Source: Morinoia aosen (taxonomy: Eukaryota > Arthropoda > Malacostraca > Amphipoda > Talitridae). Taken from it: DNA of 64,000 nucleotides. A program made the position numbers and the translations under genes. The DNA is taken from assembly GCA_030386875.1 (NCBI GenBank), contig CM059564.1:47698075-47762074 (forward strand), read 5' to 3'. The notes beneath the pieces were generated by a model. The model was not told the DNA's origin. It ran no database searches and saw only the letters and a program-made list of their open reading frames with translations. Below, in pieces: positions 1 to 64,000 of the stretch (the first letter of the stretch is position 1; every line of letters starts with the position of its first letter).

Positions 1-1540
1 ATGCTTCCTCAAAATGACACTTTTGAACATTGGCCGAAACAAGCGATTCATGTATTATTTCCTGGCATCAAGAATTGCGAAGTTTTATGTCATGTACATG
101 TAAACTGTCAAAAGTGTTTTCACCTCACAATGAAAATGCATCGTCATGTATTACATGTATTATCAAATGTAGATTAAGCAAGATTAGGAGTACATTGCCC
201 TCAATCATTTATTTTCGACTAGTGACACGAGTTTCACAATACTCGTGTGTGTGTATCATCTAAGTGTATTAATTTTAAGAGATTTTAAAAACCAATGATG
301 GTACTTTTGTACCATCTATATTGGAAATATACTGTTTTTCTTTCTTTTTCTTTTCTTTCTTTCTGAAGGCGATGTCTGGAGCGCGCGCCCTTCAAGACTC
401 GGCCATTTGTTTTGCCCAACCGCAACCCTGTACTATTTGGTATGAACTAGTACTCACCGAACTTTAAGTGAACATATCTTAAGTCGATCCTCAAACTGAA
501 CTATACCTATAGAATGGGAATCAAGCAAATATTCTAATTTTCAATAAATAATATAAATAGATAAATGCACAAAAAATTTTAATCAGGATGTCATCGGTCA
601 TCAGTAAAGAAAAAGAATGCTCGTTGTCTGCATGACGAAATAAATCCAAAACATCTGCTTTTACTTCTCAATAGCCATTCCATCTCCCTCAAGCGAGAGG
701 AAGCAGTGGCTGCAAAGTTGGTCACTGGATTCTTTTGGACGTAATATTGTTAGTTCTTTGATTTAATCACATCGTTCCGATTACCTCATCTCCTTTACTT
801 TCACTACGGTATCTGAGCGTGACTACATAGAGTTGACGTCATGAGGTATGAGTTGCAACCCGAAAGAATTGGACACTAGACTCGTTCTTCGTGTAGCCGT
901 ATTCTATTTCATTTTAATACATCAGATGCTGAGCCAAACTAATGTGTCTCTATCTAAATCATTTCGACTCAGTAAATACAAATCCTAGCAATAATATCAT
1001 AAATCCTATAGCGTGGCACCCCAGGTTCTCATTGTTAACAAATTTCATGTTCCGCTCATGGTTTCCTAAACTTTTCCTTATCGTACTTGATACCAGTTAC
1101 GTACGTTGGACCTTTGTAGTTGACCAGGTGTATTATGGGCTCAGGTGGTTTCTTTGGGCTTATCCCGTGCACTTTGAGTTGTGGATGGCAAGTTCTGATG
1201 ATTCCTGGATATATATTTATTAAAAGAACATATGAAAAGGAAACAAAATGCTAAAGGCATTCGTTTGACTCTCAACAACATCCCAACTGATAAAAAAAAT
1301 TATGCCCAGAGATTTCACGTTTTTTCATGTACATATTCCTCTCAAGGAGTAAAATTTTTGATTTGACTTGAAAAGGTATATTATTTTAGGACCAGTAGAG
1401 AATAAAAATCGAGCAAAATCCTAACTTGCACGTTGTCAGTATAGTATCAGTAGGTATATCGAGTCCAACACTCAGCTCACAAGCGCAAAGGCTGTCTTCA
1501 CTCACAAATTTATCATTTCCCGTTTCATGTGACCATTCTG
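1..1540. other. Region upstream of gene 1, no gene seen
   Basis: Only a pyrimidine-rich CT/T microsatellite at about 335-364 stands out. One open frame of 93 codons (942-1223, + strand) has no recognisable domain. A promoter and a noncoding first exon of gene 1 may lie here, but I could not identify either. Confidence 0.5.
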
Positions 1541-1735
1541 TCCACTGCAGAGTGAAAACTAAACAAAGTGAGTTATTTCATCATGTACTAAACATTTAAC
1601 GCAGCATTTTTGTTCTCTTGGCAGCGTATCCCTTTTCTTTAAGCCAGTCCACTCATTGCCAGATGAACATTAATGTTTGTGAGTAATTTCATCATGTAAT
1701 AAACATCTTAAGCAACGTTTTTGTTCTCTTGCCAG
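1541..1735 (+). repeat. Tandem duplication with two 57-nt mini-introns in the gene 1 leader
   Basis: Two segments with a 111-bp period each contain a GTGAGT donor, exactly 57 nt, and a CAG acceptor: 1568-1624 and 1679-1735. They are about 86% identical by eye and share a TTTTTGTTCTCTTG polypyrimidine stretch before the acceptor. Between them lies a 54-nt segment (1625-1678) that would be an exon if both introns are removed. The second acceptor defines the 5' border of the exon carrying the gene 1 start codon. Removal of the second mini-intron would place an ATG at 1673 in frame with ATG 1790 and add 20 residues. Confidence 0.7.
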
Positions 1736-1789
1736 CATATTGGTATCGTTGTGAGTTGGGTGACGTGCAGTTCAGGTTTCACCGAGACC

Positions 1790-1854
1790 ATGAGCGCCCA
1801 CACGTCTATAGAGATGACGCCTCTGCTCTCCAATCCAGCCCCGGCAACGGCCAG
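1790..1854 (+). CDS. Gene 1 exon 1: N-terminus
   Basis: The ATG at 1790 opens a 65-nt coding segment (MSAHTSIEMTPLLSNP...) ending at a GTCAGA donor in phase 2. Length and phase match exon 1 of genes 2 and 3, and the TPLL motif resembles IPLLK in gene 3, which is why this start was chosen. The frame is open upstream to the acceptor at 1735, so ATG 1673 in the preceding segment is an alternative start. Confidence 0.65.
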
Positions 1855-4800
1855 GTCAGAAGTTTCCAATGTAGTCAGTCCATATTTGATTTGTTGTGAC
1901 ACTCATGACTGAACAAGAATTCCTTAACTCATGTCTATACGTCAATCATTATTTCTCTGATTGTGGTTTCACGATTGAACAAGAATTCCATAACTCATGT
2001 CTATACGCAGGGACTTTAGAACCCGTGATTGAACTGGAATTCTAAAATGTCATATCCGTTTACCTGGGTTTGCAATCTTCGACAACTGTAATTCTTTGAG
2101 ATTATGTCTGTTTTATAAGATGTCTCTGTACGTTGATTCTATCTAAATACTACAGCAAAATTTTGAAACTCATTACTGAACTAGAGTCACACAACATGTC
2201 TAGTTTCGAAGTTTTTGAAAGATATGAATGAACTGACATAATGTTGCGTTAAGTTTAGTGTCCTTCCAAAGTGCTGTATTATCATGCATTGTTGTTGCGT
2301 ACAAGCTTTATTTCTGCAAGGAAATTCAAAATTAGAATTCTAATTTTCAATAATAAATGATGGAAATGCGAATATTGTACTGGAAGTTTCTACATAGATT
2401 ACATTTCATTTTCGGTGTCTATTCAGTAAAAACAATCGTTAACAATTTTAATCTTTACTGACGGTGGACTAGAAAGAGCGAATAATAATTTTCTTCAATT
2501 CAACCTTTAAGTATGAGTTGATTATATAATTTCTTACTTATGAAAATGAAGCACGTTTTTTCGTGAGTTTTCATTTTACGCTACGTTTGATTTTTCCAGC
2601 ACTCCTGCAGCTACAATTCAAAGCCTCGAAGATGCGATTGAGGAAATTCGAACGAAGAAATTACCTCTGGAAAAGTTCAAAAAAGTGTTCGAAGATCACC
2701 CAAACCCTCGCGAAGAAATAAAAGCGAAGAATTTGTTGTTCACAATTGTCTCGGGGAGCAAATTGAAAACTTTTGATATGCTCTTTGTCCTCCTTCCAAA
2801 AGTTGACTCTGAGATTCTTTCAGCGGTGGATAAAAATGGGAAAACTGTGCTTCACGTGGCTGTCGAACATGACCACGATCGATGCACCCAAGCAATCATC
2901 AGGAAGGACAAAGCATCTCTCACGAGAGGTGATAACGATGGCAACACGCCTCTGCACTACATGGTCAGATTTGAGAGAATAAGTGCATGTAAAAAGGCCA
3001 TTGATGTGATCTTGGAAAAGTACAAATTTCCTGCCTCACAAAATAGTGAAAGCAACGCGCTTGTGCCTAAAAATGACGGATTAGAAAGTTCAGAAGCCCA
3101 GAAGAAGGCCATTAAATTTTGTTCGGATGTAATTAACCGGGCGAACAAGAACAGCATTTCAGCCTTGCACCTGGCGGCGAGAGAAAGAAGCCCTGAAATC
3201 ATGAAAATTTTCTTGGACAACGGAGGGGACCCAAAAGCTCTGACGAACAAGGGTCTCACACCTCTGCACTTCGCAGCCCAGAGCGGCTCGCTACAGTGCG
3301 TCAAGTATTTACTGGAAAAAATACCTCATCTTCAAGATCAGATCGAGTACCTGAATATGCAAACTGATATTGGCTGCACGGCGCTGATGCTAGCGGCAAA
3401 GGGAGGTTTTGTTGCCGTTTGCCAAGAGCTTCGGCAGACCGATTGCAGTTTGAAGTCCCGCGATGGCAACACAGCCTTGACTCATGCCGCAAGCAAAGGT
3501 TTATTCCATTTGGTTAAGATTCTCGCAAATGGCTGTGAGGCACAAAGTGAGACTCTCCCAGAAGAAAAAGCCAAACTTATTTCTCTAAAAAATATAGATT
3601 TCATTTTTTCCTGTCTAAAGGCCGCTATTCACGGTAAAAGTGACACCTGCTTTACCTATTTTCTAAACAAGGCGGAAGAGCAGTTTTCGGACGCAAAAAT
3701 AAAGGAGCTCGTTGACTTATCAGCTGCCACGTCGCTCAAATGCATCAAGCAAATGGCTGGCCGACCTGAATTTGATAAATATTTGAACGCGTACCGGACA
3801 GCTAGTGGCGACAGCCTTCTCCATCTCGCCGTGACGATGAAAAGTTACGTCACCGCTAAGGAACTGCTCAACACGACTAAAATCGATAAATTTGTCAGGA
3901 ATAAAAAAGAGGACTCAGCTTTGCACCTGATGGCCCGTCAGCCCGAGACATTGCAGAACTGCCACGAAGAAGAGAGGCAATACGTCGCTCGAAAGCTCCT
4001 GCAAGACTCTCGTGAACTTGTTAGGTCTGGAAACAGAGCTGGAGAGACGCCACTTCACCTGGCCGCCCGGGCCGGGAACGCTGATTTGATAAGAGCTATT
4101 CTCCATAAAGAACCCAATGTCCTTAGCTTGAACAAGAAAAAAATGACAGCGATACATCTTGCTGCTGAAATGGGTCATGTCCTCTGCCTGGAAATGCTGC
4201 TCCACTCGCTGAAGTCCCAAGACTATCACACACTGCGGGACATGAAGCCACATCCACTACACCTCTGTGCTGGCAACGGCCACAAAGAGTGCTGCGAGCT
4301 GCTGCTCAAACCGTCTTTGGTACGTGATATGGTTGAAAATTAAATTAGTTTCAAGTTTGTCTATTGCATCCATATATTTCAGACGGCATCAGCATGTAAT
4401 ATGCTCGTAGAACTCAATTTAGTTTCAAATCTATTTATTAGATCCGCATTTTTCAGACGACATCAACAAAAACACCTCTTTTTTAGTAGTCATATGTAAT
4501 CATTTTGACATTGTACGTGTGTTTATAATGCGTTTTACTTCTATTGATTATTAAAAATATTCATCCTTGGCTTTGAATAAAGGCATCGTATCAGAATTAG
4601 TTTCGCAGTACGCTATAGCGAAACGTAAGTCTCGGAATTCTTACCATGCTTAAATATTTCATTAAATTGGAAGTGCTTTTAAGAAATCACCACTTTCCAT
4701 CGAAACTTTGAAGATAAAGGTGCCCTCTGGTAGCTTCCATTGTTAATCAACTAATGTTTAACAGTGCTCTTGATTGGGGCAGTATATCAAAACCTCATTT

Positions 4801-7800
4801 TTTGTTCGGTAACGTGATTGATTATTTCTAATACACCCAAGCTAATTTATAATCAAATCAAGTCATGTCAAGTTATTGCATGATTGCCTTTAATATCCTT
4901 GTCAGGTGGATGAATGACTACCTCGTATACCCTTGTCCAGTGGGTGCATGATTGCCTCGATTATCTTTGTCCAGTGGGTGCATGATTGCCTCGAACATTC
5001 TAGTCCAGTGGGTGAATGATTGCCTCTAACATCCATGTCAGGTGGGGGAGAATCCCGAAGAAAACCTCACCCTGAAGGCCCCCAACGGCCAGTACCCAGT
5101 AGACAGAGCGTTCCGAGCAAAACAAGAAGAGGTCTTCTGTTTCTTGCTCGGCAAAATGAAGTTTAAAGAAGATGAAGAATTTGCAGTCCGCCTGCATCGC
5201 TACATGAAGAAGTGCCTCACAGTAGTCAACGAGTGAGTCAGAGATGCCTTACGGCTTACCCGTGTTATCTTTGAGATCATTAAGTTTGCCTTCGTTTTGT
5301 TCCTGTTGTAACTCAGAAGCTTTGACGTGAGGTGGCTCATTAATTATTGTAGCTGATAGCTTTAATTAAGCAGTCTGTTTATTTCAGATTGTACACCAAC
5401 ACTTATAATCTGTTTCTGCCCACCCTCTATTAGAAGCGGTTGGAATCATCCATAATTTTCGTAAGGCTCAGTGAGCCTTTGAAATGATGATGTTAAAACA
5501 AAACTAATTAAAACAACCAACTAATTAAAATAAAATGATGTTAAGACACTCTCGGTTTTTTGAGTTGGCAGCATAAAAGTGCACTCGAGTTTAGTGTTCA
5601 TAATTCAAATTTTTCCAAAAGATAAATTGAGTTAATTTCCTGTTGATCTACTTCATTATTAGAAATTAGCTAACAGGTTTTTCGACCGAAATGTAATGTT
5701 CTGCTTAGATTGATATAACAAACTTCGTTTCTGGCGTTAGAAACAATAAAGGGTTCCACCCCCAGGGTCTGTGATAAGCTTCTATAGAAGTAACTTTCAA
5801 GACTCTTCAATAATTATTTTCAGTGTTTTTGTTAATGACATTTACTGGACTAACTATTCCGACAAAGGGCGAAACTCATAAAATTTTAACCAATTTTGTT
5901 TTTGGTGAGCGTTTTTACGCCGATGTCAAGTTCAATTTGTAAACTTATGACTCGTTTGAACTGACAATTCGTCACAATTCATTTTTCTTTCTTTCATTTA
6001 ATTTATCATATCACAGCAGTAGCTGAACGAATTTAGAAATTTTGCGAAATCGTTTTATTTCTCAGTGGTTATCTCTTTTTATTGCCTACCAGTGCTATTT
6101 ATCAAAGTTTATATTTTTGCCACAGATTTATAACTTGAACGCCATCAGAACCTCGCCTTCTGAAGAGATGATACAGGAATGTGAGTCATTGTACTCTACA
6201 TTTCAAACGTAGCCGCAAGAGCATGCTACAGGAAAGCAACTAGCATCATATTTTAAAACTACAAATCATTGTTTTAGTACAGAAAACACTAACCAGAATT
6301 ATCATTATTCTTTATATGCATGAGGGCTTCCCATAAAGTATCCCGTTTCCTACAGTAATCAAACCCCACTTTCCACAGACAGCGAGATCCGAGTTGTGGC
6401 AGTTTCTATACCTCCGCAATAGAGGCCATGATTGAGAGCTCCTGGTGCAAAGCTGTGTTGGATGGACGATACTGCAGCCCAACTCCCCAACATCCCAGCA
6501 ATGTCAAGGAACAGCAGCCGAACAACAGTCTCCCTCAACCACCGCCCGACTCCAACAAAGATGGGAGTGACCAAAACGCGCCGAAACCATGCGAGTCGTT
6601 CGCCTTGCTGATCAGGACCCACAGCCGCCTGGCATGCGAGGCTATGGACAAGCACATCTCCGTTCTTTCGAGCCCTGCTTGTGAAGTGCACGACTACACG
6701 CCATTTGAGTACATCTACTACTGCACTGAAGGTGAGCACATGCCTGTTTTTCATGCAAGTACATAAGCAGGATAACAGTGCTCTTTTTTTAAACTGTGTT
6801 TTATTTGATATGTTCGAATGAGTTAACAATTCGGTGTGGTGCCAGAGTTACTCCAATGCGGTTATAAATTTTTCAGGTGCGAATTTGCTAATACTAACTG
6901 GGTGAAACTAATCTGAGCAGCCGGTTAGCTCTTTGATGTGTGAAATACCTCAACTCAGTCATTTAATGTTTGGGTTTAGATTTCGGAAAGATTCGGTGCC
7001 CACTTCACACTCTTGGGCAAAACGCTGTGTCGAAGCTCAATTTATCTGACGCTCAGTGCTTTTAATCATTTTTTGCATGAATCAGGCTTCAATTACTATG
7101 TTTTTGCTTTTGAATTTCACTCTGAATGAGACTATGAAATTTTCAGATGTAGAAGCATGAGAACATTTTCCCACAAATGTCCCACACTTAGAACGAGAGT
7201 TCATAAATTACGTTGATTTAGTCAGCAAAATAGGTAGGAGTCATTTATCCAAGGGCTCTGAATGAATGTAAATGTAAAACTGCTGTGGAATTAATCATAA
7301 AACTCTTATTTTTAAAACAAATTTAACACAAATTTCCTGCACACTGTGCACAGGCGAGAAGAAATTGTCGCCATTCGAAGCAGCACCGCAAACAAAAATG
7401 CCAAGCACGTCGAATCCTTCTCAGCAGAGTAGCTCGGCTGCTGCCCCGAGCTCTGCAAGTCAAGCAACAGCGACCGGAGCTCTGACTGGAGGCGGTACTG
7501 TGGGTACTAACCCAGGTGCTGCGGGTACTAACCCAGGTGCTGCGGGTACTAACCCAGGTGCTGCGGGTACCAACCCAAGTGTTGCGGGTGCCAACCCAGG
7601 TACTACGGGCACCAATCCAGGTGTTGCGAGTGCCAACCCAGGTACTGCGGGTACCAACCCGGGTGCTGCAAGTACCAAGCCTCGGTCACGCAGAGCTCGT
7701 AAGCGCATCGCTCCAGTTCCCAACGTAGCCAATTCTGTAGGTCCGAACACAAGCCAGTCTACTGGCAGCAACACAACCAAACCTGCTAGTTTCCCAGCCA

Positions 7801-10800
7801 GCAACTCCACGTGTGCCACCACAACCAATCCTACGACGCGTTCGGCCGGCTCCAACCCCGTCGCTCCGACGCAGCATGTGACTGATATCAAAAAACTTTA
7901 CGAGCGTCGGTTGAAGGAAAATGCGGTAGAGTTCGAGACGAAGTCTTGGTGCAAAGATCACCCTCTGCAGGAGGCTGTCAGAGGCGGTCACACTCAAGTG
8001 CTGCGCCACAAGCTCGTACAGTATGTAACCTCTGCTTCTGATTCCTGTATTTTCCTCGTTAGTTGAATGATTTTTTTTTCGGTGCTGACTATTGTTGGCT
8101 CATTGGTTATTTGATAGTAATTTACGTGTAACTTAAGTTTCGTCGTATAATTTAACTTATGATAGTCTTTGATATTCCGAAAACACATAGAAACAATCGA
8201 ATCTGAAATGAAATGATATTTTACATGCTGAAATTTTATTCTAGATAGTCTTTGATGTTCCAAAACCACGTAGAAACATGATTCGAATCTAAAATGAGAT
8301 GAACTTCTTCAGATCTTGGCTTCTGAAAAAGTTCCGCTACGCCCGTTGGGTGCTGTACCCGTACGTGTTTATGGACGTGCTCACAGCGGCGTTCGTATAC
8401 TGGCTACAGGCTCTCCTTTGGTGAGTTCGCGCTGTTAGTTATGAAAGAAGAAAAGATATTGTATATATGTCAAATTCATGCCCTATTTGCGTACATAGAT
8501 ATTTCAAAAGCTCATTTCCATTATCGAAATGAAACGAATACATTTTCGAAATCAAAGCATACTTTTGCTCATTTGAAATAAATTAATCATCTTGTTAGTT
8601 CAAGAAATTTGAAATTTGTCTGGTGATGTTGCTGGAAAAGTGTAGCCGTTTATTACGAGTGTAATACATGTAATTGCGCTTTGTATGTTAAAAAATAAGA
8701 GGCAGGTTAGATACAAGGTTTGAATAAGAGAAATGAGGGGATTAGGAACCAGTTTAAATCTATTCTAGTTAATCAATTGATCCCAGGAGTGCTTAAAAAT
8801 TGTCTTGATAACATGGGATCGGATGAGAATTTTATGACATTAAGCCTGCTGATGTTGATACAGACTGAAAAGATTATTCAAAAAATATTAAGCTTACGCA
8901 AAAAAATCATAACAAGGAATCGGTAGTTGTGATGTTTAGCTCGTATGTGACAAAAATGCACCATCTCCAGGCACTTGATAAACTATTCTATACTTCCATT
9001 GCTTGTATCTACGACTGACCAGCTGAGCTTAAGCTTTTTTTAGTGCTATAAGCCAGCACGCTGATGCGATAATTTAAAGTTACAAATAGCAGTCACTTGT
9101 TCCATGCTTACAAAAAATGCTTGAAATTATAAGAAAATTGTTGTATTTATTCGTGGAGTCATACATGCGCAAGTGATGGGTCAATACTTTTATGCCTGGC
9201 GTGTGATACTGTTTTGAAAATCACGAGCTTTGTCGACGATCGATCGCTGCTCGCGACTACTGATGCATGCTCAGATTGTTCATGTTTGACTTGTTCTCAT
9301 TGTTGTTAATGCTGCTGTCAAAAATCAGACACACTTTTGCGAGTTGATTTGACGCAAAATTGATTCACCAAAGCGTATCGTCACTATACATCATCCTTCA
9401 TTGTATTATGACACACTTTTGTGTGGCATGGGCTGATACGACACACTCAAGTGTGTCAACCATGACACACTTAGCATCAATCAACACTATTTCAATTAAA
9501 TGTTTTACTTTCTCAGACTAGTCTGAGAATACACGGAATAACTCACTATCTCTAAGAATTTTGATAAAAAGTAGCAAATATCTCGAGGTTTCTGAAGAGA
9601 ATTATGTTTCATTAACAAAATTTTAAAGGTCATTTTTTTATTGCAAGAATATAGTAATTCCACTTTGTCTTCACTTAATCTACACTTTAATGATGTCATG
9701 AAACACAAGCCTAATATGATCTTGCAATACACATAATGCATTTTTATGCATAATTTTAATGATCTTTTGAGAGCTTGAAGTCACAATTAGTTTCACACTA
9801 CCAAGAGTACAACCTTTACCCTCACAAAACCGTTTTATCATTGTACGCTCTCATGCTATGTACACTGTGGAATATTTATTAAAATTTCTTTACTTCTTAA
9901 TAATCTTGAATGCTGAAGTGCAGCTCTTCTGTAACTCTCCCGATTGTTGTTTCTTCTTCCATTTTGTGGAAAAATTCTGTCTTTGCTTTCTGCATTTTCT
10001 GTAACTCTTGTGTGCTGTCGACAGTTCCGCATCTCCAAATGCATTGATGTGAAACAAAAAGGGCGATGTCATTGATCAACGTTATTTTACATTTTCACTC
10101 GCTTTTCATGTTTTTCCCATCTTGTTTTGTACTTTTGTGACCTTATCAGTGAATTCGTTTCTTTTTTCTACCTATCGCTGCCATGTTGCATTGACTGAGG
10201 AAGATGGTTGTGCTGGGCTGCTGCTGATCCCGTCAGTTCAGGTGCGGCCAGTGCTGCCTCTCTCGCCTCCTAGTGACTAAGGGTGATGATTGTGGCCTGC
10301 TGTCGGCTACCCTCCCATAGGGAGTAGATGCCTGGTATATGCATCACTGTCATGTTAAACGTCTTTCGATATTTATTCTTTATGGTTATGGCTCTTATCA
10401 TTCTGTACTGTTCTTCAATGGAGGTAACCTGCGGTTTTTTGACCAGTTTGCTCATCAGGACCAGCAGTAAGCAGGTGCCCGCTCCCATACCGCCGCTACA
10501 GCTCTCAAGTTGGTGATGTTGGTGTGTCACAGCACCTGTGTAAATGTACCTTCCCTCACACTCCAATGCGTGCGTCCTTTTTTCATTTATTGGCCGAGTA
10601 GTTGTAACTCTTAGACGCTTTTCGATGCTCTGTTCGAGACTGTTAAGTTATGCGAGTATGCGATGCTTGTGTCTTAGCTTGACTGCGAAACGCTGGAAGC
10701 CAGGGGCTTGGAAGTTTTTTCTTGTGAATGCTTTCCCTCACGAGTGGTTTGTCTTCTAATCTCCCAACCAAATTTATGAAAGACAAGCATGAGTTAGTCT

Positions 10801-13800
10801 GAGAGTTTATACCTACCAACATTCACTTTATTGACCACTTTCACCATTTTTTTTCGCAGTACCATTGGTTGAATAACGCCCCAAATTTTTCAATTATTGT
10901 ATGAATTTTCAAATTGATGAGTTCTTTCTCATAAAAACTGTGCCTTTCTATCTCATTAAAGCTAAGATATGGAGCGTTTTTTAGTTTCGTAATTTTTATA
11001 TTTCTCAGAGTATACCATTTTTAAAATATACAGTTGTACACACATAAATTCCGATAAAAACTTGGTTCATTTTCAAAACAAAATGAGTATTGGAAATAAA
11101 CTTCCACTGGTTGAGTTTGAGTTTATTTTGCACAGCCATCCTTGCATGTGAATTTATTTTTATTGCTTCCTAACCTATCATTATTTTTCACCTAATTCTC
11201 ATCAAACTTTAAACGCCACAGTAAATATAACTTTTGAGTCCCTCATTTTACTTTCTTCTCTCAAACATGCGACTGGAACCAAGCAGCTGACTTCCTAACT
11301 GCTGCGACTACGGTAGGAATCATTTCTTCTGGTCCTATAACCGTTCACTAAAGCAATTTTTATGTATTATAGCGTGGAGTTTAATTCACTTACGACCGAA
11401 CGATAGTGAAAAATTTATAATGTTTTGTTTTACAACTGTTTAAAAAAATGCTATAGTTATAAATCCTTTCTTATCATAGCGAAGAAATATTATTCTGTAT
11501 AGCTCAGAATTACTCGTGGTAAAGTAATAAAAAATTTTTCCGTTAAATCCTCTAGCGTTAAGCATGACATCTTCAAAACGATGCTATTTTTGTGGCTTGA
11601 AATATCAGCGTTTAACTTTCGTGTTCATCACAAGTTTTAGCTCGAGTTGCACCTCCGCGTGGCTGATTCGTTCGCCCATCATTGGATGATAGTGCGGCGC
11701 TTCTGCTACCAGATTAAAATAATATCATTCCTCGAATGTATTTTCAAATAATTTTCTCTATGAATACGCTACATAACGGCGTTTTATTATTACTTTATTA
11801 TTCATGAGCTGAAATTTAGAGTTCAGTAAGATTCACCCATTACTAAAAGATAATTTTGATTTTTACATGAAAGTCCATCCGGTAAAATACCCCACAATCT
11901 GGAACAAAACTTTCGGAATGAAAAACATAAGATTAAATCGGGGGCTCATTAACACTTATCCACCGCCTTGGAGAACATAGTGGATGGAACTTACTGTCCC
12001 ACACCGAATCGTTCAGATAGAAAATACAGATGAAGACTTCATAATTTTTTTCGATACCATCGGTTGAAAAACGTGTCCAAATTTTTAAATATTGAACGAA
12101 TGTTCAAAGTAATTAGTTTTTTCTTATAAAAAATGGTCTCTTTCCAACACGTATGAGCTAGGAGATGGAGCGTTTTATAGTTTCACAAGTTTAGCCGAGG
12201 AGTAACTTGGTGGCCATGTTTGCTTCAGGAACACACGTCAACTTGAGGTAAATTTCAACGGGGTCACGAGGGAGCAACTCACTGCCGTGTACGACGACAT
12301 CGCCTACAACGGCTCCGTCGCAGTGCTGGTGTGGGACATCTTCCCTGTCGCAGCGTACGACCTGCGCTGTGCCACCTGGGCAGCTGGTGAGTGTGCCACC
12401 TGGGTGAGTGTGCCATGTGGCAAGCTGGTGAGTGTGTCATGTTTCAAGCTGGTGAGTGTGTCATGTGGCAAGCTGGTGAGTGTGCAATGTGGCAAGCTGG
12501 TGAGTGTGCCATGTTTCAACCTGGTGAGTGTGCCATGTTGCAAGCTGGTGAGTGTGCCCTTTGGCTAGCTTGTGAATGTGCCATCTGGCAAGCTGGTGGG
12601 CGTTCCGTGTGGCAAGCTGGTGAGTGTTGCGTAGAGACCAGAAGATAAAACACAAACGAGTTCAATTACCTTTCCTACTGAATTACCCTTTCAATTTATG
12701 ACTTATGAATAAACAACCGCACGATTGCCATTTGAATTTGGAAAATAACAAGATTATTCATTGTAAAGTATGAAAACTTTGAAAGTACTTCCACGCTCAA
12801 AAATGAAAGTGTGTTGCTCAAGATGTTTCATTTGTTTCTATTGTTAACAATTATCGACCCATCTCCGTACTACCAATTATTAACAAAGTATTCGAAAAGA
12901 TTGTGTATAAAAAGTGTACTCTTATTTTGAACAAAAATCATTTCTTTACGATAAACAATACGGCTTTCGCTCTAAAAAATCAACAACACAGGCTATATTA
13001 AATCATTTAAAATTCCTCTATTCTAATATAGATGAAGGAAAGCCTGTTTTCTCTGTATTTCTTGACTTTCGAAAAGCATTCGATTGTGTGGACCATAAAA
13101 TACTACTCTCGAAACTACACTGTTATGGCATTCGAGGGATTGCCCATGATTGGTTCAGATCATACCTAACAAATCGGAAGCAATACGTTGTCGTTGACGA
13201 CGCAAAATCAGACCCACAGACAATTAGCCATGGAGTTCCACAAGGATCTGTTCTTGGGCCTCTCCTGTTTCTGAATTTTATCAATGATATTGTAAAATCT
13301 ACATCATTCTTCAAATTCATACTTTTTGCCGATGACAGTACTCTTTCTGCGGTCCTTCCGAACCAAAATCCCGCTATGATTGTGGAGAGTATAAATAATG
13401 AACTTCATAAGGTTTCATCGTGGCTCAAAGCTGATAAAATAAGCCTTAATACTGATAAAACAAATTATATTACATTCTCATACAAGAAAAATGTATCTCT
13501 CCCATGCATTAAAATTGGCGAAAGTGAAATCGAAGAAACCAACTCATGTAAGTTTCTGGGCATAATAATAGATAAACATCTGACCTTCAAAGTGCACATC
13601 ACTCATATCAGTTCTAAATTATCAAAATCCATCGGAATCCTAAATAAAGTTAAAAATTTTCTGCCTGAAACAGCTTTACAAATGCTCTACCGAACGCTTA
13701 TTTCTCCATACTTGCAATACGGAATAGAAGCATGGCACGGAACTGATAAAAATAAAACCAACAAAATTTTTACTCTGCAAAAAAAAAACTATCAGAGCGG

Positions 13801-16700
13801 TGAAGAACTTAGAATATAATGCTCACACAAATGATTCTTTCAAAAATTTACAAATACTTAAACTTTCGGATCTCTACAAAATCTCCATTTGTAATTTCAT
13901 TTACAAAACATTAATAAATGATGGCGACAATAGCTTAAGACAATTATTAACTGCGCAAACTGGTCATCACGACCATTTAACCCGAAATAGAAGTAAATTC
14001 ATGCTTCATTATTATTCAAAGGCCCGGTCGCAACACAGTATCCTCTTCGTTGAAACCAAAACTTGGAACTCTATACCTGCAGAGATCCGTGAATGTAATT
14101 CGTACAAAGTATTCAAAAGACATCTTGAGTCTCACTTCCTATCAGAATACTAGTCGTGTAAGATCACCGTGTCAAAATCTTGCCTCCTACATGTAACTAA
14201 TGATAATGTCATAATGTAACTTGCCTTGGGTACTATAACCAATCTTCTGTCTGCTCTTGAATCGTTTTATCGAACATACTGTTAAATATAGCTGATTTGA
14301 ATTATATTGTAAAATACAGCATAAAATATCGAGTTAATTATCTCAATGATCAGACTAATGCGAAACTCGGTTAAGTGAACTAGGTTAAACATTTTCGTAC
14401 ACCCTAGAATAACGTGATGGTAGGATGCCCTAGAAGTCGCTGAACTTGTTCGGGCCCACAGGTAGCTATACTCAAATTTGACCATTGTACTAGACTTAAG
14501 AAAAATTCTACCTCTGTATCACCTGTAGTAAATAATTTGTTTAAATTTTTTAAATTGTTTAAATTGTTGCAGATTCTGAGGTACAAGAGCCCTTATACCC
14601 AGGGTCCGCGGCCTGGAACAGATCACTGTGCGCTATCTACCACCTGCAACAGAAGACGCCGCTCGTCGTGTCTATGGAGATGGTCGTGTCTTTCCTGATT
14701 CTCGTCCACCTCTTCATCGAGTTCAAGTTCCTACACTCTGTGAGTACAAGTCTTATTAACACCCTTGTCACATTATTGTAGTATTCCACAACGTTCGTCG
14801 AGTTCAAGTTCTTATACTCCGTGAGTTAATGACTTAATAGACCTTAATCACATAATTATGAGGTTCCACCTCGTACATGTTCGGTTAAACTGCGATTTCG
14901 ATGCGCTTCTTGATGGTTGCTTTTGCTGACTTTGAATTGTGTTGTGTGTTATGACCAGACCATTCAACCTTTATATTCAGTTTACCACCAATGTTTCAGT
15001 CACGTCATTTGTCGAAAGAACTCACTTTTTACGAGCATATAATACATTGGTGTCGTGATTTGGGCTCTATTGGTCGATGTATTGATGTCCTTTTAGTTAA
15101 ACACTCATCTTCGGGCACTACAGAAAGAACGTTACGTTTATTGAGAGACACAAGTCTATCACGTTGTAGACTACCATCACACCTATCACAGAATTCTTTA
15201 CATGTCAATATTAGGTTTGTTGATAAAACTCAACTCTATCCAAATAATTATCACTGCTATCACAGTACTCTAACTTGTAAATATCACGTTAGTTAATAAA
15301 ACTCAACTCTGTTCAGGCTACCATCACAGCTATCACACAACTGTGACAAGTAGATATCACGTTTGTTAATAAAACTCAACTCTATATAGGCTACCATCAC
15401 AACTATGACAGAACTGTGACAAATAGATATCACGTTCACAAACACTTGGCATGTATCAACAGACATCGCTGGCAGTGTGGGACGTGCACCGAGTGAGCAG
15501 ACTCTGTCTCCGCCTGCCCTTCATGGTTATCCTGCTCTTCGGTGCGAGTCTTTGTGACTTCCAACTTGGCTGCAGAAATGTGAGTGTTGTGTACCTTCTA
15601 CCTTATGGAATTTTCAGTGATCCTTTTTGAGTTTTGCCATTTCCCCCTGCGCTAAGACTGAGATTTATTTTTTTGCGCTCCCATGATTTGGGAGAAATTT
15701 AAATGAGTTAATAATTCGTCCATCAGATCCGTTGTGACCAAATTTTTAGCCTTGAAGTCAAATAAATACAGCTGTCTTTAGCGGGTACTACAGTGAAAAT
15801 ATTATGAAATGTCTACCGAAGTTCCGTTGTAAATGAATAAGTTCATGCCACTCACACCCCGTGGAATGAGTCCCAGACGTTTTGCATATCTTTGCAACGA
15901 AACTCATTTTCGTGTTTCAGACCATCATTTGGCTTCTGGGGGTCGTAGCGGTGCTGCTCAGTTGGATCCACGTGGTGCTGACGCTAAACAAAGTGCCGCG
16001 CTTCTCTGGCTTTATGCCGGTCACCCCCGTCCTTTTACTGCGCTACGTCCTTGCAGTCGTGCCTTTACTTCTCTTTCTGTGGGCCTTCGCCCTCGCTTTC
16101 CATCTCCTGTTCTTGGATGCGTTGCCTTTTGAAACGGTGCCGTACTCGCTCATCAAAACCGTCACCTGGTTGTTGGGAGACCTTGGCTACGACGATACTT
16201 TTAGGAACGATGATTCTCCACTTGCGTATCCAGTCCTTTCTAATATTCTGTTTGTAGTGTTCATCATATGCATTGGCGGTCTAGTGCTCAATTTCATCAT
16301 TGGGCATCCAACTGAAAAGCTCTTTGAGCTCAGGAAAGAAGATGACTTGAACCGTGCGGTTGCGCACTTGCACATCCACCTCATCATCGACGAGTGTGTG
16401 CCAAGCTGGAGACGTCGGTATGCTCTGTCTCATGGAGTGATCACGAACACAACGCGTGCATCTTTGTACGTCAGCTCTGAAATGCTGCAGTCTTATCTGC
16501 AGGGTAAAGAAATACAAACCCGTGACGTTGAAAAACTAGAGGAGGCAGTTACGGATATTCAGAATAAATTGAATTCCATCCTCGAGACTCTCGAAGTTCT
16601 GAATGGCCCGAAGGTCCACAGGCACGACCAGTCTGCCGACACCTGCTCTACCTTCCATCCGCGACCGTATCTTCGTTATCAAAATACGATTGATGCTTGA
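1790..16700 (+). CDS. Gene 1: TRPA-like ankyrin-repeat cation channel, 10 exons
   Basis: Join of 1790-1854, 2600-4319, 5042-5232, 6379-6731, 7354-8020, 8313-8420, 12229-12386, 14573-14739, 15463-15579 and 15921-16700. This gives 1441 codons with no internal stop. Ankyrin repeats span about residues 101-640, a linker and pre-S1 region about 659-999, and six membrane segments follow, with S1 from about 1007 and S6 at 1283-1310. The pore motif GDLGYDDTF starts at 1268. A predicted coiled coil near the C-terminus fits tetramer assembly. TRPA channels are plasma-membrane cation channels that sense heat, irritants or mechanical stimuli; the actual stimulus cannot be read from sequence. Pore and pre-S1 motifs (HPL...L.HKL..WL, GDLGY, YPVLSN) mark the TRPA family. 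Which arthropod subfamily (painless, pyrexia, other) is unresolved. Introns 1, 3, 4, 5 and 9 hold little that I recognise. Confidence 0.88.
1855..2599 (+). other. Gene 1 intron 1 with a short degenerate tandem repeat
   Basis: The intron begins GTCAGA and ends TTTTTCCAG. Between about 1905 and 2045 a motif around GAACAAGAATTCCTTAACTC recurs two to three times with decay. Nothing else is recognisable. Confidence 0.55.
2600..4319 (+). CDS. Gene 1 exon 2: ankyrin-repeat domain
   Basis: This 1720-nt exon starts after TTTTTCCAG and ends at a GTACGTG donor in phase 0. It encodes most of the ankyrin array, with helix motifs TVLHVAVEH, TPLHYMV, SALHLAARE, TPLHFAAQSG, TALMLAAKGG, SLLHLAVTM, TPLHLAARAG, TAIHLAAEMG and HPLHLCAGNG. 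Ankyrin arrays in TRPA channels form the cytosolic N-terminal scaffold. The frame continues 24 nt past the donor to a stop at 4341-4343, so intron retention would give an ankyrin-only product. Confidence 0.9.
4870..5045 (+). repeat. 34-bp minisatellite ending at the exon 3 acceptor
   Basis: About five units of roughly 34 bp carry the core TGGGTGCATGATTGCCTC followed by GTCCAG or GTCAG. The AG dinucleotides fall at about 4905, 4940, 4974, 5008 and 5041, spacing 33-35. The last is the real acceptor of exon 3, and the first exon bases (GTGGGG) continue the unit. The array therefore copies the 3' splice site. Confidence 0.8.
5042..5232 (+). CDS. Gene 1 exon 3: last ankyrin repeat
   Basis: The exon begins GTGGGGGAGAAT after CAG at 5041 and ends before GTGAGTC in phase 2 (191 nt). 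It encodes 63 residues including NGQYPVDRAF and EEFAVRLHRYMKKCL. It aligns with exon 3 of gene 2 (GNYPVDLAF...VRMHRYFKASL) and of gene 3 (GRYPVDEAY...VRLHGYFKECL). Confidence 0.88.
5233..6378 (+). other. Gene 1 intron 3 with a possible poison exon
   Basis: The intron is AT-rich with no gene or transposon that I recognise. A 55-nt segment at 6126-6180 is framed by a pyrimidine tract plus CACAG and by GTGAGT. In the exon 3 reading phase it reaches a TGA after four codons. Confidence 0.45.
6379..6731 (+). CDS. Gene 1 exon 4: linker after the ankyrin array
   Basis: The exon follows TTTCCACAG and ends before GTGAGC in phase 1 (353 nt). It encodes AMIESSWCKAVLDGRYC, a Pro/Asn-rich stretch, then FALLIRTHSRLACEAMDKH and YTPFEYIYYCTEG. 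The LDKH...YTPFE(Y/F)IYY pattern is shared with genes 2 and 3 and resembles the TRPA segment between ankyrin repeats and membrane domain. Confidence 0.88.
7354..8020 (+). CDS. Gene 1 exon 5: low-complexity linker and pre-S1 segment
   Basis: The exon follows GTGCACAG and ends before GTATGT in phase 2 (667 nt). It encodes 222 residues, about twice the length in genes 2 and 3. A Ser/Ala/Thr/Gly/Pro-rich region contains about eight GTNPGAA-type heptads (DNA 7501-7680). It ends with SWCKDHPLQEAVRGGHTQVL, the conserved TRPA pre-S1 motif. The low-complexity part is probably disordered and cytosolic. Confidence 0.87.
7501..7680 (+). repeat. 21-bp in-frame coding minisatellite in gene 1 exon 5
   Basis: About eight copies of a 21-bp unit encode GTNPGAA variants. 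The first three to four copies are nearly identical and later ones diverge (GTNPSVA, GANPGTT, SANPGTA), suggesting recent expansion from the 5' side. Confidence 0.9.
8313..8420 (+). CDS. Gene 1 exon 6: S1 membrane segment
   Basis: This 108-nt exon lies between CTTCTTCAG and GTGAGTT and is in phase 2 on both sides. It encodes SWLLKKFRYARWVLYPYVFM followed by DVLTAAFVYWLQALLW, a hydrophobic S1 helix. Exon 6 of gene 2 has the same length and that of gene 3 is one codon shorter. Confidence 0.88.
8421..12228 (+). other. Gene 1 intron 6, long, with internal direct repeats
   Basis: This 3.8-kb intron contains two related segments in direct orientation, 10853-10998 and 12050-12190. They share TACCATTGGTTGAA and ATATGGAGCGTTTT-type stretches; the second lies just upstream of the exon 7 acceptor. 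TGACACAC/GTGTGTC repeats occur at about 9408-9470. Minus-strand open frames near 9.9-10.6 kb have no recognisable domain. Confidence 0.5.
12229..12386 (+). CDS. Gene 1 exon 7: S1-S2 extracellular loop
   Basis: The 158-nt exon starts after TTGCTTCAG and ends at CAGCTG before GTGAGT, phase 1. It encodes NTRQLEVNFNGVTREQL...YNGSVAV...DLRCATWAA. YNGSV is a possible N-glycosylation site. The Cys before ATW is conserved in gene 3 (HCATW) and gene 2 (NCSSW) and could pair with the Cys in exon 8. Confidence 0.87.
12381..12635 (+). repeat. 24-bp minisatellite made of copies of the exon 7 5' splice site
   Basis: The unit CAAGCTGGTGAGTGTGCCAT plus four bases repeats about eleven times, starting at the real exon 7 donor. 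Nine perfect GTGAGT donors are present at 12387, 12404, 12428 and then mostly every 24 bp, plus two decayed ones. The spacing from the first to the second donor is 17 bp, so all later donors would put exon 8 out of frame. Confidence 0.9.
12830..14153 (+). mobile_element. 5'-truncated non-LTR retrotransposon, reverse transcriptase fragment
   Basis: The segment in gene 1 intron 7, in sense orientation, encodes a LINE-type reverse transcriptase. Motifs in order: NYRPISVLP (from about 12848), LDFRKAFDCVDH, GVPQGSVLGPLL, LFADDSTLS (catalytic FADD), then LGIIIDKHLTF and SPYLQYGIEAWHG. The FADD box and overall pattern suit a Jockey/CR1-like clade. It lacks the endonuclease part and has at least two frameshifts, one near 12910 and one in the A-run near 13785, after which the frame resumes to a stop at 14151-14153. 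It is a dead copy. Confidence 0.85.
14573..14739 (+). CDS. Gene 1 exon 8: loop end and S2
   Basis: The 167-nt exon begins after TTGTTGCAG and ends CTACACTCT before GTGAGT, phase 0. It encodes AAWNRSLCAIYHLQQ, with a conserved glycosylation sequon NRS and Cys, then S2 (VSMEMVVSFLILVHLFIEF). Confidence 0.88.
14720..14850 (+). repeat. Tandem duplication of the exon 8 end and its donor
   Basis: The exon 8 end (TCGAGTTCAAGTTCCTACAC, then GTGAGT at 14740) is repeated about 81 bp downstream as TCGAGTTCAAGTTCTTATAC with another GTGAGT at 14821. A TAG acceptor at 14779-14781 precedes the second copy, making 14782-14820 a 39-nt open, phase 0-0 candidate micro-exon encoding YSTTFVEFKFLYS. Confidence 0.75.
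15170..15445 (+). repeat. About 73-bp tandem repeat in gene 1 intron 8
   Basis: Three to four imperfect units with the core TTAATAAAACTCAACTCT and CTACCATCACA recur with a period near 73 bp. The array ends shortly before exon 9. Confidence 0.75.
15463..15579 (+). CDS. Gene 1 exon 9: S3
   Basis: The 117-nt phase 0-0 exon lies between ATCAACAG and GTGAGTG. It encodes VWDVHRVSRLCLRLPFMVIL and a hydrophobic S3 ending CDFQLGCRN. The HRVSR and CDF.LG motifs recur in gene 3 (HRVSR, CDFALG) and gene 2 (HRLSR, CDFALG). Confidence 0.88.
15921..16700 (+). CDS. Gene 1 exon 10: S4-S6, pore and C-tail
   Basis: The last exon follows CGTGTTTCAG and runs to TGA at 16698-16700 (259 residues). It encodes S4, the LNKVPRFSGFMPVTP S4-S5 linker, S5, a pore loop with GDLGYDDTF, and S6 (YPVLSNILFVVFIICIGGLV...LNFIIG). 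The C-terminal tail has HLHIHLIIDECVP and a heptad-rich stretch near the end (DVEKLEEAVTDIQNKLNSIL), a likely coiled coil. Confidence 0.92.
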   Translation, partial: TIIWLLGVVAVLLSWIHVVLTLNKVPRFSGFMPVTPVLLLRYVLAVVPLLLFLWAFALAFHLLFLDALPFETVPYSLIKTVTWLLGDLGYDDTFRNDDSPLAYPVLSNILFVVFIICIGGLVLNFIIGHPTEKLFELRKEDDLNRAVAHLHIHLIIDECVPSWRRRYALSHGVITNTTRASLYVSSEMLQSYLQGKEIQTRDVEKLEEAVTDIQNKLNSILETLEVLNGPKVHRHDQSADTCSTFHPRPYLRYQNTIDA

Positions 16701-16772
16701 GCGCAGTGGTAGGCCAAACTCGAAAATACATAAGTATGATGCTTAGATTCAGTCGTTAAGGGCGGACTAAAA

Positions 16773-16813
16773 AATAAAAAGGCTACATTAGTGAGTATTT
16801 GATGAATAATAAA
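16773..16813 (+). other. Gene 1 candidate polyadenylation signals
   Basis: Two AATAAA hexamers, at 16773-16778 and 16808-16813, lie 73 and 108 bp after the stop codon. Either could be used. Confidence 0.5.
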
Positions 16814-19800
16814 CTTTTTATAGCTTTTTACAGGCCCTCTTTTTAGAAAATTGGTTTTTCAATAGCTTGAAATTAATATCAATGTTTGACTATCGTGTTT
16901 ATCGCGAATTTAGTGCAATTTAACTTTTACCAAACTTCTAACAAGGTTTTCATAAATGACGGGCACTCATGTATCGGCATGTTAGGCTTATGATTGAAAA
17001 GATCAATATGATAACAATTTTAATGATACTTTACATGTTCATATGATATCTAGGAAAATGAGTTATGAATCTCCGTAATTCATTGTTCAAATGTCTAAGT
17101 CAGAATTTTAGCTTCGTGAACGCATCACTTTCGTGTTTTGCGAATCTTGAACTGGTTTATGTGATCTTCTTCAAGCATCGTTGCAAAATATGTGTACTGT
17201 AGTGTAATGCAGTTGTACTTAAACGTACGCACTGTAATTTACTGTAGTTTTAAACCTTTATTTACATTTCCACCTTTGTACTAAACTTCATTTTTTATGC
17301 CGTTGGCTTATGCTCGCGGGACCTGAGGTCATTTTGCTGCAATCGTGTGCGAATGATGGCCGTTTATTCTTTGTACTTATTCTCTAGACAACCTATGGGT
17401 GCAAAAAATAAATTAGATTAGTTCTGTATAAAACTTGAATTATGCCGTATTCTTTCATAAAATTCCTCTCATTCGTGCTCAGACATCATAAGATATGGAA
17501 CTTTCCTGTCGCAGAACGAAGCAACTTTTCTTTCTATTTTTTCATGTTTAACTGAATGAAAATTTTTCCTTATTAAATTTTGCATGCGTTTTGTCCACGT
17601 TGGTTTTCTTTTCATAAAGTTTCCCTTATATTCATGTAACTCTTTTTGTTTTCATTAAATGATTTCATAATTTTCCTATTTTTCAATACCCTCAACTTAA
17701 CTCTGGTCTCAAATGAGAAAATGATGGGAGACCTCAGTAACTCAACCTTGATATTGTTCTAGCAAATTATTCCTATTCAAACACGGTTCATGAAAAATGA
17801 TACTACTCTTGTATATTTTTTCGCTGACAATTAAATCAAAAACATACACAAGATCAATGTGCATTTATAAAAGAGTTTTAGATTAAACCAAAAAACGTAA
17901 TATTGGCAGGAAAATATCGATGGAGATCTCACGTTTTTTATTTCAAATTAGCTTCCCTCAACAGGTCACGGTGGCAGTGACATGATTATTTTCGCCCTAT
18001 ACGATGCATTTAACCATTACGAAGTGTAACCCCAGGACCATCGCCATCAATAAAAATAAAACAGTATTGAAGCTACGCCTTTCTTCACACATGTGCGAAC
18101 AATGGTTTCATACACTACAACACAATAAATGATAAGGCTGAACATTGCTATCATCCGCTGCTATTAACCAAAACGCATAATTTACATCGTACAGTACACC
18201 AACACGAGCTGTGATACAAGACATAGTTCTTGTAAAGAGATTACATTAATCTAGTCATAAACATAACATCGACCTAGCTTAAAGATAAGAAGGATTTAGC
18301 CACAAAGACGATGTAGATTGAGCCTGATAAAATGTTAATTCATCTTCCTGATAAAAATATTCCATGATTCTGGTTTAATTGGGACATAGAGACCAGTTCT
18401 TGCAATAGTCTTTTGTTTGACACCACACAAACGTTTTCGAATTTGGTTCATTTCATGCAAGTTTCAATTGCACACATGCCTTAACAAATGCAAACAAATA
18501 ACGCAGTTAAGAGAACATAGCTCAGTGCAATCAAGATTTTTAGAATAAACATAATTTATTTTACTGTAGCCATTGCATAGAATTTCTTCGTTTTACTTAG
18601 TGAGGAGGAATGAAAGATGAAACATGCTTAGGAAATAAATTACCCTTATATTGCCCACACCACAAGCATTATACCTTTATTGCATACGAATCCACTTCAA
18701 TTTCAGTTTATATATATACGTGATTATTGTTTATTAAACATTAAATTATGTTTAATTTAATGTTTAATATATACGTGATTATGTTTATTAAACTGACGAA
18801 TCTAGAGCGTCGTGTGCTGATGTTCACCACACACTTCTAATACGTACAACTGGAACAACTATCATATTGCCTGATCCTGCGACGCTCCTAAAGGATACCA
18901 CTAATAGAGCTCGTTTAGAATGGAATAACTGTGCCTGAACTGTCCCACAATTCTGAAATGTTCTAAGAAAGATGACCATTTCAAAGTGCAGCTTGCTGTT
19001 GTGTTGGAATATTGTTTATCAAGATCCCTTATTTGTCTCATGTTCATGCGCTCTTTTAACAGATCGAATTTTATTCGGAAATATTCCTGGGTAGATAGAT
19101 ATTCCAGCACAAATCTAGTTTTGAGTTTGAAAGCAGTTAGAAAAACACACTTAGTGTTTTAAATATAGTATTTAAGCTAATTAAAAACCATGCAAGAAGT
19201 ATTTGAAAACAATTTTCGAATCCGATGCAAAATGATTTCAAGTCATAAACGAAAGGGACTTATTGCTCCAACTCCGGAAATTCGGCCATCAACAGCCTAA
19301 TTCCTTTATTGACAGGCCGGACTGTCTTGCAGGGCGATACGAGCTCTAATAAATCCGTCACTATCTCTTCGATAAGAAACGAAGCGGGAAGTTGAAGACT
19401 TGTTACATGACGACGCAAATGAAAGTTAGTTTTGGGGACATAAATTACGTATACTTTTATCGCTTACAGGCATGAGAACGTTGCGCATTTCAGTGGCTGA
19501 CGTTGTTGAGAAGACACGCTCACGGACTTTAAATTTCCCTGGCCAGAGTGAGTATACAATGTAATCTATACTCGAGTAAGAGGAGTGTCCGTCCGTCTGT
19601 CCGAAGCCAGCCTGCAGTGTGTGATGAGCGTATCTGTGATACAAGCTTCATCAACTCCACAATTTCCAGTGTATTAATCCGTCAGATTCGAGTAGGAATG
19701 AATATCACGTGAATTCTTAGGAACCCGCCTTTTTCATTTCAAATAAAGGCGGGTGGACTAGTACTGTAGTTTTGAATGCGATCCTATCAGCTTTGTTTGA

Positions 19801-20263
19801 GACCGTAGATACTTGTTATTTTAGCGTATGTCGAAATATTAAGTAAACGCACACTTCCCTGTAGTGTAAGAGAAAAATTTTCACGAACAAATTTCCTGTA
19901 GAGAGGGGAAAACCTCCACTGCAAATTTAAACGGAGAATAAAATGATGTGTGAGTAATTTTAATTATTCTGATTTTTTTTTTTTGTATTGTCAGACTTTA
20001 CCTCCCAATGAGCGCTGTGTCTTACAAATTTGATTTACTCACGTGAGCTAAGAGAAAACCCTCACAAGCGTATAAGAATATGTTAGCCAACAACACAAGT
20101 ATAAATAAAATTAAGATCTAAATTCAGACGCAATTGACTGATGGCTGCGACTCACATTTGTGAAACTTAAAATTGCAGTAATTATTCCTTTGTGCTACTT
20201 TCTACACAAGTTGTGAAGTTTCAGAATTAGAGTAAATGTTACTTGGTCTAACTTCGTCCTCAG
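16814..20263. other. Spacer between gene 1 and gene 2, no gene seen
   Basis: AT-rich sequence of about 3.4 kb without a convincing coding region. A short hairpin with the arm TAAACATTAAATT and a duplicated TATACGTGATTA motif lie near 18710-18790, and a CCCGCCTTT/AAAGGCGGG hairpin lies at about 19724-19753. The gene 2 promoter and any noncoding first exon should lie here. Confidence 0.55.
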
Positions 20264-20279
20264 AGCTGCGCTCCCCACG

Positions 20280-20350
20280 ATGGAGGACTACGTCGCCATC
20301 CCCATGGAAGACATGGCTTCCCCAAGTTGTGCCCCAGACAGCGGGGACGG
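20280..20350 (+). CDS. Gene 2 exon 1: N-terminus
   Basis: ATG at 20280 follows a CTCAG acceptor at 20263 and 16 nt of leader. The 71-nt coding part (MEDYVAIPMEDMASPS...) ends before GTGAGTG in phase 2, joining exactly to exon 2 as a Gly codon. Length and phase agree with genes 1 and 3. Confidence 0.72.
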
Positions 20351-23300
20351 GTGAGTGACATTGCGTTATTTTGTGCCATGTTCGTTTGGCATAATTGATT
20401 TAAATGCAGTTTTCATGTCCCGCACGCTTCGTCTGAACGTAATCGAATAACCTCTTGCTTCCATGTTCGGGAGAACTTTTTAGTTTCCATAATAATTTTA
20501 ACGTTTTTGATGGTGCGTGTACTAGAGTTTCCAGTAGTTTCCAGTTGTCACGTTCTTCTTTATTACATTTCTCTAACTTTATTCAACATGACCGGTGTCT
20601 GTGACCTATGAACGTTCACATGATAGTTTTTCCAAGAATTCAGCGTGTTCATAAAAAACACGTTTGAAGGGAGTAACTGTTACGAAGACAAGCTTAGTTA
20701 TTGATACTCAGCTTCGTTGAGACTCGTACGCCCAGTACTCCTATCACTTCAGTGTACGCTTGTGCGCAGGTCGGCAGAAGTTGAAGTGAGTGAACTCGAA
20801 TCTGCCATTCAACGAGCGGACTCGGACCAACTCAACAAAATACTGGCGACACATCCAAATCCCAACGAAGAGATAAGGACGAAAAAGCTGCTCCACAAAC
20901 TAGTGTCTTCAGAGAGGCAAAAAATTACTCAAATCCTGGAAGCTCTAATAACAGTAGTGGATGACGAAACTCTTTTTGAACGCAACAGTGAAGGTAGAAC
21001 TGTTCTTCACGAAGCTGTAGGGTACGACCGATGTCCTTTGTTATTTATTCGAAAGAACCCTGCGACTCTCGATCAAATAGATTTTGACGGCAATACTCCA
21101 GTGAATTACATGACGATGAATGGCAGAAACAAAATCTCTGAAAAGGTCAAGAAATTAATTTCGCCTGAAATAATTAATAAAAAAAACAAAGAATCCCTTT
21201 CGGCAATCCACCTGGCAGCAAGGGAACGTAATCCCGAAATCTTGAAGATTTTCATAGACCTTGGAGGCGATGTGAAGGCCCAAACCGAAGAGCAGTTCAC
21301 TCCTCTTCATATCGCAGCGCAGAGCGGGTCCGTGCAGTGCGTGCAGCATCTTTTGAATGCTGTCACCACTGCCCCCACAGATACTGCTCATCTGGAACAG
21401 TCCTGGAACAGTACCGACCTGGAACAGACCAGGACCAATACCGATCTGGAACAGACCAGGACCAATACCGATCTGGAACAGACCAGGTCCAGTACTAACC
21501 TGGGACAGACCAGGACCAATACCGACCTGGAACAGTCCAGGGCCAATGCCGACCTGGAACAGTACTTGAACATGCGCACAGATGAGGGCTTCACTGCCCT
21601 CATGCTCGCTGCTAAAGAGGGCCATCCCACCACATGCAGGGAGCTGTTGCAAACTGACGTCAGTCTCGCGTTAGAGAACGGAACCACAGCCCTACATCTG
21701 GCTGCCAAGAAAGGTTCTCTGTGTGCGATGAAGTGCTTAGTGGACAGTGTCCTAGAGGCAGACTGCTCTGGCCAAGCCAAAAAAGACAAACTGCCTTTTC
21801 ATGATGAGACTTTCCTCTCCTCGTGTCTTGAGGCTGCGATAAAAGGAAAAGACCAAGAATGTTTTGAGTATCTGCTCACCGTAGCAGAAGAAAAGCCTTT
21901 GACCAGCCGTGCTATCAAGAAACTGGTAGATCTGGGGGCAGAAAGGTCACTCAAGTGTGTACAAAAAATGACCGAACATCCTGAGTTTCACGCAGGTTTA
22001 ACGAATTACATCGATAAAAAAGGTAACAGCCTTCTCCACATTGCAATTATGCAGAGAAGTTATGTCACTGCTAAGTCTTTGTTTGCAATTGTTGGACTGA
22101 AGAAATTTAACAAAAATAAAGACGGAGACTCTGTTCTGCACTTGCTAGCACGTCACCCCGACAAGCGCTTCACTTTCGGCTCCGAAGACTTTAATGAGTT
22201 CATTAAACAGCTGTCGTTTGGGTCACGTGAGCTCGTGAACTCCCGCAACAAAGAAGGCAACACTCCTCTCCATCTGGCATGTCGGCATGGCAATGCTGGT
22301 CTCGTTAAGGAGCTGCTGCACAAAGAACCGAACTTGACTTTGACGGCAAAATGTGGCAAGACTGCGCTGCACTTCGCGGCTGAGTATGGCCAAGTACAAT
22401 GCTTGAAGATGCTCCTCCAAATCGTCAAGACAAATGAGATGGAAAAATATTTTGAAATGACACCCCGCCTATTGCACCTGGCAGTCAGTAAAGGACATGT
22501 GGAGTGTTGTCTTCTGCTGCTGGACAAGGCTTCGGTAAGTTATGCCAGATATCAACATTTGAAACTTTTTTGTGATCTGTCTTGATCTCTGAATATTCAG
22601 CTTGATTTCTGTCGTTTACTTTGCTGAACATTTCCATCCAGGCCAATAAATTTCTGATCAAACTGTTTTCCTTTGATAGATGACCATGTATGAGCTGTAT
22701 AAAACTCTCGACGTCGGGGGTTGTTAGTTCAGATTAGTGAGCCAAATGGAGTACAAAAACTACTGAGCAGCCCTGCTGATTCAACAATTTCAAAAATGAA
22801 ATCTGTTGCTGGACTATTTCAAAGTTCATCTACTCTATAAAAATTCGAGCTACACAAACAGTTACAGATGACTACCACATGATGAAAACAAGTCCGCTGT
22901 CTCATTGCTTTACTGAAAATGCGATCAAGCCTCATTGCGTTACTCTACAACGAAATACAAAGCAAGAAAGCACCCCATTAGGTACGCTATACGAGCACCT
23001 TTAAAAGCCTGAAATATTCGATTTATTTTCTTTGCGTGTGAACGAATGTTGAACATAACTTTTCCAACAGGCGGCAGGGAGAACTGAAGCAGTTCTAAAG
23101 ACCGGCGACAAAAAAGGCAATTACCCAGTAGACCTGGCGTTCGAAAACAAGCACTCGCAACTCTTCCGTGTGCTGTTGTCTAAGATGGAGCCTGGGGAGC
23201 AAGATGAAGAGTTCTTTGTGCGGATGCACCGATATTTCAAAGCAAGCCTCAAGAACGTCCTTAAAAATAGGTGAGCATTTCAAAAATAACAACGTAGAAT

Positions 23301-26300
23301 TGTTTTTTATGACTTTTCATGGATATGTTACATAGCATTTATGAACGCATAGTTCACCTCATTAAACACAGTAAAAATTTTCAATCATTCATCTATCTTT
23401 AACAATGATTGTGATGTTTAACCAAGACGTTGTCTTCCTTCCATACAAGAATGACTGACACTCAAGTAATGGTTGAAACGCAGGCGAGGAGGGTTTTCTA
23501 AGTTCTTTCACTTTCTTCTGGGCCGTTAAAATAACCAGTTTTTAAGTGAAATCAATTTCCATTATTTTTTATAATTTCATTTTAATTTATTGCTAGAAAT
23601 GAAGGATTTTCCATAATTTCTCAGTATTCTTCTTAATTTAAGCTCTTTTTCTCGTACGAGAATCACAACTTTTCTCTCTGCGAGACCGTGTAGGTCTTGA
23701 ACGCATTTATCTCACTTATCTTTCTTGCCATTTGAACAACAATTCCACAGCCTAGAAGTAATCAACTGTAAGAATAGTGGCTGTGTCGCATCTACTAGGT
23801 TAGAATCATTCAGAAAACTCCGTAACAAATCCTGTTTGTATTGTATCATGCATAGTAATTTAAATCAAAATAATCACTTAGATCTCATTGATAATTATTT
23901 CGCTTATACTACAAGAATTCTCGTAATATTAACATAATCCATACTACATTAACATCCATAATATTTATTTTAAAAAACATTATCACAGCCATGGATCTCA
24001 AAATCTCATCTTTCAACACTTCCATCGTTAGTTCATGGAATCACTAGAGCTGTAAAATATGCTATCGCTATAGTGATCTCGATAAGAGTGTCCGCAAAAA
24101 GTAAGAGAAAATAACTACTCCATTAAAGGCATGTCTAAACTTTCTCACTGATGAAACGTTTTCCAAAGGGACCACAAGGAACACCACCAAAAGGAGAAAG
24201 AATTCCACGAAGCGATCTTAGAAGCCGTGGTCCAAAGTTCCTGGTGCTGCGTGGCTCTGGATGGACGTTTCTGCGACAATATTCGAATTCCGCTTGAAAA
24301 CAGAGGTGGAGAAGATGATCAAGGTAACCCAGAACACAAATTGAAGCCTTGCGATTCATTTGCGTTGCTGATCGACGTCAAACCGGACCTGGCGAGCAGG
24401 GCTCTGGACAAACACGTCCACTTGGACGGAACTGATGAAGTCCACAACTACACTCCGTTCGAGTTCATCTACTACTGTTCTGAAGGTACTACATTTCAAA
24501 TAATTTTGAGGTCCTTTTTTCGGTGGTAATTCCAGCAAAGTAACAGTTAAGAAACCGAAAGCTTGGACGTGCTTACGATTAACGGTTAGAAACATTGCAT
24601 GCATGTCGAAGATATAAGTCTTTAAATTGCGGTCATACGAACGTATAGTTCATTACTTGTATTGCTGAGAACTATTTTTAATTCGTCCTTTCACATGCGT
24701 TAACGAAAATTACAACACATTATGTGCGCTAAATGACAAAATGTTATTCTAGGGACTAAAGAACGACAACATAAGCTTGTGAAAGATAAGTACAAAGATT
24801 ATATAATCACGAAAAAATTAGGAAGGAGTGGTGCTTAAAACAATAACAGCGAAATCAGTTATCAATCCATGAAAAACGTTTATTTCAGTGTGATTTTAAA
24901 TGACCTCGAAAATCGCACCTAGCTCTCTGCGTTATTGAAAGTGGAACGAGTTATTAACTAAACCTGGTCCAGTTTATCGTTTATCGCTTATTTAAACCTT
25001 AACATTAAAAGACGTACACCATCTCTGTGCAGCGATAAAGATTAGTCAGACACAAGTGAGTATAATTGATAAGACTCACTGTACATATATCTGAAATCAT
25101 TTCTGAACATTTGAAAGTAAAACATCAATGAATGTAGGCACAGAGACGAGCAGATTTTTTTCACTCCACCGGTGAGGAACTACCCAGTCTAACTTTTTTC
25201 ACCGCCTGCATGTATGTTTTTCGCCGCCAAAGCGATTTAAGCGATTAAATCGCTTAGGCGGTAAAAAACATGCATGCAGGTGGCGAAAAAGTTAAACTGG
25301 GTTAAATTTTGAGACTTTGATTGCAAGGAACTTGTAACAAGTGTAAGAAAATGAGCCTTAAAGAATTGCAAGTAATTGGATTTAGCCATGTTGATTTCAA
25401 AAGTAGACTGAATGATTTGTGTTTCATAATAGCCTCAACTATTCTTCTCTAACCGACATCAAGTGTTCTAGTTCAAGTTGGATGAAACATCATTCAATTA
25501 TTATGAACACTGAATTTTTCTCCATCACTAACAACAGCGGAGGTTGAATGTAATACGAGATGACGCAACTTCATTCAACCAACCAAGAGTTTATTGAACG
25601 GTGACTGACTTTTTCGCTGTCCTTCGATTTAATTCAGGACGTTCTTAATGTGCTTATGCTTGTCAAATACTTCCAATTTTATCTAGATAAGGAAGTTGTC
25701 TCCCCGTTCGTCAAAAACTCAACCAAGCCAGAAGCGACTGCTGCTGAAACCGCCCAATACAGCTCTCAGAGCAACACCGAACTTGAAAATACTCAAACCA
25801 ATTCTTCCCCGAGCCAACAACCTGCATGCAAGTCAGCCCAGCAAGCAAGCCCTCCTGAGTTTTCGGTTCGTGCCGAAGCCAAAGAATTCGAGGGAACATC
25901 GTGGTACGAACACCACCCTCTCCAGAAGGCCGCTAAAGGCCAGCATGGTCAAATTCTGCGGCACAAACTTACTCAGTAAGATGATGTGCACTTTGTCTGC
26001 AGGTTAAAAGCGGATTGATATACATTGAGATATAAGTGTTTTCACAAGGATGAAATTCATAAAATGTTAGTAATATGCCAATCACTTCCCAGATTAGCAT
26101 ATTCAACTGAACATCTAGGTGTTGAAATAATTCCAAAAACAGTACTGGCAGTTATAATTTTACTGAGACCGTTTGACCTCACTCTGTTCATGGACGCATG
26201 AGAGAATCAAGGTTACACTACATGACAATAATGCACAAATTTGTAACAGAACGTGGCTGCTGCGGAAGCTGCAGTACGCGAGCTGGGTGCTCTACCCCTA

Positions 26301-29300
26301 CTTCGCTCTGGACCTCTTCACGGCGGGGATGGCTGTCCTCATGCAAACCCTCTTCTGGTACAGAATGTCTTTCGCATCCTTTTGCACAGGCATCGGGAAC
26401 CACGTTCCCTAGGCCAATGCACCAGTTACCTGCGCAGACATGTTTGACTTTTCTCATGACTGGATCTCACAATTATTCTTGAAATACTGAGCGAATTGAG
26501 TTGGTTCTTAGTTTCATTACATTGCCGAAATGCTTTCTGATGGGAGAATAACGGCTTAAGTGAATAACTGCATAACATCTGTCATGCAGACCAACATCTA
26601 TTGTAACTGTTGAGTATTATGTTCCAGCGAAATACGGTGCATTGCTGATATCATAAGCCATATGCACCCGGGTAGAATTTTGCGTCTCGGTTGGATTACA
26701 GCGTAAAAGCCGCTTCATACCCACAATTACGCTCGTGAGTGAACAATTGCTCTAAACATTGCGAGAATATTAAATATATTTGTTTCGCAGGAACACGCAC
26801 CACCTGCAGGTGGCGTTCAGTGGCACCACGCGGCAGCAGGTGGCGACCTGGTACGGCACTGACGTCTCCTACAGCAGCATCATCGAAGACCTCGTCCAAG
26901 AAGTCCGTTCTATAGCCGCGTCGGATGCAAACTGCTCCAGCTGGGGTGTTGGTGAGTGCTGTGTGGGGAGCTGGTGTTATGCCTCAATATTTGAGAGCAT
27001 GTCTTAGGTGTGGCGACAACTAGCTATGATTCTGTCGTATGACTGCGCAAACCGCTATTGCTCTTCTTGCGGAGGCTTAGGGAACGTTTCATTGGGCGGG
27101 TAATATTTTAAAGGGCGGGAAATGCTTCATAGGGCAGAATATGTTTTATACGGCGGTAAATCTTTCGTAGGATGGGAAATGCTTCATATGACGGAAAATC
27201 TTTCGTATAATAGCTCAAGTTGTCGGCTGGAACTGATCAAATGTCGGTAACACACCTCGTAGATGCTTTATTTATAGAAAAGCATATTTAACACCATAGA
27301 AAAAAGAGTACATGTACAATATTAGAATCTGGTACATTTGTCATGATTCATGGCTTACACTTTTTTATCATAACTCATTCCTACCTACATATAAATTGTT
27401 ATTTGATCATTTTTTGTTAATGCTCTTCGTAATTCCGGTCTAACACGGCCCAATAAACCTTTGTGTTTAATATGAATCTGTCTAGAGAAAGCAAAGCAAA
27501 TACAAAAAGTATTGTTGCTAACGAATACTTTTCTAGCTAATTCTTGCTACATGTATACGAATACGAAAATTTGTTACCAACAGATGCAAAATGGATTTGT
27601 TGCTAACCATAGTCCACGCTGTATCTTTTTCTTTAAATAATGACAATTGTTCATTAATTGCTGACAGTTTAGGTTAAAATTCAAAATCTAATTGTTTTTC
27701 TGTTCTTTAGCGTATGTTATAGAGAATTTTCTTTCCGAATCTAACGATATGCTTCACTTCCTTATACGAGTATGTGTGTCCGTTCGTCTGCTACAGCTTC
27801 CAAAAAGCCATTCCCTTCCGTCATCACACGGCCAGGGGACGAGTTGGTCAGGCTCTCCTGAAAACTTGAACTTGTTGACATTTGAAATGCTACTTCTTCT
27901 ACAATTCTAGAGATACGGAAATGGTAGACAAACCAATCGATAGGGCTTAAAAATAGCTAGATATTGTTAGATGAATATTTTAAAAACATGTTTAGTTTAA
28001 AAACTATAACAGAAATAATATGTCAAATTAAAAAAAAACATTTTTTAGATTCTTAAAATTCAACAAATCAAATTATCGAAAATCCATAACTGTATTTCTC
28101 TACAAAATACATTTAGCTATCTAGAAAACACAATGTTGGTTCTATGACATTAAAACTTTAGGAGGAGAGTGGTTTTTCGTAATACCCATTTTTTAGATTT
28201 TTTGAAAATAACCTATTTTTTCAAGAAGATACAAAAAATACTCAAAACAAAAAAGAATCTTTGGATCATTTTATATCTGTGAGGAAAATTTCAGAGAAAT
28301 CTGTTTGAAAATGAAGGACTTTTTTTAGCAAAACTTTCCCTATAAATAATGAATAAAGATAAATTAACCATTGGTTATGAGAAAATGCAATGGTTTCGAT
28401 CAACGTAGCTGATTATTAATAATTATTGATATTCTTCAAACGTATATTTATTATAATGAAAGAATATTGAATTTATTTACTGATAACGACTTGTTAATTG
28501 CAACATAATCAGTTAATTAATAGTAATATGATTTCTTTATAGTAACATGTTTCGATTACCAGGGACCATTAGCAACAGCTGCGGTTTTTAATGGTTCTGA
28601 AAATATGTTTATCTTATTCAGACCTACATACATCTGACAACGAACCATTACAAATTGGCTCAGCTGCCTGCCTGGAATAGAACCGTGTGTGCCATCTATC
28701 ATCTGGAAGAAAAATCTTCGTACGTCATCGCCATGGAAGTTTTCGTACTGTTCCTGGTGCTTCTCCACGTGGCTCTCGAACTCGTATTCCTTAGGCATGT
28801 AAGTATATTTAAATGCACAGAGTAGTTTTTTTATGCCTGGGAATTTTTAATGAATTTTAGTTCTCAACTTTCAGTGAAATTGATGTAAACTTTAAGGAAT
28901 AGAAATTATTTATAGGGTGTAAAAATTTCCTCAACCAATTAAATTAAGTAATGTACTACGAACTATATTACGTAGCATTTGTTTTTGTACCGGTATTAGT
29001 AATATTGAGGACCTAGAGATTATCTAAGGGATTACCGCCTGCTTCACTCCACTTCGCTCCCCAACACACTATATGCTGAAGTTAACTGTCAGAGCTCGAC
29101 AAGAAAAGATTATTTCTGTGTTTTGGTGTGCACTACTTCCCCAACTTTGACATCTCATAGAGTAATTTCCCTTTCATTGAATATCAGAGATAAACTTTCA
29201 GTACAAGAAAGACGCAGGTCCTCCCCTATCTCAACAGGGAATGTTGGTCACACTTATGGCTTCGACCTGCATGTCTCAAACAAGGCAGCTACCTCCCTCC

Positions 29301-31648
29301 TGAGCGATCAAAAATCGGCTGCAGAAGAGATTTGAACATCGAAATGTCGTTGTAAAGCCATGCTCACAGAAAGCATTAAAAAACTCTTTTTTATGGAAAA
29401 TTTGCGCAATGAAACGATATCACCCTTGGATATGGCAATCCACGCGGGGATTCTAGCATCTACTAAAGTTTTCGCAAGGGAGACTACTAACAGGGATAAT
29501 AGGACGATGTCGAAAATTGTGAATAATGTTAGCCAAGAATATTACAAGAAAAGACTTCGATTTCTCGAAGTTCCCGACAAATATCCTTGAGAATTCTACA
29601 TTAGTGTGTCACAATGAACTGTCTTGCTTTGTTCATACTGGTATTAAAATTTGCTCTCCAAGATTTCACTATTTTGACATGAACGTGGCGCTTAAATTCT
29701 TCGCAAAGTATACTCCCCAATTAGTTTAGTCGACCGTGCAAGAACACAACATTATTAACTTCATATCTACCAACTACGATACATTCCATTCTAGCTTTTC
29801 ACCCGAACTTCTAAAATTTTGGTCGTCCCTTGCAAAGGCTATACATGGGCGGCTAAAATCATAGAAGCTCCGGAGATAAAGTATGTCTGAGACGAAGAAA
29901 AGTGGACAACCCTCCAGATACTGCATCATTTGCTCTTTTCCAGACGTCGCAACACTTCCATGACCTTCACCGCCTCAGCAGAGTGTACATTAGGATTCCT
30001 TCGCTGGTCACTTTGCTCTTCGGCTTCAGACTCTGTGACTTCGCCTTGGGTTGCAGAGGGGTAAGTATTATAAATTACATATGCTTACTTGATCAGACCG
30101 TTCTGAAAGCTGTAATGCTTCACAATTCCAGCGAAGGGACCCACCGGTGGTTATTGAGAGGACTTTCATAATGCTGCTGACAGACTTGCGGTCACTAATT
30201 AAAGTTTTATAAATTTATAAAGAAAGTTAAATGAATGCACGATCTAGTTAATGTTTGCTATTTTTAAAATTACTCACTACTATTGAATGCAAACTTGAAT
30301 TGAATATTTAACTTTTTCTAACTTCAGTTTAACCAAACACAAAAAACGTGTTAAGACTTGCTAACGCAGAGCGCCTTATAGTTCACGCATATTCCTGACG
30401 GTGTTTTGTAATGATTGTTTTCCAGATTGAATTTTCCATAATGAAAGCTGATTGGAGCAAAAAACATAATAAAAGCAATGTTGTTTCAAGGAAATACGTA
30501 AAATCTAGTAATTGAGGCATGGTTTATGACAATTTCAAGTGCAGACTCATTAACTGCGTTGTGAGGGCTCCCAAATTCTACAGATCAGTTCGAGATTTGA
30601 ACGACGTTGTTCCAATGTGCTATTTTTAATTCGTAAACAAGCAAAATATGAAAACTTCAAAAGTGACATTTATAAAAGTAATGAATACGAATAATAAATT
30701 AGAGGAACCCTTAACTGTTTACTTCTGTACGACATAAGAATGAGTCGATATTTAAGTTTTATTCGAATTTTTTCAGACTCAAAGTACTTTTTCTGGACAA
30801 GGGGGAATTTTATTACTCTGCCGAATGTCGCCAAGGGTCTAGAGTCACTGTAATTCTACTAATAAGTATATAACTATTGAAAGATACACCATTCCTTATT
30901 AGTGAAAGGCATTCATATCTGAATGCATTATATTCATTATTTGATAACGAATTTTGCTTTCCAGATCATCATTTGGCAAGTGGAGGTGGTGGCGGTGCTG
31001 CTGGTATGTATCCACGTGGTGATGATGCTCAACAAAATGCCCCGCTTCTCTGGATTCATGCCCGTCACTCCAAGACTGTTGGGAAGCTATGTATTGGCTA
31101 TTTTACCCCTTATTCTATTCTTATTAGCATTTTCCTTGTCATTCCATTTTCTTCTAATGGACAACGTAGCGTTTGCAACCATACCATATTCGCTAATCAA
31201 GACTCTCACCCTGATGCTCGGCGATCTGGGCTACAATGACACTTTCGTTAACAATGGCAATTCAGTGGCTTACCCGTTGCTGTCGAACTTCTTGTTCGTA
31301 GTTTTCATCATTGGCATAGGTGGTCTCGCACTAAACTTTATTGTCGGAAAGCCCACTGAAAAGCTCTTCGAACTTCGGAAAGAAGACGACTTGAATCGCA
31401 ACCTCGCCCACCTCCACATTCACCTCCTCATAGACCAGTGCGTTCCCACACAGCGCCGTCGCTACGCCAGGTCTCAATGCAGCGCTTCGAAGGAACAGCT
31501 GTTGTCGCTCTTCGTTAGCTCTGACATGCTCGCATCCAACGCGCAGAAGGAGACAGAGAGCGCTGAGAAACTAGCCGCCCAAGTGTCTGAGATGAGGCTG
31601 GAAATAAAAACGGTTTTAGATAAGCTGAATGAAAGCAGTTCTCAGTGA
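20280..31648 (+). CDS. Gene 2: TRPA-like channel with a frameshift in exon 8 (possible pseudogene)
   Basis: Join of 20280-20350, 20770-22534, 23071-23270, 24169-24485, 25687-25975, 26250-26357, 26791-26951, 28622-28798, 29944-30060 and 30965-31648. All splice phases match gene 1, but the total is 3889 nt, one more than a multiple of three. A TGCC duplication at 28665-28672 causes the break. Read as is, translation stops at TAG 28678-28680 after 989 codons, keeping ankyrin repeats and S1 only. Ignoring the extra 4 bases the gene would encode 1294 residues with an intact pore (GDLGYNDTF) and S6. The other nine exons show no other lesion. Introns 1, 2, 3, 5, 6, 8 and 9 hold nothing I recognise. 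Confidence 0.82.
20770..22534 (+). CDS. Gene 2 exon 2: ankyrin-repeat domain with a 9-residue repeat insert
   Basis: The exon starts after TGTGCGCAG and ends before GTAAGT in phase 0 (1765 nt). Ankyrin motifs include TVLHEAVG, SAIHLAARE, TPLHIAAQSG, TALMLAAKEG, TALHLAAKKG, SLLHIAIM, SVLHLLARH, TPLHLACRHG and TALHFAAEYG. About 50 extra residues interrupt the array before YLNMRTDEG, made of TRTNTDLEQ-type units that genes 1 and 3 lack. Confidence 0.9.
21391..21563 (+). repeat. 27-bp in-frame coding minisatellite in gene 2 exon 2
   Basis: About six units of 27 bp encode variants of TRTNTDLEQ. The insert lies in a loop between two ankyrin repeats and keeps the frame open. The corresponding loop is short in gene 1 (LLEKIPHLQDQIEYLNMQ) and intermediate in gene 3. 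Confidence 0.9.
23071..23270 (+). CDS. Gene 2 exon 3: last ankyrin repeat
   Basis: The 200-nt exon lies between TTCCAACAG and GTGAGC, ending in phase 2. It encodes AAGRTEAVLKTGDKKGNYPV, DLAF, then FRVLLSKMEPGEQDEEFFVR, matching exon 3 of its neighbours. Confidence 0.88.
24169..24485 (+). CDS. Gene 2 exon 4: linker
   Basis: The exon begins after TTTTCCAAAG and ends before GTACTA in phase 1 (317 nt). It encodes EFHEAILEAVVQSSWCCVAL...CDSFALLIDVKPDLASRALD and YTPFEFIYYCSEG. The acceptor has a weak pyrimidine tract but phase and homology support it. Confidence 0.83.
25182..25302. mobile_element. Hairpin element, candidate MITE, in gene 2 intron 4
   Basis: The 121-bp segment is an imperfect inverted repeat over its full length: ACCCAGTCTAACTTTTT at the left matches AAAGTTAAACTGGGT at the right, with inner arms around GCCTGCATGTATGTTTTT. 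The tip is AT-rich (GCGATTTAAGCGATTAAATC). No clear target duplication is visible. Confidence 0.6.
25687..25975 (+). CDS. Gene 2 exon 5: linker and pre-S1 segment
   Basis: The exon begins after TTTTATCTAG and ends before GTAAGA, phase 2 (289 nt). It encodes KEVVSPFVKNSTKPEATAAE, a Ser/Thr/Asn/Gln-rich stretch, then SWYEHHPLQKAAKGQHGQIL. It lacks the heptad repeats of gene 1. Confidence 0.85.
26250..26357 (+). CDS. Gene 2 exon 6: S1 membrane segment
   Basis: The 108-nt exon lies between TTTGTAACAG and GTACAG. It encodes TWLLRKLQYASWVLYPYFAL and DLFTAGMAVLMQTLFW, closely matching gene 1 S1. Confidence 0.88.
26791..26951 (+). CDS. Gene 2 exon 7: S1-S2 extracellular loop
   Basis: The 161-nt exon lies between GTTTCGCAG and GTGAGTG, ending in phase 1. 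It encodes NTHHLQVAFSGTTRQQVATW...ASDANCSSWGV. NCS is a possible glycosylation site and the Cys aligns with the conserved loop cysteine. Confidence 0.87.
27087..27212 (+). repeat. Degenerate short tandem repeat in gene 2 intron 7
   Basis: About six imperfect units around GGGCGGGAAATGCTTCATA recur every 20-25 bp. They lie about 140 bp after the exon 7 donor. Confidence 0.6.
27893..28330 (+). repeat. Dispersed repeat in gene 2 intron 7, related to the array at 62.7-63.5 kb
   Basis: The segment shares AATCGATAGGGCTTAAAAA-like, AATTATCGAAAATCCA, GTTGGTTCTATGAC-like and GAAAATTTCAGAGAAATCT stretches, in the same order, with 62.9-63.5 kb. It looks like an old copy of an interspersed repeat family of unknown class. 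Confidence 0.55.
28622..28798 (+). pseudogene. Gene 2 exon 8: loop end and S2, frameshifted
   Basis: The exon lies between TATCTTATTCAG and GTAAGT. In the incoming phase it reads LHTSDNEPLQIGSAACLE then TAG (28678-28680). In the other genes GSAAWNRS or GTAAWNRS stands at this place. The DNA GCTGCCTGCCTGG has TGCC twice (28665-28672); with one copy the conserved AAWNRT frame would continue. The remainder, in the shifted frame, encodes WNRTVCAIYHLEEKS and an intact S2 (AMEVFVLFLVLLHVALEL) and ends in phase 0 as in gene 1. Confidence 0.8.
29944..30060 (+). CDS. Gene 2 exon 9: S3
   Basis: The 117-nt phase 0-0 exon lies between CTCTTTTCCAG and GTAAGT. It encodes TSQHFHDLHRLSRVYIRIPS then LVTLLFGFRLCDFALGCRG, aligning residue for residue with gene 1 exon 9. 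It lies downstream of the exon 8 frameshift. Confidence 0.87.
30965..31648 (+). CDS. Gene 2 exon 10: S4-S6, pore and C-tail
   Basis: The exon follows TTTGCTTTCCAG and ends at TGA 31646-31648 (227 residues). It encodes S4, LNKMPRFSGFMPVTP, S5, a pore with GDLGYNDTF, S6 (YPLLSNFLFVVFIIGIGGLA...LNFIVG), HLHIHLLIDQCVP and a short coiled-coil-like tail (LAAQVSEMRLEIKTVLDKL). No lesion is seen, so either loss of function is recent or the frameshift is an error. Confidence 0.9.
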   Translation: MIIWQVEVVAVLLVCIHVVMMLNKMPRFSGFMPVTPRLLGSYVLAILPLILFLLAFSLSFHFLLMDNVAFATIPYSLIKTLTLMLGDLGYNDTFVNNGNSVAYPLLSNFLFVVFIIGIGGLALNFIVGKPTEKLFELRKEDDLNRNLAHLHIHLLIDQCVPTQRRRYARSQCSASKEQLLSLFVSSDMLASNAQKETESAEKLAAQVSEMRLEIKTVLDKLNESSSQ

Positions 31649-31750
31649 GACTGTTCTCCCAACTCCTTCAAAGCAAGCACGCGATTCTGATTGCTATGAA
31701 AAAATAAGTTGCATATTCCAAATTTGTTGTTTATCTGTGATCTTAGCTAA

Positions 31751-31756
31751 AATAAA
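31751..31756 (+). other. Gene 2 candidate polyadenylation signal
   Basis: An AATAAA hexamer lies 103 bp after the stop codon, similar to the distance in gene 1. Confidence 0.5.
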
Positions 31757-32697
31757 TGATTTTGCCAGAGCTTTAAATGCGAACAAGACGTTTGAGACAT
31801 TTGTAAGTTTAATTAGATGAGAAATCTAAACTTATGAGTACTTTTCGCTCATAAATGCATTGTGATTTTACTTGAAAGTTCGGAAATATTTTTTATGTTT
31901 ATGATCGAGACCTGTTTTCAAAACATTATTACTGCGTTCAGCTTTGAAAACTGAATGATTTAGAGTTTCAAAAATTTGGTTGTACTCTACAATGCACTCT
32001 ACACGGAATTGATTATGCCACTATCAGGAACTACCAAAACGAAGTAGGCAAATGATAGTCTGAAATGAAGATACATAAAACGCACCTCAATGTTCTACGC
32101 TTTAAATCTTGCTAGTATCTTGCTTGTGAACTCATTATTTTCTTTTTTGTAAAGCGTAGTCCAAGAATTGATTCACATGTCCTTCTCATCGTACTACTGA
32201 GGTTCAAATCTAATTGTTAATATGATGAGTCGATGCACTAGTACAATTTTTAGGTCTTTAACATTTGAATATCACTACTATAACTTTTGCTTCTTTTGAA
32301 CCCAACTTAAATAAATAACACTAGCTTATTATTATTTCTATAGTGTTATTCTCAGAGCGTCTAAAAAGGTTTATTGATTCTATCCAACCTTCTTTATTGC
32401 ACGACTTCGCCTTCTAATATTCAGACATAAAATCTGTACTTTATCCACGAAGTAAATAGTCTTGAAGCATACGCCCATCCAGTCGAGTAACTTATTATAA
32501 CTTATCTAACTCTAACTTATTCTTATTATAATCATAACTTATTCTTATTATTGCCGACAAGCTCAGTGAATTGCGAAGGTTATAGAATTGTTCTGCAGTG
32601 AGTGGGTAGCCAGATTTGACCAGGCGATTGAAATCACAGGAATTGAGAGACCAATTTGTGCTGTTCTGTAATCATATTCTTACTCTTCATGGGTTGT

Positions 32698-33029
32698 GCA
32701 TACAACACTTTTGTACTTCCTGTGTTGTACAGTCCTTGTGTACTTCCTGTGTTGTACAACACTGTTGTACTTCACGTGTTGTACAGCACTATTGTACTTC
32801 ACGTGTGTACTTCACGTGTTGTACTTCACGTGTTTGTACAGCACTGTTGTACTTCACGTGTTGTACAGCACTGTTGTACTTCACGTGTTGTACAGCACTG
32901 TTGTACTTCACGTGTTGTACAGCACTGTTGTACTTCACGTGTTGTACAGCACTGTTTTACTTCACGTGTTGTACAGCACTGTTGTACTTCACGTGTTGTA
33001 CAGCACTGTTGTACTTCACTTGTTGTACA
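32698..33029 (+). repeat. 27-bp minisatellite with a CACGTG in most units
   Basis: Roughly ten units of 27 bp contain TTGTACTTCACGTGTTGTAC followed by AGCACTG. Ten CACGTG palindromes (E-box core) are present; the first units (CTTCCTGTG) and the last (CTTCACTTG) are variants. Because 27 is a multiple of three, several frames stay open; these are not genes. Confidence 0.9.
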
Positions 33030-33051
33030 GAAATAAAGCCATTCTTCAAGA

Positions 33052-33270
33052 CCGGCAGGCCGCAGCCGAGACGGCTCAAGAAACGGTTTGTGAAAAGTAC
33101 AGAAATTTCTTGAGAATTTCTTGAGTCCGACTCAAGTGACTTTAGACTTAAGTTTTTCACTCGTAACTTTTGGAAGAATGTTCCTACTGACTTCAAATTG
33201 CTCTCAAACGAAAGAGCAAAACATGTTCTATTAGCTAATCATAAACAAAACCTAAACGGTTTTTTGGAAA
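33052..33270 (+). repeat. Dispersed repeat, copy 1 (inverted relative to copy 2)
   Basis: The segment contains GAAACGGTTTGTGAAAAGTA, TTTCTTGAGAATTTCTTGAG and TTTTTCACTCGTAACTTTTG-type stretches. Its reverse complement, with some divergence, is found at about 36735-36985. Confidence 0.65.
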
Positions 33271-35169
33271 CTGCGGTATATATCACCTGCCGATGAAATA
33301 TTCGTATGCGAGATATACGAAATACAGTCTACATTCAGAATGACATAACCTTAAGAAGAATACATTAGCCTGTACGAAAAACTTACAGCGGAAATCGCCG
33401 CGGGGGCAAATTCATCAACGCCTAAATGACCTGTTTCGCAGGAGAAAGAGTAAAAAAGACATGCCTTTCAAATCTGCAACACTGACATAATTTTATGATA
33501 ATTAGTTGAAAGTAACTATCAATAATTATAATATGACAATAGGTACAAAACCAACCGAAGTGGACGAATAAGAATTTCAATGGTTGAACATATAAATGAA
33601 AAAAATAAGAAAAGCAAGGTAACACAAAAACTTATTTTGAGATAATACCCATGAGCATAAGACAAATAGTCAGGTATACAGGGTTCAGCAAATGCTTGAA
33701 AGGAAAACAGGAGTATTCAAACATTGAAAAAAATTCCTAAGCACTGGGTGAAATCATATATATATGACTAAAACGGCTTGGGTCGAGTTCCTTACGAACC
33801 CAAGCAGAAGAGGGAGAAATTAAATCATTTAATTTTGAAAGATATTCCTATGAGCAAGCATGACACTGAGACTGATGATAGACTATTGGCATAAATGAAG
33901 ATTCATATCAAACACAAACAATTTTGGGTTTCGTCCTTCTATCTTTCCAAATATGGCCCTAATATAGGTTTAAATTTGTTTACCGCGATTATTACAGGGA
34001 AATATCCTCAACGAACATTTTTTAATGTGTTAGACTTTAGAACATTTAAAGTGAAGAGGTCAGTATAGCTATCAATAAGCAGCATTCTTCAGCACTACTA
34101 TCGAAAACCGAGATTGCGTGATTGCGTGAAGTGTAATACTTCAAGAAGGAATTTATGAGACGAGAAATATATTATTTACGAACAGCGCTTTGGTATTTGA
34201 CCCTAAAGTCATTGAAAACTTGGCCAATGTCGCCATTTTAATATGTTAACAAAAAACAGAAATGCATTCCGGCTGAAGTCAAGCTTGTAGTACACTTTTC
34301 ATTGCCTACACTAATTAAGAGTAAGTGTTGTATTTGTGCAATACAATGAAGTATTAAAGTGTGTAATTCCCACTAGGGAAACATGACATGGCATGGTGCA
34401 TTCGACTGAGAGTTTTTCATTGTTGCTGATTGTTTTTCTTCCTTGTTGCCAAATTTTTACAGTAAAACGTCGTGAAAGTGGAAATGATTGAACTAATTAA
34501 TAGAAAAACAAGAACAATAATATTCAACCTGAGTGTCATAACCTTACTTATATCAGTATTTTAGGAGAATAAAAGCTTAAGTTTTCCAGCACCTATCAAG
34601 AAGGATGTGAAAATGGTGGAGCTCAACTCAAGCCGTTTTACTGAATGTTTGCTTTTGTCATGTGCTTACGCGCTTTCTTTAAAACCTAGAATGTTATTTC
34701 TACTTCTCTTTCATGCATTTACTCAACCCTGCAAGTACTCTACTATTCGTCTCTTCCTCGCGGTTACTGTCTCAAGATTAGCATTGCTAACTTTTTTATT
34801 TTATTTTATTTTATTTTATTTAGGAATTCAACCAAAAAAATGTTCATTCGCACACTTTGTTTGGTTTTGTATCTTTCCCAAAATTGAATTGAATGACCAT
34901 TACGGTGTAATATTTCTGATAAATTAATTTATGTCAGTGCATAAGAGAACATTAAGGCATGTCTGTTTTTATTCTTACTGCTTCGAATCAGGTCATTTAG
35001 GCGCTTATTCATTCCTCCGCTACGATATTTGCGTTATGTTTTCCGTACAGGCCAATGCGTTCATTTGAAGTTTATGTGATAACGTCTCCTTCGATGCCTC
35101 AACGCGTTCTTTCAAGATGATCAGGTATTTTTGGCTAAATTTTTTCAAAATTTCTTTCAGTTCAGCAAG

Positions 35170-36110
35170 CGTGTGAGGGTTTGATGGGCCAGGCGGGCTA
35201 ACGGCGCAGCTTACGCCTGGTATCAAAGAGTACCTGGGACTGATGGTCAGCTCCCGGCCTCGTAAGGTACCCTCCCCACGTCAATAGACAGGGGAACCTC
35301 GTCCCACCCCGGTGAGAGACACGGGACGAGTCCCCGTTGAAACGATATCGAAGGGTACGGATATCAGAGGAGCGGATTACCAGAGGGTCAGAGAAAGGCA
35401 GGATCAAATTAACACTTAACTAATATATTAGTACTCGAAGTGGCGTCCAACTCGGAACGAACAAGAAAGCCGAAGTTGGCGCTGATCCCTACGCTACCCA
35501 CTTAATCCTAAACCATTCACAACATACAAAATATAATCCGGACCGAGGTCCTACGTCTCAATTCTAGACGTCAGCCAAGCACACCCAGTCACAAGGTGGC
35601 TTGAGTTGTAACCCCTTCCTCAAGAGGGCACTCGAGACGAAGCTACACGAAGTTAACTGGAGAAGCTCGGACAGCAACTCTACTCCAAGGTCACAGGAGG
35701 TCTGGGGGCCTGGGCGTTCCTGACCAACAGGGTCATACGAGGAAGCCGGCACACGACAGGATGGATAGCACGGCACAGTGAGCGGTCGACAGGACGCATG
35801 ACACTTCGGAAGACTCGCTATATCCTCCCCAGCCTGAAGGGCGCAAACATTGATAAGTATCTATGTAAATATTACAGAAGCTCAACTGACAATATAGCTT
35901 CAAGATATCTGAATCACGCACAAAAGAAAGACTTACAGCCGGGCTTCTACGTACCTGCCATACACGATGGCGTGACGAGTTAACAACACGGCTATCGGGT
36001 ATTCGGCGGAATTATAATACTGAGCATGGCCAAGCACTGGCTTTCTCTCCGGGGTCACTTTATTAGGAGACAGGACGCACGCGCTAAGCCATGCCCTTAC
36101 AAAGCGTCTA
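35170..36110. other. GC-richer island of unknown origin
   Basis: Base composition rises clearly above the AT-rich surroundings in this block, for example around 35200-35380 and 35560-35800. No long open frame or terminal repeat was found. It may be an inserted element. TGGCGTCCAACTCGGAAC near 35441 resembles a tRNA-type primer-binding site, but no flanking LTR was seen. Confidence 0.4.
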
Positions 36111-36734
36111 CTTCAAAGTTAACGTTCTCAGAGTGCTCACGGGTTTATTGAATATTTTACTTAAAATTCAAAGCTATAGGCAAAAACAACATTCGTTATG
36201 GTATTGCCTTATGCCTTATGTTACAGTTTATGTGCCACTTATTAATCCTCATCTACGTAGTTTCCCGCGTTTCGCTAACTCAGAACGAATTACAACCGCA
36301 CATTTTTAGTGATTCCTCGCCGTAGATATAACATTGCCAAATTAATTTATACGTTTTGATTGAATTTATTTCAAATTTTTATTTGAAAACTTAAATTCAA
36401 TATTTAATCATTCTTACAGCCCAATGTAAAGATTCATCGCACCAGCTTTTTGGAGATGAAGATTCGTCAGTTCTAATATTTTTTCTACAGAGAAGTTTAG
36501 TTGTAGTTTTCAAAACTTTAAGAAACAATGGATGCGTGACAGATTTCAGCTTCCGCATATAAAACAGTAAAAGTTTTATTAGACATAAGCAATTCTTTTT
36601 TTTAGTTCATATTCAGAGTGAGAGTCTTAATCTGACTCATGACCTATGACGCACATAACCCGCTAGGCGCCATGATTGTTTTGCTGACACTGCATGTTAT
36701 GCGCTGACACAGCATGTGTTTGACTCTGCGCGAG

Positions 36735-36985
36735 TGGGCAAGGTTTATCGCGAAATTTTTGAAACTTCCAGGAAACCGACAGGGTATTGTTTATGATAGG
36801 GAAATAGAAAATGTTTTGCTCCTTCGTTTGAAAGCAATTTGAAGGCAATAAGTGTATTCTTTCAAAAGTTACGAGTGAAATACTTGAGTTTAAAGTCGCA
36901 CGAGTCGGACTCAAGAAATTCTCAAGAAATTTGTGTACTTTTCACTAACGGTTTCTTGAACCGTCTCGGCTGCGCTGCAGACATG
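36735..36985 (-). repeat. Dispersed repeat, copy 2 (inverted)
   Basis: This is the reverse-complement relative of 33052-33270, with matching AAAAGTTACGAGTGAAATAC, TCAAGAAATTCTCAAGAAAT and AACGGTTTCTTGAACCGTCT stretches. The two copies are 3.5 kb apart and could be ends of one element or independent insertions. Confidence 0.65.
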
Positions 36986-38981
36986 GTACCATGGCTGCAG
37001 ATAAACATGGCGTTCTGTAAAAACTGAGTGAATTTCCTACTTTATCAGTAGCTGATGCGCATGCTTCCTGTGTAACACGTTCGTTCGTACGCACGAAACA
37101 ACTATTCATACATGATTGCATCAAGCTAGTTCAAGCATCTGTCCCTTCTTAGAAATGTTCGTCTTTGGGTAATATTTCGTTTCTGGTCACATTCTTTCTG
37201 CCCGTTGTTTGTTATCTATATTGGGAATAAAGAGTTCTTCTTTTCTTTTTTTTTTCTTGTTCGTGGAGTATTTGAGCTTGCATGAGTACGTATTATTTAT
37301 TTTTCTGCAGAGGATTTTATATTTAATAAATTTCAAAGCTATTCTGGTGGAAGTATTAAGCCGCGCAGTTGAGACTTAAGTCATAATTACGTTTTTTTCG
37401 AAGTTGTGAACGTATATTTAAGTTTGTCGTAGATTAAAATTAATAAAAACATTTTAATTTAAAAAACATGCTAACGCGACAACGTTTGCCATTTGTGTCT
37501 AACACTACTGTCTGGTAAATAATCCAACAGATCAACATCATGAGAAGGTGTGCCAATGCCTTGAATTATTCCAAGCCACGTTTTAAAGACGAAGTTTAGT
37601 AAAACATTTTGCACCAAGTAAACTCAGTTACATATGATGACTGAATTGAAGAGTGCAAAAATTTCACTGTAAAATTTGATCAAATCATTTGGCAAAGCAA
37701 ATATTTGAAACCAGATAGGGCAAAATTAAACAAAATAAATAAATTGACAATGCAATTCAGTTTCGATGAAACTGAATTGAAGAATGCTCGAGTTCTTTCA
37801 ATTTTCCGTTTTACCATGATTTCCAGTTTTTATCGTGTGCTATGAACTGCTTTGTTTTTCATTTAAATGTGCTATTGTCAATGCAAGCTCGTCACTGAAA
37901 TCATGACTTTATGCTGGAGAGAGTAATGAGAAACAGCATAATTTAGATCACCTAGGGTATCAATAATGGCAAGTGTCATTTAAACGATATGATTTTCAAA
38001 ACTATAAAAACCATAACTTTAGATGTGTCGCTTTTGCACAATCAAAATAAATAAAAAGTATCTTCATCACTTTTTATTTTATTGCAATACGAAATAAAGT
38101 AATTATCTTCCCGCACCCTGCAGTGTAAGCTCAGCACATGTACACTTTTCATTCGTTCCACCTCCTCTAAATTTCTTGCATCTTAGTCAACCCCCGTCAT
38201 TTCTGTCCTTGAGTAATAAGCATGCTCAGCACTTTCTTACCCTGAAGAGGTGTCGTTGCGAACAAACACGTTATGACAACGGTTAACTATTGGTGTGAGG
38301 CCAACAATCTTGGTTAATCATTTCGGGAACTGAATCCTGTTGTTAATCTTTATAGAATGAATGAAATTTTCAGTGGGTAATATAACGAAGGCATTGAAAT
38401 GTATTCTTCGAAGTAAAAATGGTTAAGTGAAACTTCCTCAGTGAAACTTCCTTCTTGACATGAAACTTTCTCAGCGGTTCGTGATGACGGTGAGTGGTGA
38501 AGCGAGGCATTAAAACTGCGTAAAGTTAAAGTCATTAAAATTACCCAACGGTTTTTTGTATTATTTTTCGTAGTAGATTGCGCGGAGAATCGTATAATTC
38601 ACGAATACTAGATTTGTTCACGAGAGCACATTTCTCACGAGATGACGAGTTTTTTTTTTTTTTGAGATATGGTAAAGAAATTTCGTTGGCCAGACGCACT
38701 CCTCGCTCGTAGCGTTGCATTTATCGAATGCGATAAATGAAGTTGTGCGAAACACAGTTATAAGCAAAAATGCTGGTAATAAGGCGAGAGTTACGGTAAA
38801 ACTATCAGCTTGTTATGAGGTACGAGTATATATCACGGTAAGCCTAATGGATGAACATAAGGTAATCGTTGCTGTAAATACAAAGACTAGTTATAAGGTG
38901 ATACAGTAATAAAGACGCAGGCTAGCAATAAGGTAATATATTTATCGTAAGCCAAGCAAATGCAGGTTGGTAAGTTGCTCA

Positions 38982-39181
38982 GTCTAGCTCAGGGGTTCCC
39001 AACCTGGGGAGCTTGCACCCCTTGGTGGTGCGAGACGTTATTACTGGAGGTAGGAGAATAGTCGTGGTAAAAAATGGGATATTGCCTAAATGTTGGCATT
39101 TTCATTTTAGGTGGTGCGAGGTTCGAATAAAATTTCTTTAGGGGTACGGGGCAAAAAAATTTGTGAACCTCTGGTCTAGCT
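38982..39181. mobile_element. hAT-type MITE with 8-bp target-site duplication
   Basis: The element spans 38990-39173 (184 bp). Its left end CAGGGGTTCCCAACC and right end TTGTGAACCTCTG (reverse complement CAGAGGTTCACAA) form hAT-like terminal inverted repeats. It is flanked by perfect copies of GTCTAGCT at 38982-38989 and 39174-39181, the 8-bp duplication expected for hAT transposases. It has no coding capacity. Confidence 0.9.
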
Positions 39182-41114
39182 AGCATCACAAGTATGCCAG
39201 CGCTAAGCTTACCTCCAATTAACCTCCAAGTGTCGACTGCTGGGCCTGTTGTCGACGCAGACGATACGATCTGCAGTATAGTTAACACGCGTAGGGACTC
39301 CAGAAAGCGTGAGTGACGTTGGCCAGACGACTGCAAGCTTTAGATGGGACTTTAGCTGCACAGAAAAACTGGAATTACTTCCCGCTTTCGGCTAGATCAC
39401 AGTACTGGCTTGTCCTTAGAATCAGAGGAAGGGATTAGCACAGAGACCTTGTTCGTCTGAATGGTTAAGGTGTTCTGGTTGTAGCGGAAAGCAGGTTGGG
39501 AAGGGTTCGATGGTGCATTCAAGGAGCTGATGTTCCAGTCAACGTCGCCACTGGCAATCCTCGCGTCAGCTGCTGGTGATTCTATCAATATTGCTGTTTC
39601 ATAGGTATTTCACACAACTTGTTATGGGAATGTTTTATTATTTATTTTTCCATTTGGGGAATAGTAGCAACCAGTAAAACAATGATGTCTTCAATTATAT
39701 TTCAAAGTGACCTTTGTGGTGCAGAATTCCAACATATTACGTTCCAATATTTGTGAAGCTAAATTCTCGAACGACAGTGGAACATATTATAACACCGAAT
39801 TTAATTTATCGTGACCTAAATATAATATTCGATTTACGAGTCAAATGGTCTGTCGTGATTTTAACCACGACCTATAAGAAACGATCATTAATGGAGGACG
39901 CTGTGTTATTTGATTTGTTCGATTCAGCCTTAGGAATGTCGTAAGCCGCTGACGGTTATTCATATTCTACATGCACCAACTTCGTATCGACTTCAAGAAC
40001 GGCGGTTAGAGATGAATCACCTTCAAGACTGCAGGTTCAGCATATCCACAGCTTCGGATAGCAACAGCTGAACCTGATGACAGTTGAGCGTCAACGGATA
40101 TCTGATTTCGGATATCGTGTCACTATTTAGGCTTGCACTAACGGTTAGATGGTATGGTACTTAAGCTTTTACTAACGGTGAGATGGACTGGTATGTTTGT
40201 TGTATTTTTAAATACCACAGCTAATATATTTCAGCGTATAAATAATCAATAGATTCATTCTTTTGATAGTTATTGAATTAACGGCAAAGTTACCTCACAG
40301 CGACGGAATTTTGCCAGCTAATTAGATGGAAGGCGTCCTATTTTTTAGCCATGCTGCACGCCAACGAAGCATGTTTTTGTAGCGATGCAAACAAACAAAT
40401 TTTACACAGGGTTCTTTGACACTTCGAGTTACAAAAAGTGCTGAAGGCGAAAGGAATAAGCTATAAAATTAGTTACAAAAATTGATATAAACAATAGAGT
40501 TCAGTTATTGACCTAAAACATGCAACATATGTTTGTATTCTCACTGTCGTTCTTAGGCGCTGTAACACGGACGTAGAATTTGACATAGCTGCGATCACGC
40601 CTGGAATTCCGTCAACCGAAATTGAAGCATTAGGGCTTCTAGCAACTCCGTGTTGAGGAAACTTTATACATATTAATAAAGGCACGGTAGTTTTTTCCAA
40701 ATACCTCTAAATTTCCTCACCCGTCCTTTAGGAAATGAATAAATTTAATTACTTTACGATCAACTTTATGAGTTGATGAGTGAATGTGATTGCAACGAAG
40801 TCTCTGAGCAACATATGTGGTGTAACAAGATTGGATAAAATCCGTATTGAAAAGATATGACGAATGTCATGTTGAATTAACATGTGTGAGGAAAGCCAGT
40901 AAGTAATCCGAGAGAGTGGGTCAAAGTGATAGGTTAGATTGAGCATGTGGAAAGAATGGCTGAAGCGCGTGAATGGATGGATGATTAAATTAAAAATAGA
41001 TAATTATACCAGGGATAGGTACACATATTATTACATCTTTTGCAGCACGGCAGATGATCGCGCACCGAGTAAGGAAGAGCCAACGACACCACTTCGAAAA
41101 AAGGAAAACTCCAC

Positions 41115-41459
41115 TTGAAAGCTAAAAACTGCCAGCAGAAATTTAAAGATTCGTGTACATCGGAACCTGAGTTTGAGGGATGGTTAGCCAAGTCCTTAAA
41201 GTCAACTGAGCAAAAGGATGGGGCATATTGTAAGGTTTGTCGAACCGATATTACTTGTGGAAAATCTGAGATCAATATCACATGCTCTGAGAGACACAAA
41301 CAACGATTCATGATGGCAAAGAAAACCCCATCAATTGCCAGCTACCTGCTATCCAATGATCCTCTCGAAAATCGTGCTCTTAAAGTGGAACTGCAAGTTT
41401 GTACATTTTTAGTTAAGCACCACCAACATATCTCATTGTGTGAGGGTTTTTTAGTTTGA
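41115..41459 (+). pseudogene. hAT-like transposase N-terminal fragment
   Basis: The 115-codon frame reads CQQKFKDSCTSEPEFEGWLA, then a zinc-finger-like AYCKVCRTDIT...ERHKQ and LKVELQVCTFLVKHHQHISL. This order (FKD..W..dpeF.gWL, C-x2-C...H, then a kaElkl..F...H segment) is typical of the N-terminus of hAT-derived transposase proteins. It begins without a proper ATG and stops early, so it is a fragment. Confidence 0.6.
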
Positions 41460-41521
41460 TAAAAACAATGTTCACAGATCACCAGTCGCCGAAAAAGGTG
41501 CACCTTGGAGAACAGCGGGCA

Positions 41522-41667
41522 TCAAACATCATTTGATAGGTATTTGGCAAACATCTTGTACGTGATATCATCTGGGATATCAACAAGCATTTTAACGTCG
41601 TTCACCTGGCCTTCCTCTTGACGCTCATGCAGCATGTAACACAGTGCTAATTCATAATGACGAAGCT
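41522..41667 (-). other. Coding-like minus-strand stretch with a splice acceptor, unidentified
   Basis: On the minus strand, GGTTTCCAG precedes a 146-nt open stretch reading LRHYELALCYMLHERQEEGQ then VNDVKMLVDIPDDITYKMF to a TGA. Its composition is protein-like rather than AT-biased. I do not recognise it, and frames of this length can occur by chance. Confidence 0.25.
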
Positions 41668-44086
41668 CTGGAAACCAATCCATTTACCTTTTAGATAATT
41701 TGTAGATCATAGGTCAGGAGTAGCTGTTTTAGGGTAATGTGGGGTAATCAACACCCTTCAGCTAGGGTAATTAGAGTCGCCTCGCGTGGAAGCCCTGGTC
41801 GGATGGCACCAGTGCCATGACCTAACTCAGTCTCTCAGTCTCAGATCAGTACGTCACTCACTCCGTCTCTGGTCGGTCCACCTAATAGGTGTCCTCTGCG
41901 AACGAGCTGAACTCTCACACACAGCACCCGATTTGCAGCGCTGAAACGTAGCACAGAGCGTAAGTTTTTCGGAAAGAAGTATCGTGTATCAATACTATTA
42001 AATTTCAAAACTGTGAACTCTACTATACTGAATTTAAATTGCAACAATGAACTGATGAACTAACCTAGCTTTATCAGAATGAAAAGTCACAGAAAAACAC
42101 TAAATTTTTCACATATATTACGGGTTTTGAGCAATTGGCTATCATCAGCCGTAGATCATGCGTTATGTTTTTTTTCAATTATGTAACTTCTGGAAATTTT
42201 TTAACATTACTTCGAGGTCACTTCATTTATTAGAACATGGATAATGAATGAATGCTGAATGATGGTGACTTATGCAAGTTTTCATTGCCCCCATACTTTC
42301 ATTGTTATAAATATGAAATGTGATCTGTTTCCTGAGTTATTGTACATGCTGCGTAACGCTCATTGCGAGTTTCAATTACGAGACAAAAATACCCTTAGAA
42401 ACATTTACGGTCATTAAAACTCATTGCTGAGAGGGAAAATTTTTCGCCAACTTTTTTCATCGGCACTAATTTAGGCATTATTTCACTAGAACAATTCCTG
42501 TCGGAATCTAAAGGACAAAAAATCATCTCGATCTATGTATCCTAGTTTAACTCTCTTTGAGAAACAAAAATGGATACATTTTTACTGATAATAATGCAGT
42601 AAGAAAATGGAGCTGTAATGACTAAGTGAAGAAGAGTCGAGGCAAGTAAGCCACTTGTGCCAAACCACAACATGTACTCGTAAGCATGCTACATGCCAGA
42701 TAGCTATGGATCGGGAAAATAAAACACATTTATACTCGAGTATATTCATGCTACATCACTGCATAGCTTCTCTCGACATTGCCTGGCGTAGAATGGAGGC
42801 GACAAAGCTGTAGTTGTGCATCTAATCGACGATGCCAAACTTGAGCTACAGTCTAATCTCACAGACGGATCTGACACCACCACTTCATTTTGAAGTCACT
42901 TGCCCTGTATTTGAAAAATACGTGTAGTATCGCGATGCAGTTTAGGTATTTAAATAATTCTTATTTTCTCGGCTTCTGCTAATTTGAAATCGAGGGTGTA
43001 CCTAAAATAATGCATGTCTTGAGAAAAAGTAATGCTGACTGTAGGAAAGTCATTCGATGGTCAGTATTACTGTCAGTATTAGAAATAATTTCATTCTGAC
43101 AGTGCCTAGAGCATTACAGCGTTGAAGTTACAGCAATCAAAAGAACCCATAAAAAATCCACCTCTTTGCTCTCCAGAAAAACATACAGCTGGACAAATTG
43201 ATAAATACAAACTTTCTTTGTAGGAACGAAGGATCGAAACAAAGTCTAGGAGAGGCTGCACGATCACCAATTCGAGTTAATAAAGTTGTTAACCTAGAGA
43301 ACACATGTGTGCAATTTACTGTCCTCATAAAATATCAGGCAAACTTATAATTGAATATCGTGCTGACAGAAATACGAAATGGGTGTGGCTTCATTCGCCT
43401 CGAAACTGATTTAAAAATAATTCTTAGTTGAATGTTTTTAGTTATTATGCATTTCATTCCTGCATTTTCAGATTTTGATTTTACTCCCAATTCTCCTTAT
43501 TATGGTTTGAAGTTCGTAACCAAAAATTCGGTTTAAATAAATCGTTCTTTTCTAAGTATAAGAAGTGTTTAGTGAAAAACAATTATAAAAAGATCAGATT
43601 GTAAACGAAAATTTATTCATCTCTGTGTTAGAGCTCAATAACAGTTCTTTATGTCATTTAGTGTTCTGCTATTGGCCCATGTTTCTTTTTTTCAATGGAA
43701 CTTAGACAACAAAAACTGTATGACTAAACTCGGATCAAACTCAGAATAAACATCAGGATAACAAATCTAAACATATCAACCCATGCAAGACATCGCGAAA
43801 AACCATTTGAATGCCAAATGCTAATGATACATTCGAGATAAGTGGCTGCTGTGAAAGTGGTACTCCTGAACTCTTGCTTGGAAAAAAGTTTTCGCCAATA
43901 TACGGCACCTAAAATACTTGAGCCACTTTAGGAGCTGTCAAAATGTGAGCATTTCTCGTATTTAACTATTGATGAATGTAGGAGCAGTTGGTGCTGCACA
44001 AAGTTAATTGTTAAACTTTTTAACTGTGTTAATTGTTGCGTGGACTCTACATGTAGTGTGAACACACGGTAATCTTTATGTTTCAG

Positions 44087-44116
44087 ATGAAATTTATGCC
44101 TGCGAAGGTGATGTAA
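44087..44116 (+). promoter_or_regulatory. Upstream ORF in the gene 3 leader
   Basis: Directly after a TTTCAG acceptor at 44086 an ATG opens a nine-codon frame (MKFMPAKVM) ending in TAA, 39 nt before the gene 3 start codon. Such short upstream frames often reduce translation of the main frame. Its use depends on whether this acceptor is real. Confidence 0.45.
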
Positions 44117-44155
44117 AATTTAAGCTCTCGGCACCCAGTTGAGCATCGTCAGACA

Positions 44156-44217
44156 ATGGCTACACTGAAAGTCGAATGCGAAACAATTCCCTTACTGAAG
44201 CGGGAATCTTCCAACAG
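44156..44217 (+). CDS. Gene 3 exon 1: N-terminus
   Basis: ATG at 44156 opens 62 nt (MATLKVECETIPLLKRESSN) ending before GTGAGC in phase 2, the phase required by exon 2. The IPLLK motif resembles TPLLS in gene 1. The exon lies 3.8 kb before exon 2 and was located by phase, length and similarity. Confidence 0.65.
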
Positions 44218-47200
44218 GTGAGCTATCAAGTTAATTTTTTGTTCCAGGAGTGGCTTTAAAGTTTTTGCGAGTTAACGTTACCGTGTTGAATTTCTTCAAA
44301 CTAATTTCCCTTCAGATAACTCAATAGATGTCACCAACTTTGCTGAAATTTAAACTTTGAACGTGCAAACTCAGTTGCTCATAGTGATGAACAAAAACGG
44401 TTTTATTTGAAGCCAGTTTTTTTTTTCAAAAAAACATGTTTTTTATGTGTTTTTTTTCGTTTTTTTGCACACACCCAAATTTTGTAAAGTACATGTCTGC
44501 TTATTTTTGGTCACACAAAATATATTAATTGTTAAGGTTGCATGTTTTGTTTCTCCGATGCCACATCATTTTTTAGGACGTTCTTTTTCTTTACTCCATG
44601 TTTGGTGATTTATTTTTTTTTTTAAGTGTGACATCGCATCAAAAGTTGGATTGATAATTTCTGACAGAATCATATTCTTTTAAGTATCATTTCGCTGCCA
44701 CCAGCCCAATACTCAGGCAAATAATATTTATATATGTCGTAAATCAATTATTAATAACGGTCGTCATAGTTAACTAATTATCTTTGTTCTTCGGTAAGCG
44801 TAAGGTCAAAGCTGAAGGCTGTTACTTATGTGCATTTCATCATCATTTCATATCATCATCTCTTTCTAACCTACAAAGGAAATTAAAGACGCGAAAGATT
44901 ACAAAGGTTCGTTATTAACGCAGACATCTAATACATCACAATGCTGTCGAGAGAGAAGCTGGTTAGACATAAAGTAATATGCTAACTCATCTGCAGAATC
45001 CAGTTTAGGCGTTGTTGAGATGTGTGCGAGGATGCTGGTGCCTTTGCGATCCATTTATAGTAAATGATTGGAGTTATATGGATCTCCAGGTATTTTAAAG
45101 TCAACTGTCACTTTTACAATCGCTTAAAGTGAACCGCAGGGGAAGACACCAATAAGTTTATCTGTTAAACTGTTACTCTTCAATATCGAACTTAATAAAG
45201 GAACCTTCTCGACTGCCTCTGACAAACCCCTGCGTAAGACTCAGTGTTACTCGCTAGCTTGAAGGAATGAGGGCGCGTCTCTACCTCAGAACAAACGCTT
45301 TTATGACACTGGCTAATTATTAATAAGTGAAAAGCCTACGATATTGACGAACAATAATTAGGATCCTGCATTCAATCTGTATAATTGAATAATATAATAT
45401 CCTAGATGATTAAAATAAGAAAGATAAGAAATACATTGTGATTGAGGAAAGAGAAAGAGGTAGACCCTATCTGATAACTTAAACTCGTAGTCCTCCGGTT
45501 GCGTCGTGGTGATGATGTCAATATAAGTTCTGTCACTCCTGCTGTTCCTCTTAAGACTCCTCTTGGTAATTGTGGGTTATCTGCTACCACTTTTACTGTA
45601 TGGTTTCCTTTTGATTTTTTTATAGCAAAAATAATCACAACTAAAGAACATTGATATTAATGTATTTTATGTGACCAAAAAAACGTGTTTCTTTAACATG
45701 TTTTTTACTAAAAATCATGACTTAGAAACTGGATATTAATACACTTTATGTGACCAAAATAACCATACTCTTTTATTTTACATGTTTTTTTACAAAAAAT
45801 AAAAATCATGTTTAAAAAACATCATGTGCAAAACAACATGGATATTAATATATATTTCGTGACCATGAAACCATGCTGATTTTTTTTTACATTTTTTAGT
45901 CCATATGCAGTGTAATGCGCACACGGAAATTAAAAATTCCGTTCCGAAGAATCACTAAAGGAACACAATTAAAAACCTTTCACATGAATGACATTCTGCT
46001 CGGTGATGCATTATTTTTGAGTTATTTAACTTCAAAAATTTTTTCTTTCATAGCAGTTTCAGTCAGTTGCGCGCTTGAGCTGGAGCTGTTAAAGTACGTT
46101 TGGGTACTTGTAATTTATTATAAGCCAACCCTGCGGAGCCTTAACCCACTTCTATGATGTTTTAGTTAATAACACAATAAACGTTATCACCCAAAAATAT
46201 TAGTTGGGCTGAGGAAGTGAATACTTAAATCCACAGTATTCAGTCCTACGCTTTTGCTAATGTTCTACTGTGGACGCCATACTGGAACTGATGTGAGCTG
46301 CATATCGATTTCAGTATTCAATGCCCCAGTCCCGCTAATATTTAACTAAAACATCCTAGAAGTGGCTTCAGGCTCCGCAGGGTCAGCCAATAATAAATTA
46401 CAAAGTACCCAAGCGTACTCTAACAGCTCAAGCGCGCAACGCAACTGCTATAAAAAACGAAAATTTAAAACTTGAATAACTTAAAAATAACGCATCTGCA
46501 AGCAGAATGTCATTCATGTAAAACGTTTTTAAATGTGTTCCTAGTGATTCTTTAGTGCATATTGACCATTTTTTATAAAAATGCATGTCTGAAAAAATGG
46601 ATATATATATATTTATTTATTCAAAAAATCATCTATTTTTAACAAAATGTTTTTTTAAGAAAAATTCATCAACATCCATTTTTTGGTCATGACTTCTTTG
46701 TGAAAAAACATGGATATTAATATGGATGATATGACCAAAAAAACATGCTTTTTAAAAAATGATTGTACAAAAAATCTTATTTATAAAACATGGATATTAA
46801 TATATTTTATCTGACCAAAAAACAGTGTATTGTTAAAGAATTTCGTATAAAAAATCATTAATATCTATTTTTTTAGTTATTTTTTTGCAAAAAAAACATT
46901 TTCCTAAAAAGCATGGTTTTTGGTCAAATAAAATATATTAATATCCATGTTTCTTTATTCATGATTTTCTTCTTGTAAAAATAACATGCTTTGAAAACAC
47001 CGCATGGTTTTTTGGTCACATAAAGTATCTAAAATATCTTAATATCCCCATTTTTTCAGTCATGATGTTTCTGTGAAAAAAGATGTTTTTCAAAAAAAAC
47101 AGCATGGCTGTTTTGTTCAAATAAAATATATTAATATCCATGATTTTTAGTCTTAATTTTTCTGTAAAAAACAATGTTTTTTTCAAAAAAGCAACATTGG

Positions 47201-50200
47201 GTTTTTTGATCACATAATATCCACATTTTTGGTCATGATTTAAAAAAAACAAGCGTGGTTATTTTTGGTCACAGAAAATATATTAATATCCATGTTATTT
47301 AAGGCATGATTTTTCTGTAAAAAAGACTGTATTTTTTTGTCACATAAATTATATTAATATCCATATTTTCTGGTCATGTTTTTGTAAAAATAACATGTTT
47401 TTAAAAAACAGCACTGTTTTTTGGTCACATCTCTATCAATGACCATAAGTAAAGATATATTATTACAATACACTATTTTGGAAGTTGAAAGTGATTCACA
47501 TGCATTGTAAGATAAATGAAATATCCAAACATGAAACCAGAGAAAATGAAAAATTTCATAAAACCATAGAAAACCATGAATTAAGAAGTATAATGTTTCA
47601 TATAATAATCTGACATGAAAACAAATAATGTAAAGTGGTTCTTTTCCTTACTTAGTTATTTTCAAACAAAATATTCAAAAAAACGAAAAAATCCACGTTT
47701 TTTAGCCATGATTTTTTGTAAAAAAAAATTAAAAAAAAACACGTTTTTTTAGTCACATCTATAGTCGCACATTGGAGCAAATATTAAGCTCACAATTTGA
47801 ATAGATCTTTCCATTTTAGTAAGTCCCTTCAGTTGCTGTCTGGTATGACAATTTTATTAATGAGACAACGATTATTCTAAAACATTCTTATAACACAAAT
47901 TTTTTACCTAATAGTAATTTTTCTCTACCAAAAACAATTCATCTCATTACTTAATGTGAAAATTAATTTCTCTTTTAGCCCGAAAGAAGGATCTAGTTCG
48001 GTCTCTGGATGCGCTTTTCAAAAGCTTCTCGAGGTGCTTCAGGATGACACCTGCGATGCAAACGAGGAAATAAACAACAATCTTTTGTTACACAAGGTGG
48101 CTGCCATTGGGAAAAATGATTACTCAAACATCAAAACTTATTTCATTGCCAGACTCCAGCCCGGCACTTTTTTGACAACGGACAAAAAAAATAAAACAGC
48201 TTTGCATATTTCAGTCGAGAATGACAATATTGAATTCTGTGAAATACTCATTGACGCGTTGAAAAAAATATCAGAGAAGACGGAAAAAACAAGTGAATCT
48301 TTAACGGACCAAACAAATAAAAACGACGTGGATGAGCAACTTGAAAACTTCATTAATCAAACATGTGAGGCAGATTTAATAACAGCTGTGCACCTTGCGT
48401 GTAAAATGGGAAATCAAGAAATTTTGGATCTCCTCCTGAAAAACGGAGGAAATCCTCTTGCGGTGACCAGCATCCAGGAAACCCCCCTGCACTTTGCTGT
48501 GCTAAGTGGCTCGGAGGAGTGTGTGCAGCTTTTGCTCAATGAAGTTTCTTCACGTACCGAAGATTCTCATGAAAATAAACTTATTCAATACCTGAACATG
48601 CAAACTGTTAACGGCATGACCGCGCTAATGTTTGCCGCCGAACAAGGTTCTCTCAACATTTGCCGCAAACTGCCAAAAACTGACCTGAATCTGGAGTCAA
48701 AGCAAGGAAAAACTGCTTTACATTATGCTGCTACGAAAGATATTCAAGTTGTCAAGTTATTCTTTCAAAAAAGCATGTATGATGAATCTGGGGAAAAGGA
48801 AAAGATTTCACTTCACGATGTGAACCTTCTTAAAACATATCTACTCTCTTCAATTGAAGGAGGGAGCAGCAAATGCTTTGCTCATTTTCTGGAGAAGGCT
48901 CCAGACACAAAGCTAACCTCCGAGCAAGTGAAGGACCTCGTCGATTTTTCAGTGAATTCCAGGTCACTGAAGTGCTTGAAGCAAATGATCGAGAGGCCTG
49001 AATTTCATGAATATCTACTAGAATTTCGTGATTCGGATGACAATAGTCTACTTCACCGGACAATTGAAACACAGAAATTCTCCGCCGCCAGAAAACTGCT
49101 TGAAGAAGTTTTACTCGACAAGCTAGTTCGAAATAAGGATGGTGACTCTGCACTACATGTCTTGGCTAGAGGGTCTGGAGAGCTGCTGAAAGATCATGAT
49201 GACCGGCAGTATGTCGTCGATGAACTGCTGTGGAACGCTCAAGAACTCGTCAAATCGACCAACAAGGACGGGATGACACCTCTCCATGTGGCAGCCTCTT
49301 TTAACAACACTAACTTCATTAAGCGTCTTCTTAATAAATACCCTGATGCTAAGTCATGTATTTTACAGCCAACGAAAGAAAATAAAACTGCAGTACACTA
49401 CGCAGTAGAAAAAGGGAACGACGAAAGTTTGGAAATGCTACTTGACAAAATTTCAACAGAGGATCTGGTACCTGAGAAAGATGTTACTCATCCGTTGCAC
49501 CTGGCTGCCAGTGCAGGACACATGAAGTGCTGCGAGCTGCTGCTGGCCCATAACACGGTGTGTAACGTCAGAATTCTTTTACTTAACAGATGTCTGTTTT
49601 AAATTCTCTTTTAGTGTTTGAAGAGGTTTAAGTTTAAGAGTAGGAGGAGATAAGGGTTTCTTATACATGGGTAGATTCAAAAATATACATTTTAATCGCC
49701 CGAATGTGTTGAGTTTGAATCAATATATCATTTGGAACTAGTTAATGAACATGGCTTGTGCTGTAATTCATTTTTCATCAGTTTCGTACTAATTTTATTC
49801 AAATAGAGGCTCCCTTTAAAACATATACGCTTTGAACCCAATGAATATATCATTTTAAATAATATCAAACTTCAATTTTTGGTAGAGCTTCTCTGGGAAG
49901 GAGGGAGAGCTTTGGAGGCTCATAACAAGTTTGTTGCTTTCAACGTAAATGTTGTTGACATTAAAATTCGGTGAAACGTGATTGTATTAACTAAACTGTT
50001 TGTGATGATTTACAGGTAAACAGACATGGAGAAGAGGGACTGTTCTCAAAGGACTCAAATGGCAGGTATCCAGTGGACGAGGCGTACGATCTCGAAATTA
50101 CTGACATCTTCCGCTTTTTATTAAGCAAAATGCAGCACAAAGCCAGGCGAGAAGTTGACAACGATAAGTTCCCGGTTCGTTTGCATGGTTACTTCAAAGA

Positions 50201-51777
50201 ATGCCTCGATGGTTCTTCTAAAAGAAAAGGGTGAGAAAAGAGTGGGTTTGATACAAGTCAACACAGTTCCCTAATTTATTAGACTGCCATACCTGCGCGA
50301 GCTAAGGAATTAGAGAGATAAAAACATTGTGAATGAAAGATCTTATGGCACGATTTCGCACTGCCTCTGTTAAGATTGCATTAAAAAGTATCTTTATAGT
50401 TACGTGCTAGAATGATTACATCAATTTTCATTTCTTCATGATGAATACCAAAAATGTTTATTGCAGTAATTAACTATTAAAAATTTCTATTGATTTTTTG
50501 TATTTATATTATGTGTGTATGCATGAAATTAATTTTTACGGACATATATGTTTGCCTTAAATTTCTATTTTTTAGTCTTCTCATCTTTTCCCTTTTTCAA
50601 TTACTCTTTCATTCGTTCATTCATTTGTCAATTTATTCATTTACTCATTTTTTAATTTATGTTCATTCGTTTATTCTTTCGTACACATATTTATTTTATA
50701 AACGTATTACTCCCTTTTGCAAATATATTCTCACAGCATATTTCCATAACTCTGAAAAATTAAAACCTATCGGGGTATTTTCCGAAATACTTCATGTTTT
50801 TGCTGATTGCGATAAGTTGCAAAAAGATAAAGTACTTTTCCAACCCTTCATGTCTACTTGTGTTATTTGGACACATATTCAGGAAACTTTCCCCTCTACA
50901 AGACGAAGAAAAATCGAATTTCAACGAGGCGACGCTCGAAGCAATAATAGAAAGCTCCTGGTGCGAGGTGGTCCTGAACGGCCGCTTCTGTCCCGCTGTT
51001 CGCAAGCAGGTTGAAACACTCGACTATCAACAAGACGAGCTTCGTAAGGGTGCGGTTCCCTGCAACTCGCTGACGCTCCTCATCAGGAACTTCCCTGACT
51101 TGGCCTGCCGGGCGTTGGACAGACACATACGGTCCGCCGGCACTTATGTGTATCACAACTTCATACCTTTTGAGAACATCTATTACCGCATTGAAGGTCA
51201 GTAACGTTTTCCCTTCTTGTTATTTTGTATTTCCGTGTAACTTGTGATTTCTTCTATTGATAAAATAGTAACCGGTATTGACCGCAAGTGGAAAGTTATA
51301 CGCACAAATATTTCAACCCTAGCGCCTGTGGTTCACTTATAAATCACAACCAACTCAACAATGTGCATTTTTGTTCTCTCATTTTAGTTCAAGTAATATG
51401 TCAATTCAAGTTATCTTAATGATTTCAAAAATATACTGACTTCACATCATAAATTAGCGCCCGACTTTACCATGCTGCTACCTTCAGTGTTTTGTCCCTT
51501 CAAGCCACACACAGCACTGAAAAAATTGTTCTGCTTTAATCAGTCACACTGGCTCGTGTCAATTATACTAAGCTGAGCGTAGTGCACCCTAATTGAATAC
51601 TAAACTTTCAAAGGTCAAAATAATAGTTAACAATTTATCCATACCAGTAATAAAATAATTTTAGCCTTTGTTGGATCGATGTAGAACAAACACGATTTCG
51701 CCACCCATGCTGTACCATGAAAAATGAGTGCCACAATGTTTTAGAAGCTGCTGACAAAACCAAAAAATATATTCATA

Positions 51778-51864
<87 letters not shown>

Positions 51865-54800
51865 AATAATACATCAGCATTCAAACGGTTTTATACATCT
51901 GAACGGGTCAGTAGTTTGCTCGAATCTCAAATTGATGAGGAACTTAGAAACAATAAAAATTCTAAGGAACTTAATTGAATTTAATAGGAAAACGCTTCGA
52001 AGTCCTGCTCCATCATCAGTTCAAAATGGTACAAATCATTACGTCTGAGAGAAAATATACAACACAAAATGTTCAAAGAAGTCATTAAAAAATATCAAGC
52101 AAACGAAAATAGGTCAAAGAATAATAAAATTGAGAAGACTGCTATACAGTTACTATTAATTTTTGAACTGATGATGGAGCGAGACTCTAAAACGTTTTTC
52201 CTAATATATTTGATTAATATCCTTGTTTAAGTTACCGTTTTATCGTTTTTAAGTTCCTCATCAAACGGTTTTGTATCAGATCTAGAGCGAGTGCAAATAT
52301 TTCTCTGCTCATTCCTTTCCTACTTTTAAATTGTAAAGTTCAATTTCACACAGTAACCAAAAAAATGAAGAACAGCAGGACTTCATGGTTTTTGAGCACC
52401 GAAGACTGGAAAAATGGAAGTTTTATTCGCTAAGCTTTCTGCTTACTGAAATCGAGCCTCTATGAAGACAAATACATTGCCAAGTGAATTCTTTTTATGC
52501 CTCTCTAGTTCTTAAGCTACATCAAGTTTTCCTGTGACTTTCTTTCAACTCATTGAAACAGAGTCTAGCCCTTCAATATAATAATGATAACATTATTACT
52601 TTCAATATGAATAATGTAAAATAAATGATCGTTCAACCAGTTTGTGTGGGTGCGTAATATGAAGAATTTTTAAAATCCTCCCATAGAACATTTCGCTTTA
52701 TTTTTTTCCCTTATGTGTGCTAAATCTCATTCCTCTCCATCAATAATGAAACGTTCTCACTCGGTAGCATTTTGTTTCACTCACGCAGGAAATAGGCTGG
52801 AGTCCCCGTTCAATGATGAATTATCGAATGAAGAACTTGAAGAACTTGAAGAAAATGAAGTTGAAGAACATGATCCTAAGATGAGGTCACTGAGAGGAAA
52901 TAGCGATGGCAGCGATGTCCTCTCTAGGACCCCCACACCTGAAAGTCCGACGACAACGAGCCCTAAAGAAAAAAAGCGACGAACCAAAAATAATAACCCT
53001 GATTTGCGGCCAGATTCTAAAGAGTTTCAGGTAGAATCTTGGTTCAAAGATCATCCTTTGAATGAAGCTCTAAAATGTTGGAGTACTGGAGTGTTGAACC
53101 ACAGACTGACCAAGTGAGTAGATATAAAACTAATATTCTAAAAATATGAAGCATTTTCAATCCGACTGTTAGATTTCAATTTATTCACTGGAATAGTCAA
53201 TCGCTAGCTTATACAACACAAATAAAACTTTGACTTTTTTAAACCGTTATTACAGAAAAAATTGGGGTTATGCTTTCAATTTTAGGTTCGTTAATTAAAA
53301 TAAAAGATTTTAGAACTATGTCAAACTACTAGAGGATGAGTGTCTACAATTTAATCCTTGTTCAACAGATCGTGGGTCATGAGAAACGGTTGCACTGTTA
53401 TGCTGTTCATGTGTTTGTTCTTCTCGGACCTTTTCACCGCCGGTCTTGCCCTCATTCTGCAGGCAGAGTTCTGGTATGTCGAGTTAATTTAAATCTGACC
53501 ATCATTCATTCATACCTGTAACACTTCATTAGAGTTCTTGTTTTGTTAGTATTTTACCTCATTTGATGTGGCAAGCTCCGTAGCTAGTTTATTTCGTTAA
53601 TAAAATAATAAATATTTATATGCAGATGAGTGGGATTTGAAACACTCATCTTAATTGCATGCGATTGGAAGGCAGTCTTCATTAGTACTTCAAATATGCG
53701 ATCACGCAAGACAATCTCCCACCCGTCGCATTTAGTGTAGATAACTAAGCAATATCTTGTTCCATTGAACTTAATGCTTTATCCGGTTATGAACGACTAA
53801 AATCGAATTCATCTAATTCGTCTTCTTAAGAAGACAACGAGTTAACTCATCCTAAACACAACGTATCTGAAACAGTCACAGACAGGTCTATACACCGATT
53901 TAAGCCCTTCTCAGCATCAAGATCAGCACTAAACATGCCATAAAAAAATACATATTTCGTCCGAAAATGAAACGTTTCCTTTATTAAAAATTCACCACCA
54001 AAGTAGGCAAAGCCGACAGTACAAGGGTGCGACTGTATTCAACCTATTTGAACAATCGGGATCACTATAAAGCGCAGAATTAATGTAGAAGATCGGTAAT
54101 TTATTTGAACAGTAGACTTTCAAGACGCCAGGTAGAAAATTCTTTAAAACTTACAGCTCATTTCACAAAAACACTGATAGTCAGTGAACAACTGTGGCCT
54201 CAAAGTGATCAAACGTAACAGTTACCAGTTACATAAATAAAAATACTCTCACAAATGATTGTTATTCAAAATTCAACGTTGGCATGAATACCTGGTATCG
54301 TTATTCTAATTGCGTCATGATTTCATACAGATAATTACAGGGCATTATTTCATGACCTACTAAATATCAATTTTCGTACAGTACGAACCTAGATGCACGA
54401 TGATCTTTCGTAGAACCTTAAATGAGTACGTGAGTGTGCATGCGTTCTTCTGCTCTTCATAAACATATTTTATTTTTTTGAAGATGAAGCTGGACTCCGA
54501 AACGGTTTCTAAGTAAATTTGATGAAATTTTGTTGGAATTTCCTTTGATTCCAAATTTTTAATAATGTCACAATTCAAACAAACCTCTGATTATTTCAGA
54601 TCTTCCCTTCTTTCGGTACTGCTGCACGGGAGGGTGAAACTTAGCTGACGGCTAGAGGCCATAACCTAATTTTGTACTACTCTGACTCAGGAACACATAC
54701 CGTCTCCAAAAGAAGTTCAGTGGGGCAACGAGGGATCAAATAAATGAAGTATACAGCAGTGACTTCCAACACAACAGCACCCAGCAGGCCATGGCTTCTG

Positions 54801-57800
54801 ACGTCCGCGTCATTTCTGAATCCGACAAGCATTGTGCGACTTGGGGCAGCAGTGAGTGCTTTGAAAAAGCGGTGTAGACAGGGTTCAAAGAAACTTGGAT
54901 TGTTTAAACAAACAGTACACTTTTTGGGGGTGCATTTATTCGATTTTATTAGGTTTCACTGTTTTTTATAAGGTTGTATTTTTTTGCGTAAGAGATTTCT
55001 AAAATCTTCTCATAAGTAATTTTTTTAATGCATACAACAATGATTCGTGTGTGCGGTGGGAACATAACTTAAGCTACTCCAGTCAAGTCCAATCAAAAGC
55101 AGTAGCTACCAACCTAACAGGAGTATGATCTGAAAACTTATACATTTCTGATTTTCAGGCTATCTCAGTCTAGCTGTCAATGTCGTCAGTGTAACATGAT
55201 ACTGCGGGCTTGGCTTCTGCATCAGCTTTTAGGTCTGCTATTTTCATATCCACAATGTAAGATAGCAGGGTGTGCACCTACCCTATCGTGTTAGGCGTAT
55301 TGGCTTCGTGTCTGCAAGAGGTGATGACGCTTGGATTGAAAGGCAGTAAGTTGTATTCCACAGTTCATAAGTGCGTGTGAGTGCGAGTGTTAGCTGATCA
55401 GTTTCTTCTTCGGGTCTTTAAAATTCCTATTACTAACTAATTATAATTAAGTAACTCATTGGATCTGTATTTTATGTACTTTGACTATCAAAGTTTTATG
55501 GCCAAAGACCTGCATCTAAATAACCCGTAATTGATGTGTTCCGTTGCCTAGATCATATACTGTTCGTGATTAATTAATACACTAGCAATGGCATTAGGTT
55601 GTAGCAAGGGGCGCAATAAAGTCATGTAACTGTAGCACGTATAAGGAGACACAACTAAAGTTAGTTGGGAATTTTTTGGTAACAGTATAAGCAACAAGAT
55701 AGAGTGCGAAATAGTTTAGAAAAATGTAGAGAAAAAGGCGGAACTAACTGCAAAGCAGGAAAAACGCAAAATGCAAAACAGCGAGCTTAAGCCCAGTTAT
55801 CCAAGCGACTCAGCAATGCCCGATGTTATTGACAACAGGTAACCCCTAATTTCCGTTTCTTCTGCATTAGTACCAGCGAACTCAATTGCACCACCACCAG
55901 TAAAATGGAGTAGGACTTTTGTGTTCTTTTGCACTTCTCAAGAAGACGCAGAAAAATAGATGTTCAACTGGAAAAAAAAATTTAGTATAAATAATCAATT
56001 GAATGTAACAGAAAATAAAAAATTTCAAAAGTTTTGTTCCGTGATACGACCTGGACAAATACCACCAAACCATAACCGCCAGTTGGCATTGTCTCCGGCA
56101 ATGTTTGGTATAAATTTGATGGAGGGAAAGCTCAAGTGCCCCTTAAAATATTCAAACATTTGAGGCCAAATGTCGATCTCTAAAATGATGCAATTAAGAC
56201 CTACGAGTGTTAGCAGAGACTTCCGCATGATTGTACAAATACAAACACAAATATGGTACAAGTTGTGTTGTACGACCCATACTAAGTAATGAAGGTTCAA
56301 ATTAGATTAAATATATCAAGTTCGAAAATGGAGCCAATAAAAAAAATAAACCCAGCATGGTGCATTTATTATAGTTTTGTACACCCATATGTAACTGTAA
56401 ATTAAAAAAAAACTACTACTCGTGTTTTATTTAATTGGATTTTAGTGTTTTTTGATAGGATTTTTTAACGCCAGCCTTGGGTCTACTGGGTCGACCAATA
56501 TAGTGATGGGTTGTAGCTCTATTTTTGTCTATTTTAAGTGTTGTGGTTTTGTAGTTTGTGTTGAAACATACAAGCGAATGCCGTTACTGGACTTACTGAA
56601 TTTGAATTATCCATGTTTTGAAGATTTCGAAAAAAAATGGGACATCTTCAAATTCAAAATGAGAATTTTTAATCAATGGTACAATTTGTTTCGTTAACAT
56701 CTCCTGAAAAAGGGCTTCTAAGCTAAAATTCTTCGTGCTATTCTTCATTTATGGTCATTCCAGACAACAGTTCTGATCACGAACCTGTGGAAGAAGGAAC
56801 GGCTGCCTGGAACCGATCTTTGTGCGCGATATTCCACCTCGAAAAGGAATCATCTCTCGTCATCAGCTCAGAAATAGCCGTTGCAGCACTGATCTTATTG
56901 CACGTTCTGGCTGAGGTTTTCTTGACTCGTGTGAGTACATCGCGCCAACATGATCTGTAGGTTTGCATGCTAGATACGGAAGTTTAATTTTATTTCATTG
57001 CGTCGGCGCTTAATTGTGTTTTCTGCTTCAGAGTTAGCAGTTCTCAGTTAGAACATAATTACTCCGTACTACTCTATTTGGTGTAACTTTAGAGATGTAG
57101 GCTACGCAGAACCAAGATTTGGACTTCAAAAGTTCAATAGAACAATTTACTCGCTATCCTTGTGTAAGGCTGTATATATTTTTGACAGTCTTGCTGGAAG
57201 GCAGACCTTTTTTATATAGAATGAGAAATAGGTGTCTTGAGGAAAAGGAAATTCCTTTTCCCTTTGAAATTCATGCAATATTATAAGACTCACACAGCGA
57301 CTACACTCTCCTAGTCAAGAAAATATAGCAGCCTCACTTGTATAGATATAGCAACTTGTTTCATTCGAATGAAACAAGTTTTGAAATTAAATTTTTGTTC
57401 ATTAGGGCAAAACGTTTTATGGATTACTGATACACCACAGAGGTAATTAACCTTATATGATCCTCACAATTCTTCTCTGCACCTCAAAGTTTGAATACTG
57501 TTGAAACATACCAAGTGTTTGTTGCAAAAATAACGGATGGTGTAAAAAAGAAATAGGAAAAAAGAATGAAAAATAGAAAGAAAACAAAAATAAAGGAAGA
57601 GTAGAGGTATCGAGCCATGATTTATCACACACAATATATTAAAAAACACTTTTAAATGTATTGACGCAATATATTTCGAGATAATTTGAGAATATTGGAT
57701 ACCAACCATCATTTCTGGCCTAATTTTATGAAACCATCATAATGTCGCTGTTCATTTTCGCCAGTTTTTTACTCTATCCCCTTCCAACTGAATAGTTCAA

Positions 57801-59263
57801 CTTGAGAGATATTTTTAACCATAAATTCTTTCCAGGGTTTTCCCTCACGTTGGGAAATTCATCGAGTGAGCAGAACCATTCGCATTTGTGCCATGACAGT
57901 TTTTCTTGTCGGGTTGAATGCGTGCGACTTTGCATTGGGCACCAGGCAGGTAAGTCGCACTAGCGAATAAAACAGATTGTGACTCTTGAAAATTTCGAAA
58001 ACATAACCTTGCAATTTAATTCATCCGACCTCCGTTACATGCTTGATGGGTTTTCATTTTTTTCATCGAAAGTTTAATGCTGCAGACCTTCACTACACGC
58101 TTGTTGGATTCTTATTTTCAATCAATTGTAAGTTTATATACAATAACAATATGACTTCACAACTATGTAATTTTTGCAAAGGAAACTTAGTTAATTTGAA
58201 TCATTGTGACTGGCGGCAACGAAAACGGTCCCAAATTTTAAAATCACAAATAGTCTGTGATAGCCCTCCTTCTGAAGTAAATTATTAAATGAACAAAACA
58301 AAGAAACTCTGCACCAAATTCAACATAAGTTCTCATTTAACTTTAATCATTCCGCTATTAAACTCGTCCTGGTACGTTGTACTACTGAACGGATATGACA
58401 AAATCGCGTCTAAAATATTGAGATGATTCCCTCCAGGCTTCTCTAGTAGAATCAAATATTGCGAAAGAAGGCCGAATGCTTGAAGTCTATTTCCTATTTT
58501 CGAATTGTGAATTGTTTACCGGCTGCACTACTTTAACGTTCACTGTGAAAATATTTATTATTGCATTTGTCCTACTCCTGACTTTAAATAAAAATTTACA
58601 CAATTAAAATTCCCTTCCTTTCTCGACTATGAACCATGCACATTTCACTTTTTATAACAGTTCATTTTAGCAATGCATTTTTATTTTATTTTACAGTCAT
58701 TCGTGTGGCAGATGGGTGTCGTGGCCGCATTGATGACGTACATGCACTTAGTGATCACCCTCAATGAAAATCCAGGTTATGGTGGCTTTCTGCCGGTCAC
58801 TCCCAAGCTTGGGGAGCTTTATTGTACGGCTATCGGTCCTTTTTGTATCATTTTGTTGGGGTTCACATTTGCCTTCGCTTTTCTCTTTGAAAACTTGTCC
58901 TTCAGCACAGCGCATTCTGCGATCGTCAAGACACTAACCATGGCATTTGGTGAACTGGATTACGACTCCACGTTCAGCAATGAGGAAACACCAGTGCGTT
59001 TTCCTATACTAGCGAGCATCATATTCGTGATGTACATAATCATCGTGGGCGGTGTGCTGTGGAGATTAGTCAACAGATCGGAGAATATATTCTTGAAGGA
59101 ACTAAATAAAAACGATGAGACAAGGAGGGCCGCTACTTTCCTTCAGATGCTCCTGCTCATTGAGAAACACATACCGAGCTTACGTCGCAAACAAGCTCGT
59201 TCTTACGTCAGACTCACTGTCCAGCAGAAACGACATTTTTCAAAGAACAAAAAAGAGAATTAA
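44156..59263 (+). CDS. Gene 3: divergent TRPA-like ankyrin-repeat channel, 10 exons
   Basis: Join of 44156-44217, 47979-49557, 50016-50230, 50883-51196, 52789-53113, 53369-53473, 54691-54851, 56764-56930, 57836-57949 and 58697-59263. This gives 1202 codons with no internal stop and the same intron phases as gene 1. Ankyrin array, pre-S1 motif (HPLNEALK) and six membrane segments are all present. Differences from genes 1 and 2: an acidic linker in exon 5, pore motif GELDYDSTF in place of GDLGY-DTF, S6 ending in VGGVLWRLVNRSE rather than GGL-LNFI-G, and a short basic C-tail without a coiled coil. It could be a channel with altered permeation or a regulatory subunit. Introns 2, 3, 5, 6, 7 and 9 hold nothing I recognise. 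Confidence 0.87.
45650..47440. repeat. AT-rich satellite in two orientations in gene 3 intron 1
   Basis: A unit of about 60-100 bp containing TGACCAAAAAACATG and GGATATTAATAT repeats irregularly. Copies before about 46860 read in one orientation and copies from about 46900 to 47430 read as GGTCACATAAAATATATTAA, the opposite one. Weaker relatives occur near 44400-44540 and 47690-47760. Confidence 0.75.
45946..46553. mobile_element. Fold-back pair inside gene 3 intron 1
   Basis: Left arm about 45946-46170 and right arm about 46339-46553 are inverted copies, roughly 80-85% identical by eye, with a loop near 170 bp. Shared stretches include GAATGACATTCTGC, GCGCGCTTGAGCT and CCCTGCGGAGCC. No coding capacity is evident; it is probably a nonautonomous fold-back transposon. 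Confidence 0.65.
47979..49557 (+). CDS. Gene 3 exon 2: ankyrin-repeat domain
   Basis: The exon starts after TTCTCTTTTAG and ends before GTGTGTAACG in phase 0 (1579 nt). Ankyrin motifs include TALHISVEN, TAVHLACKMG, TPLHFAVLSG, TALMFAAEQG, TALHYAATKD, SLLHRTIET, SALHVLARG, TPLHVAASFN, TAVHYAVEKG and HPLHLAASAG. The order matches gene 1 exon 2. Confidence 0.9.
50016..50230 (+). CDS. Gene 3 exon 3: last ankyrin repeat
   Basis: The 215-nt exon lies between TGATTTACAG and GTGAGA, phase 2. It encodes NGRYPVDEAYDLEITDIFRF, LLSKM and FPVRLHGYFKECL, matching exon 3 of genes 1 and 2. Confidence 0.87.
50883..51196 (+). CDS. Gene 3 exon 4: linker
   Basis: The 314-nt exon lies between ACATATTCAG and GTCAGT, phase 1. 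It encodes EATLEAIIESSWCEVVLNGR, PCNSLTLLIRNFPDLACRAL and DRHIRSAG...FIPFENIYYRIEG, matching the IESSWC...LDKH...TPFEYIYY pattern of gene 1. Confidence 0.88.
51784..51861. repeat. (TA)n microsatellite in gene 3 intron 4
   Basis: An uninterrupted TA dinucleotide run of about 78 bp. Confidence 0.97.
51933..52267. repeat. Inverted pair in gene 3 intron 4
   Basis: Arms at about 51933-52027 and 52155-52267 are inverted copies sharing GATGAGGAACTTA and CTCCATCATCAGTTCAAAA. They are imperfect, so this is probably an old fold-back element. Confidence 0.6.
52789..53113 (+). CDS. Gene 3 exon 5: acidic linker and pre-S1 segment
   Basis: The 325-nt exon lies between CTCACGCAG and GTGAGT, phase 2. It encodes an acidic stretch (SNEELEELEENEVEEHD), a Ser/Thr/Pro-rich part, a basic KEKKRR patch, and SWFKDHPLNEALKCWSTGVL. 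The pre-S1 motif is shared but the linker is unlike those of genes 1 and 2. Confidence 0.87.
53369..53473 (+). CDS. Gene 3 exon 6: S1 membrane segment
   Basis: The 105-nt exon lies between GTTCAACAG and GTATGT, phase 2. It encodes SWVMRNGCTVMLFMCLFFSD and LFTAGLALILQAEFW. The DLFTAG motif is shared with gene 2. Confidence 0.85.
54691..54851 (+). CDS. Gene 3 exon 7: S1-S2 extracellular loop
   Basis: The 161-nt exon lies between CTGACTCAG and GTGAGTG, phase 1, the same length as in gene 2. It encodes NTYRLQKKFSGATRDQINEV, HNSTQQAM (a possible glycosylation site) and KHCATWGS. Confidence 0.87.
56764..56930 (+). CDS. Gene 3 exon 8: loop end and S2
   Basis: The 167-nt exon lies between GTCATTCCAG and GTGAGT, phase 0, the same length as gene 1. 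It encodes DHEPVEEGTAAWNRSLCAIF and S2 (ISSEIAVAALILLHVLAEVF). It shows the intact AAWNRS frame that gene 2 has lost. Confidence 0.88.
57353..57380. repeat. Perfect 28-bp palindrome in gene 3 intron 8
   Basis: The half-site AACTTGTTTCATTC is followed directly by its exact reverse complement, centred on TTCGAA. Confidence 0.95.
57836..57949 (+). CDS. Gene 3 exon 9: S3
   Basis: The 114-nt phase 0-0 exon lies between TTCTTTCCAG and GTAAGT. It encodes GFPSRWEIHRVSRTIRICAM then TVFLVGLNACDFALGTRQ, one codon shorter than in genes 1 and 2. Confidence 0.87.
58697..59263 (+). CDS. Gene 3 exon 10: S4-S6, altered pore and short C-tail
   Basis: The exon follows TTTTATTTTACAG and ends at TAA 59261-59263 (188 residues). 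S4 is followed by LNENPGYGGFLPVTP, S5, a pore with GELDYDSTF (Glu at residue 1100), and S6 (FPILASIIFVMYIIIVGGVL then WRLVNRSE). The tail retains LQMLLLIEKHIPSLRRKQAR, the counterpart of HLHIHLIIDECVPSWRRRYA in gene 1, then stops without the coiled coil. Confidence 0.9.
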   Translation, partial: SFVWQMGVVAALMTYMHLVITLNENPGYGGFLPVTPKLGELYCTAIGPFCIILLGFTFAFAFLFENLSFSTAHSAIVKTLTMAFGELDYDSTFSNEETPVRFPILASIIFVMYIIIVGGVLWRLVNRSENIFLKELNKNDETRRAATFLQMLLLIEKHIPSLRRKQARSYVRLTVQQKRHFSKNKKEN

Positions 59264-59570
59264 GTTGTTCTTAAGGAAACTAAACAGAGTTCCTCAATGT
59301 AAAGAGTTGATGTGTATGATGTTCTGTAGTTATTCCATTTTTGTCTAATTGGAAGATAACCTGGAGATGATTTGCATGATGAAATTTGTTGAGCCATCAT
59401 GTTTTTCTTTCTCTGAGAGGGTGCAGGCGTGTAAAAAGGTATCTTTTGCTTATATTCATGCGAATTCCGACAGTCGTACGTCTGTCTCTTCCAAGATTTT
59501 ATCGTCTCTCCGAGTATATTCCCATCTCCTACTTGACATGAACGACTAAGTGGATCCCGCAAGAAAAATC

Positions 59571-59864
59571 CATGCCTGGATGAAGTCGAGATGAACAAGT
59601 ATTATACAATGTTTTTCAATTGTTCTCAATCTCTGGGTCGGATTTTTTTCTAAGTCACGAGCAACAACACACAGCGTAGGTACAGTGGTGTGATGGAGCT
59701 CATCTCGACTTCATCCAGGCATGGATGAAGTCGAGATGACCAACACAAAGCGTTGAAAGCTCCATCACACCACTGTACCTACGCTGTGTGTTGTTGCTCG
59801 TGACTTAGAAAAAAATCCGACCCAGAGATTGAGAACAATTGAAAAACATTGTATAATACTTGTT
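59571..59864. repeat. Perfect 107-bp inverted repeat downstream of gene 3
   Basis: Arms 59594-59700 and 59758-59864 are exact reverse complements over 107 bp. A 23-bp segment before the left arm (59571-59593) recurs inverted at 59701-59723 and partly again in direct orientation at 59722-59738, making a smaller hairpin in the loop. The structure starts 308 bp after the gene 3 stop and ends before an AATAAA at 59920, so it may lie in the 3' UTR. Confidence 0.95.
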
Positions 59865-59919
59865 AATTTTTTCTTTCAGATTTTACTTCCCTCACAACCA
59901 TCTTGTGCGTCAAGAAGTT

Positions 59920-59925
59920 AATAAA
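59920..59925 (+). other. Gene 3 candidate polyadenylation signal
   Basis: An AATAAA hexamer lies 657 bp after the stop codon and just beyond the large hairpin. No transcript evidence is available. Confidence 0.35.
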
Positions 59926-62370
59926 TTATTTTTGTGGTATCTGCACGTCTAAAGATAATCCAAACACGATTCTTTACATCATTTTTATAGAAACGCCCCC
60001 CCGAAGAAATTATTACGTAGGTTATTAGAGGATGATTTTTTACCCAGGAGAGGCTTTGTAAAGAGTGACTACCGTGTATCTAATTCAAGGTTAATCTGTG
60101 CACTCATAATCTATGTGCTTGAAATAACGTAATTTAAAATATAGTTAAAAATTGGCATTTTCTGAGTCTGACTGCCACTTATTGCCTCTAGCATGATTCT
60201 TACTCGCCTATTTACTCCAAAGAGTGTTTTAATTCAGGGCACTATACTCTCATAATTAAATAATCGCTAGTTGAATTGGATTGACGATGAAAGAAGGTAC
60301 TTTTACTGCCATAATTATGTACCTGATGAGCGTGCCAATGTCAATAATCACCTCAATAATTTTAGATCACATTCTTTTACTGTTGAACAATGGCATTTTC
60401 AACCAGCTTCCAATAATTCATCTTCTTCATAGTCAATGTAGAAATGACTCAGTTGTTGAAAGTTTTTTATATCCATCAAAGTCAATATTTTTTGTCATGA
60501 ATCATTCGCAGAATATTCGCATAGAAAATTATTTCGTTGACTAGTCGACAAATAAAAATGAATTTATTTAACACACTTTTTATTCCAAACTCGAAGGTGA
60601 TTGCTGCACGAACTATAAGAAGTTTACATATATACAGCCTATTGTTTGATTTATTTATCCTATAAATTAGTGAAGTACGGAGACTGTGTTTTTGCCCGTG
60701 AATTCAAAGGCTCTTCAGCTCGCCGTCTCTTTGCGACTAACCTCTTCGCGGTGACAGAGACGCTTGTCGATAGTTCGTGACTGTCACAGTTGATTGAACT
60801 AACTTTATTACGCTTTTAGTGACGCGTATAACGAAACAAGTGCCTAATTATCAATCCTTCAAATAATAAATTTAAGTCACTGTGAAAAATTTCACTCAAC
60901 GTACGTTGTTTGAATGATTTACTGTGATCGATGTCTCGCTCGTCTGAATCAGTTCATGTCCATGTCGGTTCACGTGAATTTGATAGAAATTAGACAGTGT
61001 TGGAAATGTGTCAAAAACGATTTCAATCAATGTCGAAGAATATAACCTCGTAGCTCAATACTCTTACTGAAAAAAAATAAATGTTATTAATTTATGAATT
61101 TTTCTAAGAATTTCTCTTTACCGCAAGATTTGAATGTAACATCTATTGTCTGATCAGTTCAGGGCGACGATGAGATGAGCGACTGGCGAGTCAGAGAGGG
61201 GAAATACTATGTCCAGAATCGTTGTGAGAGTTACAATTATCCCACGTAATGTTACCTGGTGTTTTTATGAAGCTAGAACGACCGGAATTTCTACTAACGC
61301 AATAGCGTCCTGGATTGAAATTAAAAATCCAAAAACTGTCAAACCGACATCCGAGAGATATGTCAGACTACATTTTTGCATTGAAAAGCCGAGGAGAACA
61401 GACACTCATCAGTCGAAATCATTCAGCCGAGATGTCTGCAACAGGTCGACAAACAAACAGCTCTGCTACGACTTAGTCATCTTCTGTGCTACGATATTAC
61501 TTTCCTGCCGGGTGTAAGTTCGAGAAATGAAATAGTTTGTGCGACCAGCGACTATATCACACACTAAATTAAGTCGAAAAATATCTCTGCGAGTCCAAGA
61601 AAAGAAATATATCACTGTCGTGCCTAGCATCTCTGTCGGGTGGCAGAATCCGAGAAATGATATACAGTGTGACTTGCATCCGTTCCAGAAAATTTAAGAA
61701 CTGAAAGACTCTTTCCACGACTTTAACACTTGCGTGAACGACATAATCTTTAATTTCCTCTATATTCTTCCGCGCGACTTACTTCATTTTAATTTAAAAT
61801 AGGATTCTTGAATAGAAGTCGATCACGTAAATCTTCGAACTCCTTGTTAAAGTAAATAATGAATTACGATTCCACCTCCGCAATCCAAAAGATTTCGAAG
61901 TGTACTTTGTACTTGAATGGCAAAGTGTTGACAATTTATTGTTCAATAATTTTGTAAGTTTTCTAAAAAAACTACAATCCGAAGCCGAATTTATCAAGTT
62001 TAGTCATTTTTATTTTAATGTTTTTTCCCACGGGCTGAAAGTAGGGCACATCTTCACAATGTAGAATTTACTGTTATATATGTAGGAAAATTACTCGGTG
62101 AGCCAAAGTACAAAAATAACTCAGTACCTCATTATTTAATATTATTTTGAGTTTTGAATTATGTCTTAATAAATCCCAAGTTACTGCATGAAAATGCTTT
62201 TAATAAATTTCAATCTACCTATAACGTACCTCAATATTGCACATTAGGTGTGCTGTTCAATAATGAGGGAAGCCTTCAGTAACGGTAGAAATCCGAGGAA
62301 TGAGGAATTTTGGGTTTTTAAATTCGTCTTAAAAAGAATTTTCTTGCGCTTCCAACGATATAATTTGCTC
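59926..62370. other. Region downstream of gene 3, no gene seen
   Basis: AT-rich sequence. A 102-codon frame at 61209-61517 on the + strand has no recognisable domain. Confidence 0.5.
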
Positions 62371-62374
62371 CCAT

Positions 62375-62512
62375 GTACGTGCATTGGTTCCTCTCCTAGA
62401 CGGGGTAGATACGCGCACTAGTGAGACCTTGGCGCGCGTCAATGTACGTGCATTGGTTCCTCTCCTAGACGGGGTAGAAACGCGCACTAGCGAGACCTTG
62501 GCGCGCGTCAAT
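62375..62512. repeat. Tandem duplication of a 69-bp unit
   Basis: Two adjacent 69-bp copies (62375-62443, 62444-62512) differ at two positions. The unit is GC-richer than its surroundings and contains GTACGTGCATTGGTTCC and TTGGCGCGCG. Confidence 0.92.
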
Positions 62513-62732
62513 GGATGGGTGATCTCCCCCTTCTCCCCTCATTACGAGTCAGTTTTGGGCGTTCCTCTACCGGAATAGCAAGAAAATTCATTCATGGCCT
62601 TGCTTGAAATGCTTCTTACATTCTAACACTTAGTGATAAATTACGATGATGTGACTGAGTGTTTGCTTTGAGTCCGGGTGCTCAGCGTCATCAGCTAATT
62701 AACATGTGTAAACATCTAATCACCTCCCGCAG

Positions 62733-63520
62733 TTTTGAAGGAACAGGAATGGCAAATACATCACTCGAAAGGGCTTAAAAAGAGCTACAAAACAATAGAG
62801 TCCATTTTAAAATATTAGTTTGGAGATAAATAAAAGAAGGGTTAAAAATATAGCGGTTCTGAAACTTGCTCTTGTAGTGTTTTTGAAATGGATCCTTTCC
62901 CACATTTTTGAAAGCACAGGAATGGCAATAATATCAATCGGTAGGGCTTGAAAAAATTTATAAAATCATAGAGTTTATACGTAAAATAGACTAGTTCGGA
63001 AATTGTGGGAAAAATGCTAATTTTTTTAGAAAAACGGCTGTCCTGAACACTTACAATTTTCTCTTTAAAATCGATTCTCCTACCAGAATTTTGGGAGTAA
63101 AAGAAGAGGAAACATATTATTCGATGGGGCTTAGCAAATTCTATCGATATGGGCATCTCGATTTTTGAAATATATATCATTCTGAAAATCATACTACACT
63201 AAAAGAAGAAAACAAGGAAAGCAAGCGAAATATTTTTAAAAAATGCCCAAAATTCAAAAAAATAAAATTATCGAAAATCCACTCGCCCTCATCGTTAGAG
63301 AATTACATAAGCTATCTAAACACGTATTGCTGGTTCTGTAGCTTAAAAACTGTAAGCCTTGAAAAAAATTCAAAATCCCAATTTTGTCGGTTTTTAAAAA
63401 AAAATCTGATGCAGATACGCAAAAAACACATCAATCATAAAATAGTCGTGGCATCATTTCACAAATATAGTGAAAATTTCAGAAAAATCTATCCGTACAT
63501 CGCAGGCTTTTTTGAACCGA
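62733..63520. repeat. Imperfect tandem and dispersed repeat of about 170 bp
   Basis: Three diverged units start near 62733, 62900 and 63070, each with a GGAATGGCAA-type and a TCGAAAGGGCTTAAAAA-type motif. The following part to 63520 resembles 28050-28330 in gene 2 intron 7. I see no coding region. From 63520 to the window end I see nothing recognisable. Confidence 0.55.
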
Positions 63521-64000
63521 TACTATCTCTTTACATTAGAAAACTTGCCAACACTGGAGAAAGAAAATATTTTCGATATTAACTATAACAATTGTAGCTC
63601 AGGCCACGAACTTCCAATAAAAATGGAATCGAGGAAACAGCACTGTAATACGATAGCTAGCTAGCAGCATTGCAGTTAAAAACAACAGAATTATTGTATG
63701 TCAGAGCCATGGAGATGTTCAGCATGCATATAAATAAAGATGTTTTGGGATACCATAGAGATGTTTAGTACATGTATACAGTATTTTCATAAAGTTATAA
63801 AAGCCTTTGTGAGGCTAAAACATACGAAGCACATCGATGTTTATGTACGTAAAAATAGAATGTTACGACTGTGAAGGGTAATCTGATGCTACACGACGCC
63901 CGTGCGTGCAGTGCCCGTGCGAGACCAGGCGTGGTTACTCAACACGACTCGCTTTGGTCTGGCTGGGGAGAGGTTGTGATAATATATATTTATACAGTAT

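Follow-up and report, generated by a model that had tools for sequence, protein, structure and literature searches.

The window analysed here is a 64,000-nucleotide stretch of the Morinoia aosen genome (C9:47698075-47762074), to which positions given without a contig refer. The organism's own genome, 1.99 Gb (about 2.0 Gb) in 29 contigs, was searched as well; it contains long TTAGG arrays, as would fit an arthropod, a 30-base array query giving 15,492 exact, overlapping matches. Three genes lie in tandem in the window and have ankyrin repeats and a channel domain. The ankyrin repeats are many and N-terminal (Ank_2, E = 1.4e-61, on the ORF containing exon 2 of gene 2). When exon 9 of gene 2 was compared with PDB, it matched TRPA1 chains (best E = 1.1e-11), as expected of a TRPA1-related six-helix channel domain; the nine matched sequences comprise eight named TRPA1 and a fusion. 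No Pfam family matched this exon at a threshold of 0.001, there was no NCBIfam match, and exon 9 of gene 1 scored 21.1 against the Pfam family Ion_trans, below the cut-off of 25. Judged by homology, gene 2, taken as an unbroken gene, is a predicted TRPA-type cation-channel gene of a sensory ion-channel family. In gene 1, a reverse transcriptase stretch (12911-13819; RVT_1, E = 1.1e-26) lies in the intron that separates exons 7 and 8.

We modelled gene 2 with nine exons on the forward strand. Exon 1 (20280-20350) carries the ATG start (MEDYVAIPMEDMAS) and is similar in two relatives, a gene on C9 termed 2B and a copy on C21 at 51.0 Mb. Exon 2 (20770-22534) encodes ankyrin repeats and includes an in-frame minisatellite (21392-21562) with 6.3 copies of a 27-base, nine-residue unit within the ankyrin region. 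Exons 3 (23071-23270), 4 (24169-24485) and 5 (25687-25975) precede exon 6 (26250-26357), which encodes the S1 helix; helices were named by eye. Exon 7 (26791-26951) ends in phase 1 at the donor TTG/GTGAGT, and its end (GTTG/GTGAGT) forms a tandem pair of donors four bases apart, 26948/26952. Exon 8 (28622-28798) covers the S1-S2 loop and S2, and exon 9 (30965-31648) is open and runs from S3 to the C-terminus. Genes 1 and 3 share the phases of exons 7, 8 and 9 and have GT-AG sites. A segment at 23745-23807, conserved with the C21 copy, was discarded as exon 3 in favour of the one given above; it is tRNA-like in appearance, and a search of 23600-23950 with ARAGORN found no tRNA.

The break lies in exon 8, where TGCC occurs twice in tandem on the forward strand (TGCCTGCC, 28665-28672), just as a preliminary description of this DNA had stated. 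Read on in the frame of exons 1-7, exon 8 gives DLHTSDNEPLQIGSAACLE (LQIGSAACLE) and then meets a premature TAG at 28678-28680, 118 bases upstream of the exon end. The other frame reads WNRTVCAIYHLEEKSS... from 28673 onwards, which is the S2 segment of the family, and exon 9 is likewise put out of frame with exons 1-7. The contrast that had been drawn between GSAACLE-stop in gene 2 and its neighbors is also confirmed, with fitting phases: gene 1 reads GSAAWNRS in its exon 8 (14573-14739) and gene 3 reads GTAAWNRS (56764-56930). The predicted gene 2 product is 989 residues long, with ankyrin repeats and S1 and without a pore, in line with the truncation proposed earlier. The remaining eight exons of gene 2 are all open and all eight introns have GT-AG ends, so the claim that the gene is otherwise intact was correct.

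Tandem 4-mers are common (382 positions in the window), and it is therefore the comparison with other copies that makes the duplication meaningful. A protein search of the genome recovered at least 27 copies of exon 8 including the window's own, that is, at least 26 others. The copy at C21:51862 was dropped because the 5' part of the exon is missing. The site is covered in the other 25 (19 close relatives and six more distant ones), and none of them has the four additional bases: CTGCCTGG stands at the site in 21 of the 25, and the other four differ from it by substitutions. The extra TGCC does break the frame, as had been claimed, and a derived frame-breaking change absent from relatives (25/25) is what a pseudogene or loss-of-function allele would present. 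This comparison shows the duplication to be a derived state that, of all copies found, only gene 2 carries. Exon 8 measures 177 bases in gene 2 and 173 in both 2B and the C21:51.0 Mb copy. Within its first 31 bases (28622-28652), exon 8 of gene 2 differs from 2B at 12 positions and from the C21:51.0 Mb counterpart at nine, compared with nine and 12, respectively, of the 126 positions after the break; change is thus locally enriched immediately before the duplication.

Gene 2B is the closest relative of gene 2 that we found and lies about 118 kb away on the same contig (ATG at C9 position 47834759, compared with 47718354 for gene 2). It has the same nine exons and is open over 1345 residues. 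Exon lengths agree between the two genes except in exons 2 and 8. Exon 2 of 2B is longer by 270 bases, corresponding to ten in-frame 27-base minisatellite units, and the difference in exon 8 is the four extra bases; no other frame-changing difference between gene 2 and 2B was found. Over the whole gene, the two are separated by dS 0.146 and dN 0.066, and the C21:51.0 Mb copy is at dS 0.30-0.31 from either. Intron 7 of 2B (C9, about 47.84 Mb) contains a long minisatellite array of short units, successive matches being about 19 bases apart, and in the C21:51.0 Mb copy the final bases of exon 6, together with its donor, are repeated in tandem with about 42 bases per unit.

We next consider the age of the lesion. 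Over the 269 codons that follow the break, gene 2 has 7 private single-base changes that replace a residue and 17 that are silent, whereas neutral drift would be expected to give 2.81 replacements to one silent change (P = 6e-6). This test rests on 24 changes, takes the C21:51.0 Mb copy, itself broken, as the outgroup, and omits, on the gene 2 branch, one codon with a multi-base replacement. The corresponding replacement and silent counts are 14 and 7 for 2B and 17 and 27 for the C21 copy. Since the private changes downstream are mostly silent, the lesion appears to be young. A likelihood bound limits it to at most 0.19-0.25 of the branch if the earlier constraint is assumed to have been between 0.15 and 0.45, and a looser count from exon 9 only (N 6.5, S 12.5), with an effective dN/dS of up to 0.49, extends the limit to about a third of the branch. 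The polarisation of the gene 2 changes is uncertain, because an exon-9 tree rooted on gene 1 places 2B with the C21 copies (support 0.99), whereas whole-CDS distances place gene 2 with 2B. Moreover, over the whole gene, gene 2 is no more constrained than 2B (private changes S 41.5 and N 52.5 versus S 40.5 and N 56.5). These counts suggest that the half of gene 2 now lost was well conserved until recently. The downstream constraint fits a young lesion, and it fits equally an assembly error or a gene that is rescued and still working.

Could the chromosome really be without the extra four bases, with gene 2 intact and the consensus in error? Strong constraint downstream of the break and the lack of any other frame-changing lesion are what an intact gene would show, and the assembly offers a single consensus: among 21 DNA matches, only the window itself is 100% identical. 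On the other hand, a clean tandem duplication of four bases is a typical real mutation, whereas long-read errors usually fall in homopolymers (the sequencing method used here may differ). Furthermore, there is no such break in the 4038 coding bases of 2B, nor in the resolved exons of gene 1 (4, 6, 7, 8 and 9) and gene 3 (4-9); for exon 5 of gene 1, no candidate was found within the range tried. We therefore regard an assembly error as unlikely. The choice offered in the preliminary description, namely that the loss is recent, polymorphic or an assembly error, stands up.

Splicing might in principle compensate for the shift. Rescue through the donor requires exon 7 to end in phase 0, with exon 8 then read in its open frame to give a channel with an altered S1-S2 loop. 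Exon 8 is indeed open from its first base in the alternative frame, and joining at 26948 leaves it open to the end. Seven phase-0 GT sites precede the first in-frame stop. With a donor matrix not trained on this organism, which applies to all donor scores given here, 26810 and 26840 (CAG/GTGGCG) score 4.6, 26903 1.3, 26963 1.2 and 26948 -1.1, compared with 8.6 for the normal donor at 26952. The score of 26948 equals the median of all GT dinucleotides in the window, but those of 26810 and 26840 exceed the scores of three real donors of gene 2 (4.2, 4.3 and 2.8). Weak in-exon GT sites near 26948 and 26963 had been put forward as able to restore the phase. The first is in exon 7 and is weak, as stated; the second lies outside the exon, which its use would lengthen by 11 bases. 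The idea of a possible rescue stands, but the better phase-0 donors at 26810 and 26840 had been missed.

Several other routes were examined. Every AG in 28300-28700 was tried as an alternative acceptor of exon 8 with the phase-1 donor, and none restores the channel frame, which speaks against a rescue from that side; an exon 8 starting at 28681 is the only one that stays open, but its frame is not that of the channel. Skipping of exon 8 does not help, since it would join the phase-1 end of exon 7 to the phase-0 start of exon 9. The phase-0 donor at 27008 has a score of 6.5, but an in-frame stop precedes it. The pair 26948/26952 belongs to the GTNNGT class of donors four bases apart, for which minor alternative use in transcriptomes is described in the available part of PMC4267661; the same part also treats such use as mainly noise. 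Both this pair and the CAGGTGGCG sites are also present in the unbroken 2B and in the C21:51.0 Mb copy, and thus they are not a response to the lesion. Downstream constraint would fit a rescued gene, but taking these points together we consider a leaky rescue, by a phase-0 donor within exon 7 or close to it, rather improbable. Splice rescue of gene 2 is possible and would probably be minor. More specifically, the pair 26948/26952 might drop four bases from a share of the messages and so offset the shift in exon 8, leaving small amounts of a channel whose S1-S2 loop is rewritten. We give this version very little credence; if true, it would be a case of splicing noise buffering a coding frameshift.

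The first 989 codons are open, and the shortened protein of ankyrin repeats and S1 could conceivably have been retained as a useful product, for example as a dampener of partner channels. However, the stop precedes the last exon junction by those 118 bases, a position at which message decay is to be considered; a stop so far before the last exon junction often triggers it. In addition, a truncated role leaves the constraint downstream of the stop unexplained, and the truncating duplication is found in none of the 25 comparable copies. Of all the alternatives, this one seems to us the hardest to credit.

Beyond the window, we observed at least 20 dispersed, intron-bearing copies related to gene 2, most of them on C21 (48.76-53.19 Mb, and also 12.5 and 18.7 Mb), with others on C22 (0.22-7.08 Mb), C13, C16, C23 and C8. 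Among 20 dispersed copies examined (on C21, C22, C13 and C23), 11 have a full-length, open exon 9, and in the other nine the exon is broken or unmatched over its length; this count omits three fragmentary places (C16, C8 and C21:50838). The C21:51.0 Mb copy, the only dispersed one read over all exons, is shifted in exons 2 and 3. Five of 17 dispersed exon-3 matches, that copy among them, exceed the query stretch by one base. The exon-3 match of 2B is also one base longer (193 versus 192), yet exon 3 of 2B has 200 bases like that of gene 2 and is open; therefore, match length alone does not prove a frameshift. An in-frame stop is reported for exon 9 of C9:47819, and another, in exon 9 of C9:47874, was set aside since it appears to be an acceptor TAG. 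From the copies compared, the family can be described as large and, in parts, decaying.

Our preferred explanation, which we hold to be likely, is that gene 2 recently lost its full-length product through a four-base slippage in exon 8, within a duplicating TRPA family in which the loss was tolerated. A slip in DNA copying would have added four bases inside the exon; CTGCCTGG already has a four-base period over seven bases, which would favor slippage as the origin. Ribosomes reaching the site would be shifted in frame and terminate after 989 residues, ahead of S2, so that no pore would be made, and the message would probably be degraded or yield a pore-less stub. The loss may have been tolerated because close relatives are present, including the open sister copy 2B. 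The allele may have become fixed, or perhaps it is a recent loss-of-function allele that is still segregating. Intron 7 of gene 2 harbors an old interspersed repeat (27659-28341) that is unaligned in 2B and the C21:51.0 Mb copy and whose nearest other genomic copy is 75% identical; there is no sign linking it to the duplication as a cause.

If this explanation is right, the locus would provide a clear and roughly datable case in which one sensory channel gene of a duplicating family is lost and an open sister is available for comparison. Should the allele be segregating, the contribution of a single TRPA copy could be tested in a natural setting; if not, the locus is a caution for annotation, as the break may be hidden in an automatic gene model. 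Most likely, we are dealing with ordinary birth-and-death evolution, in the form of a recent gene inactivation in a large family. Sensory receptor families with recent pseudogenes evolve in this way and likewise comprise tandem and dispersed duplicates, some open and some broken, and the available text of PMC11526382 presents the loss of one copy among many as a textbook, tolerated outcome of duplication. Gene 2 does not differ in kind from those cases, except that here the lesion seems young and the gene encodes a putative TRPA channel, not an odorant or taste receptor. With the arthropod TRPA channels (TRPA1, painless, pyrexia, water witch, HsTRPA and TRPA5) it shares the order of ankyrin repeats followed by a channel domain. 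Tandem TRPA5 copies have been reported in Rhodnius (PMC10993193) and eight painless copies in Tenebrio (PMC11152070); compared with the insect copy counts in the available portions of these reports, the at least 26 further exon-8 copies found here represent a larger number.
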